A stretch of DNA of 64,000 bases, from contig WIAL01000049.1 of NCBI GenBank assembly GCA_015519975.1, forward strand, positions 1-64,000, read 5' to 3'. This document shows positions 1 to 64,000 of this stretch, in pieces. The stretch is from Hydrogenothermaceae bacterium. GTDB lineage: Bacteria > Aquificota > Aquificia > Aquificales > Hydrogenothermaceae. The translations under genes and the position numbers were made by a program. The notes under the pieces are model-generated. The model searched no databases, was not told the origin of the DNA, and saw only the letters and a program-made list of their open reading frames with translations. Position 1 is the first letter of the stretch. Every line of letters starts with the position of its first letter.

Positions 1-296
1 ACAATATTTTTTGGAGCCTTGTTAATATAGGTACAGGGTTTGGTGAATGGAGACTATATCCATATGTTGAGCCAGAAGTAGGACTAATATTATATGAATT
101 TCATAATATGAAAAGTATAATATTACTCAGCTATATATATAATCAATTTAACAATAAAGAAGGATTTTTTAAAATTGATTATCAACAAGCAATTTTTGTC
201 AATAATAAGTATAAAATACTCGCAGAATATAACAGAATATTTAAAAGAAACACAGCTTTAAATAAATTTAACTTAAAGCTTATTATCTATTTTTAA
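1..296 (+). CDS. C-terminal end of a probable outer-membrane beta-barrel protein (partial)
   Basis: A reading frame is open from base 3 to a TAA at 294-296, giving about 97 residues with no start inside the window, so this is the tail of a gene that begins upstream. It reads as alternating polar and hydrophobic stretches (for example VNIGTGFGEWRLYPYVEPEV, then several short strands) and ends in a terminal Phe after Leu-Ile-Ile-Tyr. Amphipathic strands closing on a C-terminal aromatic residue are typical of outer-membrane beta-barrels. It may be the barrel domain that follows a DUF4105-type periplasmic domain, but that is a guess. An internal Met at 108 is not needed as a start because the frame continues upstream. 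Confidence 0.45.
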   Translation, partial: NIFWSLVNIGTGFGEWRLYPYVEPEVGLILYEFHNMKSIILLSYIYNQFNNKEGFFKIDYQQAIFVNNKYKILAEYNRIFKRNTALNKFNLKLIIYF

Positions 297-350
297 TGAA
301 ATTAACTATAATAATTTAAAGGTATATTTACTAAAAAAACCTACAAAATT

Positions 351-359
351 TGTTATAAT
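351..359 (+). promoter_or_regulatory. Extended -10 promoter element (TGTTATAAT) before recN
   Basis: TGTTATAAT, an extended sigma70-type -10 element with a perfect TATAAT at 354-359, lies about 38 nt before the recN ATG in the only non-coding gap at this end of the window. No good -35 hexamer is visible, which fits an extended -10 promoter. The role is inferred from position and consensus. Confidence 0.4.
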
Positions 360-396
360 TTAAATTTACTAAAAGATAATAATTTTCTGGCGGTGT

Positions 397-1989
397 ATGC
401 TTTCTACGATAGGAATAAAGAAGTTTTTATATATTAAAGATATATCTATAGACCTTTCTAAAGGATTAAATGTATTTACAGGTGAAACAGGTGTTGGCAA
501 ATCCTTGATTATAGATGCTATTGAGTTTACTCTGGGAAAAAAAGGAAAGTTTTCAGATAATGATTTTGTAGAACTAGTGTTTGAAGACATAGAAAATGAG
601 TTTACAGAAGATAAGACTTTAATAATTGCCCGCCAGATAAAAGATGGAAAAAGTGTTTATTTTCTAAATGGGAAAAGAGCGACACTGTCCACTATTAAAG
701 AAGCAGTAAATGGAATAATAGAAATACACGGACAGCATGCATATCAAAGCCTTTTCTCAAAAGAGTATCCAAAGCAGGTTCTTGATACTTATGCAGATTT
801 AAATGAAAAAATAGAAGAATATCAAAAACTATTTAGAAAATACAAACAGCTTGAAAATTTAGAAAAAGAAATACTTCAAAAACAGTCAGACAGATTAAAA
901 GAAATAGATATAATAAATTTTCAGCTCGAAGAGATTGAAAATGCCCAGCTAAAAGAAGGAGAAAAACAGGAGCTTGAAGAAAAGTATAATTACCTTTCAA
1001 ATATTGAAAATCTAAAATCTTCTGTTTTAGAAGCAAAATACAAAATTTTAGAAGAAGATGAGAGTATAGAAGAAAAATTAAGTTATGTTATAAAACTGCT
1101 TTCACAGTTTATAGATATGAATGAAAATATAAAAAACAGCTATAACCTACTTGAAGAAGCAAAAGCTTTAGTAAAAGAAGCCTTTTACAGTCTTGACGAG
1201 CTTGACTTTGATTACTCACAGGAAGAGCTTTACAGCATAGAAGAAAGATTAAACCTGATAAATAAACTTGAACTTAAGTATAACACAGATATAAATGGTC
1301 TTATTAAACTGCAGGGGCAGCTAAGAGAAAGATTAGAAGAACTTAATAACCTTGAATTTGAACTTCCAAAAATTCAAAAAGAAAAAGAAGAAATTTATAA
1401 AAGAGTATTAAACCTTGCAGAGGAAATTTCAAAAATAAGAAAAGAAAAAGCAAAACAGCTTGAAAAACTTGTTGAAAAGCACCTATCAGAACTTGCCTTG
1501 AAAGATGCAAAATTTATAGTAAACGTTGAAGAATCACAGCTAAATTTATATGGAAAAGATAAAATACAGTTTTTATTTTCTGCAAATAAAGGGATTGAGC
1601 CTCAGCCTCTAAATAAAGTTGCATCTGGTGGGGAGCTTTCAAGGATATCACTTGTATTAAAACTTATTTCAAATAAATCAAGTGATACTATAATATTTGA
1701 CGAAGTTGATACTGGAATCGGCGGAAAAACTGCAGTTTATATGGCAAAAAAGATACATAGCCTCTCAAAAAATTTTCAAGTATTACTTATTACACATCTT
1801 CCACAAATAGCAGTTTATGCAGACAGGCATTTTATAATAGATAAAATAACCATGGATGATGAAACAAATGCAGTTATTAAACTTGCCGAAAATGAAGAAA
1901 GAGAAAAAGAAATTGCAAGAATGCTTAGCGGAATGATAGATGAAAAAAGTCTTGAACACGCTAGAAAACTGCTGGAGTCTGCTAATTGA
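397..1989 (+). CDS. recN: DNA repair protein RecN (SMC-like ATPase)
   Basis: RecN is a cytoplasmic SMC-family ATPase that acts early in recombinational repair of double-strand breaks. The 530-residue product has the Walker A motif GETGVGKS at residues 29-36, a long Glu/Lys-rich coiled-coil middle (about 130-350), then the ABC signature VASGGELSRISL and Walker B TIIFDEVDTGIGG, followed by the ITHLPQIA switch near the C-terminus. Length is close to the usual 550. The ATG start follows a short gap with an extended -10 element; the Shine-Dalgarno is weak. The stop overlaps the next gene, truA, by 4 nt, so the two are probably co-transcribed. Confidence 0.95.
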   Translation: MLSTIGIKKFLYIKDISIDLSKGLNVFTGETGVGKSLIIDAIEFTLGKKGKFSDNDFVELVFEDIENEFTEDKTLIIARQIKDGKSVYFLNGKRATLSTIKEAVNGIIEIHGQHAYQSLFSKEYPKQVLDTYADLNEKIEEYQKLFRKYKQLENLEKEILQKQSDRLKEIDIINFQLEEIENAQLKEGEKQELEEKYNYLSNIENLKSSVLEAKYKILEEDESIEEKLSYVIKLLSQFIDMNENIKNSYNLLEEAKALVKEAFYSLDELDFDYSQEELYSIEERLNLINKLELKYNTDINGLIKLQGQLRERLEELNNLEFELPKIQKEKEEIYKRVLNLAEEISKIRKEKAKQLEKLVEKHLSELALKDAKFIVNVEESQLNLYGKDKIQFLFSANKGIEPQPLNKVASGGELSRISLVLKLISNKSSDTIIFDEVDTGIGGKTAVYMAKKIHSLSKNFQVLLITHLPQIAVYADRHFIIDKITMDDETNAVIKLAENEEREKEIARMLSGMIDEKSLEHARKLLESAN

Positions 1990-2735
1990 AATATAACTAT
2001 AAATTAACAATAAGCTATTTAGGGACAAATTACCACGGCTGGCAAAGACAGCCAGAACACATAACTATACAGCAGGTAATAGAAGATAACTTAAAAGTCC
2101 TTATTAAACACCCTGTTAAGCTTTATGCTTCAGGAAGGACAGATGCAGGCGTCCATGCACTTGGTCAAGTTGCAAATTTTAAAACAAAAGAGTATTTTAA
2201 ACCTGAAAAAATAAAAAGATATTTAAATGCTGTTCTTCCAAGGGATATATCAATAAAAGAATGTAAGCAAGTACCTTTATCTTTTCACGCAAGATTTTCT
2301 GCAAAAGGCAAAACTTATATTTATAAGGTTTATACTCAGCCAGACCCGTTCATGTACCAGAGGGGGTGGTATATATCTCAAAAGCTGAATTTAGAAAACA
2401 TAGCCAAGGCTGTCCAGCTTGTAAAAAATACCCGAAATTTAATTTCAATGTCAAAAAAAGGAGATTATTTAAGGGAAGATGTCGAGATAAGAGAGTTTAA
2501 ATTTAAGTATGACGGCTTTTTACTTGAGTTTGAAATCTCGGCTTCACATTTTTTGAGATATATGGTTAGGAAAATTATTGCACACGTGATACATGTAGGA
2601 ACAGGTAGAATAACAATAGATACGTTTCAACAAATACTCGATTCAAAAGACCCTGCAAGGGCCTTATTCATAGCCCCTCCAGAAGGTCTTTATTTAAAAG
2701 AAGTCTATTATCTTCCTGAAGATGAGCAGTTATAA
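1986..2735 (+). CDS. truA: tRNA pseudouridine(38-40) synthase TruA
   Basis: TruA isomerises uridines 38-40 in the anticodon stem of several tRNAs. The 249-residue protein carries the catalytic motif SGRTDAGVHALGQV, with the nucleophile Asp53, and the usual N-terminal start of the family (ISYLGTNYHGWQRQ). It starts at a TTG whose TTGA overlaps the recN stop, a coupled arrangement. At the 3' end it meets the copper ATPase gene tail to tail: the two stop codons sit in a 6-nt overlap at 2730-2735, leaving no room for a separate terminator. Confidence 0.94.
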   Translation: MKYNYKLTISYLGTNYHGWQRQPEHITIQQVIEDNLKVLIKHPVKLYASGRTDAGVHALGQVANFKTKEYFKPEKIKRYLNAVLPRDISIKECKQVPLSFHARFSAKGKTYIYKVYTQPDPFMYQRGWYISQKLNLENIAKAVQLVKNTRNLISMSKKGDYLREDVEIREFKFKYDGFLLEFEISASHFLRYMVRKIIAHVIHVGTGRITIDTFQQILDSKDPARALFIAPPEGLYLKEVYYLPEDEQL

Positions 2736-4673
2736 TCTTTTTATCTGAAGCCTCAATGCATTTAGTACTACGCTAACTGAGCTAAAAGACATTGCAATTG
2801 ATGCAAAAACTGGTTTTAGAAGAACTCCGTTTATAGGATATAAAATTCCCGCTGCAACTGGTATTCCAATTGAGTTGTAAAAGTATGCCCAGAACAGGTT
2901 TTGTTTTATTATTTTATTTCCTTCTTTTGAAAGTTTTATAAATTTTAAGATGCTTTGTAAGTTATTACTTAAAATTACAGCATCTCCAGTTTCTTTTGCT
3001 ATATCTGCTCCACTGCTCATAGAAAGCCCAACATCTGCCTTTGCCATTGCAGGGGCATCATTTATACCATCTCCTACAAACATTACTTTTTTACCTTCTT
3101 TCTGCAAATTTTCTACAATTTTTAATTTATCTTCAGGAAAAACCTCAAAGTAAACATCATCAATGCCAAGTTTTTTAGCTACTTCTAATGCAGTATTCTT
3201 GCTGTCCCCTGTTATCATTAAAATTTCATAATCTTCTTTTCTTAATCTGCTAATTACATCTTTTGCTTCTTCCCTTATTTCATCTTCTATGGAAATTACC
3301 CCGACAACTTTATTGTTGACAGCTAAAAATATAACTACTTTTCCTTTTTTAGTTTCATTTTCATAAAATTCTATATATTTTTTGGGAATTTCAACATTAT
3401 TTTCCCTCATTAACCTTAAACTTCCGTTTAAAACAATTTCTCCGTTAATAACTGCCTTCAAACCTTTTCCTGTTATATTTTCAAAATTTTTAACTTCCAA
3501 AACATTCCCTTCAAATTTTTCTTTTATTGCCTTTGATATAGGATGGTTGCTTTTGGATGCAAGTGTATAAAGATAATCTTTTAAATTTTCATTTTCTAAA
3601 ATATATGAAGAGACCTTTAATTTTCCTTTTGTAAGGGTTCCTGTTTTATCAAAAACAACAGTTTTTACGCTATTTATAACCTCTACAACATCAGGATTTT
3701 TTATAAGTATTCCTTCTTTAGCTGATCTTCCAATTAAGGAAACAATTGCAATTGGAGTCGCAAGACCAAGTGCACATGGACAGGCTATTATTAAAACAGA
3801 AACTGCCGGAATTAGAGAAAGCTGAAAATTCTCAGTGAAAAAATACCAGATGTCAAAAGTAAAAATTGAAATTATAAGAATAGTTGGAACAAAATAATAA
3901 ACAACCTTATCTGCAAATTTTGCAATAGGTGGCTTTTTGCTCTGTGCTTCTAATATTGTTTTTATTATCTGATTTAAAACAGACGATTTTGCGTTTCTTA
4001 ACGCCTTTATTTTGCAGTATCCATCCTGAATTAAACTTCCACTTATAACATTTTGCCCTTTTTCTTTTAAAACAGGCATATATTCACCTGTAATTGCTGA
4101 CTGATTGACTTCACAACTTCCTTCTATAACAATACCGTCAACAGGAACTTTATCTCCTTTTTTTAAAACAACTATGTCACCTTCAACAATACTGTCTGCA
4201 TCAACTTCTATTTCCTTTCCATCCACAATTATTATGCTTTTCTGAGGTTTTAAATTTAAAAGGCTTTTCATAAATGACGTTGCTTTATTTCTTGCTTTTG
4301 TTTCTAAATATCTGCCAAGTAAGATAAAGGTAATTATTGCTGCTGCGCTTTCAAAATATGTATTTCTTGAAGTTTCTGGAAAAAATTGAGGAAAAAATAA
4401 AACAAACAAAGAGTAAAAATAAGCTGCAGACGTACCTACAACAACTAAAAGGTTCATATCTGCTATTTTATTCTTCAGTGCATTGATTGAGGATTTATAA
4501 AAATCAAAACCTATGTAAAACTGAACAATAGAGGCTAAAATAAAAATTAGATACTCTTTAAAGGAAAAAGAAACAAAAAACTTAATAAAGAATATTATAG
4601 AAGTTAAAGCTACTGCTAAAAAAACTTTTCTTTTTAGTTTAACTTCTTCTAACTGCTTTTTTTTTCTATTTCC
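2730..4673 (-). CDS. copA: Copper-translocating P1B-type ATPase CopA, catalytic part (read by frameshift from 4649-5011)
   Basis: Cu(+)-exporting ATPase of the inner membrane. Visible motifs are the TGE actuator loop (ITGEYMP), the transmembrane CPC (IACPCALGLATP), the phosphorylation site DKTGTLT, the SNHP nucleotide-binding motif, GDGINDAP, and the Cu-type membrane residues YN and MSFSS near the C-terminus. The first ATG of this frame (4457) falls after the first two expected transmembrane helices, yet the frame stays open back to 4673 and encodes exactly those helices, with no ATG, GTG or TTG. The HMA-domain frame upstream runs into it across an A9 run. A -1 shift there gives one protein of about 760 residues, normal for CopA. 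Alternatives are a sequencing error or a real frameshift mutation, which would make this a pseudogene. Confidence 0.85.
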   Translation of the reverse strand, partial: GNRKKKQLEEVKLKRKVFLAVALTSIIFFIKFFVSFSFKEYLIFILASIVQFYIGFDFYKSSINALKNKIADMNLLVVVGTSAAYFYSLFVLFFPQFFPETSRNTYFESAAAIITFILLGRYLETKARNKATSFMKSLLNLKPQKSIIIVDGKEIEVDADSIVEGDIVVLKKGDKVPVDGIVIEGSCEVNQSAITGEYMPVLKEKGQNVISGSLIQDGYCKIKALRNAKSSVLNQIIKTILEAQSKKPPIAKFADKVVYYFVPTILIISIFTFDIWYFFTENFQLSLIPAVSVLIIACPCALGLATPIAIVSLIGRSAKEGILIKNPDVVEVINSVKTVVFDKTGTLTKGKLKVSSYILENENLKDYLYTLASKSNHPISKAIKEKFEGNVLEVKNFENITGKGLKAVINGEIVLNGSLRLMRENNVEIPKKYIEFYENETKKGKVVIFLAVNNKVVGVISIEDEIREEAKDVISRLRKEDYEILMITGDSKNTALEVAKKLGIDDVYFEVFPEDKLKIVENLQKEGKKVMFVGDGINDAPAMAKADVGLSMSSGADIAKETGDAVILSNNLQSILKFIKLSKEGNKIIKQNLFWAYFYNSIGIPVAAGILYPINGVLLKPVFASIAMSFSSVSVVLNALRLQIKRL

Positions 4674-5011
4674 TCAAGAGCCTCTGATGCAGAGTATCCA
4701 AGCTCATTTATTTTGGAGATGATTTGCTCTTTAGTTATTTTTGCTGGATTGTATTTAAACAACCCTTTTGAGGTTGCAAAGTTCACTTTTGCTTCAATTA
4801 TTCCGTCCAATCCTTTTAAAGTTCCTTCTATTCCTGCTGCACAGCCTGCACAGTGCATTCCACCTATTTGAAGTTCTAATACTTCTTCTGAAGAAGATGA
4901 AGTATTTTCTGGGGTATTTATCTCATTATCTTTTTTCTTTTTACCAAAGAAAAATATTCCTACTCCAAAAATAACAGGAAGTGAGGAAAGTAAAACTATA
5001 TATTTTTCCAA
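4649..5011 (-). CDS. copA: Membrane-anchored HMA metal-binding domain (N-terminal part of CopA)
   Basis: Read without frameshifting, this gives a 120-residue protein. It has an N-terminal transmembrane helix (IVLLSSLPVIFGVGIFFF), a Lys-rich and then Ser/Glu-rich linker, and one heavy-metal-associated domain with the Cu(I)-binding motif GMHCAGC. It stops at TAG just after an A9 run. A -1 shift there would extend it into the ATPase frame. The best start is a TTG at 5009-5011: it has a CGGAGG nine bases upstream, whereas the TTG at 5018-5020 abuts that Shine-Dalgarno with no spacing. Alone, the product could be a tethered copper chaperone; extended, it is the regulatory N-terminus of CopA. E. 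coli copA makes a short chaperone by a comparable frameshift. Confidence 0.8.
   Translation of the reverse strand: MEKYIVLLSSLPVIFGVGIFFFGKKKKDNEINTPENTSSSSEEVLELQIGGMHCAGCAAGIEGTLKGLDGIIEAKVNFATSKGLFKYNPAKITKEQIISKINELGYSASEALEEIEKKSS
4656..4666 (-). promoter_or_regulatory. A9 slippery site, candidate -1 frameshift or transcriptional slippage in copA
   Basis: In the coding sense the bases read G-A9-G, decoded as GAA AAA AAA AGC AGT TAG in the HMA frame. A -1 shift on A-AAA-AAA gives GAA AAA AAA AAG CAG TTA and enters the ATPase frame. The Shine-Dalgarno-like and stem-loop stimulators were not analysed. Runs of nine A are also prone to RNA polymerase slippage. Confidence 0.55.
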
Positions 5012-5086
5012 GTTATACAACCTCCGTTTACAAAACTAACAGAGTTACAATATAAAACTTTAAGCTGTTAATTTAAAGCTGAAAAT

Positions 5087-5635
5087 TTAATGTTTATTTT
5101 CACTTGCTTCTTCGTGAGTTTCACTTCCTTTATGTATGAAGTATATGGATAAAGATATAGCTAAAACTCCTACAGCTAAAAATATTAATGATTTTATATC
5201 TTCATAATGAAATTCTATTGCAAATTTAAAAAATGTAACAATTAAAACCATTACTATAACTTTAGCAAGTTTTTCTTTTAACTGGTCAAGAGTATGAACA
5301 ACAAGTATTTTAGATGAACGCGTATTCTGTTCTGCAGCATCTATCTTGCTTATAAAAAGCTCATACAGACCAAGTCCAAATATAAGTAAAACAGTTGAAA
5401 TAAGATACACGTCAACAGCACTTACAATATGTTTAACTGCTTCTTTATGAAATTCCTCAAACTGCTCTAAAGATGAGAACATATGTAAAGAATGTTTTAA
5501 AACTATTAAAATATCATAAGTTCCAATTAAAACAAGGATAAAAGCAGCTATAATACTTGCGATAACTGCAATAAATATCATAAACCTGCTTTCCCAAAGT
5601 AATTTCTCTACAACATTTTCGATCATCTTCCTCAT
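5087..5635 (-). CDS. UPF0114 (YqhA-like) integral membrane protein
   Basis: A 182-residue protein with four hydrophobic segments (about 18-42, 72-92, 120-140 and 148-168). The family-like pattern includes an N-terminal ESRFMIFIAVIASIIAAF segment and the central LGLYELFISKID. This matches the UPF0114/YqhA family, whose biochemical function is unknown. Its ATG directly abuts the thyX stop, with no intervening base, so it is translated from the same transcript. The C-terminus is His/Glu-rich and cytoplasmic by topology guess. Downstream there is a 66-nt gap before copA. Confidence 0.8.
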   Translation of the reverse strand: MRKMIENVVEKLLWESRFMIFIAVIASIIAAFILVLIGTYDILIVLKHSLHMFSSLEQFEEFHKEAVKHIVSAVDVYLISTVLLIFGLGLYELFISKIDAAEQNTRSSKILVVHTLDQLKEKLAKVIVMVLIVTFFKFAIEFHYEDIKSLIFLAVGVLAISLSIYFIHKGSETHEEASENKH

Positions 5636-6715
5636 TTAAAACTCAACCCCCTGATTTTCTAAAAGAGTTTTCATTGCTTTTGCCACTTTTTGAATTTCCC
5701 ACTGTGCATGAGGATCTGTTCTTTTTATTATAAAATCTTTAATCCAGCTTAACGTTCCAGAAACTACAATTGTTGTTTTTCTCCCATGTGGAAGAATAAA
5801 TCTTGCATCTTCTCTTTTTATTTTGCAGTTGTAAACAGCAAAGTCATATACTATTTGTGAAAGCTGGTCAACATCTTTAAAAAGAGTTTGTAAGGTGTTA
5901 TATTTTTCTTCATTTAAATATTTTTCAACTCTTTTCTTAACACTTTCTTTTAAGTTTTCTTTTGCATCTGATTTTTCTACAAAGCTTAAAATCTTTTGAG
6001 TTAAATTTCGTATCTCTTCGAGAATTTTATTATCTATATTGCAATCTGCTTCTTTTATTGATGGAGGGATTATAAGTATATTTTCATCTTCTTTTACGTA
6101 TCTCTGGCTTCTTTGAGAGTAATTTAAAGCTGTATGCCTTACAAGCTGATGGGTCATTGTTCTTGATACATTGTCTATATAAAAAACTGCATATCCGTCA
6201 TACTCTTTCATAAGCCCTATCAGCCACACATCATCTTTGTATCCAACTGGGTCTATAGGAGTATCGTAATCTGCCATTTTTTCAAATGTTTTGAAATAAG
6301 CTTCTTCATCTGTTTGTAGAAGTTCTTCTAAATAATGTCTTAATGAAACTCCTATTACCGTTGGGTATTCTGGATTATAATGGGATTTAAATCTTGTAGC
6401 TGCAATCTTTACAGCAGAGATTTCTGCTTTTTTTTCTTTCGGTAAATTTTTAAGATCTTTACCTACAATTTTATCTAACTTTTCTTCATCTATATCTTTT
6501 AAATCCTTGTAAGCAAAAGAATGACCGAAAACTGAAAAGTGTTTATAATTTCCAAGTTTTGATAAAAATTTTGCTCTGTCTTCTTTACTTACTACTCTTG
6601 GGTCGTTTAAAAGGTAATTTAAGTCTCCAGAGCTGTAACACGTTCTTGCTCCAATAGCAGTAAATGGAATACTTTCTTTAAAATCTTCTAAACTAAAAAT
6701 TTCATGTATTTTCAT
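5636..6715 (-). CDS. thyX: FAD-dependent thymidylate synthase ThyX
   Basis: ThyX methylates dUMP to dTMP using methylene-tetrahydrofolate and FAD/NADPH. The motif region VSRTMTHQLVRHTALNYSQR, followed by SQRY, matches the ThyX signature RHRxxSxNxxSxRY, with Thr at the third position (residues 193-195 RHT) and the later Ser203. The C-terminal RTDPHAQWEIQ is also typical of ThyX. At 359 residues it is longer than the usual 220-260; the extra length lies in the N-terminal part and in the central helical segment after the motif. The ATG overlaps the M16 peptidase stop as ATGA. No thyA is seen in the window. Confidence 0.9.
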   Translation of the reverse strand: MKIHEIFSLEDFKESIPFTAIGARTCYSSGDLNYLLNDPRVVSKEDRAKFLSKLGNYKHFSVFGHSFAYKDLKDIDEEKLDKIVGKDLKNLPKEKKAEISAVKIAATRFKSHYNPEYPTVIGVSLRHYLEELLQTDEEAYFKTFEKMADYDTPIDPVGYKDDVWLIGLMKEYDGYAVFYIDNVSRTMTHQLVRHTALNYSQRSQRYVKEDENILIIPPSIKEADCNIDNKILEEIRNLTQKILSFVEKSDAKENLKESVKKRVEKYLNEEKYNTLQTLFKDVDQLSQIVYDFAVYNCKIKREDARFILPHGRKTTIVVSGTLSWIKDFIIKRTDPHAQWEIQKVAKAMKTLLENQGVEF

Positions 6716-8016
6716 TGTTCCTCCGGCAGGAGCTGAACCTCTGTGTAATTATTTTTACCAAAGTATTTTTTCAGGTAATTATCCACATCTTCTTTTGTTA
6801 CTTCTTTAATATTTTCAATGTAATTTAATGCATAATTTACATCACCTGTAACTGCAGATGCATATCCTAAACTTTCTGCATCGTTACTTACTTCTTCTTT
6901 TGCAAATATTTCACTGTTTATTATTTTTTTCTTTGCGTTTTCTACCACATCTTCGGGGATTCCATTTTCAACGTAGTCAAAAATTATTTCAAATAGTTTT
7001 TCTTTTGCTTTTTGAACATTTTCAGGTTCAACTACAAAGTAAAATAAAAACTGGGACGTACCTTTATGGGACATATATCCTGCATAAATAGCCTGAACGT
7101 AACCTTTTTCCTTAAGTTTTTGATATAAAACAGCACTTTTTCCACCTGCTAAAATGTATTCTAGTACAGAAGCAACATAACTTTCTTTGGACTTTATTGG
7201 AGGAGCCTGCCAGCCAATAGCCACATAAGCCCTTGTTACCTGTTTTTTTCTTATTATTTTTTTTCTAATTTCTTTTTGAGGAGGTTCTAAAGGAACTTCT
7301 GGAGGTTTGTAATACTTACCTGAAACAGTTCCAAATGTATTTTTAACCTCTTTTATAACTTCATCTTTGTTAACATCTCCCACGACCACAATATAAGTGT
7401 TAGATGGTACGTAATGGGAATAAAAATAGTTTTTAACAAGTTCTTCATTGAATTTTTCAATAGTTTCTCTGTACCCAATTACTGGATGTTTATAATTTGA
7501 AACTTTATATGCAAGTTTGTTATACGTGTCCCATAAATAAGATTTTGGGTTATCTAAATGTCTGTTAAGCTCTTCTAAAACAATTGGTTTTTCTTTTTCT
7601 ATCATTTTTTCAGATAACGTTGGTGCTGTGGTCATGTAATAAAGGTACTTGAGCATTTCTTTCCAGTAAAGGCTTCCTATTTCTATATAATAAAACGTAA
7701 AATCAAAAGAAGTTGCTGCGTTTATTATTCCTCCTTTTTTCTCCACTTCAAACTCAATTTCTCCAGGCTTTGTATACTTGGTACCGTTAAAAAGCATATG
7801 CTCTAAAAAATGAGAAAGCCCTCTTTCATTATCTTTTTCATAAACTGAGCCAACTCCAAACCAAACCTGTAAAGAAACTGCTGTTGTATCTGTTCTCGGC
7901 TTGACAATTAATGTTGCACCGTTTTTTAGTTTTTCAACATATATATTGCTTTCTTTTGCAGATATAGAACTAATAACAGCCATAAATATTACTCCAATTA
8001 ATATTTTTTTTATCAT
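6712..8016 (-). CDS. M16 family zinc metallopeptidase (secreted)
   Basis: A 434-residue M16 (pitrilysin/processing-peptidase type) protease. Residues 1-20 form a signal peptide ([20 protein letters not shown]). The inverted zinc motif HxxEH is HFLEH at 69-73, and the distal glutamate lies in the region KPIVLEELNRHLDNP. A second M16 domain follows in the C-terminal half, so this is a single-chain active subunit that would act in the periplasm; its substrate is unknown. The ATG at 8016 is preferred over the in-frame TTG one codon earlier because GGAAGGG then sits at normal spacing. It shares one base with the ugd stop (TGATG) and overlaps thyX by 4 nt. Confidence 0.9.
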   Translation of the reverse strand: MIKKILIGVIFMAVISSISAKESNIYVEKLKNGATLIVKPRTDTTAVSLQVWFGVGSVYEKDNERGLSHFLEHMLFNGTKYTKPGEIEFEVEKKGGIINAATSFDFTFYYIEIGSLYWKEMLKYLYYMTTAPTLSEKMIEKEKPIVLEELNRHLDNPKSYLWDTYNKLAYKVSNYKHPVIGYRETIEKFNEELVKNYFYSHYVPSNTYIVVVGDVNKDEVIKEVKNTFGTVSGKYYKPPEVPLEPPQKEIRKKIIRKKQVTRAYVAIGWQAPPIKSKESYVASVLEYILAGGKSAVLYQKLKEKGYVQAIYAGYMSHKGTSQFLFYFVVEPENVQKAKEKLFEIIFDYVENGIPEDVVENAKKKIINSEIFAKEEVSNDAESLGYASAVTGDVNYALNYIENIKEVTKEDVDNYLKKYFGKNNYTEVQLLPEEQ

Positions 8017-9188
8017 CAATCCCTTCCAAACACATCTCTTGTATAAACTTTATGTAAAACATCTTTTATTTCATTAGAAATTCTGTTTGCTACGATTAAA
8101 TCTGCCTTTTCTTTAAATTTTTCAAGGTCATTTTCAACTTCTATCCCCATAAAATCCTCACCATTCCAGTACGGCTCATATATTATCATCTTAACATCCT
8201 TAGCTTTAAGGTATTCTATTATATCTATTATAGCTGCTGATCTGAAGTTGTCTGAACCTGATTTCATTGTAAGCCTGTATATTCCAACTACTGATGGATT
8301 TTTTTCAAGTATCATCCTTGCTATATGAAACTTCCTTGCCATGTTTGATTCTATTGTTGCCTTTATTAAATAGTGGGGAATATTTTTTTCTAAGTAGTTT
8401 GCAAGCAGCTGTTTTGTATCTTTTGGAAGACAGTATCCTCCATATCCAAAGGATGGATTGTTATAATGCATTCCTATTCTTGGGTCTAGGCTCACTCCTT
8501 CTATTATCTCTTTTGCATTTAGTCCGTGGGTTTCTGCAAATGTGTCAAGTTCGTTAAAAAATGCTACCCTCATTGCAAGGTACGTATTTGCAAACAGCTT
8601 TATGCTTTCTGCTTCTGTTGAACCTGTGAATAAAACGGGAACGTCTTTCTTTAAGGCTCCTTGGGTCAATAAGTTTGCAAACTCCTGAGCTCTTTTTGAT
8701 TTTTCTCCTACTACTATTCTTGAGGGATATAGATTGTCGTACAGTGCTTTTCCTTCTCTTAAAAACTCTGGTGAGAAAATTATGTTGTTTGTTTTGTATT
8801 TTCTTTTTACACTTTCTGTATATCCAATTGGAATTGTTGATTTTATAACCATAACAGCATCTGGGTTTACCTCTAAAACTTCTTCTATAACTGCTTCTAC
8901 TGATTTTGTATTAAAGTAATTTGTAATTGGGTCATAATCTGTAGGTGTTGCAATTATAACGTATTTTGCATCTTTATAAGCTTCCGTGGGATCAAGAGTT
9001 GCTCTAATATTTAAAGGTTTGTTCTTTAAATACTCTATTATGTCTTTATCATCTATTGGAGATATTTTTTTATTGATAAGGTCTACTTTATTCTGGTCTA
9101 TATCTTTTACAACGACTTCGTTATTTTGTGCAAGAAGAATTGCGTTTGATAATCCTACGTATCCTGCTCCAGCTACGGATATTTTCAA
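8016..9188 (-). CDS. ugd: UDP-glucose 6-dehydrogenase
   Basis: Oxidises UDP-glucose to UDP-glucuronate for exopolysaccharide or lipopolysaccharide precursors. The 390-residue protein has the N-terminal Rossmann motif GAGYVG (residues 7-12), the central helix [20 protein letters not shown], and the catalytic Cys253 in [15 protein letters not shown]. Length and motifs match the short Ugd type (E. coli Ugd, 388 residues). It lies 22 nt after flhB on the same strand and overlaps the M16 peptidase gene by one base. It may therefore sit at the distal end of the flagellar transcript, though no functional link to motility is evident. Confidence 0.92.
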
Positions 9189-9210
9189 GTTTTTAAAACT
9201 CCTTTTTTAT

Positions 9211-10263
9211 TTATTTTATCATTTTGGATTTATAAATTTTAGCTAAAATTTTAGCAACTGCAATATAAAACTCTTCTGGTATGCTGTCTCCAACTTCACA
9301 TGCCTGATACAAACCTCTAGCGAGAGGTGGATCTTGTATTATTTCAATATTGTGTTCTTTTGCTTTTTCTATTATTTTCAAAGCTATATTGTCTTTTCCT
9401 TTAGCAATTACTTTTGGTGCAAACATTTTTTCTTTATCATACTTTAATGCAACTGCATAATGGGTTGGGTTTGTTATAACAACATCTGCCTGAGAAAGTT
9501 CTGCCATCATTCTCATCATTGCCATTTCTCTTTGTTTTTTTCTAATTGCTGCTTTTATTTGAGGGTTTCCTTCATACATTTTTCTTTCTTCTTTAACTTC
9601 ATGTTTTGACATCTTTATGTTTTCTTCATATTCATATTTTCTAAATAAAAAGTCTATAACAGCAATAGGAATAGAAAGAACAGCGAAAAATAAAATCATA
9701 AATAAAATGTACTTAATTAAAAAACCAATTTCTTGATTTAAGGGAATAAATGAAAGAGTAAAACTTTCTTTAAACATTTTTATAAAAATAAAATAAGCTA
9801 CTGCAGATGCAGCAGTAAGTTTTAATAAATTTCTAACAAGTTCAAACAAAGTTTTCATTGAAAAAATTCTTCCAAGACCTGCAACTACATTTAACCTATC
9901 AAGTTTAGGAATTAAAGGCTTTGCAGTAAGCAAAAATCCAAATTGTCCTACATTTGCTACGATGCCTGTAACAACAAGAATTAAAAAGATAGGAATTAAA
10001 AGTGAAAAAAAGAATTGAAAACTCAAAAATACAAAGTCAGAAGAATTTGAAGGAATATTTCTTACAGCCTGTGAAAATGCATAATGAATGTATTGAATAA
10101 ATTTATTTGCAGCAAACGGCACATATGCTATTAAGACAAGAAAAGTAACAAATAAAGTAGCAGAAATTGGAATGTCCATGCTCCTGGCTACTTGTCCTTC
10201 CTGTCTTGCCTTTTTCCTCCTATAAGGGGTTGCTTTTTCCGTTTTGCTGGGATCTTTAGCCAT
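9211..10263 (-). CDS. flhB: Flagellar export gate protein FlhB
   Basis: FlhB is the substrate-specificity switch of the flagellar type III export gate. The 350-residue protein begins with the typical cytoplasmic segment KTEKATPYRRKKARQEGQVA. It has four transmembrane segments (about 32-52, 85-110, 140-160 and 182-205) and the autocleavage motif NPTH at residues 265-268 (bases 9460-9471), followed by the conserved YDKEKMFAPKVIAKG-type cytoplasmic domain. The ATG directly abuts the fliR stop. Cleavage at NPTH normally switches export from hook to filament subunits, together with FliK. Confidence 0.96.
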   Translation of the reverse strand: MAKDPSKTEKATPYRRKKARQEGQVARSMDIPISATLFVTFLVLIAYVPFAANKFIQYIHYAFSQAVRNIPSNSSDFVFLSFQFFFSLLIPIFLILVVTGIVANVGQFGFLLTAKPLIPKLDRLNVVAGLGRIFSMKTLFELVRNLLKLTAASAVAYFIFIKMFKESFTLSFIPLNQEIGFLIKYILFMILFFAVLSIPIAVIDFLFRKYEYEENIKMSKHEVKEERKMYEGNPQIKAAIRKKQREMAMMRMMAELSQADVVITNPTHYAVALKYDKEKMFAPKVIAKGKDNIALKIIEKAKEHNIEIIQDPPLARGLYQACEVGDSIPEEFYIAVAKILAKIYKSKMIK

Positions 10264-11043
10264 TTATATACCTATAGATTTAATAGCTTTTAAAAATGTT
10301 TCGGTAAAAATATTAATAACAGAAGAACCATAATATATTACAGCAGATGCACCTATAGAAAGTGCAAGAAGTCCTATGAATATCTGCATTGGAAGACCAA
10401 CTATAAATACGTTTATCTGTGGAATTAATCTATTTACAAGTGCAAGGGCAACGTTGAGTAAAAGGAGCACAACAATAAATGGAAATGCCATTTTTAATGC
10501 CAGTATAAAAAGAAGAGATGATTTTTCAAAAATATACTGGAAAACACCTTCATTTATTTTCAGCTGGAAAAGTGGAATTATTTCAAAACTTTTAATTAAT
10601 CCTGCTATAAAGTATTGATACGCACCTGTTATAAAGAATAAAAGATAAAACAAAAGTATATAAAATCTATCTATAACAGATATCTGCCCAAATGTTGGAT
10701 CAAACAGATTTGCTATAGTAAGCCCCATAAAATAACCAATAATTTCTGCCGTATATGAAAAAATTGCCACAAATATTTGAGTTATAACGCTGAGAAAAAA
10801 ACCTATTAAAAGTTCTTTTAAAACAAGTAAAACTAAAGTTATAAAGTGAAAATCGCTTACGTCAGGAGAGGATACGTAAGAAAACTTAAAAATAAAAAAT
10901 GAAAAAGCTATAACAAGCATTATTCTTACATTTGGAGGTACAAATTGTGAGTTTATAACAGGAAAAGCTATAAAAAATCCTATCAAACGTGAAAAAACAA
11001 GACCTATAGCTAAAGCATCAGATACTGTTATTAAAGGTGTCAT
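10264..11043 (-). CDS. fliR: Flagellar export gate protein FliR
   Basis: FliR is an export-gate membrane subunit that packs with FliP and FliQ in the MS-ring pore. The 259-residue protein is almost entirely hydrophobic, with about six transmembrane segments. It has family-like regions such as FSRLIGFFIAFPVINSQFVP near the N-terminus and LALVNRLIPQINVFIVGLPM in the C-terminal half. It overlaps fliQ by 4 nt and its stop abuts the flhB start, consistent with strict co-translation. Confidence 0.95.
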   Translation of the reverse strand: MTPLITVSDALAIGLVFSRLIGFFIAFPVINSQFVPPNVRIMLVIAFSFFIFKFSYVSSPDVSDFHFITLVLLVLKELLIGFFLSVITQIFVAIFSYTAEIIGYFMGLTIANLFDPTFGQISVIDRFYILLFYLLFFITGAYQYFIAGLIKSFEIIPLFQLKINEGVFQYIFEKSSLLFILALKMAFPFIVVLLLLNVALALVNRLIPQINVFIVGLPMQIFIGLLALSIGASAVIYYGSSVINIFTETFLKAIKSIGI

Positions 11044-11309
11044 TGCAGTAAAGTAAGAATCATTGTAAGAATTTCTTGTGTAAAGTCAACTAATTTTCTA
11101 AAAATCCACGAGCCAAAAATTATCATGGCAAGTAAAGTTGCCGCTATTTTAGGGATAAAAGTTAAAGTCATTTCGTTTATCTGGGTAGCAGCTTGAAAAA
11201 TACTAATTAAAAGACCAACTAAAAATGTTATTAATATAACAGGTCCACCTACAATAAGTGCCATTTCAAATGTTTTATTCATAAGATCTATAGCCTGATC
11301 AAGCGTCAT
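11040..11309 (-). CDS. fliQ: Flagellar export gate protein FliQ
   Basis: A small two-helix gate subunit of the flagellar type III export apparatus. From the ATG at 11309 the product is 89 residues, the normal FliQ length. It starts MTLDQAIDLMNKTFEMAL and has two hydrophobic hairpins, including the conserved LISIFQAATQINEMTL-FIPK segment. An in-frame Met 13 codons further upstream would give 102 residues, but the shorter form is preferred because its ATG overlaps the fliP stop as ATGA and the family begins here. Confidence 0.95.
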   Translation of the reverse strand: MTLDQAIDLMNKTFEMALIVGGPVILITFLVGLLISIFQAATQINEMTLTFIPKIAATLLAMIIFGSWIFRKLVDFTQEILTMILTLLQ

Positions 11310-12031
11310 TTGTAGCTCTCTATTAATGCTTTTGTTAAAAGCTCCCATCCATCTGCAAGTACAAACAATATAAGTTTAAACGGCAATGATATCATCATTG
11401 GAGGTATCATCATCATACCCATAGACATTAAAATACTTGCAATTAATAAATCTATTATTAAAAACGGTAAAAATATCACAAAAACTATTTCAAAAGCTGT
11501 TTTTATCTCACTTATCATAAAAGCAGGTATTAAGGCCAGCATACTAACTTCTTCAGGAGATTTTGGTTTTTCTTTTGACAGGTCTATAAAAAGTTTTAAA
11601 TCTTCTTTACGGGTATTTTGTATCATAAATTTTTTTATTGGTTTTTGAGCTTCTTCAATTGCCTGAATATCAGATATCTGCTTATTTAAGTAAGGCTGAA
11701 TCGCATTTTTATTAATATCTTCAAAAACAGGTTTCATTACAAAAAATGTTATAAAAAGAGCAAGTGCGATAATTACCTGGTTTGGAGGAGATTGTGGAAT
11801 CCCAAGGGCATGTCTAAGTAAAGACAAAACTATAACTATTCTTACAAATGACGTTAATGTTATTAAAATAGATGGGGCAAGACTAAGAATAGTTATTAAA
11901 AATAAAATTTTTAAAGCCATATCAATATTATTAAGTTGAGACAAAGTTTGACTTACAATATTTTCTTGAGCAAAAGAAAAATCAAAAGTAAGCAATAAAG
12001 TTAAAATATATTTAAGAAGGTTTTTCCTCAT
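11306..12031 (-). CDS. fliP: Flagellar export gate protein FliP
   Basis: FliP forms the core of the export gate. The 241-residue protein has a cleavable signal-like N-terminus (MRKNLLKYILTLLLTFDFSF), then the conserved region LTSFVRIVIVLSLLRHALG followed by PPNQVIIALALFITFFVM. The C-terminal block DLLIASILMSMGMMMIPP is diagnostic of FliP. It overlaps fliO by 20 nt and fliQ by 4 nt. Confidence 0.96.
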   Translation of the reverse strand: MRKNLLKYILTLLLTFDFSFAQENIVSQTLSQLNNIDMALKILFLITILSLAPSILITLTSFVRIVIVLSLLRHALGIPQSPPNQVIIALALFITFFVMKPVFEDINKNAIQPYLNKQISDIQAIEEAQKPIKKFMIQNTRKEDLKLFIDLSKEKPKSPEEVSMLALIPAFMISEIKTAFEIVFVIFLPFLIIDLLIASILMSMGMMMIPPMMISLPFKLILFVLADGWELLTKALIESYK

Positions 12032-12296
12032 TAATTTCTTCTTTATTCCAGTTTTTTACTAATTTTAAACCATTTTGATTATCAAATGTGAAAAAATATT
12101 CTTCATTTTTTACGTTAACTAAAATAAATCCCTTATCCTTAGCAAAAAATTTTATGTCTTTAATTTTAATCTCACCTTTTGGAACTACTGAAAATCTCTG
12201 GCCGTACCTTGCTATTAAAAAATAAAACCCATATATCAACAATATTACTAGAAAAAATGCAAATATAAATTTTGATACGCTGTAGTCTTCAAACAA
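12012..12296 (-). CDS. fliO: FliO-like flagellar biosynthesis protein
   Basis: A 94-residue protein with one N-terminal transmembrane segment (about 9-28, FIFAFFLVILLIYGFYFLIA) followed by a short beta-rich cytoplasmic domain (VVPKGEIKIKDIKFFAKDKG). Sequence alone is too divergent to be decisive, but topology, size and position between fliN and fliP identify it as FliO, the chaperone that stabilises FliP during gate assembly. It overlaps fliN by 8 nt and fliP by 20 nt. Confidence 0.8.
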   Translation of the reverse strand: MFEDYSVSKFIFAFFLVILLIYGFYFLIARYGQRFSVVPKGEIKIKDIKFFAKDKGFILVNVKNEEYFFTFDNQNGLKLVKNWNKEEINEEKPS

Positions 12297-12603
12297 TGTC
12301 TACCAGCCTTACGCTATATTTTTCATTTACCACTACCATTTCACCTATGGCAAATAAATTGCCATTTATATAAATATCTAAATAATCTTCTATATTTTTA
12401 TCTAAGGTAATAATATCTCCTTCTTTTAAATTTAAAACCTCTATAAAAAGTTTTTTAGTTCTTCCAACTTCTGCATTTAATCTTAAAGTTATATCTGCCA
12501 AAAATTCAAGATCTAAATTTTCAAAACTTTCTTTTTCTTCCTCTTCTTGCTCTAATTTTTCTTCTTGTTCATTTTCAAACTTTTCTAAATCTTGTGTACT
12601 CAC
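12289..12603 (-). CDS. fliN: Flagellar switch protein FliN (first copy)
   Basis: A C-ring component that takes part in switching and docks the FliH-FliI complex. The 104-residue protein has a strongly acidic N-terminus (about residues 6-30, mostly Glu) followed by one SpoA domain with the characteristic ITLRLNAEVGRTKKLFIEVL and the INGNLFAIGEMVVVNEKYSV loop, ending in VRLVDIV. It lies in the classic fliL-fliN-fliO-fliP order. A second FliN-type gene is at 33104-33685, so the C-ring probably contains two SpoA paralogues besides FliM. Confidence 0.88.
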   Translation of the reverse strand: MSTQDLEKFENEQEEKLEQEEEEKESFENLDLEFLADITLRLNAEVGRTKKLFIEVLNLKEGDIITLDKNIEDYLDIYINGNLFAIGEMVVVNEKYSVRLVDIV

Positions 12604-12613
12604 TTTTACACCT

Positions 12614-13129
12614 TTATGCAGTTTGAATTACAAATTCTGTAAAGTAAACATTTTTAACACCGCCAAGTGGAAGTATCGCATTTACTCTTTTTATAATTTC
12701 TTCTTTCAAAAGTTCCATTCCTTCGGCTGTTTTTATTTCCTCTGATGTTTTTGTAAGAAGTAGTGTTGTAATGGCATCTTTAATCTGCGGAAGTCTTTTT
12801 TCTACTTCCATTCTTACTTGATCTGACTCAAGTTCAAGAACAATAGTTATCTTTAAATATCTATCAGCATCTTTATCTGCTAAATTTACTACGAAAGTAC
12901 CAAGATCATACATTATGCCAAGCTGTTCTACTGCGTTTACTTCTTTAACTACCTGTTCTGCCTTTTTCTCTTCTGAATTTTCTTCTTGTTTACCACTTAA
13001 TAAAAATTTATAGGCAGCAAAACCACCTGCTCCAGCAATTATTAAAAATATAAGGAGAAAAATAAGGAGTTTTTTCTTCCCTCCTTTCTTTTCCTCCTCG
13101 TTATTAACCTCTTTATTCTCTTCTGCCAT
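12614..13129 (-). CDS. fliL: Flagellar basal body-associated protein FliL
   Basis: FliL is a single-pass inner-membrane protein around the stator that supports motor torque. The 171-residue product has a charged N-terminal tail, one transmembrane segment at about 22-44 (LLIFLLIFLIIAGAGGFAAY), an acidic linker, and a periplasmic stomatin-like domain starting at YDLGTFVVNLADKDADRYLK. It ends in NVYFTEFVIQTA, as usual for FliL. It starts 18 nt after the flgE stop with a purine-rich Shine-Dalgarno. Confidence 0.93.
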   Translation of the reverse strand: MAEENKEVNNEEEKKGGKKKLLIFLLIFLIIAGAGGFAAYKFLLSGKQEENSEEKKAEQVVKEVNAVEQLGIMYDLGTFVVNLADKDADRYLKITIVLELESDQVRMEVEKRLPQIKDAITTLLLTKTSEEIKTAEGMELLKEEIIKRVNAILPLGGVKNVYFTEFVIQTA

Positions 13130-13147
13130 TTATCCCCTCTTATTTAA

Positions 13148-14761
13148 TTATCTCTTGAGATTCATTGTTTCTTGCAACACTTGATCTGTAGTTGTTATTG
13201 TTCTTGCATTTGCCTGGTAAGCTCTTTGCGCTGCAATAAGATCAATAAATTCTTTAGATATATCAACATTTGAAAGCTCTAAAAATCCACCTCTAATCTT
13301 TGAAATAACACCTCCTGGAACAATTATTGGTGTATAGGTTTGACTGTTTGGTAGATACAAGTTATTCCCCTTTCTCACTAATATTTCTTTGTCTTTAAAA
13401 GTAGCTATAGCTATTCTTGCCCAGTCTCTAACTTGTCCATTTGAATAAACACCTTTTACAAGGCCATCTTCACTAACGGAAACTGATAGTAAATCTCCTT
13501 TTCCATAACCATCTTGTTCTGCATAGAAAATAAACTCTGAAGCTACTTGCTTAATATCTTGTAAACTTAAATCAAACTGGATAGGATTTCCTCCAGTATT
13601 CAATGTTGCTGAATTTGCATTATTTGTAGGTATTGGTACAATCGTGATTTTATCAGCTGGAATACTATTTGTAGACGGAGTATTATCGTATGTTTTATAT
13701 GTAACATTCGTTAAATTTTCTGTTGCTCCGCTTCCAGCAAATCTATCTATAGTTAGAGCTCCATCATCGTAGCTTATACGACCAATTATCTTATTGTTAT
13801 CGTTTAGATCAATTATATTTCCATGTCCATCATCTATCCAATTTACCGTCGTAGGTGTTCCTCCTACCGTGTATTCAGTAATAACCAAGGATCCAGGAAG
13901 AACAGGCGTATTAGCTAGTGTATATTGCCCTAAATCAGCATTTTCTGTAACGTTATTTTCAGACTGATCAGTATTTACTCCGTATCCCTTAATAGAGTTT
14001 ATTTGTCCAACACCGTTAAATTCTACTAGTAATGAATCGTAAGTGTTTGTATCTCCAGGAACTGTAAATTGAAGGGGCTCATCATCTAAAAGTCCGAATA
14101 CTCTCCACTGATTTGCTCCTTCATGAACAAAGTATAGTTGAGACTCGTGTGATACTCCTAAAGAATCATAAACAGTAATAGAATTTACATAACTGTAAGT
14201 TGTAGCATCTGATGTATCAAATGTATTAGTAATTAAAGGACTTGATGCGTCTAAATTGGTAGGATCTCTTAATGCTAATTTAGTAGTAACTTTAGGATCC
14301 ATAGCATTAGGAATATTTATCTTGCCGATAGCTCCTGTTATATTCCCAGCTTCATCTAAGCCCCATCCCTGTAGATACATTCCGTTAAGATTTATCAAAT
14401 CACCATTAGCATCTGTTCTAAATTGACCAGCTCTCGTATAGTATGTTACACCTTGTTTATCCTGAACCATAAAAAATCCTTCTCCATCAAGAGCAAGATC
14501 GGTAGCAATATTAGTATTTTTTAACGCACCTTGTGAAAAATTCTTAGTAGTACTACCAATGAATGCTCCTCCTCCAATTTCCATATTCTTAGGTGAGTTA
14601 TTTGCAAATGACGTAATACTACTTGCTATCAGGTCTTCAAAATTAGCCCTTTCTGCTTTAAAGCCGATTGTATTTACATTAGCAATATTATCAGATATTA
14701 CTGAGAGCCATTTTTGATTGGCATTTAAACCTGCATTTCCTGTATAAAATGACTGAATCAT
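13148..14761 (-). CDS. flgE: Flagellar hook protein FlgE
   Basis: FlgE polymerises into the hook that joins rod and filament. The 537-residue protein starts with the family N-terminal heptad region (FYTGNAGLNANQKWLSVISD followed by NIANVNTIGFK) and ends with the matching C-terminal helix (EFIDLIAAQRAYQANARTIT). Between them are the Asp/Asn/Thr-rich D1-D2 domains, including LQGWGLDEAGNITGAIGKIN, a typical hook-protein motif. It follows flgD with a 4-nt gap. It is longer than the approximately 400-residue E. coli FlgE, probably because of an expanded outer domain. Confidence 0.95.
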   Translation of the reverse strand: MIQSFYTGNAGLNANQKWLSVISDNIANVNTIGFKAERANFEDLIASSITSFANNSPKNMEIGGGAFIGSTTKNFSQGALKNTNIATDLALDGEGFFMVQDKQGVTYYTRAGQFRTDANGDLINLNGMYLQGWGLDEAGNITGAIGKINIPNAMDPKVTTKLALRDPTNLDASSPLITNTFDTSDATTYSYVNSITVYDSLGVSHESQLYFVHEGANQWRVFGLLDDEPLQFTVPGDTNTYDSLLVEFNGVGQINSIKGYGVNTDQSENNVTENADLGQYTLANTPVLPGSLVITEYTVGGTPTTVNWIDDGHGNIIDLNDNNKIIGRISYDDGALTIDRFAGSGATENLTNVTYKTYDNTPSTNSIPADKITIVPIPTNNANSATLNTGGNPIQFDLSLQDIKQVASEFIFYAEQDGYGKGDLLSVSVSEDGLVKGVYSNGQVRDWARIAIATFKDKEILVRKGNNLYLPNSQTYTPIIVPGGVISKIRGGFLELSNVDISKEFIDLIAAQRAYQANARTITTTDQVLQETMNLKR

Positions 14762-14765
14762 GATT

Positions 14766-15422
14766 TTAACCTCCTATCTGGCTAATTTTATCTATTTCAA
14801 TTTTTTGATTATTTAAAACTGCATAAATTTTGCTCCCATCTTTTTCTACAGACTCTACAACTCCCTGTGATAGTATTGTAGAAGAGACAACTTCTTCACC
14901 ATTTTTAGCATCAACATAAACAGTATAATATCCATCAGATAAAGCTGGATTATTTATTTCAAAAGGGTAAATTTTTTCAGCTTGTAAATTTTGGAAGGTT
15001 TGACTTTCAACTACATTTCCATTTCTGTCCAGTACTGTTATTGTTACATTTTCTGCATTTTGATCAAGTTTAAAAGAAACCTGAGATTTACCATTTTTCA
15101 CATAAGTTTCATTTCCCTCATATACAACTTGTTTGTTTATAATATTTGATGCATATAAAAGAGCATTGGTCTGATTAACATTTTTAAGTAAGTCTACTGT
15201 ATCTTGAAAGTTATTTAAAACTTCCATCTGCCTGAGCTTTACAGTGTTATCAATAAACTGGGAAATATCTTTTGCTTCTAAAGGATCTTGCCATTGTAAA
15301 TCTGCAAGTAATACTTTTAAAAAATCATCATTTTTCATTTTAGAATTATCATAATTAGTATCTACAACTTTTATATCCTTACCGTCTATCCCTTTTATTG
15401 TATTAATCCCATTTAATGCCAT
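14766..15422 (-). CDS. flgD: Flagellar hook assembly scaffold FlgD
   Basis: FlgD forms the temporary cap that guides FlgE assembly. The 218-residue protein has the conserved N-terminal block FLKVLLADLQWQDPLEAKD, then VKLRQMEVLNN, and a C-terminal beta-sandwich (FlgD Ig/tudor-like) with ITVLDRNGNVVESQTFQNLQ and DGYYTVYVDA. The start at 15422 lies inside the fliI 3' end (20-nt overlap) and is supported by an AAAGGAGG Shine-Dalgarno nine bases upstream. Confidence 0.94.
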   Translation of the reverse strand: MALNGINTIKGIDGKDIKVVDTNYDNSKMKNDDFLKVLLADLQWQDPLEAKDISQFIDNTVKLRQMEVLNNFQDTVDLLKNVNQTNALLYASNIINKQVVYEGNETYVKNGKSQVSFKLDQNAENVTITVLDRNGNVVESQTFQNLQAEKIYPFEINNPALSDGYYTVYVDAKNGEEVVSSTILSQGVVESVEKDGSKIYAVLNNQKIEIDKISQIGG

Positions 15423-16725
15423 AATTTTCAGCCTCCTTTATAATAGAATCGGCCAATTTCCTTAGTTCATTAATGCTTTCTTCGAAATTTACTTTTTCGT
15501 TAAAATTCTGTCTTATGAAATTAATAATACTGTCGTGAAATTTTAATGCAATATCCATCTTCGGGTTACTACCTTTTTTATAAAGTCCAAGATTTATCAT
15601 ATCTTCAGCTTCTCTGTAAGTTGATTCTATATCTAGTATTATTGACTGATATTTTTTTATTTCGTCAGAAACAAGCTGAGGCATTAATCTGCTTATACTT
15701 CTTAATATATCTATTGCGGGATAAATTCTTTTATCTGCTATTTCTCTTGATAAAATAATATGACCGTCTAAGAAACTAATAGCAGAATCAGCAACAGGAT
15801 CTGCAGATACATCATCTCCTTCAACTAAAACTGTATAAAATCCAGTTATGCTTCCCTTTTCAAAGTTCCCTGCCACTTCTATTATTTTAGGAAGTAGATT
15901 AAATACTGACGGTGTATATCCTTTTGTAGTTGGAGGTTCGCCTGCTATTAACCCAATTTCCCTTTGAGCCATAGCAAGCCTTGTTAAGGAATCAAAAAGT
16001 AAGTTTACACTTTTTCCCTTATTTGCAAAATATGAAGCGATCGCATTTGCAGTATGGGCTGCTCTTATTTTTGCAAGAGGAGATTGGTCAGATGTAGCTA
16101 CAACAACAATAGATTTTTTTAATCCTTCACTACCCAAATTATCTTCAATAAACTCCCTTACTTCTCTACCTCTTTCTCCTATAAGTGCTATAACATTTAA
16201 ATCTGCTTGTGAAAATTTAGCTATCATTCCAAGTAATGAACTTTTTCCAACTCCAGCACCTGCAACTATACCTACCCTTTGTCCTTTTCCAATTGTAAGC
16301 AAAGCATTTATTACTCTAACACCTGTGTCTAAAGGCTGTGTTATCCTTTTTCTATTTAAAGGATTAACTGGTTCTTGGTATAAGTCTATTCTGTCAATAG
16401 GTTTTACTACACTTTCATCCAATGGATTACCAAAAGGATCTATTACTTTTCCTATAAGTTCATCCCCTACCTTTACATAAGGTTTGTATCCTTTTGTTTT
16501 TATTTTGCTGCCAATTTTTATACCTGTCGTATCGGTATAAGCCATTAAAAGTACTTTATTATCTTTAAAACCTACAATTTGAGCTTCTATAGAATCATCG
16601 ATTTTACATATGTCTCCAATAGATACAAGTGGGATTTCAGCTTCTATTAAAGGACCTACTACTGCAGATACTTTTCCTACAACATCGTATTTAGGTATTG
16701 CTTTTAATTTCTCTTTTAATTTCAT
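15403..16725 (-). CDS. fliI: Flagellum-specific ATPase FliI
   Basis: The hexameric export ATPase, homologous to the F1 beta subunit, which unfolds and delivers substrates to the gate. The 440-residue protein has the Walker A motif GAGVGKSS at residues 156-163, the switch region IGERGREVREFIED, Walker B LLFDSLTRLAMAQREIGL, and the type III specific EPPTTKGYTPSVF. It overlaps fliH by 35 nt at its start and flgD by 20 nt at its end. Confidence 0.96.
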   Translation of the reverse strand: MKLKEKLKAIPKYDVVGKVSAVVGPLIEAEIPLVSIGDICKIDDSIEAQIVGFKDNKVLLMAYTDTTGIKIGSKIKTKGYKPYVKVGDELIGKVIDPFGNPLDESVVKPIDRIDLYQEPVNPLNRKRITQPLDTGVRVINALLTIGKGQRVGIVAGAGVGKSSLLGMIAKFSQADLNVIALIGERGREVREFIEDNLGSEGLKKSIVVVATSDQSPLAKIRAAHTANAIASYFANKGKSVNLLFDSLTRLAMAQREIGLIAGEPPTTKGYTPSVFNLLPKIIEVAGNFEKGSITGFYTVLVEGDDVSADPVADSAISFLDGHIILSREIADKRIYPAIDILRSISRLMPQLVSDEIKKYQSIILDIESTYREAEDMINLGLYKKGSNPKMDIALKFHDSIINFIRQNFNEKVNFEESINELRKLADSIIKEAENYGIKWD

Positions 16726-17335
16726 TTTTAATTGTTTCCAATTTTTCTTTTAATTTAGATTCAAGGGAAAAGTTGTCAAATTTTATAATAAAGGTGCCTT
16801 TTTCTATATCTTCTACTTCTACAGGAATATCACTTTTCTCAAATAGATGTGCTAAATCTTTACTTACAATAATTTTTACAAATTTCTCATTTTCAAGTTC
16901 ATTTAAAATATCTTTAATTGCTTTTTCTAAAAATTTTGCGTTTTGAGGAGAAATAAAAAGAACTTCTAAAATTTCTTCTAAAGAGTCTAAAAGTACATTT
17001 GAGAATTTATTTTTAAAATTATTTATTTCATCTTTTACTTCTTTTCCTATTTCTTCTATTTTCTGTATTAGGACTTTTTCTTTTTCCTGTAGGCTTTTGT
17101 TTTTTTCTTCTTCTAGCTGCTTTATTAAACTTTCTTTTTCCTGCCTGAACTGAGCTTCAAGATCTTCTTTTGCTTTTTCATAGCCTTTTTTAAATGCCTG
17201 TTCAAATACCTGTTTTTCTCTTTCTTTTAGTAATTTTTCGTACTGGGTTTTTAATTCATTTTTTATTTTTTCTATTTCTTTATCATTTTGATTTTTATCT
17301 TCCTTTTGAGGCTCAAAATCTTCTAGATTTAGCAT
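16691..17335 (-). CDS. fliH: Flagellar assembly protein FliH
   Basis: FliH is the dimeric regulator and stalk of FliI, linking the ATPase to the C-ring. The 214-residue product is a long Glu/Lys-rich coiled coil (about residues 15-110), followed by a globular domain that resembles the delta subunit of F-type ATPases. Identification rests on position between fliF and fliI together with this architecture; sequence similarity within the family is generally low. It starts 2 nt after the fliF stop. Confidence 0.88.
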   Translation of the reverse strand: MLNLEDFEPQKEDKNQNDKEIEKIKNELKTQYEKLLKEREKQVFEQAFKKGYEKAKEDLEAQFRQEKESLIKQLEEEKNKSLQEKEKVLIQKIEEIGKEVKDEINNFKNKFSNVLLDSLEEILEVLFISPQNAKFLEKAIKDILNELENEKFVKIIVSKDLAHLFEKSDIPVEVEDIEKGTFIIKFDNFSLESKLKEKLETIKNEIKREIKSNT

Positions 17336-17337
17336 TA

Positions 17338-18909
17338 TTATTCTTTCATCCAGCTCTTAATTAAATTGGCAAGCAATTGGGGATTTTCTTCAGCTATTTT
17401 TAATAGCTGTATATACTCAGGTTCTTTTTCAATTCCAACTTCTGCTTCTTGTTCCTTTACAGCCGCCATGGTAGCAAGTGCCTCTGAAGGCATTCCATAT
17501 CCAACTGATACTTCTGGTTTCTTCTTGGCTTTCAAGATTAAAGCTACTGTTATCATAAGTAAAGTAAGGAATAAAATTCCTATTATTGATAATGCAATAA
17601 TCTTTCTAATATCCATTTTTTCTTCTACAGCAGTTTCCGGTTTCTTTTCAAATGGTACGCTGACTATTGTCACTTTATCTCCTCTCTTTGGATCAAATCC
17701 AACGGCACTTTTTATAAGCTCTTCATACTGTTTTAATTCTTCTTGTGATCTTGGAATAAACTTATAAGTTACATTTCCATCCTTATCTTTTATTTCCTGA
17801 TACTTGCCGTCAATAAGAACACCAACACTTACTTTTTTAATTTTAAAAATAGGTTGGGTCTTATCCACTATGCTTTTTGAAACATCATAATTTCTTGTTC
17901 TATCTTCCTTCTTTTTTTCTATTACATATTTATCTTGATCTGTATCCATAATAGGAGGAACATTTGTTGATGTTCCTGGAGGACCTATATCTGATTTTTT
18001 CTTTGTTTTTAATTCTTCTTTTATTCTTCTTTCACTAACAATTGCTACTCTATCAGGATCATAAAGTTCATCTTTTTGTTTTAATTGGCCAGTTTCTACT
18101 TCTACAGTTGCTCTTACTACAACCTTATCTGATCCTAGCGCTTTTGAAAGCATAGACTGAACATTTCTTTCTATCTGTCTTTCCAGCTTCCTTTTTAACT
18201 GTAAAGTTTTATTTGCTTTTGCAGTTTCTGTTTCTTCAAGGACATCAGATAATACTCTTCCTCTATTGTCAGCAACTGTAACATTTTCTGGTTTTAATTT
18301 GGGAACTGCTCTGGAAACTAGAAAAACTATGGCTTTTACCTGCTCAGGCGTTAAATCTCTACCTGGAGCAAGCTTAATTAAAACTGATGCTGTAGGCTCA
18401 TCTTCTTCTCTGGCAAAGATTGACTCCTTAGGCATTGCAATATTTACTTTAGCATCTATTACAGGATCAAGTTGGCGAATTGTTCTTTCTAACTCTCCTT
18501 CCAGAGCCCTTATGTAGTTTATATTTTCCTGAAATTGGGTAGTTCCCATTTTTGGTTCATTAAAAATTTCAAATCCTACAGTACTGCCTGAAGGAATACC
18601 TTTAGCTGCAAGTTTTAAACGTATATCATAAACTTTATCTTTTGGAACTAAAATAATACTGCCATTTCCTTCTATTTTATAGGGAATTTTTTCTTCCTGG
18701 AGCACAGTCAAAACCTGACCTGCATCTTCAGGGCTTAAATTAGTATAGAGAACTGCATATTCTTCTTTTGAGGATAAAGAATAAACAAAAAATCCTAATA
18801 AAAAAATTATAGAAAGACCTATTAGTGCAGCTGCTAAATTTTTTGCATTTATGTGTTCTCTTATATTTTCTGGAAGTTTTTCTTTTATTGAATCAAAGGG
18901 GCTTGCCAA
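17338..18909 (-). CDS. fliF: Flagellar MS-ring protein FliF
   Basis: FliF builds the inner-membrane MS-ring on which the rod, export gate and C-ring assemble. The 523-residue protein has a transmembrane segment near 27-47, ring-building motif 1 (YAVLYTNLSPEDAGQVLTVL), the conserved GSTVGFEIFNEPKMGTTQF, a long RBM3/beta-collar region, a second transmembrane segment near 430-452, and a short C-terminal FliG-binding tail ending IKSWMKE. The start codon is TTG (18907-18909) behind an AGAGGTG Shine-Dalgarno. Confidence 0.95.
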   Translation of the reverse strand: MASPFDSIKEKLPENIREHINAKNLAAALIGLSIIFLLGFFVYSLSSKEEYAVLYTNLSPEDAGQVLTVLQEEKIPYKIEGNGSIILVPKDKVYDIRLKLAAKGIPSGSTVGFEIFNEPKMGTTQFQENINYIRALEGELERTIRQLDPVIDAKVNIAMPKESIFAREEDEPTASVLIKLAPGRDLTPEQVKAIVFLVSRAVPKLKPENVTVADNRGRVLSDVLEETETAKANKTLQLKRKLERQIERNVQSMLSKALGSDKVVVRATVEVETGQLKQKDELYDPDRVAIVSERRIKEELKTKKKSDIGPPGTSTNVPPIMDTDQDKYVIEKKKEDRTRNYDVSKSIVDKTQPIFKIKKVSVGVLIDGKYQEIKDKDGNVTYKFIPRSQEELKQYEELIKSAVGFDPKRGDKVTIVSVPFEKKPETAVEEKMDIRKIIALSIIGILFLTLLMITVALILKAKKKPEVSVGYGMPSEALATMAAVKEQEAEVGIEKEPEYIQLLKIAEENPQLLANLIKSWMKE

Positions 18910-18921
18910 CTAAAACACCTC

Positions 18922-19206
18922 TTAAACCTGCATTCTCATAATTTCCTGATAGCTTTCCAAAGCCTTATTTCTTATTTCTGTAATAAGTCTAAGGGATACA
19001 TCTGCTTTTCCCATCTGGTAAAGAAGCTGTTCTAAATTTTCAACTTCTCCGGCTGCAATTTTTTGTTTTGCTATTTTAGCATTTTTCAAATCATTGTTAA
19101 CATCTATAACAAAATTTTTTAAAACATCTCCAAATGAACCATCTTCTTTCTGATTATTTTTTATTCCTGCAATTAATTGATTTGCCTGCAAACCTTCTAT
19201 TTTCAT
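18922..19206 (-). CDS. fliE: Flagellar hook-basal body adaptor FliE
   Basis: A small MS-ring-to-rod adaptor. The 94-residue protein has the conserved C-terminal half of the family, with ALESYQEIMRMQV at the end and the block GKADVSLRLITEIRNKALES, plus an N-terminal SFGDVLKNFVIDVN. It sits in the standard flgB-flgC-fliE-fliF order with short spacing, so stoichiometric co-expression with the rod proteins is expected. Confidence 0.94.
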   Translation of the reverse strand: MKIEGLQANQLIAGIKNNQKEDGSFGDVLKNFVIDVNNDLKNAKIAKQKIAAGEVENLEQLLYQMGKADVSLRLITEIRNKALESYQEIMRMQV

Positions 19207-19220
19207 AGCTTAATTACCTC

Positions 19221-19631
19221 TCAGGCTTTTATAATTTCTAAACTTTTCAAGAGCATGTCTTTATGAGTATTAAACGCAGTAAGATTAGCCTCATAACTTC
19301 TTATTGCTGACATCATATCTACCATTTCCCTTAAAGGATCTACATTTGGGAGTCTAACATATCCGTTTTTATCAGCTAAAGGGTTATTTGGATCAAATTT
19401 TACTTTAAAAGGTGACTTATCATAATCAATTTTTGCAACTTTTACTTTATAAACCGGTGTACCAGATTCATTATCTAATATTGACTGAAAAACAGGAACT
19501 TTTCTTCTGTAAGGCTCTCCATTTTCTTCATTAACTGAGTTTACATTTGCTATATTACTTGAAGATATATCTATTCTTATTCTTTGAGCTTCCATACCTG
19601 TGATAGGGATTTCAAGACCCTTGAAAATCAT
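19221..19631 (-). CDS. flgC: Flagellar proximal rod protein FlgC
   Basis: Proximal rod subunit. The 136-residue protein starts with the rod/hook signature MEAQRIRIDISSSNIANVNS and ends in the helix MMSAIRSYEANLTAFNTHKD, which pair to form the D0 coiled coil. Length matches FlgC (about 135). The gene follows flgB with a 6-nt gap. Confidence 0.95.
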   Translation of the reverse strand: MIFKGLEIPITGMEAQRIRIDISSSNIANVNSVNEENGEPYRRKVPVFQSILDNESGTPVYKVKVAKIDYDKSPFKVKFDPNNPLADKNGYVRLPNVDPLREMVDMMSAIRSYEANLTAFNTHKDMLLKSLEIIKA

Positions 19632-19637
19632 AATTTA

Positions 19638-20015
19638 CTACCTCCCTGAAATTACGTATTTTAACTTTCCAAAATCCTTTTTAATTATTTCTATCAGGGT
19701 TTTATACATAATTGAACTTTCTGCAAGTTTTGCAAGTTCATGTTCTATGTTTACTTTGTTCTGATCATAACCGCTGTAAAAACCATCTTCAACAATTTTC
19801 TTATTTACTTCATTTTTAACTTCTGGCGAAATATGTTTTGGATTTTCCGTTTTCAGCTGAATTTGTTCATTTAGTACTTTTTCAAATACAAGATCTTTTG
19901 GCTTATAATTTGGGGTATCCACATTTGCTATATTACTTTGAATAACTTTTACTCTTTCAAGATAAAATGATGCTTTTTCAGATATTTTATCTAAGTCATC
20001 CCATAAAAAGCTCAT
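19638..20015 (-). CDS. flgB: Flagellar proximal rod protein FlgB
   Basis: Proximal rod subunit. The 125-residue protein contains the rod signature RVKVIQSNIANVDTPNYKPK and a C-terminal helix with LAESSIMYKTLIEIIKKDFG. It overlaps the upstream periplasmic TPR protein gene by 4 nt (ATGA), so its translation is probably coupled to that gene rather than starting an operon as flgB usually does. Confidence 0.95.
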   Translation of the reverse strand: MSFLWDDLDKISEKASFYLERVKVIQSNIANVDTPNYKPKDLVFEKVLNEQIQLKTENPKHISPEVKNEVNKKIVEDGFYSGYDQNKVNIEHELAKLAESSIMYKTLIEIIKKDFGKLKYVISGR

Positions 20016-21934
20016 TTTTGGATCCTCCTTTCAACTAAAAGATCTTCATATAAATTTTTAGCAACTAAAGACCATTTAGTTTCACATGCCTTTAAATTTG
20101 CAAAAATTTTATCTAACTCTTCATAATTACTTAATCTTACATTTGCGATTAAAAGCCAGCTGTTTACATCACAATCTTTTTTATATATTTCGGATAAAGC
20201 TTTAGAAACTTGAAGTAAATAGTTGTATTTACCGTAAAATATTAATTTATCAGCATTTAAATAAATAAGTTTTTTATAAAAAGGCTTTTCAAAATTCTTT
20301 ATAATCAATTTTAAATTTTTATTTATAATTTTTTGAGTTTTTGTAATAATATTCCTTTTTAAATTGTATACTGCAATCAAAAGTTCCTTTTCAGGGTTTT
20401 TACATTTTTGTATATTTTTAAGTAATTTTCTTAAATTTTTCCATTGATCCAACATAACGTAATTTTTAGCAAGCAAAATGTAATAATTACAGTTTTTATT
20501 TTTTATATTTTTTAAAATTTTTATAGATTCTTTATACATCTCTATTTCATAATAAGCCTTTGCCAATTCAAACTTGGTATTATCATCCTTATATATTTCT
20601 AAAATCTTCTTTAAAAGATCTATTTTTTCTTCCATAGAACACTTTGCAAGCCTATTAGATAGATTTAAAAGATAGTTTTTATCAAATACTTTAAGAAAAA
20701 ACTTTTTATTAGAGTCATAAAGTAAACAAAGCCATTTAGGCTTAATATCCAAAAGTTTCGAAGACCAGATATTTCTAAAAAACTCTTTCTCCTCATAGGA
20801 CATTCTATCTACTTCTAAAACAGAAAGCTCCCATGATAATTTTTTATATAACAGCTGAGAGTTGTATTTAAAAATTATTTTTCCAAAATCAGCTAATGCG
20901 TACCTACCAAGCCTTGTATTTCTATTTATAATCAAAGTTTTTAAAACAAATTTCAAAGGATTTTTCAAATCCTCATCATCGGACTTTTGTATTCTCTTTT
21001 GAAAATCAGGAATGTCATTGTAAGCTATAATTTTTAGTTTAGCTATAATAGACTCTTTCGTACCTTTATAATCTGTAGCTAAATAGTAGTAGTGATTAAA
21101 AGCTGATGGATAATCTCTTTGTTTTATTTCTATATCACCCAGTCTTAAAATAGATTTTCTGATAATCTCTAAATTTTGTGTAATACTTACAATCCTTCTA
21201 AAAAGTTGTTTTGCAAAATTATATTTCCCAATTCTGTACATGTTTTCAGCAACAATATAATAAAAATCAGGATTATCAATCAAATATTCTTCATTTTGCT
21301 TATAGGTGTTATATAAGTACTTATAGGCTTTTTGATATTTTTTTTGATTAAAGTATAAAAGTCCTTTTAAAAATCTTATTTCAGGATTATCTTCTCTTTT
21401 TAAAATATCTTTAATACTTATCTTTATGGCATACTGGGTAACTATGTCTAATTTATTAAACCATATGGCCGTTCTTAATATTCCAATTAAAGAATCTATA
21501 TATTTTTGTTTATCATTTGCCATAAAAAGAGATGTTTTATAAAAAAACATGGCTCTTTCATAAAATCCCCAGGCTTCAAATAAATTCCCTTTAGTGTAAT
21601 AATAATCCCATCCAACATTTTTTTTGAAAGCAAGATAAGTGTTTAATAAATAAAGTGCATAGTTAAAATACTTCTTAATTCCTGTTTTTTTTCCAAGTTT
21701 AATGTAAACTTTTGCAAGTAAGTAAGCAGAAGGAACATAATAAGGGTTCTTTTTGTCTTTTGTGATCTTGAATAGAGTTGTTAAAGCAGAATAGTAGGAT
21801 TTTATTTTATAGTACCTTAAAGCTTCTTCATATAGTTTTTTGTAATCTTCTTTCGTGTAAGTATTTTTTTGTGCCGCCGTTGAAAAGGAAAATAAAATAA
21901 CAACCAGTAAAAGGCATATTTTAAACTTTGACAT
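20012..21934 (-). CDS. Large secreted TPR-type repeat protein in the flagellar operon, function unknown
   Basis: A 640-residue protein with a clear signal peptide (residues 1-20, ICLLLVVILFSFSTAA core), followed by almost continuous helical repeats of TPR/SEL1 character such as YYSALTTLFKITKDKKNPYY and KYQKAYKYLYNTYKQNEEYL. It should lie in the periplasm. It is translationally coupled on both sides: 14 nt overlap with the FliK-like gene upstream and 4 nt with flgB downstream. No standard flagellar protein has this form. Campylobacter PflA, a periplasmic TPR scaffold of the high-torque motor, is a plausible functional analogue, but this is inference from topology and context only. Confidence 0.65.
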   Translation of the reverse strand: MSKFKICLLLVVILFSFSTAAQKNTYTKEDYKKLYEEALRYYKIKSYYSALTTLFKITKDKKNPYYVPSAYLLAKVYIKLGKKTGIKKYFNYALYLLNTYLAFKKNVGWDYYYTKGNLFEAWGFYERAMFFYKTSLFMANDKQKYIDSLIGILRTAIWFNKLDIVTQYAIKISIKDILKREDNPEIRFLKGLLYFNQKKYQKAYKYLYNTYKQNEEYLIDNPDFYYIVAENMYRIGKYNFAKQLFRRIVSITQNLEIIRKSILRLGDIEIKQRDYPSAFNHYYYLATDYKGTKESIIAKLKIIAYNDIPDFQKRIQKSDDEDLKNPLKFVLKTLIINRNTRLGRYALADFGKIIFKYNSQLLYKKLSWELSVLEVDRMSYEEKEFFRNIWSSKLLDIKPKWLCLLYDSNKKFFLKVFDKNYLLNLSNRLAKCSMEEKIDLLKKILEIYKDDNTKFELAKAYYEIEMYKESIKILKNIKNKNCNYYILLAKNYVMLDQWKNLRKLLKNIQKCKNPEKELLIAVYNLKRNIITKTQKIINKNLKLIIKNFEKPFYKKLIYLNADKLIFYGKYNYLLQVSKALSEIYKKDCDVNSWLLIANVRLSNYEELDKIFANLKACETKWSLVAKNLYEDLLVERRIQK

Positions 21935-23873
21935 TTATTTCTCTGAAACTTTCCTTTTTGTTTGATTTCTCACTTTTTTCTCTTACTTCAAGTTTATATT
22001 TTTTAAATCCAGTTTCAGCAATTATACTTTCAAATTCATTTTTCATGTTATGAATATTTTTATTATCAGTAATTATCGTTAAATTAAATCTATTATTTAT
22101 TAATGATGCTTTTAAGGTCAAATTGTCTAAATTTATTTTCATATTTACAAAGCGTTTTATATTTTGATCAAATTTTTGATTGCTTTCATTTCCTTCATTT
22201 TTTGTAACATAAGTTTTTTCTCCACCTGAATATGAATAATCCATTTTATAATCATTATTAGAAACAGTTTGCATATTATTTGTATTTTGATCATTGCTAT
22301 TTTTAACAATTGGCTCAGTGGTAGTTTTAGTAAATTTATTTTTCATTAAATCTTGTTGATTTAAGTTTACAACATCAAAATTTTCATTTTTATTTTCCTG
22401 TATTTTTTGAGTTACTGAATTTTCTAAATTATCTTGTTTTTTTTCTATAAAGTATTGTTTTTTTTCGTGTCCCTTCAATTCAGTTTTTAAATTTCTAAGA
22501 AAAACATTACTATTTTTATTCTTTGTATTTTTATTTATAAAATTAAAATCCCTAACATTTTTCTCTTCTTGCATATTTAAAGTAAATATTTTTTTAAGTG
22601 TGTTTTCTTTTTGTAATTCTTTATTTTTAAAATCTACTTCATTAGCATATTTTGCGATTGATTTATTTTTATTTATATTTTTTATGAAATAAAAAACTTC
22701 AACTCTTTTACTTGACTTTAAAATATCTAAAAATCCATATTTTGCTTTTGGTATAACTTGAGAAGATTTAATTTTTTCTTGTTTTTTATAGTGAAAAACA
22801 TTATTATCATAAATGTTATTTCCAGTTATATTTATTTCATTTTGAATTCTTTTAGTTTTTTTTTGCTCTTTTAAAGATTTTTTTGTAAAAATATTCTTCT
22901 CAATATTATCTTGGGACTTATCGGCAATTTTAATTTTAAAATTATCGGTAATTTTTAAAATGTTTTTTTCATTTTCTACATTCTTATGTATAAAAGACTT
23001 TTTAACGTTTTTATTATCTATAGGTAATTTATTTTCTATTTTTGACTTTTTATCTTGGCTTATAAAGCTTTGATCCTGCAAGTTTTTAGCTGTTATTACC
23101 TTACTTAAGTATATTTTCTTTATGTTTTTATTTAAGACATCTGTATTTTTACTGCTGTTTAAAATATATTTTGATTTTTCTTTTTTTACATCAAAAGTAA
23201 CTATTTTACTTCTTTTTTTATTATTTTCTTCTACATTTTTATTTACAATATTTTCCTTAACAGGTTTTAAACTTATAAATGTGATTTTTTTTGATGTTGA
23301 AGCTTTTTTAATATCAATTTTTCTTTCAGTATTTTCTAGTAACTTTTCATACACAAAAGGATTCTTTTTTTTAATATTAGATTCTTTTTTATTGGAAGGT
23401 TTGAATTCTTGTATTACATTATTTATTTTTTTATGAGATTTTTTATTTTTTTCTACTTTATTTATTAAATTAAACTTTTTTATTAACTCTTCTTTTTGAA
23501 AATTTTTTATGTTTACTATTTCATCCTTTGAGATTTGTATATTAACGCTGACTTTAGATAATTTTGTTATCTTTTCTTTTGATGAATTTTGTAATTTATA
23601 TAAAATCTGACTTTGTGAACTTAAATTTACTTTTTGTTTGTTAATATCTTTGTTTTTTAATAAATCTTTATGTAGTATTTTGTTTTCTTTTAAAATAAAG
23701 TTTATATTAGCAGTTTTATCTCCAAGTTTTTCTGACTTAAACGCTTCATTCAATAAATCACCAAAAGAAATGTGTTTTCCGCCGACAGGTAAATCTTTTT
23801 TACCTATTTGCTTACTTTTACCTTTAGGTATAAATAGCTTATTTAAAAGCTGAGTATTTTTTTCTAAATGCAT
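21921..23873 (-). CDS. fliK: FliK-like hook-length control protein (probable)
   Basis: A 650-residue protein, very rich in Lys, Asn, Ile and Glu, with no membrane segment. Most of the length (about 30-540) is low-complexity and probably unfolded, as expected for a molecular ruler. The last 90 residues are more globular (MKINLDNLTLKASLINNRFN, then MKNEFESIIAETGFKKYKLE) and resemble a FliK C-terminal domain, whose usual pattern is L-P..LG.v.v.l....v.v.f......l...l..L...L...G. Position after fliA and upstream of rod and hook genes, and the lack of any other fliK candidate, support this. Sequence motifs alone are not conclusive. Confidence 0.55.
   Translation of the reverse strand: MHLEKNTQLLNKLFIPKGKSKQIGKKDLPVGGKHISFGDLLNEAFKSEKLGDKTANINFILKENKILHKDLLKNKDINKQKVNLSSQSQILYKLQNSSKEKITKLSKVSVNIQISKDEIVNIKNFQKEELIKKFNLINKVEKNKKSHKKINNVIQEFKPSNKKESNIKKKNPFVYEKLLENTERKIDIKKASTSKKITFISLKPVKENIVNKNVEENNKKRSKIVTFDVKKEKSKYILNSSKNTDVLNKNIKKIYLSKVITAKNLQDQSFISQDKKSKIENKLPIDNKNVKKSFIHKNVENEKNILKITDNFKIKIADKSQDNIEKNIFTKKSLKEQKKTKRIQNEINITGNNIYDNNVFHYKKQEKIKSSQVIPKAKYGFLDILKSSKRVEVFYFIKNINKNKSIAKYANEVDFKNKELQKENTLKKIFTLNMQEEKNVRDFNFINKNTKNKNSNVFLRNLKTELKGHEKKQYFIEKKQDNLENSVTQKIQENKNENFDVVNLNQQDLMKNKFTKTTTEPIVKNSNDQNTNNMQTVSNNDYKMDYSYSGGEKTYVTKNEGNESNQKFDQNIKRFVNMKINLDNLTLKASLINNRFNLTIITDNKNIHNMKNEFESIIAETGFKKYKLEVREKSEKSNKKESFREINVKV
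22918..22944 (-). promoter_or_regulatory. Sigma28-like promoter motif inside the FliK-like gene
   Basis: On the minus strand TAAT, 15 bases, then GCCGATAA: one mismatch from TAAA-N15-GCCGATAA. It lies within coding sequence (encoding IADKSQ), so it could be chance. If used, it would feed transcription into the TPR gene and the rod genes. Confidence 0.3.
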
Positions 23874-23904
23874 AACATTATCTCTTTATTTAAGGATATA
23901 AATT

Positions 23905-23931
23905 ATTTCGGCAGATGCAACCTACACTTTT
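23905..23931 (-). promoter_or_regulatory. Candidate sigma28 promoter for the FliK-like gene
   Basis: On the minus strand AAAA (23928-23931), 15 bases, then GCCGAAAT (23905-23912). This matches TAAA-N15-GCCGATAA at 9 of 12 positions, with the invariant CCGA intact. It overlaps the 3' end of fliA and ends 32 nt before the ATG of the FliK-like gene, in one of the few small gaps of the flagellar locus. Confidence 0.45.
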
Positions 23932-24551
23932 AATAATTTTTTTAGCTTTTTTAAACCTTGAGATTTTAGTTGAGAAATTCTTCCCATTGATATACCAAGT
24001 ATTTCTGAAATCTCTTTTAAATCTTTTTCTTCAAAAAATATCATCTGAATTACTTTTTTCTCATTTTCAGTAAGTAGATTTAATGTATCTTCTATTTTTT
24101 CTCTTAGCTCTATTTTGTATGCATATTCTTCAGGAGATTCTGCTTTTGATCTTAAAGTGTCTATAAGTTTGAGATCTTCTGTACCTCCAATAGCTTTTTC
24201 GATACTCAAAAAAATCGCTGATGAAGATAAAGGTATTTCCATTTGTTCATCTATCGGTTTTTCTTCTTTTTTAATTTTATCCCTAATTCCCCTAGGTACT
24301 ATGTCAAGACTTCTCAAATAATCTAAAATCTCTCCTCTTATCCTGATATATGCATAAGTTGAAAATTTTGCAAAATCCTCGTTGTAGTTATCTAAGGCTT
24401 TTAAAAGACCTATAACTCCTATATTTACAAGTTCATCAAAATCTACTTCCCCTCTAGGTAGTCTATAATATATCTTGCTTGCTACCTTTTTTACTAAATT
24501 AATATTTTCTAAAACTATCTTATCTTTTTCTTCTTTAGATAGATTATGCAT
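23922..24551 (-). CDS. fliA: RNA polymerase sigma28 factor FliA
   Basis: The flagellar sigma factor that directs late flagellar and chemotaxis genes. The 209-residue protein has region 2 (VDFDELVNIGVIGLLKALDN, then FAKFSTYAYIRIRGEILDYL), the FliA-type SLDIVPRGIR, and region 4 with a helix-turn-helix (DLKEISEILGISMGRISQLK). It is a little shorter than E. coli FliA (239). It is encoded 1 nt after flhG. Promoters matching its known consensus occur in this window; its anti-sigma factor FlgM is not visible here. Confidence 0.95.
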   Translation of the reverse strand: MHNLSKEEKDKIVLENINLVKKVASKIYYRLPRGEVDFDELVNIGVIGLLKALDNYNEDFAKFSTYAYIRIRGEILDYLRSLDIVPRGIRDKIKKEEKPIDEQMEIPLSSSAIFLSIEKAIGGTEDLKLIDTLRSKAESPEEYAYKIELREKIEDTLNLLTENEKKVIQMIFFEEKDLKEISEILGISMGRISQLKSQGLKKLKKLLKV

Positions 24552-24552
24552 C

Positions 24553-25401
24553 TTATTTCTTTAGAAATCCTACTAATTTTTTCCAGAAACTCTCTTCTGT
24601 TTCTGAAATTGGTTCTCCAACCTCTTTCGCTGTTATTTCTTTTATTTGCTTTACAAACTGATCGGAAGGATAACTTTCTGATATAAGCTTTTTTTCTTTT
24701 ATTGCTTTATTAACATTTTCAGACCAAGGTATCCACCCATATAGTTCAAAAGATTTATCCAAAAATTTTCTAAAAGATTGATCTAATCTTTCGTAAGTGT
24801 CTAAGGCTTCATTTTTGTTTTTACACATGTTTATTATAAGTTTGAAATTTGAATAACCATAAATTTTGTAAATAGATTTTATTAATGCATAAGCATCTAA
24901 AAATGCCGTTGGTTCTGGCGTTGTTATCACGTAACTTCTATTTGCTGCTCTAACAAAAGCAGACACTTTATTATCAATACCTGCAGAAGTATCAATAATT
25001 ACATAATCATATTTCTTTGAAAATTCTGATAAGTCCTGAATAAGTTTAGAAATAAGAAAATCTTCCATTTCATCTATAGAATCAATTCCTGAAAATCCAG
25101 GTAAAACGTCAATACCAAATCTTGTAACCACTACATCTTCGATTTTCTTTCCATTCAACACATTTTTAAGGTTATTTTCAGGTTTTAGATTCAGAACAAT
25201 ATGAATATCGGCCATTCCAATATCAGCATCAATCAAAAGAACTTTTTTATCATACGAATTTACAAGATGATAGGCAAAATTAACTGCAAAATTTGTTTTT
25301 CCAACACCGCCTTTACCTGAAGTTACAGCTATAAACTTGTTATTCTGTTCTAAATTTTTCTTATTTACAAGTTCAATTAATTCTTTAGCTTGTTCATTCA
25401 T
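24553..25401 (-). CDS. flhG: Flagellar number regulator FlhG (MinD-like ATPase)
   Basis: FlhG (FleN) is a ParA/MinD-type ATPase that limits flagellar number, partly through FlhF. The 282-residue protein has the deviant Walker A motif SGKGGVGKT at residues 28-36, DADIGMADIHIVLNL, and the Walker B-like region YVIIDTSAGID. A C-terminal amphipathic segment (WKKLVGFLKK) could bind membrane. It overlaps flhF by 8 nt, the classic pairing. Confidence 0.94.
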   Translation of the reverse strand: MNEQAKELIELVNKKNLEQNNKFIAVTSGKGGVGKTNFAVNFAYHLVNSYDKKVLLIDADIGMADIHIVLNLKPENNLKNVLNGKKIEDVVVTRFGIDVLPGFSGIDSIDEMEDFLISKLIQDLSEFSKKYDYVIIDTSAGIDNKVSAFVRAANRSYVITTPEPTAFLDAYALIKSIYKIYGYSNFKLIINMCKNKNEALDTYERLDQSFRKFLDKSFELYGWIPWSENVNKAIKEKKLISESYPSDQFVKQIKEITAKEVGEPISETEESFWKKLVGFLKK

Positions 25402-26536
25402 TTAATTCCTCTAAAAGGTAATTTGCAAGGAGTTTAGGTGTTAGAACTTTAATATCTTCAGGTACTCTTTGGCCTGTACTTATATAAGTTACAGGTATTT
25501 TAGATTTAACTGCAATATTAACAATTAATCCAGGGGAAGATGTTTCATCTATTTTCGTAAACAAGAGATATTTAACAGGAAAATAAGATTTGTATCGTTT
25601 TATCACATTTAAGGCTTCATTGTAAGAGTAATTACAACTTATTGTTAATATGCTGTCAAGCCAGTCTATTCCGCCTTTTAGGATTTCTTTTATTTCTCCT
25701 AACTTCCAAGAATCATAATGACTTCTACCAACAGTATCAATTAAAACAACATCCATATCTGAAAGTTCAAGAAGTGTTTTTCTTAAGTTTTTAGAATCTG
25801 CTAACGTATAAAAAGGAATGTTTAAAATATTTGCATAAAACCTTGCCTGCTGTACAGCCCCAACCTTAAAAGTATCAGTAGAAATTACACCGACTTTTAG
25901 GTTTTTGTTCAAAATAAAATCAGAAGCTATTTTAAATAAATTTGTTGTTTTTCCAACACCTGTAGGTCCTACAAAAGATAAAACCTTAAATGAATTTTCT
26001 TCAGGCTTTATATTAAATTCACCGTAAAATTTAATATTTTCCTCAAATCCTTTAATTAAAGCCTCCTCAAAAGTAGAAGTAGTAAGGTCAAGCTTGCCTG
26101 TATCTATATCTATACCACATGCAGATTTAACTATCTGTTTTGCAACTTCAGGCTCAACATCTTTTTTTATGAGCAGTTTTATTAAATCTATAGACTCTCC
26201 TGTAAATTCTTCAAACTGGTTTACATCAATATCAGAAGTTTTATTTTTTTCACTAGATTCTACTTCTGGAATACTTGTTTTTATCTTTTCCTCAACTATC
26301 GCTTCAACTTTTTCAAGCAATTTATCAAAATCAATTTCAGGCTTTGTTTCTATTTCTTTTTTCTCAACAAATAGTTTGAACTTTTTCTTTTTCTTTATTG
26401 GGAACCATTTTACTCGTTCGAAAATTTCTTCGTAATGAAGAATCTTTATATCTTCTCCAAGCTCCTCTTTAGCCTTATAAATAAGCTTTTGAAGGTCTTC
26501 GCCTTCGTAAATTTTTATATCATCATTCATGTGCAT
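25394..26536 (-). CDS. flhF: Flagellar placement GTPase FlhF
   Basis: An SRP-type GTPase that sets the site of flagellar assembly at the pole. The 380-residue protein has an N-terminal B domain (DIKIYEGEDLQKLIYKAKEE), a charged linker, an N domain (about 110-180), and a G domain with GPTGVGKTT at residues 190-198, DTVGRSHYD and FTKIDETSS. Two Met codons (1 and 3) both overlap the flhA stop; either could be used. Confidence 0.94.
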   Translation of the reverse strand: MHMNDDIKIYEGEDLQKLIYKAKEELGEDIKILHYEEIFERVKWFPIKKKKKFKLFVEKKEIETKPEIDFDKLLEKVEAIVEEKIKTSIPEVESSEKNKTSDIDVNQFEEFTGESIDLIKLLIKKDVEPEVAKQIVKSACGIDIDTGKLDLTTSTFEEALIKGFEENIKFYGEFNIKPEENSFKVLSFVGPTGVGKTTNLFKIASDFILNKNLKVGVISTDTFKVGAVQQARFYANILNIPFYTLADSKNLRKTLLELSDMDVVLIDTVGRSHYDSWKLGEIKEILKGGIDWLDSILTISCNYSYNEALNVIKRYKSYFPVKYLLFTKIDETSSPGLIVNIAVKSKIPVTYISTGQRVPEDIKVLTPKLLANYLLEELNE

Positions 26537-28610
26537 CTATTGAACCTAATATATTTAATTTAACTTTTGGGTCAACTTCACTATATGATAATACAGCAAA
26601 ATTAGGAAGATAAGGTTCAATCATTTGCTTAACATATCTTCTAATTGCTGGTGACGTTAAAAGTACAGGTGTTACCTGATTCATAATAAATTTTTCGGCA
26701 GATTGGCTTAATTTTGTTATTAAATTTTGAATAAATGAAGGATCTAAAGGAGGCAGTTCACCATCTGCTTCTCTTATTTTTTGTAAAATAAAGTTTTCTG
26801 TCTCAGGAGACAGCACTACTGCATATAGATTGTTATCTTTAGCATATTTTGAGGTAATAATTTTCTTTAAACTTTGTCTTACAAACTCTGTAAGTATATC
26901 TGGATCGTTTGTTTTAATTATATTATCAGATAAAGTTTCTACAATTGTTAAAATATCCCTGATAGGTATTCCTTCTTTAAGTAAATTTTGGAGTACCCTG
27001 TGAAGAATATTTAATGGAACTTGTTCTGGAATAATCTCTTTAATAATTGGATATTTCTTAGCAACTGCATCAACTATTTCTTTTGTTTCTGCTCTTCCTA
27101 GTATTTCATGAGCATGATTTTTTATAACCTCTGACATATGAGTTATTATAACTGTTGGTATATCAACTACTGTATATCCAAGCATTTTAGCTTTGTCTTT
27201 TAATTCAGGTTTTATCCAGTATGCATCAAGTCCAAAAGCAGGTTCTTGTGTTTTTACTCCTTCTATAGGACCTTTTGTATTTCCAGTATCAATAGCAAGC
27301 AAATGATCCGGCATTACTTCACCTTTAGCCACCTCTACATCCCTAATAAGTATTCTGTACTCTCCAGGTTTTAACTCTAAATTATCTTTAATGTGTATTA
27401 AAGGAATAATAATACCAAGTTCTTTTGAAAGTTGTTTTCTTAAAGATTTTATTCTTTTTATTATCTGTCCATCTTGAGATTCATCCACAAGAGGTATAAG
27501 GCCGTATCCTATCTCAAAAGTTATAGTTTCAGGCTGTGTTATAAGTTCTTCAGGTTCTTCCTCCTCTTTAGAGGCTTCTTTTATCATCTCTTTAGCTTTC
27601 TCTTCTTCCTCAATTTTTTGTTTTTCCTGCATAGACTTTTGCATAATATAACCTGTAACTGCAAGAAGAGCCCCTAATAAAAAGAAAGGAACAGTCGGCA
27701 TACCTGGCACTATTCCCATGATAAAGAGTGCTGAAGCAGCCATGTAAAGTGCTTTTGGAAACGATGTTAACTCTTTAACTATTTCTACACCAAGATTTTC
27801 TTTTGCAACAGCTCTGGTTACCATTAGACCAGCAGCTGTTGAAGTTATTAAAGAAGGTATTTGTGAAACAAGACCATCACCAACTGTAAGTATTGTAAAT
27901 GTTTGAAGTGCAGATTTTAGATCCATATTATGCTGGAACATACCAATTGCTATACCACCAATAATATTCACAAGTGTTATGATAATACCAGCGATAGCAT
28001 CTCCTCTTATAAACTTACTTGCACCATCCATTGCACCATAAAAATCTGCCTCCTTTTGTATCTGCTCTCTTCTTTTTTGGGCTTCCCTTTCGTCTATTAT
28101 TCCAGCATTCAAATCAGCATCAATAGCCATTTGCTTCCCAGGCATTGCGTCAAGTGTGAATCTTGCTGCAACTTCAGAAATTCTTTCTGTACCTTTTGTA
28201 ATTACTATAAAGTTAATTGTGACAAGTATAATAAAAACTATAATTCCTACTATATAATTTCCACCGACTACAAACTCACCAAATGCCTTTATTACTTGAC
28301 CTGCAGAATCAACTCCTTCATGACCGTGTAAAAGAATTCTTCTTGTAGTCGCAACGTTTAAAGACAATCTAAAAAGGGTCGCAAGCAAAAGCAGTGAAGG
28401 AAAAGAAGAAAGCTGAAGTGGGTTATTTATATAAATAGTAGACATTAAAATTGTTAAAGAGAAAGTAATACTTGCAGTAAGTAATATATCAAGTAAAAAA
28501 GGAGGGACTGGCAAAACCATTGCTCCGAGTATCGCAAGGAGCAAAACTATAACTATTATGTCTGAATTTCTTTGAACTTTATCTAAAAAAAGATAAAGGC
28601 TTTCAGGCAT
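26523..28610 (-). CDS. flhA: Flagellar export gate protein FlhA
   Basis: FlhA forms the nonameric export gate platform. The 695-residue protein has about eight transmembrane segments in the first 320 residues, including the conserved RFTLDAMPGKQMAIDADLNA of the FHIPEP region, followed by a large cytoplasmic domain that docks chaperone-substrate complexes (PAFGLDAYWIKPELKDKAKM, HEILGRAETKEIVD). It is 1 nt overlapped with the rod-binding protein gene (TAATG) and 14 nt with flhF. Confidence 0.97.
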   Translation of the reverse strand: MPESLYLFLDKVQRNSDIIVIVLLLAILGAMVLPVPPFLLDILLTASITFSLTILMSTIYINNPLQLSSFPSLLLLATLFRLSLNVATTRRILLHGHEGVDSAGQVIKAFGEFVVGGNYIVGIIVFIILVTINFIVITKGTERISEVAARFTLDAMPGKQMAIDADLNAGIIDEREAQKRREQIQKEADFYGAMDGASKFIRGDAIAGIIITLVNIIGGIAIGMFQHNMDLKSALQTFTILTVGDGLVSQIPSLITSTAAGLMVTRAVAKENLGVEIVKELTSFPKALYMAASALFIMGIVPGMPTVPFFLLGALLAVTGYIMQKSMQEKQKIEEEEKAKEMIKEASKEEEEPEELITQPETITFEIGYGLIPLVDESQDGQIIKRIKSLRKQLSKELGIIIPLIHIKDNLELKPGEYRILIRDVEVAKGEVMPDHLLAIDTGNTKGPIEGVKTQEPAFGLDAYWIKPELKDKAKMLGYTVVDIPTVIITHMSEVIKNHAHEILGRAETKEIVDAVAKKYPIIKEIIPEQVPLNILHRVLQNLLKEGIPIRDILTIVETLSDNIIKTNDPDILTEFVRQSLKKIITSKYAKDNNLYAVVLSPETENFILQKIREADGELPPLDPSFIQNLITKLSQSAEKFIMNQVTPVLLTSPAIRRYVKQMIEPYLPNFAVLSYSEVDPKVKLNILGSIDAHE

Positions 28611-28906
28611 TATTTATCACCTGAGTATTTTGTATATGTTTTTACTGCTTCTTTAATAAAGGACTGAAGACCTAAAGAGTCAGTTTCGGAAATTTTTTCA
28701 GCTAAAGTCATATCCAGCATATCAAGATACATTTTAGAAGAAAAACTTTTTCCAAAAATCCCTTCTGGAATTGTTTTCCTGAACTCTTTTAAAATCATTT
28801 TAATAAAAGTTGCTTCAAACTCTTTAGCTACATCATCTATATTTTTTTTGGTACTTATTTTATTTACATCCCAGTAAGCAGTAACATCTGTTTCATTTAT
28901 TTTCAT
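28610..28906 (-). CDS. flgJ: FlgJ N-terminal-type rod-binding protein
   Basis: A 98-residue helical protein equivalent to the N-terminal rod-binding domain of FlgJ (VAKEFEATFIKMILKEFRKT, then SKMYLDMLDMTLAEKISETD). It caps the growing rod. The C-terminal muramidase domain found in gammaproteobacterial FlgJ is absent, so a separate peptidoglycan hydrolase must open the wall; a Bax-like glucosaminidase is encoded at 56239-57141. Position after flgI fits the usual flgH-flgI-flgJ order. Confidence 0.88.
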   Translation of the reverse strand: MKINETDVTAYWDVNKISTKKNIDDVAKEFEATFIKMILKEFRKTIPEGIFGKSFSSKMYLDMLDMTLAEKISETDSLGLQSFIKEAVKTYTKYSGDK

Positions 28907-28914
28907 TTTTATAC

Positions 28915-30009
28915 CTACATTATTTTAATCTTAGCATGTATTTTTCCTGCATTTTTTATTGCCTGTATTATAGCAATTAGATCCCTTGGGGATACGCCAA
29001 CTTCATTTAAAATATCAACAAGATCTTTTAAAGTTGCAGATTTTACACCAAATATTCTACCTGTTTCTTCAACTACTTTTGTCTGGGTTTGCTGGGTAGT
29101 TACTGTTTGTCCACCTGACAAAGGATTTGGCTGTGAAACAACAGGCTTTTTAACAACTTCAACATATATATTTCCATGAGAAACGTATATTGGTGTATCA
29201 AGTTTTATTTCTCCACTCATTATAACAGTCCCTGTTCTTTCATCTATAACAATTACAGGTTCATTATCAACTTCTATTTCAAGGTTAAGTATTGCAGATA
29301 AAAATCCCACTTTATCTTTTACAGATTTTGGGATTCTTACCTCAACAGTAGATACATCTTTAGCTGATGCTATTTTTACTCCAGCGTAATTATTTATTGC
29401 GGTTTCAATTTTTGTAGCAATATCGGGGTCAGGGTTTTTAAGTGTTAAAACAATTTTATCTTGATTTTCAAAAGAAAACGGCAAATCTCTTTCTACTATT
29501 CCGCCGTTTACTACAATTCCTGAAGTTGGGTGATTTTTCACTATCTTTCCACCTTTATTAGACTCAGAAAATCCTCCTCCTGTAGAAACAGGTCCCTGTG
29601 CAAATGCATACACTTTACCATCAGGTCCTCTAAGTGGAGTTCGTATCAAGACTCCATTTCCTATATTCTTTGCATCTCCAAGGGAGCTAACATTTACATC
29701 AAATCTCATCCCGCTTTTTGCAAATGGAGGCAGTGATGCGGTAACTATTACAGCTGCTGCATTTTTTGTTCTAACCTGACGGGGGTCTATATAAACACCC
29801 ATTTTTCTGAGCATGTTTGCAATACTTAAAAGTGTAAATATGCTTGTAGTACCGTCTCCTGTACCATTTAGTCCTACAACAATACCATATCCAACAAGAT
29901 AGTTCCCCCTTACTCCAAGTACATTAACTTCATTTTTAATTTTTACTTTATTTCCTGCGTCAGCAATTCCTATTAAAAAGAAAAAGAATATTAAAATAAT
30001 TCTATACAT
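28915..30009 (-). CDS. flgI: Flagellar P-ring protein FlgI
   Basis: FlgI forms the periplasmic P-ring. The mature protein begins after a short signal peptide (IILIFFFFLIGIADA) and contains the family-defining VLGVRGNYLVGYGIVVGLNG and LPPFAKSGMRFDVNVSSLGD. The C-terminal segment includes LKDLVDILNEVGVSPRDLIA. The ATG at 30009 (364 residues) is chosen over an in-frame ATG seven codons earlier because it places the signal peptide at the N-terminus and has GAGGTG just upstream. Confidence 0.96.
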   Translation of the reverse strand: MYRIILIFFFFLIGIADAGNKVKIKNEVNVLGVRGNYLVGYGIVVGLNGTGDGTTSIFTLLSIANMLRKMGVYIDPRQVRTKNAAAVIVTASLPPFAKSGMRFDVNVSSLGDAKNIGNGVLIRTPLRGPDGKVYAFAQGPVSTGGGFSESNKGGKIVKNHPTSGIVVNGGIVERDLPFSFENQDKIVLTLKNPDPDIATKIETAINNYAGVKIASAKDVSTVEVRIPKSVKDKVGFLSAILNLEIEVDNEPVIVIDERTGTVIMSGEIKLDTPIYVSHGNIYVEVVKKPVVSQPNPLSGGQTVTTQQTQTKVVEETGRIFGVKSATLKDLVDILNEVGVSPRDLIAIIQAIKNAGKIHAKIKIM

Positions 30010-30017
30010 TTTCACCT

Positions 30018-30719
30018 CTAAAACGGCCATATTTTAGCTAGAAATCTTGCAAGCCATCCAGGTCTTTGATGGTCTGCTATATAGCCTTTCCCATTATACT
30101 CAACATACATGTCTGAAATTCTTGAAGAATCTACAGAGTTATCTTGCTGTATGTAAGTTGGTTTTACTATCCCAGATATTTTTAATATTTGGGTATCGTC
30201 ATTTATCCTTATTATTTTTTTCCCTACAACAAATAAATTTCCGTTTGGGTAAACTTTTACTACCCTTGCCGTTATTTTTGCAATAAGTTTTGCCTGTCTT
30301 TTTGTACTACCTGAACCCTTAAAGCTATCTGATGACTTTGCCGTCATTCCAGCAATTGGAGTTTTCTTCACCAGATCTTTTCCAAGCCATTTTGGTGATG
30401 GAAAATCATAGTTCATACTGGAGTCTTTTTTTGCATCACTCTGGGCACTTCCCTGACCTGAAAGATTTTCAGTTACTTTAATAGTAATAGTGTCCCCTAC
30501 CCTTAAAGCCTTATCATCTGAAAAAAGATTATCATAACCAGTGTATAAAGACCCTGGAGGTGTTTTTATGTTCTCATCAACAATTTCTGGAGGTTTTGGA
30601 TCGAAAGGTTTATAAACTTCCTTTTTTTTAGCACAGGATACAAATAGTAAAGATATTGCTACTAAAGTTAATCCCTTCCTGAAATGAATTTTACTTTGTT
30701 TTTTCCAATTACCCTGCAT
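30018..30719 (-). CDS. flgH: Flagellar L-ring lipoprotein FlgH
   Basis: FlgH builds the outer-membrane L-ring. The 233-residue precursor has a lipobox (LLFVSC, Cys about residue 29) after a long positively charged n-region, then the conserved GDTITIKVTENLSGQGSAQS and the C-terminal block GIVKPTYIQQDNSVDSSRIS with YVEYNGKGYIADHQRPGWLA. It overlaps flgA by 52 nt, since its ATG lies inside the flgA 3' end with a GGAAGG Shine-Dalgarno. Confidence 0.95.
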   Translation of the reverse strand: MQGNWKKQSKIHFRKGLTLVAISLLFVSCAKKKEVYKPFDPKPPEIVDENIKTPPGSLYTGYDNLFSDDKALRVGDTITIKVTENLSGQGSAQSDAKKDSSMNYDFPSPKWLGKDLVKKTPIAGMTAKSSDSFKGSGSTKRQAKLIAKITARVVKVYPNGNLFVVGKKIIRINDDTQILKISGIVKPTYIQQDNSVDSSRISDMYVEYNGKGYIADHQRPGWLARFLAKIWPF

Positions 30720-31606
30720 AATATTACCTTCCCTGAAGAGGTATTCCTTACCTTAATAAGATCTCCCATCTCTCCATTTTCAAGTGCCCTACCAAGAAGC
30801 TTTATCCTAAATCCATTTTTCTCATACAGAACTTCAACATTTGTATTACGAAGTACAAAATATTCTTTTTCTAAAGACTTCAAAGTAATAGGTTGACCTT
30901 TTCTAATTGCAAACCGTACCTTCTTACCTATTATCTCATTTACATCCGTGAAATACCTTTCGTCATTTTTAGCTTTTACTTTATTTACCGCAACATCGGT
31001 CGGCTGTATTATACTACCTTTTGGAATATATCTTCTTGCGACAACTGCTTTTGTAGTTTTGAAGTATTTTACACTTGCAGATGTTTTATAGTTATCTACA
31101 AAGATATCAAAATACATGTAAGAACGGGTATTTCCTTTTGGAACAATTTTTATTTTTGGCTTTCCGATAACTTCAACAGTTATATTTGGCAAATTTATTT
31201 TTTCCACTTCTATATTCTGATAATGCTTTTTAATAAAATCTTTTAACCTTCTTTCAAGGAAATCTTTATTTACAGTAGTTTTCTTAAGTATGATTATAGT
31301 GTAGTCACCTTTAACTACAACATCTTTAAGGCTAACATAGTTATTTTTTAAAATATTTAAAACTTCTTTTTTTGTTATTTTTGTTTTGTCTGATGAAAGT
31401 TTTTTTACAACAAGTGAAGATATATAATTAGCAAAGTTTTGGTTATTTGATTTTATATGGGCAATATCCTGCAGTTTTATCTGCTGGGTTTCAACATTTG
31501 CTATTTTCTTAAGCTTAATCTCAACAACTGCAAAAGAGTAAGAATATAAAAATAAGCTAATAAAAAAACTAAGACTTAAGCGTGCTAACAGTTCTAAGCA
31601 TTTCAT
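30668..31606 (-). CDS. flgA: P-ring assembly chaperone FlgA
   Basis: FlgA is the periplasmic chaperone that helps FlgI form the P-ring. The 312-residue protein has a signal peptide ([17 protein letters not shown]), an N-terminal domain, and a C-terminal SAF/FlgA domain ([36 protein letters not shown], then [20 protein letters not shown]). It is longer than E. coli FlgA (219) because of the N-terminal domain. It overlaps flgG by 38 nt and flgH by 52 nt. Confidence 0.92.
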
Positions 31607-32369
31607 CTGCAGTTGTAATACCTTTAGAATTCATTTCATAAGCCCTTTGTGCTACGATCAGATTCACCATCTCCTCAACAATATTTACATTGGAAGCTTC
31701 CAAGAACCCTTGCGCAAGTTTTCCAAAACCGTCAGTATTAGGAACACCTTCTATAGGCTGCCCCGATGCATCTGTTTGTTTGAAAAGGTTTTGCCCTATT
31801 GCCTGAAGTCCTGGAGGGTTAATAAAGTTATAAAGATTTATTTGCCCGAGCTCTTCAGTCGTCTGTACTCCTCCTTCATTTCTTACTGCATAAACATTAC
31901 CGTTTTCGCTGATATTTATACTTATAAGTGTTTCTGGTGCAGTAATCTGAATATTAGGACTTAATCTGTAACCTTCTGCAGTTACAATGTATCCCTGATC
32001 ATCTATTTGGAAGTTTCCTGCCCTTGTATATGCCTCTCCACCTCCAGGAAGTTCTATCCTAAAAAACCCTTTACCCTGTATGGCAATGTCAAGAGGTCTG
32101 TCAGTTTTCATCAAACTTCCCTGAGAGAATGTTTTGGATATATCAGAAAGCTTAACACCAAGTCCCACCTGCATACCTGTTGGAACTCTTGTTTCAGTAG
32201 AGCTCATTACTCCAGGATCTCTAAGGTTCTGATATATTAAATCTTCAAAATTTGCTCTGCTTTTCTTAAATCCAACTGTATTTACGTTTGCTATATTATT
32301 TGAAATAACATCCAAATTTGTTTGCTGTGCCTGCATACCTGTTGCTGAAGTCCATAATGCTCTAATCAT
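31569..32369 (-). CDS. flgG: Flagellar distal rod protein FlgG
   Basis: Distal rod subunit, 266 residues. It starts [20 protein letters not shown] followed by [20 protein letters not shown], and contains the distal-rod loop region ([13 protein letters not shown]) that distinguishes FlgG from hook protein. The C-terminal helix is [20 protein letters not shown]. It follows flgF with a 15-nt gap containing a good Shine-Dalgarno. Confidence 0.96.
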
Positions 32370-32384
32370 AACAAATTACCTCCT

Positions 32385-33101
32385 TTAGGCTCTGCCTATC
32401 TCTGTACTTTTTTGTTCTATATTATCTAATGCTTTCATTAAATTACCGTACATATCCATTCTTCTTTGGGCATTTATAAGCTCTGTCATTGCTTGTATAG
32501 GGTTGACATTTGAGTTTTCTAAAAAGCCTTGATGAATTTCATAACTGGCCGTTGTTTGAGGGGAAGATGGTGAGTAATAAGATTCACCTATAGGTTTAAC
32601 ACTTTGATAATTCACAATACTAAGTTTTGCAATAAGTTCATTATTCTGGTAAATACTGCCGTCTTTTGTAACTGTTATATTTTCAACTGAGCTTAGTTTT
32701 ATAACTTTACCCTGTGTATCCAGTACAGGGTTGTTGTTAACATCTACGAGGGTTCCTGTGCTGTCCAGTTTAAAATGCCCATTTCTTGTTAAGAATGTCT
32801 GATTTTGAAATCTTACCTGGAAAAAACCTTCACCATCTATTGCAAAATCTAAAGGTCTATCTGTTTTTCTCAAACTTCCTTGGGTAATTACGACAGGTGT
32901 ATCCTGAAACCTTGGGAAAACAAGAAGTTCTTTAGACTGCCCAGGATTGTCTGGTATTTTTTGACTCATTTCTTTTAAAAGTAATTTCTTAAATCCAGGA
33001 GTATTAACGTTAGCAAGATTATTCGTAATCGTATCAAGCTGTTCTAGGGCTCTCTCTCCTCCAGAAGCTAAAACATATATAGGTTGAAAATTTACTGCCA
33101 T
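32385..33101 (-). CDS. flgF: Flagellar rod protein FlgF
   Basis: A rod subunit of 238 residues. It has the N-terminal motif LDTITNNLANVNTPGFKKLL, the central LRKTDRPLDFAIDGEGFFQV shared by FlgF and FlgG, and the C-terminal NPIQAMTELINAQRRMDMYG. The QRRMDMY variant of the C-terminal helix is typical of FlgF rather than FlgG. It is 2 nt downstream of the second fliN gene. Confidence 0.93.
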   Translation of the reverse strand: MAVNFQPIYVLASGGERALEQLDTITNNLANVNTPGFKKLLLKEMSQKIPDNPGQSKELLVFPRFQDTPVVITQGSLRKTDRPLDFAIDGEGFFQVRFQNQTFLTRNGHFKLDSTGTLVDVNNNPVLDTQGKVIKLSSVENITVTKDGSIYQNNELIAKLSIVNYQSVKPIGESYYSPSSPQTTASYEIHQGFLENSNVNPIQAMTELINAQRRMDMYGNLMKALDNIEQKSTEIGRA

Positions 33102-33103
33102 TT

Positions 33104-33685
33104 TTACTTACCGCCTTCAAGTAAGAGTTTCATTCTCTCCTGCACTGTAACAATACTTGTAATTTTTACTCCAAAATTATTTTCGACAGTATAAAGCTCA
33201 CCTTTAGCCACAAGTTTCCCATTTATTTTTATATCTACTGGCTCATTGATATATTTATCTAATTCTAAAACAGCATTTGGATTTAGTTTTAATACATCTT
33301 CAAGCAGAATTTCTTTACCACCAACCTCAACACTTATCTCAAGTGGAATGTCCATCAAAAGTTCTAATTTTTCATCTTCAACTTTTCCAGACTTAGTTTC
33401 TTCTTTTTGCTCTTGAAGAGCTTCCTCCCACTGTTTTGCTATTTCATCCTGATCTACAGTTTCTTCCTGCTTTGACTGCTGCTCTTGTAGAGCCTCTTCC
33501 CATTGTTTTGCTATCTCTTCTTGATCTACTTCTTCTTCAGTTTCTTGAGGTTCCTCTGTTTGACTTTCAGTTGATTCAGTTTGCCCTTCTTGCTGTTGCA
33601 GGGCTTCTTCCCACTGTTTTGCCATTTCCTCTTGATCTATTTGTTCTTCTTGATTTTCTTCATTTGGTTTGTTTTCTTCACTCAT
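33104..33685 (-). CDS. fliN: Flagellar switch protein FliN/FliY type (second copy) with triple N-terminal repeat
   Basis: A 193-residue C-ring protein. The C-terminal SpoA domain (LLMDIPLEISVEVGGKEILL, then VDIKINGKLVAKGELYTVEN) ends in the canonical VQERMKLLLEGGK, as in classic FliN. The N-terminal 95 residues are acidic and contain three near-identical copies of DQEEIAKQWEEALQEQ separated by Gln/Glu/Thr-rich spacers. E. coli FliN has one related motif (DLWAEALSEQ). The ATG at 33685 has AGGTGA upstream and overlaps fliM by 8 nt; a GTG three codons earlier is less likely. With the FliN at 12289-12603, the locus encodes two FliN-type proteins. Confidence 0.9.
   Translation of the reverse strand: MSEENKPNEENQEEQIDQEEMAKQWEEALQQQEGQTESTESQTEEPQETEEEVDQEEIAKQWEEALQEQQSKQEETVDQDEIAKQWEEALQEQKEETKSGKVEDEKLELLMDIPLEISVEVGGKEILLEDVLKLNPNAVLELDKYINEPVDIKINGKLVAKGELYTVENNFGVKITSIVTVQERMKLLLEGGK
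33407..33637 (-). repeat. Three tandem copies of a 16-residue FliN motif
   Basis: Copies lie at 33590-33637, 33479-33526 and 33407-33454 and encode DQEEMAKQWEEALQQQ, DQEEIAKQWEEALQEQ and DQDEIAKQWEEALQEQ. Spacing is 111 nt and then 72 nt, so the spacers differ while the helix-forming motif is conserved. Confidence 0.9.
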
Positions 33686-34640
33686 TGTTCTCACCTATAT
33701 AAATATCTTTAATTTTTACAGCAAATTTATCCTTTTTCTTTCCAAGCTTTCCTAAAAATTTAGGTTTGTCTTCAACATATACTTTCAATAAATCATTAAC
33801 TGAAATTTTAGTTTCTATTTTAGTTCCTTCTTTCCATTCAAGTATGTCTTTTACTTTAAAAGTATCCTTTAATAGCTCAACCCATAGATATACTTTTATT
33901 TTATTTACCTTTTCAAGTAAATAATTTTTCCAGGCAACATCTTCTTCTATCTGTGTTACTTCAGAGTAAATAAAATCTTTTATAGGTAAAAACATATTTT
34001 GTGGAAAACAAAAGAATATAGGTGCTTCATATCCATCTATATCAATGGAAAGTTCAACAACAATAACCTTTTCACTTGGAGAAACTATACGGGCAAGATT
34101 TGGGTTTAATTCTACAGATTTTATTTCAATTTTAACTGGATAAATCTGCTCCCAAACAGATTCAAATGTTTCAAGTATAGTTTTAATAAAGTCATTTATT
34201 ACTTTCATTTCAAGTTTTGTAAATTCTCTTCCTTCAACTTTAAAAGGTTTTGGAGGTCCACCAAAAAGGACACTAACAATAGTGAAAACTAACCTCGAAT
34301 CCAAAACCAAAAGGGCATTTTCTTTTAAAGGTTTCATTGAAATTATTGTATAGCTTGCAGGAAGAGGAATTTTCAACATAAAATCATTAAATCTTGTTAT
34401 ATAAATATCATTTTGAGAAACCATATTCACATTAGGAACTATTTTTCTAACTTCATCTCTAAAGATCTTTATCCATCTTGTAAGAATAAATTCAAGACCG
34501 GGAAGTCCGCCTTTCTTTATATGCTCAACCTTTGAAAAATCAAAAGGTCTTACTTTTTCTTCTTCTTTCTTTTCTTCTTCTTCTTTTCCCCCACCTAGTA
34601 AAGCATCTATCTCTTCTTGAGATAAGAACTCTTCAGACAT
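33678..34640 (-). CDS. fliM: Flagellar motor switch protein FliM
   Basis: FliM binds CheY-P and sits between FliG and FliN in the C-ring. The 320-residue protein starts with the CheY-binding peptide LSQEEIDALLGGG (residues 5-17), then the middle CheC-like domain (MKPLKENALLVLDSRLVFTI) and a C-terminal SpoA domain. The middle-domain GGxG motif is less clear than in E. coli. It follows fliG by 12 nt and overlaps the second fliN by 8 nt. Confidence 0.94.
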   Translation of the reverse strand: MSEEFLSQEEIDALLGGGKEEEEKKEEEKVRPFDFSKVEHIKKGGLPGLEFILTRWIKIFRDEVRKIVPNVNMVSQNDIYITRFNDFMLKIPLPASYTIISMKPLKENALLVLDSRLVFTIVSVLFGGPPKPFKVEGREFTKLEMKVINDFIKTILETFESVWEQIYPVKIEIKSVELNPNLARIVSPSEKVIVVELSIDIDGYEAPIFFCFPQNMFLPIKDFIYSEVTQIEEDVAWKNYLLEKVNKIKVYLWVELLKDTFKVKDILEWKEGTKIETKISVNDLLKVYVEDKPKFLGKLGKKKDKFAVKIKDIYIGENNE

Positions 34641-34652
34641 TTAGTATCTCCG

Positions 34653-35684
34653 TTAAATCATTTCTTCACCTGTACCGTACTCTATTACTCCTTTTTCGAT
34701 TAAATCCTTGATTACTGAAATAACCTTTTTACGTGCATTTTCAACTTCAGACTTTTTTACAGGTCCTAAAAGCTCCATATCTTCTAAAAACATTTGAGCA
34801 GCTCTTTTTGACATATTATTTAAAAACTTATCTAAAATTTCTTGAGGAGCTCCTTTTAAAGCTATTAGTAAGTCATTTTTATCTACAGCTTTTAATACTT
34901 CTATAATATCTCTATCTGACAATTTAACAATATCTTCAAATTTAAACATTCTATCTTCAATTTCTGTTGCAAGTTTTTCATCTTCTTTATGTAAATCCTC
35001 TAAAATTTCAGTTTGTAGATCTTTAGGAAGGGCATTGACTATTTCTGCAGCTATATCTAACCCTTTTAAAGTTTCTTCTTCGCCTGCACTTATTGTTAAA
35101 AGCTCTTCTTCCAGCGTTTCAGCAACAGTTTTAAGCATTTGAGAAGATATTTTTTCTAGATTTGCAATTCTTTTTATTACTTCTTCCCTTACATTTGTAA
35201 CGCCAAGTCTCTTTGGTAAATACTGAATAATTTCTGCAGCCTTTTGAGGATTCATTTGAGAAAGAATCAATGCTATAACTTGTGGATGTTCATTTTGTAA
35301 AATGTTAGCTATCATTTTTGGATCAAGCTTTTCAAGTTCTCTAAATATAGCCTTTCCCTCTTCTACCGTTAAAGCTTCTCCAAAAAGCTTTTCAATTTTA
35401 TCAGGAGGTAAAATTTCCTCTAATATTTTTCTAATATTAGAAGGTGCTACCTTTAAAGGTGCCATTGACTTTAATTTTTCAAGAGCTTCATTAAGAACCT
35501 GTTTTGTAGTTTCTTTATCAGGCGGTTCCATTGATATTATATATTTAACTAACCTTTCAATTTCTGATTCTTTTAAATGTTTGAAAATTTTTGCTGTTTT
35601 TTCTTCAGGAAGTAAAGATAAAAGAATAGCCGCTTTTTCAGCACCTGTTAGCTTACCTTTTTTATTATCTTTTTCATCCGGCAT
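34653..35684 (-). CDS. fliG: Flagellar motor switch protein FliG
   Basis: FliG is the torque-generating C-ring subunit contacting FliF and MotA. The 343-residue protein shows the N-terminal LTGAEKAAILLSLLPEEKTA, the middle-domain EHPQVIALILSQM (EHPQ motif), and the C-terminal domain with the charged helix DDRDI-like region LSDRDIIEVLKAVDKNDLLI and ISVIKDLIEKG. Length is standard. It lies 16 nt downstream of cheY. Confidence 0.96.
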   Translation of the reverse strand: MPDEKDNKKGKLTGAEKAAILLSLLPEEKTAKIFKHLKESEIERLVKYIISMEPPDKETTKQVLNEALEKLKSMAPLKVAPSNIRKILEEILPPDKIEKLFGEALTVEEGKAIFRELEKLDPKMIANILQNEHPQVIALILSQMNPQKAAEIIQYLPKRLGVTNVREEVIKRIANLEKISSQMLKTVAETLEEELLTISAGEEETLKGLDIAAEIVNALPKDLQTEILEDLHKEDEKLATEIEDRMFKFEDIVKLSDRDIIEVLKAVDKNDLLIALKGAPQEILDKFLNNMSKRAAQMFLEDMELLGPVKKSEVENARKKVISVIKDLIEKGVIEYGTGEEMI

Positions 35685-35700
35685 AATTATTCCTTAAGTA

Positions 35701-36096
35701 TTATTTAGATACAGCATCCCAAACCTTTTCTATTTTTTCTTTTAATGTTTCAGCTGTAAATGGTTTTACAACATAGTTGTTTACCCCTGCCTTTATAGCA
35801 GCAATTACATTTTCCTTTTTTGCTTCTGCTGTAACCATTAATACAGGTAAGTGTTTTAAGTTTGGATCTTTTCTTATTTCTTGAACAAGCTCAAGACCTG
35901 TCATGTTTGGCATATTCCAATCTGTAATAACAAAATCATATTTTTGGCTTCTAAGTTTATTTAACGCTTCCACACCATCTTCAGCTTCATCAATATTTTT
36001 ATAGCCAAGTTGACTTAATAAACTTTTAATAATTCTTCTCATTGTAGCCATATCATCAACTACTAAAAATTTCGTATCTGGTGGTGGTAGTGCCAT
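35701..36096 (-). CDS. cheY: Chemotaxis response regulator CheY
   Basis: A single-domain receiver that carries the signal from CheA to the flagellar switch. In its 131 residues the acidic pocket is Asp14-Asp15, the phosphorylation site is Asp59 (ITDWNMP), and the switch residues are in MVTAEA (Thr) and VVKPFT (Lys-Pro). The wording of these motifs is that of classic CheY. It directly abuts cheV (no spacer). Confidence 0.96.
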
Positions 36097-37083
36097 TTAT
36101 ACCTCCTTATGCTTATGTTTAGGCTTAACAGCGTATTTATGAACTAATTTAAGTAAATCTGGTGCATCAAATTTAACAAGATGCGCATCAGCTTCAACCA
36201 TTTTAGCTTTATCAACAGTTGCTTTATCACTTAAAGAAGTATTTATTATAACAGGAATTTTTGAAAATTCTGGATGTTGTTTTATTCTTTTAGTAAATGT
36301 TAGTCCATCCATTCCAGGCATCTCAATATCTGATACAATTAATTGAACTTTATCTGTTATATCTACACCTTCCTCTTTTGCTTCTTGTAATAGTTTTTCT
36401 AAAATTTCTAATCCTTCCATTCCATTTTGGGCTTCTATTACTTCATGGCCGTCTTTTTCAAGAATTCCTCTTATTATTCTTCTTGCAACAGGAGAATCGT
36501 CTAATATTAATATTCTAAATTTACCTTTTCTTTCCACTTCTTCTTCAGGTACTTCTTCTGTAACTCCGAAAATTTTTATCATTCCAAGCTCATCTAGTAT
36601 ACCTTCAAAGTCAAGTAAAAGTAGTAGTCTTCCATCTTCTATTTCTATAACTCCTATAACTTTACCACCGAGCCTTTCATCAACACTTGGAGGAGGTCTT
36701 TTTATATCAGACCATCTTATTCTTCTGATTCTTTTTGCCTCATGAACCATAATTCCTACAACTTCTCTTAAAAATTCCATAACAATTACATACTTACTTG
36801 CATCTTCCGAAGGCTCTTTAATCTTCATCCATTTTGCAAGATTTATAATAGGTACAATCTCTCCTCTAATTTTTGCCATACCTTCTGCTTCAGGGGGAAG
36901 GCCAGGTGCTTTGATTATATTATTTGGTTTTAATATTACTTCTTTTACTTTTGCAACATTAACTCCCATAATCCATTCATATATACTGCCGTCTTCTAAT
37001 TGTTCATACATCCTAAAATCTATTATTTCAAGTTCATTTGATCCTGTTTCTAAAATCTTTGGTAAAAAATCCTTTTTTGCCAT
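36097..37083 (-). CDS. cheV: Chemotaxis coupling protein CheV (CheW-receiver fusion)
   Basis: A 328-residue protein with an N-terminal CheW-like domain (INLAKWMKIKEPSEDASKYV, VVGIMVHEAKRIRRIRWSDI) and a C-terminal receiver domain (FRILILDDSPVARRIIRGIL with acidic Asp pair; LIVSDIEMPGMDG with the phospho-accepting Asp; the Lys of VKFDAP). CheV links receptors to CheA and may buffer phosphate. CheV is common in Campylobacterota and in Bacillus. It is 2 nt from cheW. Confidence 0.94.
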   Translation of the reverse strand: MAKKDFLPKILETGSNELEIIDFRMYEQLEDGSIYEWIMGVNVAKVKEVILKPNNIIKAPGLPPEAEGMAKIRGEIVPIINLAKWMKIKEPSEDASKYVIVMEFLREVVGIMVHEAKRIRRIRWSDIKRPPPSVDERLGGKVIGVIEIEDGRLLLLLDFEGILDELGMIKIFGVTEEVPEEEVERKGKFRILILDDSPVARRIIRGILEKDGHEVIEAQNGMEGLEILEKLLQEAKEEGVDITDKVQLIVSDIEMPGMDGLTFTKRIKQHPEFSKIPVIINTSLSDKATVDKAKMVEADAHLVKFDAPDLLKLVHKYAVKPKHKHKEV

Positions 37084-37085
37084 TT

Positions 37086-37574
37086 TTATCCTCGTTTGTT
37101 AAATATTTTTTTAATATCCAGTAAAATTAGCAAATCATTATTAAGCATAACTACGCCTTTTATATATTCAGGATCGATGCCAACTGCATTCATAGGTGGA
37201 GGCTGAATATCTTCAGGAAAAATTTTAACAGCTCCTTCAATTTTATCAACAGATATTCCAATATTTCCAAGATCTGTCTCTACAACTATAACTGTAGCAG
37301 ATTCCAAATTTTCTTCTTGACCTTGAAGATTAAACATTTTCTTTAAAGAAACTACAGGTATTATATTACCTCTCAGGTTCATTACGCCCATTATGTAAGG
37401 TTTAGTCTTTGGAACAGGCGTTATTTCCACATCTGTTGTTATTTTAGTAACATCATTTATATCAACTCCAATCAATTCATCATTGAGCCTGAAAGTTATT
37501 ATCCTTTCTTCTCGGCTTATTTCCTCTTTTAGTTCTTTGATACCTACAACCTGCATCTCTCCATTGTTAGCCAT
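37086..37574 (-). CDS. cheW: Chemotaxis adaptor CheW
   Basis: CheW couples chemoreceptors to CheA. The 162-residue protein is a single CheW domain: FRLNDELIGVDINDVTKITT, then YIMGVMNLRGNIIPVVSLKK, and VDKIEGAVKIFPEDIQPPPM. It starts 1 nt after cheA. No receptor gene is present in this window, so the partners are encoded elsewhere. Confidence 0.95.
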   Translation of the reverse strand: MANNGEMQVVGIKELKEEISREERIITFRLNDELIGVDINDVTKITTDVEITPVPKTKPYIMGVMNLRGNIIPVVSLKKMFNLQGQEENLESATVIVVETDLGNIGISVDKIEGAVKIFPEDIQPPPMNAVGIDPEYIKGVVMLNNDLLILLDIKKIFNKRG

Positions 37575-37575
37575 T

Positions 37576-39549
37576 TTAAATTACCCCTACAATATTAGTT
37601 TTAATATCTTGTATTAAAGAATTTGGATCTACAATTAAAACTACTTTTCCATCACCTGTTATTGTAGCCCCTGCAATTCCTTTAACATCTTCCAGTAATT
37701 CTCCAAGAGGTTTTATAACAATTTCTTCTTCCCCAAACATCTCTTCTACAGCTATTGCAATATTTTTCTCTCCTACTTTTACAATAACAACGTAACGTTT
37801 TTCTTTCTCATCTTCTATTTCAAACAGTTCATTTAATGTAAATAGTAAAAATACTTCATCTCTGAGCATTAATGATTTAAAGTGTCCAACTCTTTTTACA
37901 TTTTCAGGTTTGTATTTGACTATTTCAACTACAGAGAATAAAGGTATGGCAAATATTCTATCGTTAACGGCAACCATAAGTGTCCTGATAATAGCAACAG
38001 TTAAAGGAAGTTTCATAATAATTTTTGTTCCCTGTCCAGGATGACTTTCTATTTCTATATTTCCTCTTAAAGAATGGATTGTTGATGCAACAACGTCCAT
38101 TCCAACACCTCTACCTGATACATCACTTACCTGTTCTACGGTAGAAAAGCCAGGCATAAATATAAGTTCAAAAGCTTCTTTATCTGACATATTTTCTGCT
38201 TGTTCTGGTGTTATTAAACCTTTTTCTATTGCCTTTCGTTTTACTTTTTCAGGATCTATACCTCTTCCATCATCTTCTATATAAATAATTATTCTATCTC
38301 CTTCCTGATATGCACCGAGCTTAATAGTCCCAACTTCAGGTTTACCTGCCTTTATTCTTTCTTCAGGAGGTTCAATTCCATGGTCTATAGCATTTCTAAC
38401 AAGATGTATTAAAGGATCTTCAAGTTTATCAAGAATACTTCTATCAATTTCTGTATCTTCACCTTCAAGTATAAGCTGTACTTTTTTATTTAATTTCTTA
38501 GCAAGGTCTCTAACAACCCTTGGGAATTTACTAAATATTTTCTTAACTGGCTGCATTCTGAGCTTCATTACAGCATCTTGTAAATCACTAACAGTTCTGC
38601 TCATTCCTGTAATAGATTCAATAAGCTCTTCCACTAATGGGTCTTCCTTTTGGGACAGTAAAGACGCAAGTTTTACAATTCTGTTTCTATCTAGAACAAG
38701 TTCACCAACAAGGTTCATAAGTGCTTCAACCCTTTCAACATCAACTCTTATTACATCTTCTTTTTTCTCTGATTTTTTCTTTTGTTGTGGTTTCGCACTT
38801 TTAGCTTTTTCCTCTTTTCGAGGAGCTTTTTGTTCTTTTACTTCTGGAGTTGCTTGAGTCTCTTTTTTTTCCCCGGCAGGTTTAGAAGCTTCTTTGGGCT
38901 TAATTAAATCCTTTATATCTTTTCCTTCTTCTATAAGTTTTTCAAGCTTTTCAATTACAGACATCGGAGGTCTTTCAGCTGGTGGCAGAAGAATTATATC
39001 CTCAAGCAACTCTTCTAAATTTTTAGCTCCAAAAGTAGTTATAAGATCCTTTATATCTTCATCTACTCCTTCTACAAATTCATATTCTTCAGGAGTTGTT
39101 TTTTCTTTCTCACTTTCACCACTTTGCTGTACCGAAGGAATTTCTTTTCCTTCTAATATAGCCTGTAATTTTTCTGATATTTCCCTTACTTCATCTTCAT
39201 CCGGAATCTCCATATCTTCTCTAAGCCTATATATCCCCTCTTTTAGTTTATCTATTCCTTCCAAAATAATATCCATCATATCAGATGTAAGTTTAAGCTC
39301 ATCATTTCTAAGTTTATTAAAGATATCTTCTATTTTATGTGCTATTTCAACTATAGTTGTTAGGTTTAAAAATCCTGCCCCGCCTTTTAAAGTGTGAATT
39401 TCTCTAAAAATTTTGTTTAATAATTCTTTATCTTCTGGATTTTCTTCTAAGGCAATTAAATCATTGTCTAATTGTTCAATAATTTCATCAGCTTCAACCA
39501 AAAATTCATCCAAAATTTCTTTCATGTCCTCTGGAATGTTAACTTTCAT
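37576..39549 (-). CDS. cheA: Chemotaxis histidine kinase CheA
   Basis: The signal-transducing kinase of chemotaxis, 657 residues. Domains in order: HPt with the phospho-accepting His52 (REIHTLKGGAGF); a variable linker rich in Lys, Glu and Pro with one helical insert (about 155-245, NLEELLEDIILLPPAERPPM); dimerisation helices; the ATPase domain (LIHLVRNAIDHGIE, then IYIEDDGRGID and GRGVGMDVV); and a C-terminal CheW-like domain (ILVDPN-type end VVLIVDPNSLIQDIKTNIVG). No clear P2 CheY-binding domain can be read in the linker, which would be unusual. Confidence 0.96.
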   Translation of the reverse strand: MKVNIPEDMKEILDEFLVEADEIIEQLDNDLIALEENPEDKELLNKIFREIHTLKGGAGFLNLTTIVEIAHKIEDIFNKLRNDELKLTSDMMDIILEGIDKLKEGIYRLREDMEIPDEDEVREISEKLQAILEGKEIPSVQQSGESEKEKTTPEEYEFVEGVDEDIKDLITTFGAKNLEELLEDIILLPPAERPPMSVIEKLEKLIEEGKDIKDLIKPKEASKPAGEKKETQATPEVKEQKAPRKEEKAKSAKPQQKKKSEKKEDVIRVDVERVEALMNLVGELVLDRNRIVKLASLLSQKEDPLVEELIESITGMSRTVSDLQDAVMKLRMQPVKKIFSKFPRVVRDLAKKLNKKVQLILEGEDTEIDRSILDKLEDPLIHLVRNAIDHGIEPPEERIKAGKPEVGTIKLGAYQEGDRIIIYIEDDGRGIDPEKVKRKAIEKGLITPEQAENMSDKEAFELIFMPGFSTVEQVSDVSGRGVGMDVVASTIHSLRGNIEIESHPGQGTKIIMKLPLTVAIIRTLMVAVNDRIFAIPLFSVVEIVKYKPENVKRVGHFKSLMLRDEVFLLFTLNELFEIEDEKEKRYVVIVKVGEKNIAIAVEEMFGEEEIVIKPLGELLEDVKGIAGATITGDGKVVLIVDPNSLIQDIKTNIVGVI

Positions 39550-39573
39550 AACCTTTCCTCTCTCAAAATAAAT

Positions 39574-40110
39574 TTATAATCCAAATTCCTTTAAGATATC
39601 ATCAACATCATCTTGTTTAACTTCTTTTTCCCATTCAAGTTCTTCAAGTTTTTTTCTAAATTCTTCTCTTTTTTCTTTAAAATCTTCATCAGATATACCA
39701 AGTAAAAGCAGTATTTTTAATATCCTTTTTTCAATATCTTGAAGAAAATCTAAAACTTTATTTACCCTTTGCGAAATTATATCTTGAAACTCCATTAATG
39801 TTATACTTTCTGTTAAAATTTTTATTGAGTCTTCTATTATCTTCTTTTGCTCTTGGACTATTTCTTTATCGGCAATGTTCTCTAATTTTTTATTAAGCTC
39901 CAACATCTTTTCTAAATTGCTTAAAACAGTATTGATATTGTTTATTAATTTTTCTACAGAAGATTTGCTTTCTTTTACAACCAAATTAAGGTGGTTTTTT
40001 ACAACTTCAAATCCTTCTTTTTTTACGCCAAGATCAGATGCTTCTTCTTTATATTTTTCTATTACCATAATGAGATTTTTTACTTCTTCTAATATGCTTT
40101 TATTTTCCAT
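39574..40110 (-). CDS. cheZ: CheZ-like CheY-P phosphatase
   Basis: A 178-residue, almost wholly helical protein preceding cheA. Two features match CheZ: the helix LMEFQDIISQRVNKVLDFLQ, resembling the AQDFQDLTGQV active-site segment, and the C-terminal peptide QDDVDDILKEFGL, which resembles the CheY-binding tail VDDLLASLGF. CheZ removes phosphate from CheY-P. By eye the residue aligning with the active-site Gln of the proteobacterial enzyme is Met here, so catalytic competence is uncertain. Other candidates for this place, such as an unknown coiled-coil chemotaxis protein, are less likely. Confidence 0.75.
   Translation of the reverse strand: MENKSILEEVKNLIMVIEKYKEEASDLGVKKEGFEVVKNHLNLVVKESKSSVEKLINNINTVLSNLEKMLELNKKLENIADKEIVQEQKKIIEDSIKILTESITLMEFQDIISQRVNKVLDFLQDIEKRILKILLLLGISDEDFKEKREEFRKKLEELEWEKEVKQDDVDDILKEFGL
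39866..39892 (-). promoter_or_regulatory. Exact sigma28 consensus inside cheZ, upstream of cheA
   Basis: On the minus strand TAAA (39889-39892), 15 bases, then GCCGATAA (39866-39873): a perfect match to the FliA consensus. It lies in the cheZ coding sequence about 320 nt before the cheA start and points into cheA-cheW-cheV-cheY, so it could drive the chemotaxis genes separately from cheZ. Confidence 0.5.
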
Positions 40111-40153
40111 TTATAACCTCTTTTCATTAATACATAATATTTTAATACTATAG

Positions 40154-40180
40154 ATTTCGGAAAAAAATTGCAATTATTTA
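40154..40180 (-). promoter_or_regulatory. Candidate sigma28 promoter for cheZ and the downstream locus
   Basis: On the minus strand TAAA (40177-40180), 15 bases, then TCCGAAAT (40154-40161). It sits in the divergent gap between cheZ and flgN, 44 nt upstream of the cheZ ATG. The same -10 variant (CCGAAAT) occurs before the FliK-like gene, and TCCGA occurs before flgL. Confidence 0.5.
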
Positions 40181-40202
40181 AGATTTGATTTAAATTTAAA
40201 GT

Positions 40203-40547
40203 ATGGATTTAAAAGATAAACTCACAGCATTCAAAGAAAGTTTAGAAAAAGAATATCAGTTACTTCTCAAGTTAAACAATCCTCAAGAACTGTTAAATGT
40301 TATTGAAGAAAAAAAGAAAATAATGTCAGAACTATCTAAATACAATAAGGAAGATTTTGAAAAATATGTTGAGCTATTAAAAGAGATTGAATTTTTAAAT
40401 AAAAGAAATTTAAATCTTGCAAATAACAACATGGCTTTTATAGATGAACTTTTCTCAGCTATATTTGAAGAAGATATTGAAAAATACAACCCTTACGGCG
40501 AAATATCTCAGGGACAAAAAAGCGGTATATTTAATAAAAAAATATGA
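40203..40547 (+). CDS. flgN: FlgN-type export chaperone (probable)
   Basis: A 114-residue acidic, helical protein encoded directly upstream of flgK and flgL. The pattern EEKKKIMSELSKYN, then FLNKRNLNLANNNMAFIDEL followed by FSAIF and a Tyr-Gly-containing tail, is like FlgN, the cytosolic chaperone that delivers FlgK and FlgL to the export gate. Position supports this strongly. No Shine-Dalgarno precedes the ATG; a TTGCAA (40168) and TAAATT (40191) pair at 17-bp spacing would give a nearly leaderless message. Confidence 0.75.
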   Translation: MDLKDKLTAFKESLEKEYQLLLKLNNPQELLNVIEEKKKIMSELSKYNKEDFEKYVELLKEIEFLNKRNLNLANNNMAFIDELFSAIFEEDIEKYNPYGEISQGQKSGIFNKKI

Positions 40548-40561
40548 TTTTATGCCGATAA
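40535..40561 (+). promoter_or_regulatory. Exact sigma28 promoter for flgK
   Basis: TAAA (40535-40538), 15 bases, GCCGATAA (40554-40561): a perfect match to the FliA consensus, ending 39 nt before the flgK ATG. The -35 lies in the last codons of flgN, so flgK and flgL can be expressed from here after FliA activation. Confidence 0.8.
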
Positions 40562-40600
40562 TATACTATAAGTATTAATAATTAGTAAACTGAGGTTGTC

Positions 40601-42367
40601 ATGTCAATATTTGGTCTTTTATCCCTTGGAAGTCAAGCTATTTTAACAAATCAAAAATCCATTAATATAACTAATGAAAATATAGCAAATCAATATTCTG
40701 ATGGATATGCAAGGCAAAATGTCTCTCTTCAAGATATCGTTCCTGAAGGGGTGGATATAAAACGTATAGAAAGGGTATTTGATAATGGTCTTTTTAAAAG
40801 ATATTTAAATCTAAATCAAGAAGTAAGTGGTGATGAAACATATACAAACTTATTATCAGAAATAGAAACTATGTTTAATGACATACAGGGTACAGGATTT
40901 TATGAAAATATAAATAAGTTTTTTAACTCATTTAGTGATGTAGCTATAAATCCTGATGATCCGTCTGCAAGAGATGCTGTTATATCTGCTGCAAACCAAC
41001 TAGTAGCAAATATAAGAGATACTTACAACTATATGACGAAAATAAGAGATGAAATTTCTCTTTCCATAAAGGATAATGTCAGTAGGGTAAATGATATTGT
41101 TAAAAATATTGCCCAGTTAAATCAAGATATTAAAGCATTTAGATTTGACGAGACAAGACTAAATAACTATTTAAACCAAAGAGATGCCTTATTAAAAGAA
41201 CTTTCTTCCTATCTTGATATAAAAGTTGTTTACAGAGATGACAATACTACAGACATATATACAGTTAAAGGTCATGCGCTCGTGACGTACGACCAGCCTT
41301 ATGAAGTAACATACGAGGCTAAAGAAGATGGTGTCATAATAAGAGTTGATACAACAGATTTAACTTCACAGTTCAAAAAAGGTCAAATAGGTGCAAAAAT
41401 AAAAGCTATTGATTTTATTAACAAAAAAATAAATGACTTAAATGATTTTACTGCACTTTTTACATCTTCTGTAAATAAAATTCACAGACAAGGATATGAT
41501 TTAGATGGAAATACAGGAATTGATTTTTTCAAAATATCACCTGACAGCTCGTTAAACTACATAAATGCTTCAAATATAGCATTAAATATAACTGACTATA
41601 AGCAAATTGCAGTTGCATCAGACCCAAATTACTTAAATGCAGATAACTCAATTGCAAAATCAATTTTTGCCTTAAAAGATTTCAATGAAATAACAACTAA
41701 AGTCAGCCAAACGGCAGTTTCTTCAACGGCAACATTTGGAAGCGGAAGTTTTGACTTAATTCTAGACAATCAAAAAATAGCAACTATAAACTATACAGCT
41801 ACAGATACGTTAAATGACATAGTAAATAAAATCAACTCAGCCCAAAATCTAGTTGTAGCTCAAACTTACGAAAATCCACCCTCAAGTGGAAACTTTTATG
41901 TTCAGCTTTATGCAAAAGACATAAAACTATCCCCGTCCATTAAAATACAAAATGACACAGGTAGCTTCAATTCTTCCATTGGAGGAATCGATAACTATTC
42001 ATCACTGTACAATCCTGAAGAAAAAACTCTTTTAACCACCCAGACAGGTCTTCAAATAGGAAGCAATTATTATAAAATAAGCAATGTTGATAATTTAAAC
42101 TTGCTTGACTCAAAATCTTTCCAAGAACTTTACACAAAAAGATTTACTTCAGAAATTGGATTTGAAATTTCAGATGCTAAAAATAGGCTTGAAGCAAATA
42201 AAAATTTAAGAGATGCTGTTCAAAATAAAATAGAAGAAAACTCCGGTGTTAACATAGATGAAGAACTTGTTAATTTGATGCAGTATCAAAGAGCTTACCA
42301 ATCTGCTGCAAAAATAATAAGCGTTACAGATGAACTGCTCCAAACTATATTAGGCCTTGTAAAATAA
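40601..42367 (+). CDS. flgK: Flagellar hook-associated protein 1 FlgK
   Basis: FlgK (HAP1) forms the first ring of the hook-filament junction. The 588-residue protein has the N-terminal FGLLSLGSQAILTNQKSINI followed by TNENIANQYSDGYARQ, the family block FFNSFSDVAINPDDPSARDA, and the C-terminal helix LMQYQRAYQSAAKIISVTDE with LLQTILGL. It is preceded by an exact sigma28 promoter and a GAGGTTGTC leader. The central variable domain is Ser/Asn-rich. Confidence 0.95.
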   Translation: MSIFGLLSLGSQAILTNQKSINITNENIANQYSDGYARQNVSLQDIVPEGVDIKRIERVFDNGLFKRYLNLNQEVSGDETYTNLLSEIETMFNDIQGTGFYENINKFFNSFSDVAINPDDPSARDAVISAANQLVANIRDTYNYMTKIRDEISLSIKDNVSRVNDIVKNIAQLNQDIKAFRFDETRLNNYLNQRDALLKELSSYLDIKVVYRDDNTTDIYTVKGHALVTYDQPYEVTYEAKEDGVIIRVDTTDLTSQFKKGQIGAKIKAIDFINKKINDLNDFTALFTSSVNKIHRQGYDLDGNTGIDFFKISPDSSLNYINASNIALNITDYKQIAVASDPNYLNADNSIAKSIFALKDFNEITTKVSQTAVSSTATFGSGSFDLILDNQKIATINYTATDTLNDIVNKINSAQNLVVAQTYENPPSSGNFYVQLYAKDIKLSPSIKIQNDTGSFNSSIGGIDNYSSLYNPEEKTLLTTQTGLQIGSNYYKISNVDNLNLLDSKSFQELYTKRFTSEIGFEISDAKNRLEANKNLRDAVQNKIEENSGVNIDEELVNLMQYQRAYQSAAKIISVTDELLQTILGLVK

Positions 42368-42378
42368 TTAGAATAATC

Positions 42379-42405
42379 TAAAATTTATATAGGAATTTCC
42401 GATAA
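42379..42405 (+). promoter_or_regulatory. Sigma28 promoter for flgL
   Basis: TAAA (42379-42382), 15 bases, TCCGATAA (42398-42405): one mismatch from the FliA consensus, located in the 71-nt gap between flgK and flgL, ending 33 nt before the flgL ATG. Confidence 0.72.
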
Positions 42406-42438
42406 TATGTATAAAATTTTAAATCAAGGTTTTTGGCT

Positions 42439-43707
42439 ATGAGAGTGCCTGATATATCCTTTTACAATACGTTTATAAAAAATAACGAGATAAAAGAAAA
42501 TAAGTTATTAAAATATACAAATCAACTTTCATCAGGTAAAAAAATACTTCAGCCTTCAGATAATGCTGTTGATTCAGCTAAATCTCTGAGACTAGGCAAA
42601 ATTATAGATGACATTTCTACCTACAATAGAAATATGGATCAGGTACAGGCAGTACTTGAAACTGCGGAAAGTACACTTGGAAATATTGTAGATGTTTCTC
42701 AGGAAGCAAGGGTTCATATTATTCAGACTTTAAACACAGGTGTTATGGATGCAGAAGATGCTCAGATTTTAAAAGATTATTTTCAAAGCATTAGAGATTA
42801 TATAATTAAACAAGCTAACGTATCAGTTGGTAATTCAAGAATATTTGGCGGTGTTAATGCTCAAATTGATCCTTTTAACACTCAAGGTATATATCAAGGT
42901 CAAACTTTAGAAACAAAAGTTCCTATATCTAAAGGTGTAGAGCTAAACACTACATTCAATGGTATAGAGTATTTAGGGACAATTCAATCTGGTGTATGGA
43001 ATGATGCTAATGCAGATAATAATGTTGATTTAACAGAAGTAAGTAATAAAATTGGAGTTGTTAAAGCTCTTGATGATATTATTCAGATAATAGATAGTGG
43101 AGATATTTATAAGCTCCATGGATATTTTTCAGATATGGGATATAACGATCCTAATAATGCTTTAGTTGGTGCTACCGAAAGTGGAACTTTAACAATAAAT
43201 TATGGAACCTATACTTTAAATGTAAACTATGATGGAGATACAACATCTCCAAATCCTTCTACACTTAATGAACTTGTAAATGCTATAAACACAGATCCAA
43301 CAAACCAGTATATTGAAGCATTTGTATTTCAGGATAAAGACGGTGTGTACAGGCTTGGACTTGTTGCCAAAAATGATGCATCTATTCCAATTACAGTTTC
43401 TGACAGCTCTGGAGCTTTATCAAAAAGAATTGGAAATGTTTCGTCGATACTTGAGACATTTGATAAAGGATTTAACGGGGTAGCAGCAGCTCGCTCTAGA
43501 ATAGGAACTCAAATGTCTGTTATTGATGATTTAAAACCTCAAAATGAATTTTTACAAACAGTATTTTCCGAATTAAAATCAAAATTTGAAGATGCAGATT
43601 ATGCATCTGTAATATCTGAACTTGAAAAAGTTAGAACGTCTTATGAAGCATTACTTGCATCTTTTAATCAAAATAAAGATTTATCACTTTTAAATTTCCT
43701 TAAGTAA
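42439..43707 (+). CDS. flgL: Flagellar hook-associated protein 3 FlgL
   Basis: FlgL (HAP3) is the second junction ring, related to flagellin at both ends. From the ATG at 42439 it has 422 residues: flagellin-like N-terminus (LLKYTNQLSSGKKILQPSDN, SAKSLRLGKIIDDISTYNRN) and C-terminus (GVAAARSRIGTQMSVIDDLK, FSELKSKFEDADYASVISEL). The start at ATG has AAGGT eight bases upstream; a TTG two codons earlier is possible. It is longer than E. coli FlgL (317) through a middle domain. Confidence 0.92.
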   Translation: MRVPDISFYNTFIKNNEIKENKLLKYTNQLSSGKKILQPSDNAVDSAKSLRLGKIIDDISTYNRNMDQVQAVLETAESTLGNIVDVSQEARVHIIQTLNTGVMDAEDAQILKDYFQSIRDYIIKQANVSVGNSRIFGGVNAQIDPFNTQGIYQGQTLETKVPISKGVELNTTFNGIEYLGTIQSGVWNDANADNNVDLTEVSNKIGVVKALDDIIQIIDSGDIYKLHGYFSDMGYNDPNNALVGATESGTLTINYGTYTLNVNYDGDTTSPNPSTLNELVNAINTDPTNQYIEAFVFQDKDGVYRLGLVAKNDASIPITVSDSSGALSKRIGNVSSILETFDKGFNGVAAARSRIGTQMSVIDDLKPQNEFLQTVFSELKSKFEDADYASVISELEKVRTSYEALLASFNQNKDLSLLNFLK

Positions 43708-43715
43708 TGAAAATT

Positions 43716-43750
43716 AAAAAAGGCCTGGGAGCGGGGGATGGACTCCCAGG
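43716..43750 (-). terminator. Rho-independent terminator of the candidate small RNA
   Basis: Eight-bp stem CCTGGGAG (43743-43750) with CTCCCAGG (43724-43731) in the minus-strand sense, 11-base loop, then CC and TTTTTT (43716-43721), further T-rich sequence following. On the plus strand there is no T run after the stem, so it serves minus-strand transcripts. Confidence 0.6.
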
Positions 43751-43801
43751 AAATTAAGGTAGGTTTACAGCAGCAGAATCACCTGCATCGGCCACAGATA
43801 G
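43716..43801 (-). ncRNA. Candidate small RNA (GC-rich island between flgL and an O-methyltransferase gene)
   Basis: About 75 bases of roughly 55% GC stand out in a non-coding gap of an approximately 30% GC genome, a known sign of structured RNA in AT-rich thermophiles. On the minus strand a -24/-12 promoter lies immediately upstream and the island ends in a hairpin (CCTGGGAG...CTCCCAGG, 43724-43750) followed by CC and six T. The implied RNA is about 86 nt. Internal pairing (GCAG/CTGC, or AGGT/ACCT near 43761-43786) is possible. On the plus strand the AGGT helix extends with a G-U pair, so the opposite strand is not excluded. No known family was recognised. Confidence 0.5.
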
Positions 43802-43811
43802 TTTTTATATA

Positions 43812-43828
43812 AGCAAAATTTATGCCAA
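43812..43828 (-). promoter_or_regulatory. Sigma54 (-24/-12) promoter motif
   Basis: The minus strand reads TTGGCATAAATTTTGCT, matching YTGGCACGRNNNTTGCW at all specified positions except two (CG to TA), with the GG and GC doublets at the required 10-base interval. The expected start, about 12 bases past the GC, falls near 43801, exactly at the edge of the GC-rich island. Confidence 0.5.
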
Positions 43829-43855
43829 ATTTAAATTAATTCTTTTGAATGTAAA

Positions 43856-43884
43856 AATATTAAAAATTGTCCAATTTGGGACAA
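43856..43884 (-). terminator. Rho-independent terminator of the O-methyltransferase gene
   Basis: Minus strand: TTGTCC-CAAATT-GGACAA (43867-43884) followed by TTTTTAATATTTTTA. It lies about 20 nt after the stop codon of the methyltransferase gene, and upstream of the sigma54 motif, so the candidate small RNA is a separate unit. Confidence 0.65.
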
Positions 43885-43904
43885 AAGATTTCTTTTTGGG
43901 ACAA

Positions 43905-44528
43905 CTAAATTTTTAAGGCAAGTAATATACCGTCTCTAAGCGGAACAATACTTGAAAAAAATTTTCCAGATTTGAACATATATTCATTAAATTCTAGTAT
44001 CTTTTTTGTTTTATTATTAGGATTTTCTTCAATTACTTTGCCGTGCCATAAAACATTATCTGCTATTATTAAAGCATTTTCAGATAAATTAGTTTCAAGT
44101 TCCTTTACTGCTTCTAAATATCTTGACTTTTCATGATCTAAAAAAAGAATATCTATATTTTTATATTTCTTTGCATTTTCAACAGCATCTCCAACTTCAA
44201 AAACAGCCTTTTCTGTTAAATTCCCTTCTTTAAAAAACTTTTTAGCTTTTTCTATATTTTCTTCTTTATAATCATTTAAAACAACTTTTCCATCTCTTAA
44301 TGCCTTTGCAAACCAGTAAGCTGAATATCCAAATCCTGAGCCAAGTTCTACAATTAGCTTGGGATTTTTTATTTTGGTAATTAAATATAAGAAATTTCCA
44401 ACAAGTCTATCCACAATAGGGAAATTTAACCTATGTCCTAATTCTTCCATTTTTAATAAAACAGGATCATCTATATTAACTAAAGACCTTAAATATTCAT
44501 CAATTTTTGGGTTTGTTATGAAATCCAT
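43905..44528 (-). CDS. SAM-dependent O-methyltransferase (catechol/caffeoyl-CoA type)
   Basis: A 207-residue class I methyltransferase. The SAM-binding motif is IVELGSGFGYSAYWFAKAL (about residues 59-77), followed by FEVGDAVENAKKYKNIDILF with FLDHEKSRY (motif with the conserved Asp-His) and LIADNVLWHGKV, which is typical of the metal-dependent O-methyltransferase family COG4122. The natural substrate is not predictable. It is transcribed alone, divergent from uvrB, and is followed by its own terminator. Confidence 0.85.
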   Translation of the reverse strand: MDFITNPKIDEYLRSLVNIDDPVLLKMEELGHRLNFPIVDRLVGNFLYLITKIKNPKLIVELGSGFGYSAYWFAKALRDGKVVLNDYKEENIEKAKKFFKEGNLTEKAVFEVGDAVENAKKYKNIDILFLDHEKSRYLEAVKELETNLSENALIIADNVLWHGKVIEENPNNKTKKILEFNEYMFKSGKFFSSIVPLRDGILLALKI

Positions 44529-44593
44529 TAAAAATCCTTGAATTTTTAAGTTTTATAATAATTTTATTTTAAAAAGATTTTTGAGGTTAAAAT

Positions 44594-46579
44594 ATGATAA
44601 AAACCCCTTTTAAAATAAAACTACCATTTGAACCTGCAGGCGATCAGCCGAAAGCAATAAAACAGCTTTATCAAAATTTAAAAGATGGAGTAAAGGAGCA
44701 GGTTTTACTTGGAGCCACAGGAACCGGAAAAACTGTCACATTTGCAAAAACAATTGAAAAATACGGCAAGCCTGCCCTTGTTTTAACCCACAACAAAACC
44801 CTTGCAGCACAGATTTATAGGGAACTGAAAGAAATATTTCCAGATAACGCTGTTGAGTATTTTGTTTCTTATTATGATTACTACCAGCCAGAAGCTTATC
44901 TGCCAGAAAAGGATGTTTATATAGAAAAAGACAGCTCTATAAACGATGCAATAGACAGACTTAGACACTCTGCGACAAAAAGTCTTATAGAAAGACCAGA
45001 TACTATAGTTGTTGCTTCTGTTTCCTGCATATATGGTCTTGGAACACCTGAGTTTTATGAAAAGTTAAGACTCCAGCTTTATATTGGAATGCCTATAGAC
45101 AGGCAGGAGCTTTTAAGAAGATTAATAGAACTTCAATATCAAAGAGACGATTACTCATTTAAAAGAGGAACATTTAGTGTAAAAGGTGATACAGTGGAAG
45201 TTTTAGCTTCCCATACTGAGGATACAATTTTAAGAATTGAGTTTTTTGGTGATGAGATAGAAGCTATTACAGAACTTGATCTTTTTAATAGAAATGTAAA
45301 AAGAAAACTTGACAGGGCTGTAATATTTCCGGCAAGCCATTATGTAATACCAAAGCCTGATATAGCTGAAGCTGTTAAACAGATACAGATAGATCTTGAA
45401 AAAGAGGTAGAAGAGTTTAGAAAACTTGGGAAAGAAATAGAAGCTAATAGACTGTGGCAGAGGACAAATTATGATATTGAAATGATACTTGAACTTGGAA
45501 CATGTAAGGGAATAGAAAATTATTCAAGATATTTTGATGGAAGAAAACCTGGAGAAGCACCTTATACTCTTTTAGATTATTTTCCCGACGATTATTTACT
45601 CATAATAGATGAGTCCCACGTAACAATACCTCAGATAAGAGCTATGTACAATGGAGATAGAAGAAGAAAAGAAAACCTTGTTAAATATGGCTGGAGAATG
45701 AAATCTGCTTTTGATAATAGACCTTTAAAATTTGAAGAATTTTTACAGAAAATAGAAAGAGCTATCTATGTATCTGCTACGCCATCAGATTGGGAGATTG
45801 AAAGAAGTAAAGGAGTAATAGTTGAGCAAATAATAAGACCTACAGGACTTTTAGATCCGGAAGTTGTAGTAAAACCAACAGAAGGACAGATAGATGATTT
45901 AATATCTGAAATATGGAAAGTAAAAGAAAGAAATGAAAGGGCTATAGTAATAACCTTAACAAAGAAAATGGCTGAAAATTTATCAGACTATCTGCAGGAA
46001 AGAGATATAAAAGCTGTTTATCTCCATTCAGAAATAGATACTATAGAAAGGGCAAAAATTATAAAAGAGTTAAGAGAAGGTATTTATGATGTAGTAGTTG
46101 GAGTAAATCTCCTTAGAGAAGGAATAGACATGCCTGAAGTTTCACTTGTTGCTATTTTAGATGCTGACAAGCAAGGATTTTTAAGATCTACAACAGCCCT
46201 TATCCAGATAATAGGAAGGGCAGCAAGAAATGTAAACGGAAAAGCAATTTTATACGCAGATAAAATTACTCCTGCAGTGGAAAAAGCAATAGAGGAAACA
46301 AACAGAAGAAGAAAACTGCAGGAAGAATATAACAAAAAACATGGAATTACTCCAAAAACAATAAAAAAAGAAATCAAAGACCTTATAAACCTTGAAGAAG
46401 TTGGAATAAAAATATATGAGGATATACCCGATAATATAAATACAGAAGAAGACCTTTTAAAAGAAATAGAAAAGCTTGAAAAACAGATGTGGGAGCATGC
46501 TAAAAACTGGGAATTTGAAAAAGCTGCTGCACTTAGAGATAAAATAGAAAAACTTAAAAAGGTGGCTGTATCTTTATGA
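44594..46579 (+). CDS. uvrB: Excinuclease ABC subunit UvrB
   Basis: The damage-verifying helicase of nucleotide excision repair. The 661-residue protein has the Walker A motif GATGTGKT at residues 40-47, the beta-hairpin region ([20 protein letters not shown]), the DESH Walker B ([20 protein letters not shown]), helicase motifs V and VI ([34 protein letters not shown]), and a C-terminal UVR domain ([20 protein letters not shown]) that binds UvrC. A GAGGT lies seven bases before the ATG. Confidence 0.97.
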
Positions 46580-47013
46580 AACAGGTTGTATTATTTTTAA
46601 CACTTATTTTCGTATCTTTTTCATACGCAAAAAAGTTTCCGGTAAAAAAAGGTGATATTATAGATGGCACTTTAAATATAGGCATAATAATTCCCTCAAA
46701 TAACCAGCAAAACTTTCAAATGCCTTATCAGGGACAAAAAGAAAAAGAACCCCCTCAGGTTTATCCTGTTTCTATAACATTAACCTCACCTCAGTTTCAA
46801 AACTGCAACGCAGTTGGTGAACTTATATACAATCCACAATTCAATAGATTTTATGGAAACATATCAAAAATAAGCTGTAATGAAAATGGAAAAATAAAAG
46901 ATTATAAAACCAAGGGATATATACTGAACAATCAATCTATAATGGGATTATCCCAAAATGAAGCCCAGCCTAATACGCCTGTAAAGATTATGATAGTGGA
47001 GGAAATTAAATAA
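46576..47013 (+). CDS. Secreted protein of unknown function, TraB-like motif
   Basis: A 145-residue protein with a signal peptide ([15 protein letters not shown]) that overlaps uvrB by 4 nt (ATGA). The mature part begins with [16 protein letters not shown] and contains [20 protein letters not shown] followed by [20 protein letters not shown]. The order C...GEL...R..G...SC.....G......KGY....Q..GL is like the periplasmic domain of TraB-type secretion/conjugation proteins; the two Cys could form a disulphide. This likeness is by eye and could be misleading. It ends 1 nt from the convergent gene at 47015. Confidence 0.55.
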
Positions 47014-47014
47014 T

Positions 47015-48145
47015 TTATGCTTTATAAAGCTTTATAAAATCTATAGTTGATAGAATAAATAAAATCAAAATAGCGAAAATAAAAATAAGCGTTCCATAAA
47101 TAGATAATCCATAAATATCAAGCCCAATAAAAATTATGTAGGAAGTTATGAGGAATTTATATAAATTTTCAAATTTATTTCTTGAGAGAGGTGCTCCTTT
47201 TTTATTTTCCTTCATACTGAAAATAATTCTTGGAGTAAGATGAAGCATTCCACCTATTATTGTAAACAGTCCAAATCCATAAACCATAAAATCTATGTGA
47301 TAAGGAATTAATGTAAACAGATTAGCAACTCCAATAACATGTGCAATAATTAAACCTACAAGCAAAAATACATGACCTGTTATAAAGTATTTAACAGTAT
47401 AAGGAATTCCATGAAGTTTAATTTGAGGTTTTATACTGTCAAAAAATATAAATTTTAAAAATAAGAAAATAACAGCAAATTCAAACAAAGCAAATCCGGC
47501 GAGAAATTTGTAATCTCTTATAAAAAAGCTGAAAATAATTCCCAAAACTACAAGTTGCTGAATATAAAACAAATTGTTTATTATAAACTTTCCTGTCTTA
47601 GTCTTTCCAAGAGGCTGCATATAAATCATAGGTATCCATGCAGTTTGAACACCTAAAATAGCATTAATCATTACACCAACTGTAAAGGTATGGATAGCAA
47701 TCTGTATAGAAAATCCTTCCTGCTTTAAAGATAAGAATAAAAATATGGATGAGAAAATCAAAAAAATTACAGCAGATAATATGTACTTTACAGTTAAAGA
47801 AGATACATCTTTAACAACTGTTAAAATATGAAGGGCAAAAATTAAAACCGAAGAAGCTACAAAAAAGTAAGCAATTTCAAAATTACCCATGTATAAATAA
47901 ACTGAAGATAAAATAGAAATAATAAACACTATATTAGAAATCCACGTTAAAGGAAGTTTTTTCTGCTGGGAGTTTGGAACTATCTGATAAAAAGCACCAA
48001 GTATTGTATGTAATATAAATCCAAAAACTCCAATTTGTCCATAATGAATATAATTCCCAGTTTTTGCTTTGATAAATAAAGAAGCAAATAAATCTATAAA
48101 TGCAAGGATAAAAAAGAAAGGAGTAATTTTAGACACATAAAACAT
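47015..48145 (-). CDS. Polytopic membrane protein with conserved histidines (possible heme protein)
   Basis: A 376-residue protein with about ten to twelve transmembrane segments. His residues sit in membrane contexts such as FILHTILGAFYQIVPN, AIHTFTVGVMINAILGVQTA, ITGHVFLLVGLIIAHVIG and PYHIDFMVYGFGLFTIIGGM. The arrangement recalls NnrS and the heme-copper oxidase subunit I fold, but no copper ligands or known signature could be assigned. It follows the CopD-like gene by 2 nt. Function unknown; a role in heme or electron transfer is only suggested. Confidence 0.5.
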   Translation of the reverse strand: MFYVSKITPFFFILAFIDLFASLFIKAKTGNYIHYGQIGVFGFILHTILGAFYQIVPNSQQKKLPLTWISNIVFIISILSSVYLYMGNFEIAYFFVASSVLIFALHILTVVKDVSSLTVKYILSAVIFLIFSSIFLFLSLKQEGFSIQIAIHTFTVGVMINAILGVQTAWIPMIYMQPLGKTKTGKFIINNLFYIQQLVVLGIIFSFFIRDYKFLAGFALFEFAVIFLFLKFIFFDSIKPQIKLHGIPYTVKYFITGHVFLLVGLIIAHVIGVANLFTLIPYHIDFMVYGFGLFTIIGGMLHLTPRIIFSMKENKKGAPLSRNKFENLYKFLITSYIIFIGLDIYGLSIYGTLIFIFAILILFILSTIDFIKLYKA

Positions 48146-48147
48146 TT

Positions 48148-48600
48148 CTAACCGCCAAATCTTAATTTTACTGCTAAATATATTATCAAAATTCCAATGA
48201 TAAGGTTTGTTATTCCTAAAACTCTTGTAATATTTTTATATTTCTTGTTTATATGTGCCCTTTGACCAAAATAAAAATCGTGGGATACTGCAATAACAAC
48301 TGTTATAAAGAAAAATAGTAATTTTAATTTTAATGTGTTTACATAAGGATAGCTTTGGAATAAATCACCAATTGAATTTAATCCTCCAATAAAATGGGAG
48401 TTAAAAATACCCGTTATGAATAAAATTGGAAGACCTATTACAGTTCCCCAGAAACTGTATCTTTTACCAACTTCCTGAAAAGCCTCGACACTTGTTGGTA
48501 GTTTCCTAACATAAGGAGATAAAACGATTGCCATAAAAAGCATTCCGCCAATCCAGAAAGAAGCAACAATGATATGAATTAAAAGTATAAGTTCTTTCAT
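48148..48600 (-). CDS. Four-helix membrane protein, CopD-like
   Basis: A 150-residue protein with four transmembrane helices. The N-terminal motif LIHIIVASFWIGGMLFMAIV, with an intramembrane His and W-GG, and the third-helix VIAVSHDFYFGQRA resemble the CopD/HemJ-like and DUF4149-like group, in which paired histidines can bind heme. It overlaps the subtilase gene by 4 nt and lies 2 nt before the multi-span protein, so the three are likely one operon. No precise function can be given. Confidence 0.55.
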   Translation of the reverse strand: MKELILLIHIIVASFWIGGMLFMAIVLSPYVRKLPTSVEAFQEVGKRYSFWGTVIGLPILFITGIFNSHFIGGLNSIGDLFQSYPYVNTLKLKLLFFFITVVIAVSHDFYFGQRAHINKKYKNITRVLGITNLIIGILIIYLAVKLRFGG

Positions 48601-50795
48601 TTCTTTATTCTTCTAATAAATATTAGTAATAAAAGTATAATCCAGTATATATTAAGGCTATTTGGAGAAAAACTACATCCTCCTGAATCTTTATTATTTG
48701 TATTGTTATCTTTATTTATTGCAATACTACAAAAATCTTTATAATTTTTAGGAATTATTGTATCAACTTTTTGTATTAAATAATTTGTAAATAAATTAAC
48801 ATTAGAACTCTTAGATAGATTTGTATTTTGCATTGAAGCAGTAGTTATATTACTTGTAAGTTTAATTGGAAGTATATTGTACTTTGTATTCGTCTCTATG
48901 TTGAGTATATCCTCTGAAGGATTGTTATTTAATACTTCTATTGTAATATTGCAACTTTCAAAAGGATTTAAGACTTTATTAATACAATTACTATTTTGGA
49001 TTAAAAAATCAATATTATTACTTAAATAAACGCTATTTATAATTAATTGTCTACTTCCTGTATTTTTAATATTAAAACTTAATAAGTTTCCTTTAGAAAA
49101 ACCACTAATATCATATATTAATTCATTATTAATTTTTACTAAATGTTTATCTATACATATTTTTGGACTTTCTTCATCAATAAGGGCATTATACACATTT
49201 ACTCTATTACATGTTGTTGAATATCCTGTTAAAGATAATAAATTATCTCCAGTTGTTAATATTCTATTTTTTATATCTTGTAACGTCAAATTAGGGTTAG
49301 CTGCTTTTAGTAATGCAATTGTTCCTGCAATTATTGGGGCAGCTTGAGAAGTTCCTACTTCTGATGTATAAGGTTCTACTAATGCTTGAGTTATTTTTGT
49401 ATCAATCACATCCCCATTAGTTCCACAAACTATAAGCTGAGCGTAATAGTTATTTTTATAATAAGTATAAGTGGTGAAATTGCTAATACTACAATTGTTT
49501 ATTGTTCTATCAATATTTCCATCATTATCAAAATCTATTCCACATCTTTGATAAAAATTATTCAGATTCCAAGTAAACTTATATGTCGTAGGTATTATAC
49601 CTATTCCTTCTGTTATAGTAGCAGAAAAATTTTTAATTATTCCTGTACTTAATTCGTTTTTAGATGTGTTATTATTAGTTTTTAACCAACTACTTAAAAT
49701 GGAAGATTTTATTCCATTAATTTCTCCTCCTGGAGCAAAAATATTTACCGTTTTTGCTCCATAATTTGAAAAAGAGGATTTTTCATCATTTGAATTTGTA
49801 GAACCAACACATATAACATTATTTAAAACTGTAGAATAATTACATGGAAGAAATATATATTTATCATTATCATCACCTTTTAAATCACTTCCCCCATTTC
49901 CTGATGCTACTGTAAAAAGAGCATCTATTGATTGCATTAGACATTTTTCGGCATCCGGTACTTGGTTGCAATCTATATTCAACTCTTGACTTGTCCCATT
50001 ATATCCATAACTTGCATTTACAGCTACTATATTCAATCCATTATCTTTTAATGTTTTTACATATTTTAAACACTCTAAAAGATCATTTAAGTCACCATAT
50101 CCATTAGAATCTAAAAACTTACAGGGGACAATTTTAACATTCCAGTTAATGCCTGCAATACCAACATTATTATTACCTATGGCACCTATTTCACCAGATA
50201 CATGCGTTCCATGTCCATCATCATCTAAAGCACTGCCTTTTCCTGCAACTGCGTTAAACCCGTAACAATCGTCTATATATCCATTATTATCATCATCTAC
50301 ATCATTTTCGCAGCCATCATCTAGACCATTGTTATTACTATCAACTCCTATGGTCTCACCTTGATTTAACCATATATTATCTTTTAAATCCTCGTGATTA
50401 TAATCAACCCCTGTATCAAGAACTGCCACATAAACTGTAGATGAGCCTGTGGAAATATCCCATGCATTTTCTATATTAATTTTTTTCAAATACCACTGAT
50501 CCTTATACATAGGATCATTTGGAACGAGCTGTTTTTTTATTATGTAGTTTGGGACTGCGTATAAAATGTCAGAACGTTTTTTTAGATCTTTGAGAAATTC
50601 TTTCATATCTTTATTTTTTGGAAGTTTTATAACAGCTTTTTTTCCATTTATTTTTTTAATGGAAAGACCACTAATACTTTGGGATGATACACCATCTTTA
50701 AAATAAACTATAACCTCATCTTTATAAGGTTTTGCAACAGCAATTAAAAAACTTATTAATAAAACTAAAACTGCGGAATTTGCATAGTTAAACAA
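48597..50795 (-). CDS. Secreted subtilisin-family serine protease with C-terminal membrane anchor
   Basis: A 732-residue peptidase S8. It has a signal peptide (residues 8-21), an inhibitor-like propeptide (about 25-85), and catalytic triad Asp127 (VLDTGVD), His195 (GHGTHVSG) and Ser483 (GTSQAAP), with oxyanion Asn300. Two unusual features lie in the catalytic domain: an Asp/Asn-rich, probably Ca-binding loop (151-177, VDSNNNGLDDG type) and an insertion of about 100 residues (374-476) just before the active-site Ser. A C-terminal Ig-like domain (about 565-650) precedes GGCS, a transmembrane segment (714-727) and RRIKK, the layout of a surface-sorting tail. It overlaps the agmatine deiminase gene by 31 nt. 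Confidence 0.9.
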   Translation of the reverse strand: MFNYANSAVLVLLISFLIAVAKPYKDEVIVYFKDGVSSQSISGLSIKKINGKKAVIKLPKNKDMKEFLKDLKKRSDILYAVPNYIIKKQLVPNDPMYKDQWYLKKINIENAWDISTGSSTVYVAVLDTGVDYNHEDLKDNIWLNQGETIGVDSNNNGLDDGCENDVDDDNNGYIDDCYGFNAVAGKGSALDDDGHGTHVSGEIGAIGNNNVGIAGINWNVKIVPCKFLDSNGYGDLNDLLECLKYVKTLKDNGLNIVAVNASYGYNGTSQELNIDCNQVPDAEKCLMQSIDALFTVASGNGGSDLKGDDNDKYIFLPCNYSTVLNNVICVGSTNSNDEKSSFSNYGAKTVNIFAPGGEINGIKSSILSSWLKTNNNTSKNELSTGIIKNFSATITEGIGIIPTTYKFTWNLNNFYQRCGIDFDNDGNIDRTINNCSISNFTTYTYYKNNYYAQLIVCGTNGDVIDTKITQALVEPYTSEVGTSQAAPIIAGTIALLKAANPNLTLQDIKNRILTTGDNLLSLTGYSTTCNRVNVYNALIDEESPKICIDKHLVKINNELIYDISGFSKGNLLSFNIKNTGSRQLIINSVYLSNNIDFLIQNSNCINKVLNPFESCNITIEVLNNNPSEDILNIETNTKYNILPIKLTSNITTASMQNTNLSKSSNVNLFTNYLIQKVDTIIPKNYKDFCSIAINKDNNTNNKDSGGCSFSPNSLNIYWIILLLLIFIRRIKK

Positions 50796-51784
50796 TGAAA
50801 CGCTCCAAGTCCTATTACTATATCATAAGCATAAATTCCAACAACTTTTCTATCTTTAAATATATTTTGCAAAATATTTAGAGCAATTTCATCTTTTTTA
50901 CAATTAAAAATAGGCACAATTACATATTTATTTGTTATATAAAAATTAGCATAGCTTGCAGGAAGCCTATAATTTTTTTCATCTGGATAGTCATAATATT
51001 GAGGCTCTGGCATCGGAATGGTAATAATATTGAAAGGTTTTCCATTTATATCCTTAAAAGTTTTAAGTCTTTCGTAATTTTCCTTTAAAGGCTCATAGTT
51101 TATATCATTTTTATTTTCTTCTACAGCTGTAACTATAGTATCTTCATTCACAAATCTTGTAATATCATCTATATGACCATCTGTATCATCTCCAGCTATT
51201 CCATCTTTAAGCCATAAAATCTGTTTCACACCAAAGTACTTTTTTAAATTTTCTTCAATTTCTTCTTTTGACATATCTGGATTTCTATTTGGATTTAATA
51301 AACAGCTTTCTGTGGTCAATAAACTGCCGTTTCCATTTACATCTATAGAACCACCTTCTAAAACCATATTAACTTTTTTACAGGGTTTATCTAAAATCTG
51401 GCACATTTTTTGGGCTACCTGATTATCAAGCTCATAAGGGTATTTACCTCCCCATGCATTAAATTCAAAATTAAGCCCAATCCACTTATTACTATCTTTC
51501 GCAAATATAACCCCGTAATCTCTGCACCATGCATCATTTGTTGGGATTATGTGAATAAGAACATTTTCTTTAACAGCATCTACTTTCTGAAGTCTTTTTT
51601 CAAGGTCTTTTTTTGTTTCTTCGTTATTTACATTAATATGAACCTTTTCTCCCTCTGAAATGTACTTAACCATCTGACAAAACTCATCTCTTGCCTGCTC
51701 CATTCTATCAAAGAAAGTTTCTGGATTCTGTGGATACGTAGTCCAAGTTCCATAGTGTTTATTCCATTCTGGTGGGAGATACAT
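50765..51784 (-). CDS. aguA: Agmatine deiminase
   Basis: Hydrolyses agmatine to N-carbamoylputrescine and ammonia in putrescine synthesis. The 339-residue protein belongs to the peptidylarginine-deiminase fold: DAWCRDYGVIF with a substrate-binding Asp, LEGGSIDVNG, the active-site acid and His of DDTDGHIDDITRFV, and the nucleophilic Cys331 in GLGAFHCLTMQIP at the C-terminus. Length matches AguA. It begins after an 86-nt gap that holds a TATAAT on the minus strand. Confidence 0.93.
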   Translation of the reverse strand: MYLPPEWNKHYGTWTTYPQNPETFFDRMEQARDEFCQMVKYISEGEKVHINVNNEETKKDLEKRLQKVDAVKENVLIHIIPTNDAWCRDYGVIFAKDSNKWIGLNFEFNAWGGKYPYELDNQVAQKMCQILDKPCKKVNMVLEGGSIDVNGNGSLLTTESCLLNPNRNPDMSKEEIEENLKKYFGVKQILWLKDGIAGDDTDGHIDDITRFVNEDTIVTAVEENKNDINYEPLKENYERLKTFKDINGKPFNIITIPMPEPQYYDYPDEKNYRLPASYANFYITNKYVIVPIFNCKKDEIALNILQNIFKDRKVVGIYAYDIVIGLGAFHCLTMQIPQF

Positions 51785-51823
51785 ATTAATAGACTTTCTC
51801 CTATTTTTGTAATGCGTTGAAAT

Positions 51824-51829
51824 ATTATA
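51824..51829 (-). promoter_or_regulatory. Possible -10 element for the agmatine deiminase operon
   Basis: TATAAT on the minus strand, about 40 nt upstream of the AguA ATG in the 86-nt gap after the phosphatase gene. No convincing -35 box lies 17 bases further upstream. The gap has no clear terminator. Confidence 0.3.
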
Positions 51830-51870
51830 AGATAATTTTGATTGCAGAATAATGTTAATATTAGCAATGC

Positions 51871-52605
51871 TTAAAAAGAATAATACTGCTTTTTTGCTTT
51901 TACAAACTCAAACTTATCTTCTCGAGGTAGATATGCTGTTAATTTGTTTCCTAAAACGCATCCAGTATCTATACCATAGCATTTATTGTTTATATAAGGC
52001 TCATCGTAAATTACATGACCGTAAATAATTTTTGGACTATCAGGTTTTACTTTTCTTTCTAGCGTCCAGTCAAGCCTTTCAGGAAAGCCATTTTCTAAAA
52101 ATCTTCCTGTAGTTTGCCCGTACAAAACAAAATCTTTTATTTTTTTACTCACCTGTCCAATCATATTATCTTTAATTCCGGCATGGGCAATTACAGACTC
52201 ATTTTCATTAACTATTAAATAAAGAGGCATTTTTGCATAATAATTCAGTATCTTTTCTTTTTGTTTTATTTTTTCTTCTTCTGGCAGGTTGTTAAATTCT
52301 TCAACTGTTTTTTGCATGCCGTAGCTAACTTTTACGTTTCTGCCGTAAAGCCATCTTACAAATTTATTCATGTGATTGCTTTGAACTTCTATAAACTTTC
52401 CTTGTTCAAAGAGATCGATACAGTAATTTAATGTTTTTAAGTTGTAATCTCCCCTGTCTATGTTGTCTCCTACGCTTATAATAAAAGTATCTTCTCCGTA
52501 TTTTGACCAGATAGTTTCAATAAGTTCTTTGAGCTCGTAATAACAGCCGTGGCTGTCTCCTATAACTGCATATTTTTCTTTATTTATTTTTAAAAAGCTG
52601 TCCAT
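51871..52605 (-). CDS. Calcineurin-like metallophosphatase, PrpE/protein-phosphatase type
   Basis: A 244-residue phosphoesterase of the PPP/PrpE type. The metal-binding motifs are GDSHG (residues 17-21), GDNIDRG, then SNHMNKFVRWLYG in place of the usual GNHE, IAHAG and YGH. The His of the third motif is kept while Gly and Glu are changed. Related enzymes act on phosphoproteins or dinucleoside tetraphosphates. It is separated from the ZnuA-like gene by no bases, so probably co-transcribed with it. Confidence 0.85.
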   Translation of the reverse strand: MDSFLKINKEKYAVIGDSHGCYYELKELIETIWSKYGEDTFIISVGDNIDRGDYNLKTLNYCIDLFEQGKFIEVQSNHMNKFVRWLYGRNVKVSYGMQKTVEEFNNLPEEEKIKQKEKILNYYAKMPLYLIVNENESVIAHAGIKDNMIGQVSKKIKDFVLYGQTTGRFLENGFPERLDWTLERKVKPDSPKIIYGHVIYDEPYINNKCYGIDTGCVLGNKLTAYLPREDKFEFVKAKKQYYSF

Positions 52606-53469
52606 TTATCTAAGTCCTTCATAAACTTTATCAATATTTAATTTCATCATTTTAATATAGTCCATGTTTATTCCAAATGGGTCAAGTATAACTACATTAA
52701 TATTGGCTTCTTTTTTTATTAAATTTGTAAACTTTGGATTATAAAACTGTCTTGCTGCAAAAATAGAGCTTATTTTTTTAGTTTTAATAAGCTTAATAAT
52801 TTTTAAAATATGTTTTATTGAAGGTTCTCTTCCATGACCAAGTTCAATAACTTCTGCATAATTTAATCCAAATCTATTTGTAAAATAGGGCCACGTGTAG
52901 TGGTATGAAATAAAATCTTTTTGTTTTAATTGGCTGAATTTTTGTTTTCCATATTTTATAAGTTCGTCACAATTTTTAGCAAAGCTTTCATAATTTTTTT
53001 TGTAAAACTCTTTATTTTCAGGGTCTAATTTTGACACTTTTATATAGATTTCTTTGGCTATAACTTTAGCATTATAAGGGTCAAGCCACAACGCCGGATG
53101 AAACGCCTCATTTTCATCTTCATTGTGGTGATTATGCTTTTCAAATTCAAATTTTTTTATTAAAAATATTCCATCTATACTGCTAACAGGTAAAAGTGCT
53201 TTTCTTTTTGCTATTTCTATTAAATTATTAATATTTGGTTCTCCACTTCCTATGTATAAAAACAAATCCGCTTTTGCCACTTTCTTAATGTCTGAAATTT
53301 TGTATTCGTAAAGATGTATAGAAACATTTGGAGGAATAATGTAACTGACGTTAGCTTTACTTTTTACAACTTCTTTTGAAATATCTGCAAGTGGTTTTAT
53401 TGTGGTAACTATTTCCAGAGCAAACACAGTATTAACTAAAAATAAAAATGCTAGTAAGAGTTTATGCAT
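52606..53469 (-). CDS. Zinc/manganese ABC transporter substrate-binding protein (ZnuA-like)
   Basis: A 287-residue periplasmic cluster-9 binding protein with a signal peptide (LLLAFLFLVNTVFA). The metal ligands are suggested by PPNVSIHLYEY (His), the His-rich loop KHNHHNEDENEAFHPALWLD, and YHYTWPYF (His). It ends with a domain typical of ZnuA. No permease or ATPase lies next to it. It overlaps pncB by 8 nt. Zinc is the likeliest ligand from the His-rich loop, but manganese or iron cannot be excluded. Confidence 0.85.
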   Translation of the reverse strand: MHKLLLAFLFLVNTVFALEIVTTIKPLADISKEVVKSKANVSYIIPPNVSIHLYEYKISDIKKVAKADLFLYIGSGEPNINNLIEIAKRKALLPVSSIDGIFLIKKFEFEKHNHHNEDENEAFHPALWLDPYNAKVIAKEIYIKVSKLDPENKEFYKKNYESFAKNCDELIKYGKQKFSQLKQKDFISYHYTWPYFTNRFGLNYAEVIELGHGREPSIKHILKIIKLIKTKKISSIFAARQFYNPKFTNLIKKEANINVVILDPFGINMDYIKMMKLNIDKVYEGLR

Positions 53470-54811
53470 TTAAGTACTCCTTTTTTAATTCTTCAACTAA
53501 CTCTTGCATTTTTTCTGAAATTTCGGGAATATATAATTCTTCATTCCCAATTTTTAACAAATTTTCAGGAAGTTTACTTACGTTTTCAATTGCTTTTTCT
53601 CTTATTTTTTCTAATGATGGTAAATCTGTGCAAATTTCCCCATTTTCCATTACTTTTTCTAATAAAGGCGTGCCGTCAAATTTTTCATCATAAAGACAAA
53701 TAATATCTTTTTTAAATTTTCCATTTTCGTAAAACCTATAAACTTGTTTTTTAGATGGAAGAGTTGCTTTTTTAGGACTGAATTTCATGACAGGTCTGCT
53801 GTCATATTCAACAAGTTTATATGCACAGTCTAAATAAGGTAAATCTGCGGATACTACGAGCTCAGTTCCAACCCCGTAGCCGTCGATTGGAGCATTTTTC
53901 TCTATATGGTCTTTTATTACATACTCGTTTATTCCACCGCTTGCTATGATTTTTGCATCTTCATATCCTGCTTCGTCTAAAATTTTTCTAACTTCTTTTG
54001 AAAGTTTAACCAAATCACCACTATCTAATCTAACTCCTCTAAAAGTTTTCATTCCCAGTTTTTTAGCTACTTCAACTGCCTTTTTTGCACCTTCAACGGT
54101 GTTAAACGTATCAATTAAAAATATAGTTTTATCAGGATACATTTTTGCAAAAGCTTCAAAAGCTTTTTCTTCATCACCGTAAGCCAAAATAAAAGAATGA
54201 GCCATGGTTCCAAATACAGGTATTCCGTACTCTTTACCGGCAAGTACATTTGAAGTTCCTGCAAATCCTCCAATATAAGAAGCCCTTGCTGCTTTCATTC
54301 CAGCGTCTGTTCCATGAGCTCTTCTAAGTCCAAAATCAACCAGAACCTTTTCTCCTTTACCTGCTATATAACAACGTACAGCCTTAGTTGCCACTAAAAT
54401 AGGATGCTGTAAGGTATTTATTAAAAATGTTTCTATTATTTGAGCTTCAGGAAGAGGTGCTTCTATCTGAACTACAGGTTCGTTTGGAAATATAACTTGT
54501 CCTTCTTCTATCGCATAAACATTTCCTGTAAATTTAAAATTTTTTAAATAGTCTAAGAAAAAATCTTCAAAACCAAGAGATTTTAAATAATCTAAATCTT
54601 CATCTGTAAATTTTATGTTTTCAAGATAGTATAAAAGTTGCTCTAGACCAGAATTTATAAAAAAAGACCTTTTTTCTGTTGGTCTTATGTAAAAATCAAA
54701 AACAGCTGTTTTTGTCATATTGTCTTTTAAGTAAACCTGAGCCATTGTAAGTTCATAAAGGTCAGTTAAAAGACACATGTTTGACTTATTTACAAATCCA
54801 AATTTAAGCAT
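53462..54811 (-). CDS. pncB: Nicotinate phosphoribosyltransferase
   Basis: Makes nicotinate mononucleotide from nicotinate and PRPP in NAD salvage. The 449-residue protein has the N-terminal LLTDLYELTMAQVYLKD, the DFGLRRAHGTDAGMKAARAS block, GTMAHSFILAYG, FRGVRLDSGDLVKLSKEVRK and GVGTELVVS, all characteristic of the family. It overlaps murC by 8 nt and ZnuA by 8 nt. A later Met at residue 12 is a possible alternative start. Confidence 0.94.
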   Translation of the reverse strand: MLKFGFVNKSNMCLLTDLYELTMAQVYLKDNMTKTAVFDFYIRPTEKRSFFINSGLEQLLYYLENIKFTDEDLDYLKSLGFEDFFLDYLKNFKFTGNVYAIEEGQVIFPNEPVVQIEAPLPEAQIIETFLINTLQHPILVATKAVRCYIAGKGEKVLVDFGLRRAHGTDAGMKAARASYIGGFAGTSNVLAGKEYGIPVFGTMAHSFILAYGDEEKAFEAFAKMYPDKTIFLIDTFNTVEGAKKAVEVAKKLGMKTFRGVRLDSGDLVKLSKEVRKILDEAGYEDAKIIASGGINEYVIKDHIEKNAPIDGYGVGTELVVSADLPYLDCAYKLVEYDSRPVMKFSPKKATLPSKKQVYRFYENGKFKKDIICLYDEKFDGTPLLEKVMENGEICTDLPSLEKIREKAIENVSKLPENLLKIGNEELYIPEISEKMQELVEELKKEYLNA

Positions 54812-56174
54812 TTATTTCCTCCAGATACTTTGCTAATTTTTCAGCCACCTGTGTTATATTTCCAGCTCCTAAAATTAAAACAACATCTCCTTCTTTAATC
54901 GTTTCTTTTAATATTTTTTCAACATCTGATAAATATTTTGCAAAATAAACTTCTTTGCCTTTTTCTTTTATTTTTTCAGCTAACTTTTCTGCAGAAATAT
55001 TTTCTATTGGCTTTTCTCCAGCAGAATAAGTATCAGTAATTATTACAATGTCGCTATTATCAAAACTTTCAGCGAATTGGTCAAATAGTGAGTGAAGCCT
55101 TGTATATCTATGGGGCTGGAAAACAATAATTATTCGTTTATCTGGATATTTTTCTTTTGCTGCACAGATAGTAGCTTTTAGCTCTGATGGATGGTGTGCA
55201 TAGTCATCTATTACTTTAATATTCCCATCATATTTAATTTCAAATCTTCTACTTGCGTTTTTAAAGTTTTCAAGGGTTTCTTTCACTACACAAAAAGGAA
55301 TTCCAAGTTCATCTGCTATTGCTACAGCAGTAAGTGCATTATATACATTATGCTTTCCTGGAACAGATAAATGAATTTGCCCAAAATCATTAACTTTAAA
55401 CTTATAGGTTCCGTTTACAAGCTCAAGTTCATATGCATTAATGTCTGCTTCTTTGTTTTCTATTCCAAACTTTATAACTTTTTTTTCTATTTTGGATAGT
55501 ATGTCCTTAACATTTTTATCATCTATGTTTAAAGCTACAGCTCCATAAAAAGGTACTTTATTTGCAAATTTTATAAATGCTTTTTTTATATCCTCTAAGT
55601 TTTTATAATATCCAACGTGTTCTAAATCTATATTGTTTATAGATACTATAGTTGGAGAAAGTCTTAAAAATGATCCGTCGCTTTCATCAGCCTCTGCCAC
55701 TAAAAACTCTCCTCTTCCCAGTTTTGCATTACTTCCATAAGCCTCTAATTTTCCACCAATTACAACTGTTGGGTCATATCCTGTTTTACCAAGTATGCTT
55801 CCAACCATAGATGTTGTTGTGGTTTTTCCATGACTTCCAGCTATTGCTATGCCGTATTTAAACCTCATAAGCTCTGCAAGCATTTCTCCTCTTGGAATAA
55901 CTGGAATACCAAGTTCTTTTGCTTTTTTAACTTCAATGTTATCTTCACTTACTGCAGAGGAATACACAACTACATCTGCACCTTTTATATTTTCTTCTCT
56001 ATGCCCAATGTATATTTTTGCTCCCTTATTTTTTAAATTAATTACAGAATTGCTTTCTTTTAAATCAGAACCAGAAACAGTAAAACCTAAATTTAGCAAA
56101 ACCTGAGCAATGCCGTTCATTCCAGAACCACCTATTCCTACAAAATGAATATGATTTACTTTACCTCTAAACAT
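54804..56174 (-). CDS. murC: UDP-N-acetylmuramate-L-alanine ligase MurC
   Basis: Adds L-Ala to UDP-MurNAc in peptidoglycan synthesis. The 456-residue protein has the N-terminal VGIGGSGMNGIAQVLLNLG, the ATP-binding loop GSHGKTTTTSMVG, the Mur-ligase motif VAEADESDGSFL, DDYAHHPSELKATI and FQPHRYTRL. An AAGGAG lies upstream of the ATG. The gene is divergent from the glucosaminidase at 56239, with a 64-nt AT-rich gap between them. Confidence 0.96.
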   Translation of the reverse strand: MFRGKVNHIHFVGIGGSGMNGIAQVLLNLGFTVSGSDLKESNSVINLKNKGAKIYIGHREENIKGADVVVYSSAVSEDNIEVKKAKELGIPVIPRGEMLAELMRFKYGIAIAGSHGKTTTTSMVGSILGKTGYDPTVVIGGKLEAYGSNAKLGRGEFLVAEADESDGSFLRLSPTIVSINNIDLEHVGYYKNLEDIKKAFIKFANKVPFYGAVALNIDDKNVKDILSKIEKKVIKFGIENKEADINAYELELVNGTYKFKVNDFGQIHLSVPGKHNVYNALTAVAIADELGIPFCVVKETLENFKNASRRFEIKYDGNIKVIDDYAHHPSELKATICAAKEKYPDKRIIIVFQPHRYTRLHSLFDQFAESFDNSDIVIITDTYSAGEKPIENISAEKLAEKIKEKGKEVYFAKYLSDVEKILKETIKEGDVVLILGAGNITQVAEKLAKYLEEINA

Positions 56175-56238
56175 GAATTCTCCTTAAATATGATAAAAAT
56201 GCATATATTTGATTTTAAAATATAATTATAATATTTAA

Positions 56239-57141
56239 ATGTTTTGCCAGTTAAAAGATTTCTTTAAAAATCTTAATATATGGGAAATTTTCTTAATAGT
56301 TATTATTACAATTATTTCCCTTTATGTTATAGTTGTTCCGATTTTACCTAATATAAATATAAATGTTAACAAAGTTAATCTTACAAATATTAACCAAACC
56401 TCTCAAAATAAAAATATTATAATAATTTACAAAACAATAAAAACAATTGACGATATTGTTCCCATCCAATGCAAATCTGTACTACCTATTGTTTACAAAA
56501 ATACAATATCTTTAAAAAATATTCCTGTAAATTTGAGAAAGAGAAAATTTATTGATCTAATACTACCATCTATACTAATAGCAAATCATAAAATAATGAA
56601 GTTAAGAAAAAAAATTATTGAAATAAAAAATAAACTTGAAAATGGGGAAAAGTTAACTGAAAAAGAAAAGAAATTATTAAGTAAATTACTTGATGAATAT
56701 AAGGCAAGTTCAATTAAAGAACTTTTAATAAAAATAAATGTTCACAAACCAAGTTTAATTATAGCTCAAGCTGCTATTGAAAGTGGATGGGGAACATCTA
56801 GATTTTTTTTAGAAGCAAATAATATATTTGGTATGTGGACTTTTAATAAAAAACAGGCATCTAAGATAAAAGCTAAAAAAAGTAATGTATATCTAAAAAA
56901 ATATCCTGATATTTTAGCTTCTATTGAAGATTATTATTACAGTATTAACGTGAGCTGGGCATATAAAAATTTTAGATATGTTAGACTTACAACTAAAGAC
57001 TCTTTAAAACTTGCAAACTATTTAGATAAATACTCTATTTTGAGGAAAACGTATGTTAGGAGAATTAAAACGATTATTCAGCATAATAATCTCACTTATT
57101 ATGATAAGTGTAAACTTAGTCCAAGCTACATTAGCAGATGA
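56239..57141 (+). CDS. Bax-like peptidoglycan glucosaminidase
   Basis: A 300-residue membrane-anchored hydrolase: one N-terminal transmembrane segment (about 16-34), a helical linker, and a glucosaminidase domain with the catalytic Glu in QAAIESGWGTSRFFLEANNI followed by FGMW, and later LANYLDKYSILRKTYVRRIK. It is like E. coli Bax and acts on wall glycan. No Shine-Dalgarno precedes the ATG. Its last 30 codons overlap the deacetylase gene. Since FlgJ here lacks a muramidase domain, this enzyme could help the rod or stator cross the wall; this is inference from the neighbourhood. Confidence 0.82.
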   Translation: MFCQLKDFFKNLNIWEIFLIVIITIISLYVIVVPILPNININVNKVNLTNINQTSQNKNIIIIYKTIKTIDDIVPIQCKSVLPIVYKNTISLKNIPVNLRKRKFIDLILPSILIANHKIMKLRKKIIEIKNKLENGEKLTEKEKKLLSKLLDEYKASSIKELLIKINVHKPSLIIAQAAIESGWGTSRFFLEANNIFGMWTFNKKQASKIKAKKSNVYLKKYPDILASIEDYYYSINVSWAYKNFRYVRLTTKDSLKLANYLDKYSILRKTYVRRIKTIIQHNNLTYYDKCKLSPSYISR

Positions 57142-58105
57142 AAATGGTTATGCTGTTATTCTTATTTATCATAAATTTGATGAACTGAATTCACCATCAA
57201 CTTCTACACCTATAAAAGATTTTGAAAATCAAATGAGATACCTGTATGAAAACAATTATAATGTAGTTTCTTTAGATAAACTTATTCAGTATATAAAAAA
57301 CAAAAACATTCCTCCAAAAACTGTAGTAATCACAATAGATGATGGATATAAATCCACAATGAAGGCTTTTAAAGTTTTGAAAAAATATAACTTTCCTTTC
57401 ACATTATTTTTATACATGGAAGGCATTGGAAGATATCCAGCTTATTTAACAAAAAATCAGATAAAAAAGCTAAAAAAATATCCGTATATTACTTTTGGAA
57501 ATCATTCATATTCACATAAACATTTTGCAAAAGTAAAAAAAGGTTTTAATAAAAAAGAATACGAGAAGCAGTTTATAGAAGATACTTTAAAAGCTGAAGA
57601 AAAATTTAAAAAACTTATAGGATATAAACCAAAATATTATGCATATCCTTATGGAGATTACAATGAAATATTAGCAAATATACTTAAAAAATTAGGATAT
57701 AAGGCAGCTTTTACGCAAGATCCTTCTAGTGTATCATACTCATATGATTTTTTCACAGTTCCCAGACAGCCTATCGTCGGTCATTGGGGAAGTTTAAAGC
57801 ATTTTATAAAAATATTAAATATGAAACCTTTATATATAGAAAGTTATTATCCTGAATATGGTATCTTAAGAAAAAATCCGCCAGGTAAAATAGAGGCAAA
57901 AATAAAAAATTTTAATAATTATAAAAACTGCGGTATTTATGTGTCAGAACTTGGCTGGTTAAAACCTAAAATAAAAAACAATATTTTATACGTTGAAAAT
58001 TTATCACCTTTTAAAAGATGGAAAAATAGAATAGGTTTTACCTGCTTTGAAAAAAGCACTAATAAACAGGCGAGGTTTTTTTATATGGTAATAAATCCCC
58101 AATAG
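57053..58105 (+). CDS. Secreted polysaccharide deacetylase (NodB domain)
   Basis: A 350-residue NodB-type deacetylase with a signal peptide (LFSIIISLIMISVNLVQATLA). The metal ligands are TIDDGY (the second Asp) and HSYSHKH (two His), with the catalytic Asp being the first of the DD pair; PYGDYNEILANI continues the domain. A C-terminal beta-rich domain (about 265-350) is family-specific. Substrate may be peptidoglycan or an extracellular glycan. Its start lies 89 nt inside the upstream glucosaminidase gene; a later Met at codon 17 would remove most of the signal peptide, so the first start is preferred. Confidence 0.88.
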   Translation: MLGELKRLFSIIISLIMISVNLVQATLADENGYAVILIYHKFDELNSPSTSTPIKDFENQMRYLYENNYNVVSLDKLIQYIKNKNIPPKTVVITIDDGYKSTMKAFKVLKKYNFPFTLFLYMEGIGRYPAYLTKNQIKKLKKYPYITFGNHSYSHKHFAKVKKGFNKKEYEKQFIEDTLKAEEKFKKLIGYKPKYYAYPYGDYNEILANILKKLGYKAAFTQDPSSVSYSYDFFTVPRQPIVGHWGSLKHFIKILNMKPLYIESYYPEYGILRKNPPGKIEAKIKNFNNYKNCGIYVSELGWLKPKIKNNILYVENLSPFKRWKNRIGFTCFEKSTNKQARFFYMVINPQ

Positions 58106-58113
58106 TATAAATA

Positions 58114-58818
58114 TTATTTCTTTTCTTTTAGTATATCAGGCCTTAACTGTTTTACATTAAGATAAATTTCTACCCTATCGTTCATTCTCTGCAGTATAGG
58201 ATTTTTCCATCTGTAAATTGGTTTTTTATCTCCATATGCTTCAAGAACAATTTTTTCTTTTTTTATACCATTCTTTATTAAAATATCAGCAATAACTTCT
58301 GCCCTTTTTATAGATAGATCCCAGGCATCTCTAATTCCACGAGGAAGTTTAGATTTATTCTTTACATACGCATGCCCAACAACTCTAATTTCATCAAAGT
58401 ATTTTTCGTAATTTTTAATCTTTTTTGCCACTTCATTAAGAGCTTTTTTTGCTTCTTTTGTCAACTGATAGGAATCTTCTTTAAATGCTATATCATTAAA
58501 AAGCCTAATTAAAACATAATTTTCAATACTATCTATTTGATAAGCATAAATTGGTAAAATTTTTGCAAGTCTCTTTTTTATAATTTTTGCTACATCTTCT
58601 TTCATCATACTGATTGGAGGAATTACAGCCACAGTTTTAGTAGTTTCCAGCGGCCTTTCTCCTTGGAAGTACCACAAAAATTTCATTAGTTTTTTTATAT
58701 CCAAAACTGTCATAGCATAAAGAAGTATAAAGAATGTAAGTAGAAGTGACATTAAATCACTAAAACTTATAAGCCATGCTGGTGCTGCCGGACATTCCTC
58801 TTTCTTTTTTCTAGGCAT
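58114..58818 (-). CDS. motB: MotB-like stator protein (second copy, altered peptidoglycan-binding motif)
   Basis: A 234-residue stator protein. The N-terminal PAWLISFSDLMSLLLTFFIL (Asp21 as the ion-carrying residue) is as in MotB. The periplasmic OmpA-like domain is degenerate: GHTD has become GHAY (VVGHAYVKNKSKLP), NRRVEF has become NDRVEI, but LSIKRAEVI keeps the Arg. It follows the other motB by 1 nt. It may be stator-specific but less able to anchor to the wall. Aquifex also has two MotB genes after motA. Confidence 0.88.
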   Translation of the reverse strand: MPRKKKEECPAAPAWLISFSDLMSLLLTFFILLYAMTVLDIKKLMKFLWYFQGERPLETTKTVAVIPPISMMKEDVAKIIKKRLAKILPIYAYQIDSIENYVLIRLFNDIAFKEDSYQLTKEAKKALNEVAKKIKNYEKYFDEIRVVGHAYVKNKSKLPRGIRDAWDLSIKRAEVIADILIKNGIKKEKIVLEAYGDKKPIYRWKNPILQRMNDRVEIYLNVKQLRPDILKEKK

Positions 58819-58819
58819 T

Positions 58820-59518
58820 TTAATAATCCTTAGTTTGAATTACAAACTCAACCCTTCTGTTTTTTGCTCTACCTGTAGGAGTGCTGTTATCAGCAACAGG
58901 TCTTGAAGGACCATATCCTCTAACACTCAATAAATCAGGAGAATATCCACAGGAAATGAACATTTTCATTATATAAAGGGCTCTTTTTAAAGATAAATCT
59001 AAATTCAATTTATAGCTTCCTGTATTATCTGTGTGTCCTTCTATTATTATAGGAAGTCCTAAGGGAACTAATGATTTACATATCTCTCTTAAATAAGGCA
59101 CAGCAGATTTTAAAGGAATATAACTGCCTGGTGGAAACATCCTATCAGTATTTATTCTAAATCTAACTTCCGATCCGTGACTATCTATTTCAGCATTTAT
59201 GCCTGCGGCTGATAATATACTTTTTAAAGTAGCTAGTTTTTTCTGTAGGATCTTTCTTTTATTTTCCTTTTTAGGGTACATATTTTTAAATTCTACAGGA
59301 GCTTTGTTTTCTTTAAGAAGCTGTTCTTCTAAAAAAACTTTTCTACCACCTAGATATTCTGTAAAACCTTTAATTACCATCTGGAATTTCTCAAGGGATA
59401 TAGTACCCATAGAAAAAAGAAGAATGAAAAATGTCAAAACAAGTGACATTAAATCGCCAAAACTTATAAGCCATGCTGGTATGGTTTTACATTCCTCTTT
59501 TTTCTTTTTTCTGGGCAA
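58820..59518 (-). CDS. motB: Flagellar stator protein MotB (first copy)
   Basis: The wall-anchored stator subunit. The 232-residue protein has the transmembrane helix with the ion-binding Asp22 (IPAWLISFGDLMSLVLTFFI), a plug/linker region, and an intact OmpA-type peptidoglycan domain: IIIEGHTDNTG, LDLSLKRALYIMKMF and GRAKNRRVEFVI. It lies 3 nt after motA and 1 nt before a second motB. By analogy to Aquifex the ion may be sodium, but the sequence alone does not settle this. Confidence 0.94.
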   Translation of the reverse strand: MPRKKKKEECKTIPAWLISFGDLMSLVLTFFILLFSMGTISLEKFQMVIKGFTEYLGGRKVFLEEQLLKENKAPVEFKNMYPKKENKRKILQKKLATLKSILSAAGINAEIDSHGSEVRFRINTDRMFPPGSYIPLKSAVPYLREICKSLVPLGLPIIIEGHTDNTGSYKLNLDLSLKRALYIMKMFISCGYSPDLLSVRGYGPSRPVADNSTPTGRAKNRRVEFVIQTKDY

Positions 59519-59521
59519 TAA

Positions 59522-60280
59522 CTATTCACCGCCTTTTATTCCAAATAAAGTATTTAAAGTACCTCTAAAAATATTTGGGTTTGTTCCTTTATCAATTGCA
59601 TCAACTGTAAGAAGATAGCTTTCTTTAACTATAAGCTCAACATCTTTATAGTACTTAAGTTTCTTAGAAACTGGTATAGATAAAGCATTAGCAAGAATCG
59701 CACCATATAAGGTTGTAATCATCGCAACAGCCATACCGGGCCCTAAAGCCGATGGATCATTAAGGTTTTGAAGCATTTGAATAAGACCAATTAATGTTCC
59801 TATCATACCAAATGCTGGGAAAAGTTCTCCCAATGATTCCCAAACTGAAACTTCTGTAGATAACTCTTGTTCTATTTTAGTAAGTGCTGCATCGGCATTT
59901 GCTTTAATTTCCTCTATATCAATACCGTCAACAAGCATTCTCATCATATCACCAAAAAATGGATCCCTTTCATAAAAAGAATCAATTTCTGTTTCTAAAG
60001 ATAAAATTCCATCCTTTCTAACTTTTGTTAGTATTTCAACTAAAAAATCTATATGTTCTTGTATATTTGGAATTGTTGGTTTAATAGCCTTTATTATAGC
60101 TTTAACACCTCTTAAAAATTCTGGAAGGGGATAAGAAGCTATAGTAGCAGCAAAACCACCACCGACAGTAATAAGTAAAGAAGGAATATTTACAAATGCT
60201 AACGGGCTTCCACCCATTGCTATAGAGACAATAATAAGTAAAAATGCAGCGCCTATACCTATTAGCGTAGCTATATCCAT
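59522..60280 (-). CDS. motA: Flagellar stator protein MotA
   Basis: The four-helix stator subunit, 252 residues. It starts MDIATLIGIGAAFLLIIVSI with GGSPLAFVNIPSLLITVGGG, has a cytoplasmic loop with charged residues near FFGDMMRMLVDGIDIEEIKA, and the conserved FGMIGTLIGLIQMLQNLNDP, then GPGMAVAMITTLYGAILANA. It is 3 nt from the PilZ gene and precedes two motB genes. Confidence 0.95.
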   Translation of the reverse strand: MDIATLIGIGAAFLLIIVSIAMGGSPLAFVNIPSLLITVGGGFAATIASYPLPEFLRGVKAIIKAIKPTIPNIQEHIDFLVEILTKVRKDGILSLETEIDSFYERDPFFGDMMRMLVDGIDIEEIKANADAALTKIEQELSTEVSVWESLGELFPAFGMIGTLIGLIQMLQNLNDPSALGPGMAVAMITTLYGAILANALSIPVSKKLKYYKDVELIVKESYLLTVDAIDKGTNPNIFRGTLNTLFGIKGGE

Positions 60281-60283
60281 CTG

Positions 60284-61324
60284 TTACAATCCTTTTTGTT
60301 TTCTATACTGTTCTATTATTTCCATCTGCTTTTTACTTATAAATTCTCCTAATATACGCTGTTGATTTTTATCAAGATCAATAAATTCAACACCAGCACA
60401 GATTCTATCTTCCTTTTCAATTACATTTTTTATTTTACCTTCGGCTGTAATTGTGCGGTTTTCTATCTTTAGTCGTAAGTATATGTACTTCCCAACTTTT
60501 AAATATTCCATGTAACTATTTTCGGTCTTAGGTATACAAAATTTTAGCCCGCCAAGACTTATGTCCTCAGTTTCAGTATTTATTTTGATTTTATCAATAT
60601 GGACTTCAACAGGAAGATTAACTTTTATTCTCACTTCTTTTCTTTTTTGGGTCCTAACAAGATGGAATGTATGTGGTATTTTTACTATATATCTATCCTT
60701 TTCTTTATATATATCTTCTATTTCTTCGTCAATTGTGTAATATGCATCATCAGTTCTTAAGAAATTAATTTTTACTTTATCTCCTTTAACCAACCTAACA
60801 GGAATACTATCTAATATTGCCCAGTACATATAAAGCTCATCTTTATCAACCAAGGCAACATTAAAAGATCCTTTATCACTAACTAAAACACCTGATTGAT
60901 AAAGCTCTATATCTTTCGTAGATGTTAAAGGTATGAAAGGAGGAACATAGTCAAATCCCAATACCTTTCTCATATGTCTTATTTTATTTTCATCAAAGTT
61001 AGGATTTGTTCTAATATAGTAATCAATTATTTTTTCAAAAGTTTGTTTTACCTCTAAGGCTAAATAGGGATCTCTATTTATTTTTTTTGAAGTTTCCCAA
61101 ATAATCTCTGCTTCGTCTTCTGCTAGTCCTATATTTTTTGAATACTCTAAAAAGAGTTTTTTTAATCTATGCTCTTCAAAATAAATTTTTAATTTGTAAC
61201 TAATTACCAGTGATAAAACAATAAAAGAAAACAAGAAAATTACAAGGAGTACACCTTCTAAGGTAACCCCCTGCTGAGTTGTCCTTCTAAAAGCATCTAC
61301 TAATATATTTACCCTTTCATCCAA
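60284..61324 (-). CDS. PilZ-domain membrane protein encoded with the stator genes
   Basis: A 346-residue protein. A single transmembrane segment lies at about 24-44; a helical cytoplasmic region follows; then a YcgR-N-like beta domain (about 135-225) and a PilZ domain carrying the c-di-GMP motifs RxxxR (Arg228-Arg232, RKEVR) and DISLGG (254-259). Next to motA it probably slows or regulates the motor in response to c-di-GMP, as YcgR does in E. coli; the membrane anchor is unusual for that group. The order is PilZ-motA-motB-motB with 1-3 nt gaps. Confidence 0.87.
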   Translation of the reverse strand: MDERVNILVDAFRRTTQQGVTLEGVLLVIFLFSFIVLSLVISYKLKIYFEEHRLKKLFLEYSKNIGLAEDEAEIIWETSKKINRDPYLALEVKQTFEKIIDYYIRTNPNFDENKIRHMRKVLGFDYVPPFIPLTSTKDIELYQSGVLVSDKGSFNVALVDKDELYMYWAILDSIPVRLVKGDKVKINFLRTDDAYYTIDEEIEDIYKEKDRYIVKIPHTFHLVRTQKRKEVRIKVNLPVEVHIDKIKINTETEDISLGGLKFCIPKTENSYMEYLKVGKYIYLRLKIENRTITAEGKIKNVIEKEDRICAGVEFIDLDKNQQRILGEFISKKQMEIIEQYRKQKGL

Positions 61325-61328
61325 ATTT

Positions 61329-62189
61329 TTACCCCGATGTTAACTCTTTTACTTTTTCTACTACTTCATTGATTATCCAGTCTGGAGTTGATGCTCCTGC
61401 ACTTATTCCTATTTTTTCTTTTCCTTCTAGCCATTTTGGGTCTATTTCATCTGCTTTTTCTATGTGGTAAGTATTTGGATTCAAATATCTTGATATTTGT
61501 GCAAGTCTGTTGGTATTTCCGCTGTGCTTTCCTCCGATAATTATCATAACATCCACATTTGGAGCTATTTTTTTAACTTCTTCCTGGCGAACAGATGTAG
61601 CGTCACAGATTGTATTGAATATTTTTACTTCTTCAATATTTTCAGCTATGTATCCTACAGCCTCTCTAAAAAAGTCTTCACTTTGTGTAGTTTGTGCAAC
61701 AACACCTACTTTACCGGTCCTAGGTAAGTTTTTAACAAGTTCTTCCATATTAGACACTACAATTCCTCTTCCTCCAGATTCTTCAAGATGCCCTAATGTT
61801 CCTATAACCTCAGGATGACCATGTTCTCCGATAATTATTACATAATAACCTTCTTCTACAAGCTGACGTACTTTTTCATGTACTTTTTTAACAAATGGGC
61901 ATGTTGCATCAATTACATTTACATTTGCTTCTTTGAGTCTTCTTTCTTCTGCAGGAGGTACGCCGTGAGAACGAATTAAAACTGTGTCTCCTTCTTTTAA
62001 TTCTTGATTTTTATCTAACTCTTTAACATTTAATTTTTCAAGATAAGATACTACCTGTTTATTATGTATAATTGGTCCATCTGTGTAAGCTCCGCCAAAT
62101 TCCTTTCCTGCTTTCTCTGCTGCTTCTACTGCAATTTTAACGCCAAAGCAAAAACCGGCAGACTCAGCAACTATTATTTCAGCCATCAT
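61329..62189 (-). CDS. ispH: 4-hydroxy-3-methylbut-2-enyl diphosphate reductase IspH
   Basis: The last enzyme of the MEP isoprenoid pathway, an iron-sulfur protein. Its 286 residues hold the three cluster Cys: Cys14 (AGFCFGV), Cys97 (DATCPFV) and Cys195 (NTICDAT). The His of RSHGVPP and of GEHGHPEV and the active-site Glu region (VVAQTTQS) are present. Two adjacent ATG codons are possible; the second (62186) has better spacing to GGAGG. Confidence 0.95.
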   Translation of the reverse strand: MMAEIIVAESAGFCFGVKIAVEAAEKAGKEFGGAYTDGPIIHNKQVVSYLEKLNVKELDKNQELKEGDTVLIRSHGVPPAEERRLKEANVNVIDATCPFVKKVHEKVRQLVEEGYYVIIIGEHGHPEVIGTLGHLEESGGRGIVVSNMEELVKNLPRTGKVGVVAQTTQSEDFFREAVGYIAENIEEVKIFNTICDATSVRQEEVKKIAPNVDVMIIIGGKHSGNTNRLAQISRYLNPNTYHIEKADEIDPKWLEGKEKIGISAGASTPDWIINEVVEKVKELTSG

Positions 62190-62201
62190 TAACCTCCAAA
62201 C

Positions 62202-62810
62202 TTAAAGTTTTTTAATAACTTCCATTATTTCATTTGATATGTCTTCATACTTTAAATCATCATCAAAATTTAAAGGTTTTCCAACCTTAACCTCTATAGG
62301 TGAAGTTAAGAGTTTAGGAAATTTTGCTCCTTTTGGGAACACTTTATCTGTACCTTCAATTTTTACCGGAACTACTGGAACTTTAGCTTTTGATACTAAA
62401 AGTCCAACTCCTGCTTGAGGCTTTAAGTATTCACCAGGATCTGCTCTAGTTCCTTCAGGAAATATCCCAATTGTATGATTAGTTTTTAAAAGTTCCAAAG
62501 CTTTTATTAAAGATTTAGTCCCTTTTTTTCCTCTTTCTACAGGAATAGCTCCTGCTTTTTCTATGAACTTTCCAAATACAGGTACTTCAAAAAGTTCCTT
62601 TTTTGCCATAAACATTACAGGGAAAGGAGATATAGTATTTATAACAGGAGGGTCTAAATGACTACGATGGTTAGCAGCTATAATAAAACCACTTTTTGAA
62701 GGGAAATTTTCTAAACCCTCTGCTTTTATTCTTAATAAAGCTCTTACAAAAGGCTTTAATTTAAACCATATTTTATAGCCAAATTCAGAATAATATTTAT
62801 TATTTTTCAT
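62202..62810 (-). CDS. plsC: 1-acyl-sn-glycerol-3-phosphate acyltransferase PlsC
   Basis: Makes phosphatidic acid at the inner membrane. The 202-residue protein has the catalytic NHxxxxD motif as NHRSHLD (His48, Asp53), FPEGTR (binding of the glycerol phosphate), and VPVVPVKIEGTD, typical of PlsC/LPLAT proteins. It lacks an N-terminal transmembrane helix of the longer type. It overlaps the DNA glycosylase gene by 11 nt. Confidence 0.9.
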   Translation of the reverse strand: MKNNKYYSEFGYKIWFKLKPFVRALLRIKAEGLENFPSKSGFIIAANHRSHLDPPVINTISPFPVMFMAKKELFEVPVFGKFIEKAGAIPVERGKKGTKSLIKALELLKTNHTIGIFPEGTRADPGEYLKPQAGVGLLVSKAKVPVVPVKIEGTDKVFPKGAKFPKLLTSPIEVKVGKPLNFDDDLKYEDISNEIMEVIKKL

Positions 62811-63435
62811 AACAATAATTATAACACTTATGTTTTATATAGCATTTATCACACACAGGGTTTTTTCTACAAAATTCTTTACAATGCTCAACTATAAGAG
62901 CATGATACTCTTTATATATTTCTACATCTTTAGGTAAATTTTCTTCTATAATTTTTTTCAATTCATCATATTCAATTTTTTCGCTTTCAATAATTCCAAG
63001 CCTATATAAAAGCCTTTTTGTATAAGTATCTATAACAAAAGTAGGTTTATTTAATCCATACAGTAAAATTGTATCTGCAGTTTCTTTTCCTATTCCTTTT
63101 ATAGAAAGAAGTTTTTCCCTATTTAAATTTTCTTTTCCATTATTAACGACAAAATTTGCAAGTCTTTTTAGGGTTTTTGCTTTTTGATTATAAAATCCTG
63201 CTGGTCTGATAATCTTAGCAAGCTTATCCTGTGAGATTTTCTGAATTTTATCAAAAGATGTAATTTCTTCATTTATTAAATTATGCAGGGCTTTTTCAAC
63301 ATTTTTCCAGCTTGTATTTTGAGTCAAAACTGCACCTATACAAACTTCTTCAAAAGGCTCAAAATATCCAGTTAAAGGCCACCAGTTTTGTTTTCCATAT
63401 TTTTCTAAAAGCTCATTATAAACATCCATTAACAT
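62800..63435 (-). CDS. Endonuclease III-like DNA glycosylase (MagIII type)
   Basis: A 211-residue HhH-GPD base-excision protein. The helix-hairpin-helix is LLSIKGIGKETADTILLYGL; the catalytic Asp is Asp136 (FVIDTYTK). At the position of the Lys nucleophile of endonuclease III (Lys120 in GVGRKTA) it has Glu118, so it should be a monofunctional glycosylase. This is as in Helicobacter MagIII, which removes 3-methyladenine. A C-terminal C-x5-C-x2-C-x5-C (Cys189-Cys204) fits a 4Fe-4S cluster. It is divergent from yebC. Confidence 0.85.
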   Translation of the reverse strand: MLMDVYNELLEKYGKQNWWPLTGYFEPFEEVCIGAVLTQNTSWKNVEKALHNLINEEITSFDKIQKISQDKLAKIIRPAGFYNQKAKTLKRLANFVVNNGKENLNREKLLSIKGIGKETADTILLYGLNKPTFVIDTYTKRLLYRLGIIESEKIEYDELKKIIEENLPKDVEIYKEYHALIVEHCKEFCRKNPVCDKCYIKHKCYNYCYEK

Positions 63436-63449
63436 AGTAAAATAATATA

Positions 63450-63477
63450 TTGCAAACTTTTAAATTTGAAATAATTT
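63450..63477 (+). promoter_or_regulatory. Possible yebC promoter
   Basis: TTGCAA (63450-63455), 16 bases, TAATTT (63472-63477). It points to yebC, which starts at 63513 with an AAAGGAGG Shine-Dalgarno. Both hexamers are imperfect. Confidence 0.35.
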
Positions 63478-63490
63478 CACCGCTGTGAAA
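63475..63490 (+). promoter_or_regulatory. Perfect 6-bp inverted repeat in the yebC leader
   Basis: TTTCAC-CGCT-GTGAAA lies between the possible -10 box and the Shine-Dalgarno, 22 nt before the ATG. It could be an operator or a short RNA hairpin. It has no T run and is not a terminator. Confidence 0.35.
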
Positions 63491-63512
63491 GATATTAAAG
63501 GAGGTTTAAATT

Positions 63513-64000
63513 ATGGCTGGTCACAGTAAATGGCACAACATCAGACATAAAAAAGCAAAAATGGATGCCAAAAGAGGGCAAATTTTCACAAAACTAATAA
63601 GAGAAATTACAATTGCTGCCAGACAAGGTGGAGGAGATCCCGAATTTAATCCAAGACTAAGAATAGCAATTGAAAAAGCTAAAGAACACAATATGCCTGC
63701 AGAAAACATAGAAAGGGCAATAAAAAGAGGAACTGGAGAACTGGAAGGTGTGAATTATGAAGAGGTTACATACGAAGGATATGGACCTGAGGGTGTTGCA
63801 GTAATTGTAGAATGTGTTACAGACAACAGAAATAGAACAACTGGAGAAATAAGGCATTTATTTTCAAAATATGGTGGAAACTTAGGTTCATCTGGATGTG
63901 TTTCATTTTTATTTGAAGATAAAGGAGTAATTCTTGTACCAAAAGAAGGCATTTCTGAAGAGGAAATTTTTGAAAAAGCAATAGAAGCAGGTGCAGAAGA
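63513..64000 (+). CDS. yebC: YebC/PmpR-family regulator or translation factor (partial)
   Basis: The first 162 codons of a YebC protein; the gene runs off the window. It begins [20 protein letters not shown], the family start, followed by [20 protein letters not shown] and [20 protein letters not shown]. YebC was described as a transcription regulator and more recently linked to relief of ribosome stalling at proline stretches. It has a strong AAAGGAGG Shine-Dalgarno and is divergent from the DNA glycosylase gene. Confidence 0.95.

Follow-up and report, generated by a model that had tools for sequence, protein, structure and literature searches.

Two predicted copper proteins from one gene: a conserved A9 run in copA of the Hydrogenothermaceae and its probable reading by RNA polymerase slippage

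How can a complete copper pump be made from a gene whose two parts lie in different reading frames, and whose second part has no start codon at the point where the first one ends? This question is raised by copA of a Hydrogenothermaceae bacterium, which lies on the minus strand of the window, that is, of the whole 64,000-nucleotide stretch of DNA that was analysed (contig WIAL01000049.1, positions 1 to 64,000). Our main reading, to which we give a probability of roughly two in three, is that two copper proteins are made from this one gene through a conserved slippage site, and that the slip takes place mainly at the RNA polymerase. The features of the locus are as follows:

5021-5025, minus strand: GGAGG, which probably serves the short ORF as ribosome-binding site, 9 nt ahead of the TTG at 5011-5009 (sequence)
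4649-5011, minus strand: zero-frame ORF of a 120-aa membrane-anchored HMA protein with TTG start, ending in EIEKKSS and a stop (ORFs, Pfam PF00403, alignment)
4946-5014, minus strand: anchor, a hydrophobic helix at the N-terminus with KKKK after it (AlphaFold2 helix 3-25, pLDDT about 60; conserved in the alignment)
4841-4861, minus strand: GMHCAGC, metal-binding motif in the HMA domain, which spans 4694-4873 (alignment, Foldseek)
4657-4665, minus strand: A9 run at which slippage would occur, read as T9 on the plus strand (invariant in 30/31 relatives)
4658-4664, minus strand: in-frame heptamer A_AAA_AAA, an alternative, ribosomal slippage site (sequence)
4649-4651, minus strand: zero-frame TAG stop, two codons past the A9 run (sequence)
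2730-4658, minus strand: -1 frame of the CopA core, 642 aa, without a start of its own near the junction (ORFs, TIGR01511)

At the junction, the minus strand from 4674 to 4645 reads ...GAA ATA GAA AAA AAA AGC AGT TAG... in the HMA frame, and GAAAAAAAAAGYNNNTAG is present once in the organism's own 1.92-Mb draft genome. The first-pass annotation had the HMA frame end at a TAG, which is correct, and placed that stop directly after the A9 run, which is not, as the TAG follows A9 and GCAGT. The ATPase frame lies at -1 to the HMA frame, stays open to 22 nt before the TAG, just upstream of A9, and stops at 2730-2732. Inspection of the frames also bore out the claim that it encodes membrane helices one and two but offers no start at the run: from the junction to the ATG at 4457 (residue 68), beyond these two helices, it contains no ATG, GTG or TTG. 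The TTG at 5011-5009 was chosen as the start of the HMA frame by alignment with the MEK, MKD and LDK N-termini of relatives, and from it the unshifted product has 120 residues and the shifted one 118+642 = 760, both sizes as first proposed.

The short protein consists of the hydrophobic helix, KKKK, a linker, one GMHCAGC HMA domain and the tail EIEKKSS, so that the anchored single-domain protein described in the first-pass annotation is recovered from the TTG start, the Pfam match (PF00403, E=6e-16) and the AlphaFold2 model. In this model the HMA domain adopts a ferredoxin-like fold with pLDDT>90, and the nearest solved structures found by Foldseek are the metal-binding domains of ATP7B, Menkes and CopA, as well as CopZ; the fold together with GMxCxxC marks an HMA metal-binding domain. 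The ATPase frame scores 578 bits against TIGR01511 (NCBIfam cut-off 397), also matches PF00122 and PF00702 (Pfam), and encodes MA, MB, six transmembrane segments, the actuator and the P/N domains. Its E1-E2 ATPase and HAD domains are accompanied by CPCALG (CPC), YNSIGIP (YN) and MSFSS (MxxSS), the set which defines a P1B-1 Cu(I)-ATPase (CopA).

The first explanation to be weighed for such a split is that it is not real, being a sequencing error, a pseudogene or a phase-variable tract in which the length of the DNA run is switched. Homopolymers mutate and are misread, and one fragmented metagenome-assembled genome (G003, DTZN01000196, L037/L076) does have A8 at the site, which is either a sequencing error or a real deletion, as far as can be read from the assembly. 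However, in the 31 Hydrogenothermaceae genomes with a readable junction, which span 8 genera and a family with named records in Persephonella, Sulfurihydrogenibium and Hydrogenothermus, this A8 is the sole exception: GAAAAAAAAAG is kept in the other 30 independent assemblies, including Sulfurihydrogenibium yellowstonense SS-5 and one single-contig genome, always out of frame by -1 and with a zero-frame stop a few codons on. A10 was not found at the copA site in any of the 31 junctions, there is no decay of the gene, and a phase-variable tract would be expected to yield in-frame members, such as the A10 copies in G035 and G002 of the second split gene described below. The length fixed in 30/31 thus refutes error, decay and phase variation, and we regard this explanation as scarcely credible. 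The retention of the out-of-frame run in relatives had been named beforehand as a check on recoding, and the run passes it. In every relative with both matches on one contig, apart from the A8 genome, the ATPase and anchored HMA matches adjoin, with the ATPase in -1.

The conservation also extends to the nucleotide level. When 28 fused genes from 28 genomes were aligned by codon (2409 nt), no other invariant stretch came near that at the site, which has 11 nt against 5 for the next longest; these are 11 real nucleotides, and the fused representation gives 12 because one A is read twice. Among 122 invariant amino-acid columns, nine, with Met and Trp set aside, are encoded by one and the same codon throughout, and the site accounts for four of these. 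G014 favours GAG and AAG elsewhere in copA (GAA 28%, AAA 40%), yet it retains GAA AAA AAA here. Judged from these alignments, conservation of the split site is far beyond chance. Past the site, the first 65 start-less codons of the -1 frame show dN/dS of about 0.07-0.31 in seven of eight genome pairs, the eighth giving 0.73 from very few changes, and therefore this stretch is translated. The HMA frame is likewise under purifying selection, and the third frame is closed in every genome after no more than 12 codons. In a tree, the split genes form one clade (support 98/97) against the in-frame HMA-ATPase fusions of the Aquificaceae.

These results bear directly on a further explanation, according to which the HMA protein and CopA are two separate genes, the latter translated from its own start by coupling or internal initiation. 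Purine-rich GAGGAAG-like stretches do follow the stop in several genomes, but no genome has an ATG, GTG or TTG at the junction, and the nearest start candidates are 29 to over 180 nt further on, at positions which are not conserved. Purifying selection on the start-less stretch also speaks against it, and the invariant A9 would be without reason. A separate ATPase start is thus largely refuted, and we consider two independent genes very improbable. Since A9 is conserved in -1, both frames are under selection and the split genes form a single clade, recoding is, on comparative sequence evidence, the only tenable reading for making the pump. A conserved out-of-frame site, a start-less second ORF and selection on both ORFs are the marks of a conserved recoding gene, and the proposal of a -1 event with two products is strongly supported.

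The first-pass annotation had left it open whether the ribosome or the polymerase slips, and the evidence now leans to the polymerase. In programmed -1 ribosomal frameshifting of the dnaX or insertion-sequence kind, the P- and A-site tRNA-Lys pair would slip one base back on A_AAA_AAA of a faithful A9 mRNA. All 30 genomes have the heptamer in the frame required, a stop codon lies a few codons downstream of it, and the only tRNA-Lys found is UUU, which also makes a Thermus-style argument from two tRNA-Lys inapplicable. Against this, folding without pseudoknots revealed no downstream structure common to 29 genomes (mean z -0.55), the lone low z-scores of G019 (-4.5) and G036 (-2.7) not being shared by other genomes, and no conserved upstream Shine-Dalgarno sequence was found among the genomes compared. 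These folds give no sign of the shared stimulator past the heptamer that characterizes an E. coli-type copA frameshift. Heptamers without a stimulator are weak in E. coli, reaching at most about 10x a background of 0.055% (PMC4066793), and the better heptamer, A_AAA_AAG, is never used in copA. In addition, ribosomal frameshifting needs only A7. As the main route, it therefore appears unlikely to us, though of the explanations opposed to our own it is the one to be taken seriously.

The length of the run speaks for polymerase slippage. In the complete genome of a relative (G033), coding runs of A>=9 number 18, compared with about 169 expected from within-gene synonymous shuffles (about 9-fold rarer), and coding runs of T>=9 number 2 against about 62 expected (about 30-fold rarer); coding A8 runs are about 2-fold rarer than the shuffles predict. 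This depletion, part of which may stem from replication slippage, marks nine as a length that the lineage avoids, and copA has kept its nine A against it, as is characteristic of an A9 slippage gene. A9 is known to slip with high efficiency, and it is used by Thermus dnaX (PMC5009743, PMC1088944).

A second gene points in the same direction. A scan of G033 for reading frames interrupted at homopolymers turned up only two -1 joins at A9 without a start codon, copA and a gene (G033:C1:1138438) which reads as a CCA-adding enzyme (tRNA nucleotidyltransferase), a name taken from its motifs without a database match. The two parts of this gene meet at A9, the second in -1, in 23 genomes of the family, including the organism's own (L317, G000 contig C9:15288-15923), and no start codon was found for the second part. 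Its in-frame copies have A10 (G035 and G002) or a broken run (G011). A_AAA_AAA is in frame here too, which would equally suit the ribosomal alternative; however, the run stands in another codon phase than in copA (TTA/CTA/ATA AAA AAA AAN), and the total is nine in both genes while the flanks differ. On the sequences compared, the common factor of the two sites is run length, not the flanking codons. Polymerase slippage is thus favoured because the run is fixed at nine when a heptamer needs seven, A>=9 is depleted, there is no conserved stimulator, and the CCA gene shares A9. The sequence evidence puts the polymerase over the ribosome at about two to one, and both may contribute.

Two further A9 runs were noted. 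At G033:C1:1224124 (minus strand), A9 lies where two same-strand ORFs of 279 and 91 codons overlap with an offset of +1 and with starts nearby, possibly as ordinary overlapping genes. In the window itself, a second A9 (22856-22864, minus-strand sense) falls within a long continuous low-complexity ORF rich in Lys and Asn, for which FliK-like is our guess, and slippage there would shorten the product.

Polymerase slippage in copA would proceed as follows. Faithful transcription and translation of A9 would lead to the stop two codons on, and hence to the 120-aa anchored HMA protein. When the 9-bp hybrid of the RNA polymerase is all A:T, the enzyme would slip, and a fraction of transcripts would gain one A; such A10 mRNA would be read through into the ATPase frame, giving the 760-aa CopA with the same HMA domain at its N-terminus. 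A8 or A11 transcripts would close within 12 codons, again giving short proteins, and some of the pump may come from slipping of the ribosome on A_AAA_AAA. The short protein would then pass Cu(I) to the pump or buffer it at the membrane. This role as Cu(I) donor or buffer would be the simplest and is a plausible one; alternatively, it may be a regulatory or stoichiometric partner of the pump. Unlike the CCA gene, copA was never found in frame in the Hydrogenothermaceae, and this suggests a need for the short product.

The other HMA proteins of the organism's own genome (contig C7) were considered as CopA partners and rejected, being MerP-like and mercuric-reductase-like. There, at G000 contig C7:60734-61622 (L002, L003), the MerP-like HMA protein adjoins a mercuric-reductase-like gene with an HMA of its own, and with other membrane proteins nearby the neighbourhood resembles a mercury-resistance cluster.

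Throughout this family of heat-loving bacteria, copA can yield its copper pump only by recoding; taken with the join in the CCA enzyme, this suggests a routine use of A9 slippage in the Hydrogenothermaceae. Chances seem about even that the family makes constant use of polymerase slippage at A9 for the expression of two or more unrelated genes, setting the ratio of anchored chaperone to pump in copA and acting also in the CCA enzyme, and that temperature or copper could influence the slip rate in copA. Genes of this kind will probably be labelled by annotation pipelines as pseudogenes or as two proteins. No earlier report of the Hydrogenothermaceae copA site was found in open-access literature text.

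Among known systems, the CopA proteins of the Aquificaceae (about 680-690 aa) likewise join a single HMA domain to this P1B ATPase core, with 38-43% identity, but their frame is continuous, without the N-terminal anchor and without the A9 junction. Shigella mxiE and Citrobacter tssM need slippage for their long product, as is proposed for Hydrogenothermaceae copA. In E. coli copA, the slip site is C_CCA_AAG with a pseudoknot. Thermus thermophilus dnaX also carries A9 in a thermophile gene, from which heterogeneous mRNAs give long and short proteins (PMC5009743, PMC1088944); there, however, standard decoding gives the long product and a slip the truncated one, whereas here the long product needs slippage. 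The closest parallel in outcome, E. coli copA, was already drawn in the first-pass annotation: in the accounts of Meydan et al. 2017 given in PMC5009743 and PMC9548414, -1 programmed frameshifting produces CopA(Z), and in both cases one Cu-ATPase gene gives a full pump and an HMA-only protein via a -1 event. The parallel holds for this outcome and fails for the mechanism. The 70-aa short product of E. coli needs the shift and its 834-aa pump arises by standard decoding, whereas here it is the pump that needs the shift; moreover, the Hydrogenothermaceae site is A9, without a conserved stimulator, and the short product is membrane-anchored. As the two genes differ in site and follow the opposite logic, the combination of full pump and HMA-only protein seems to have arisen on two occasions.
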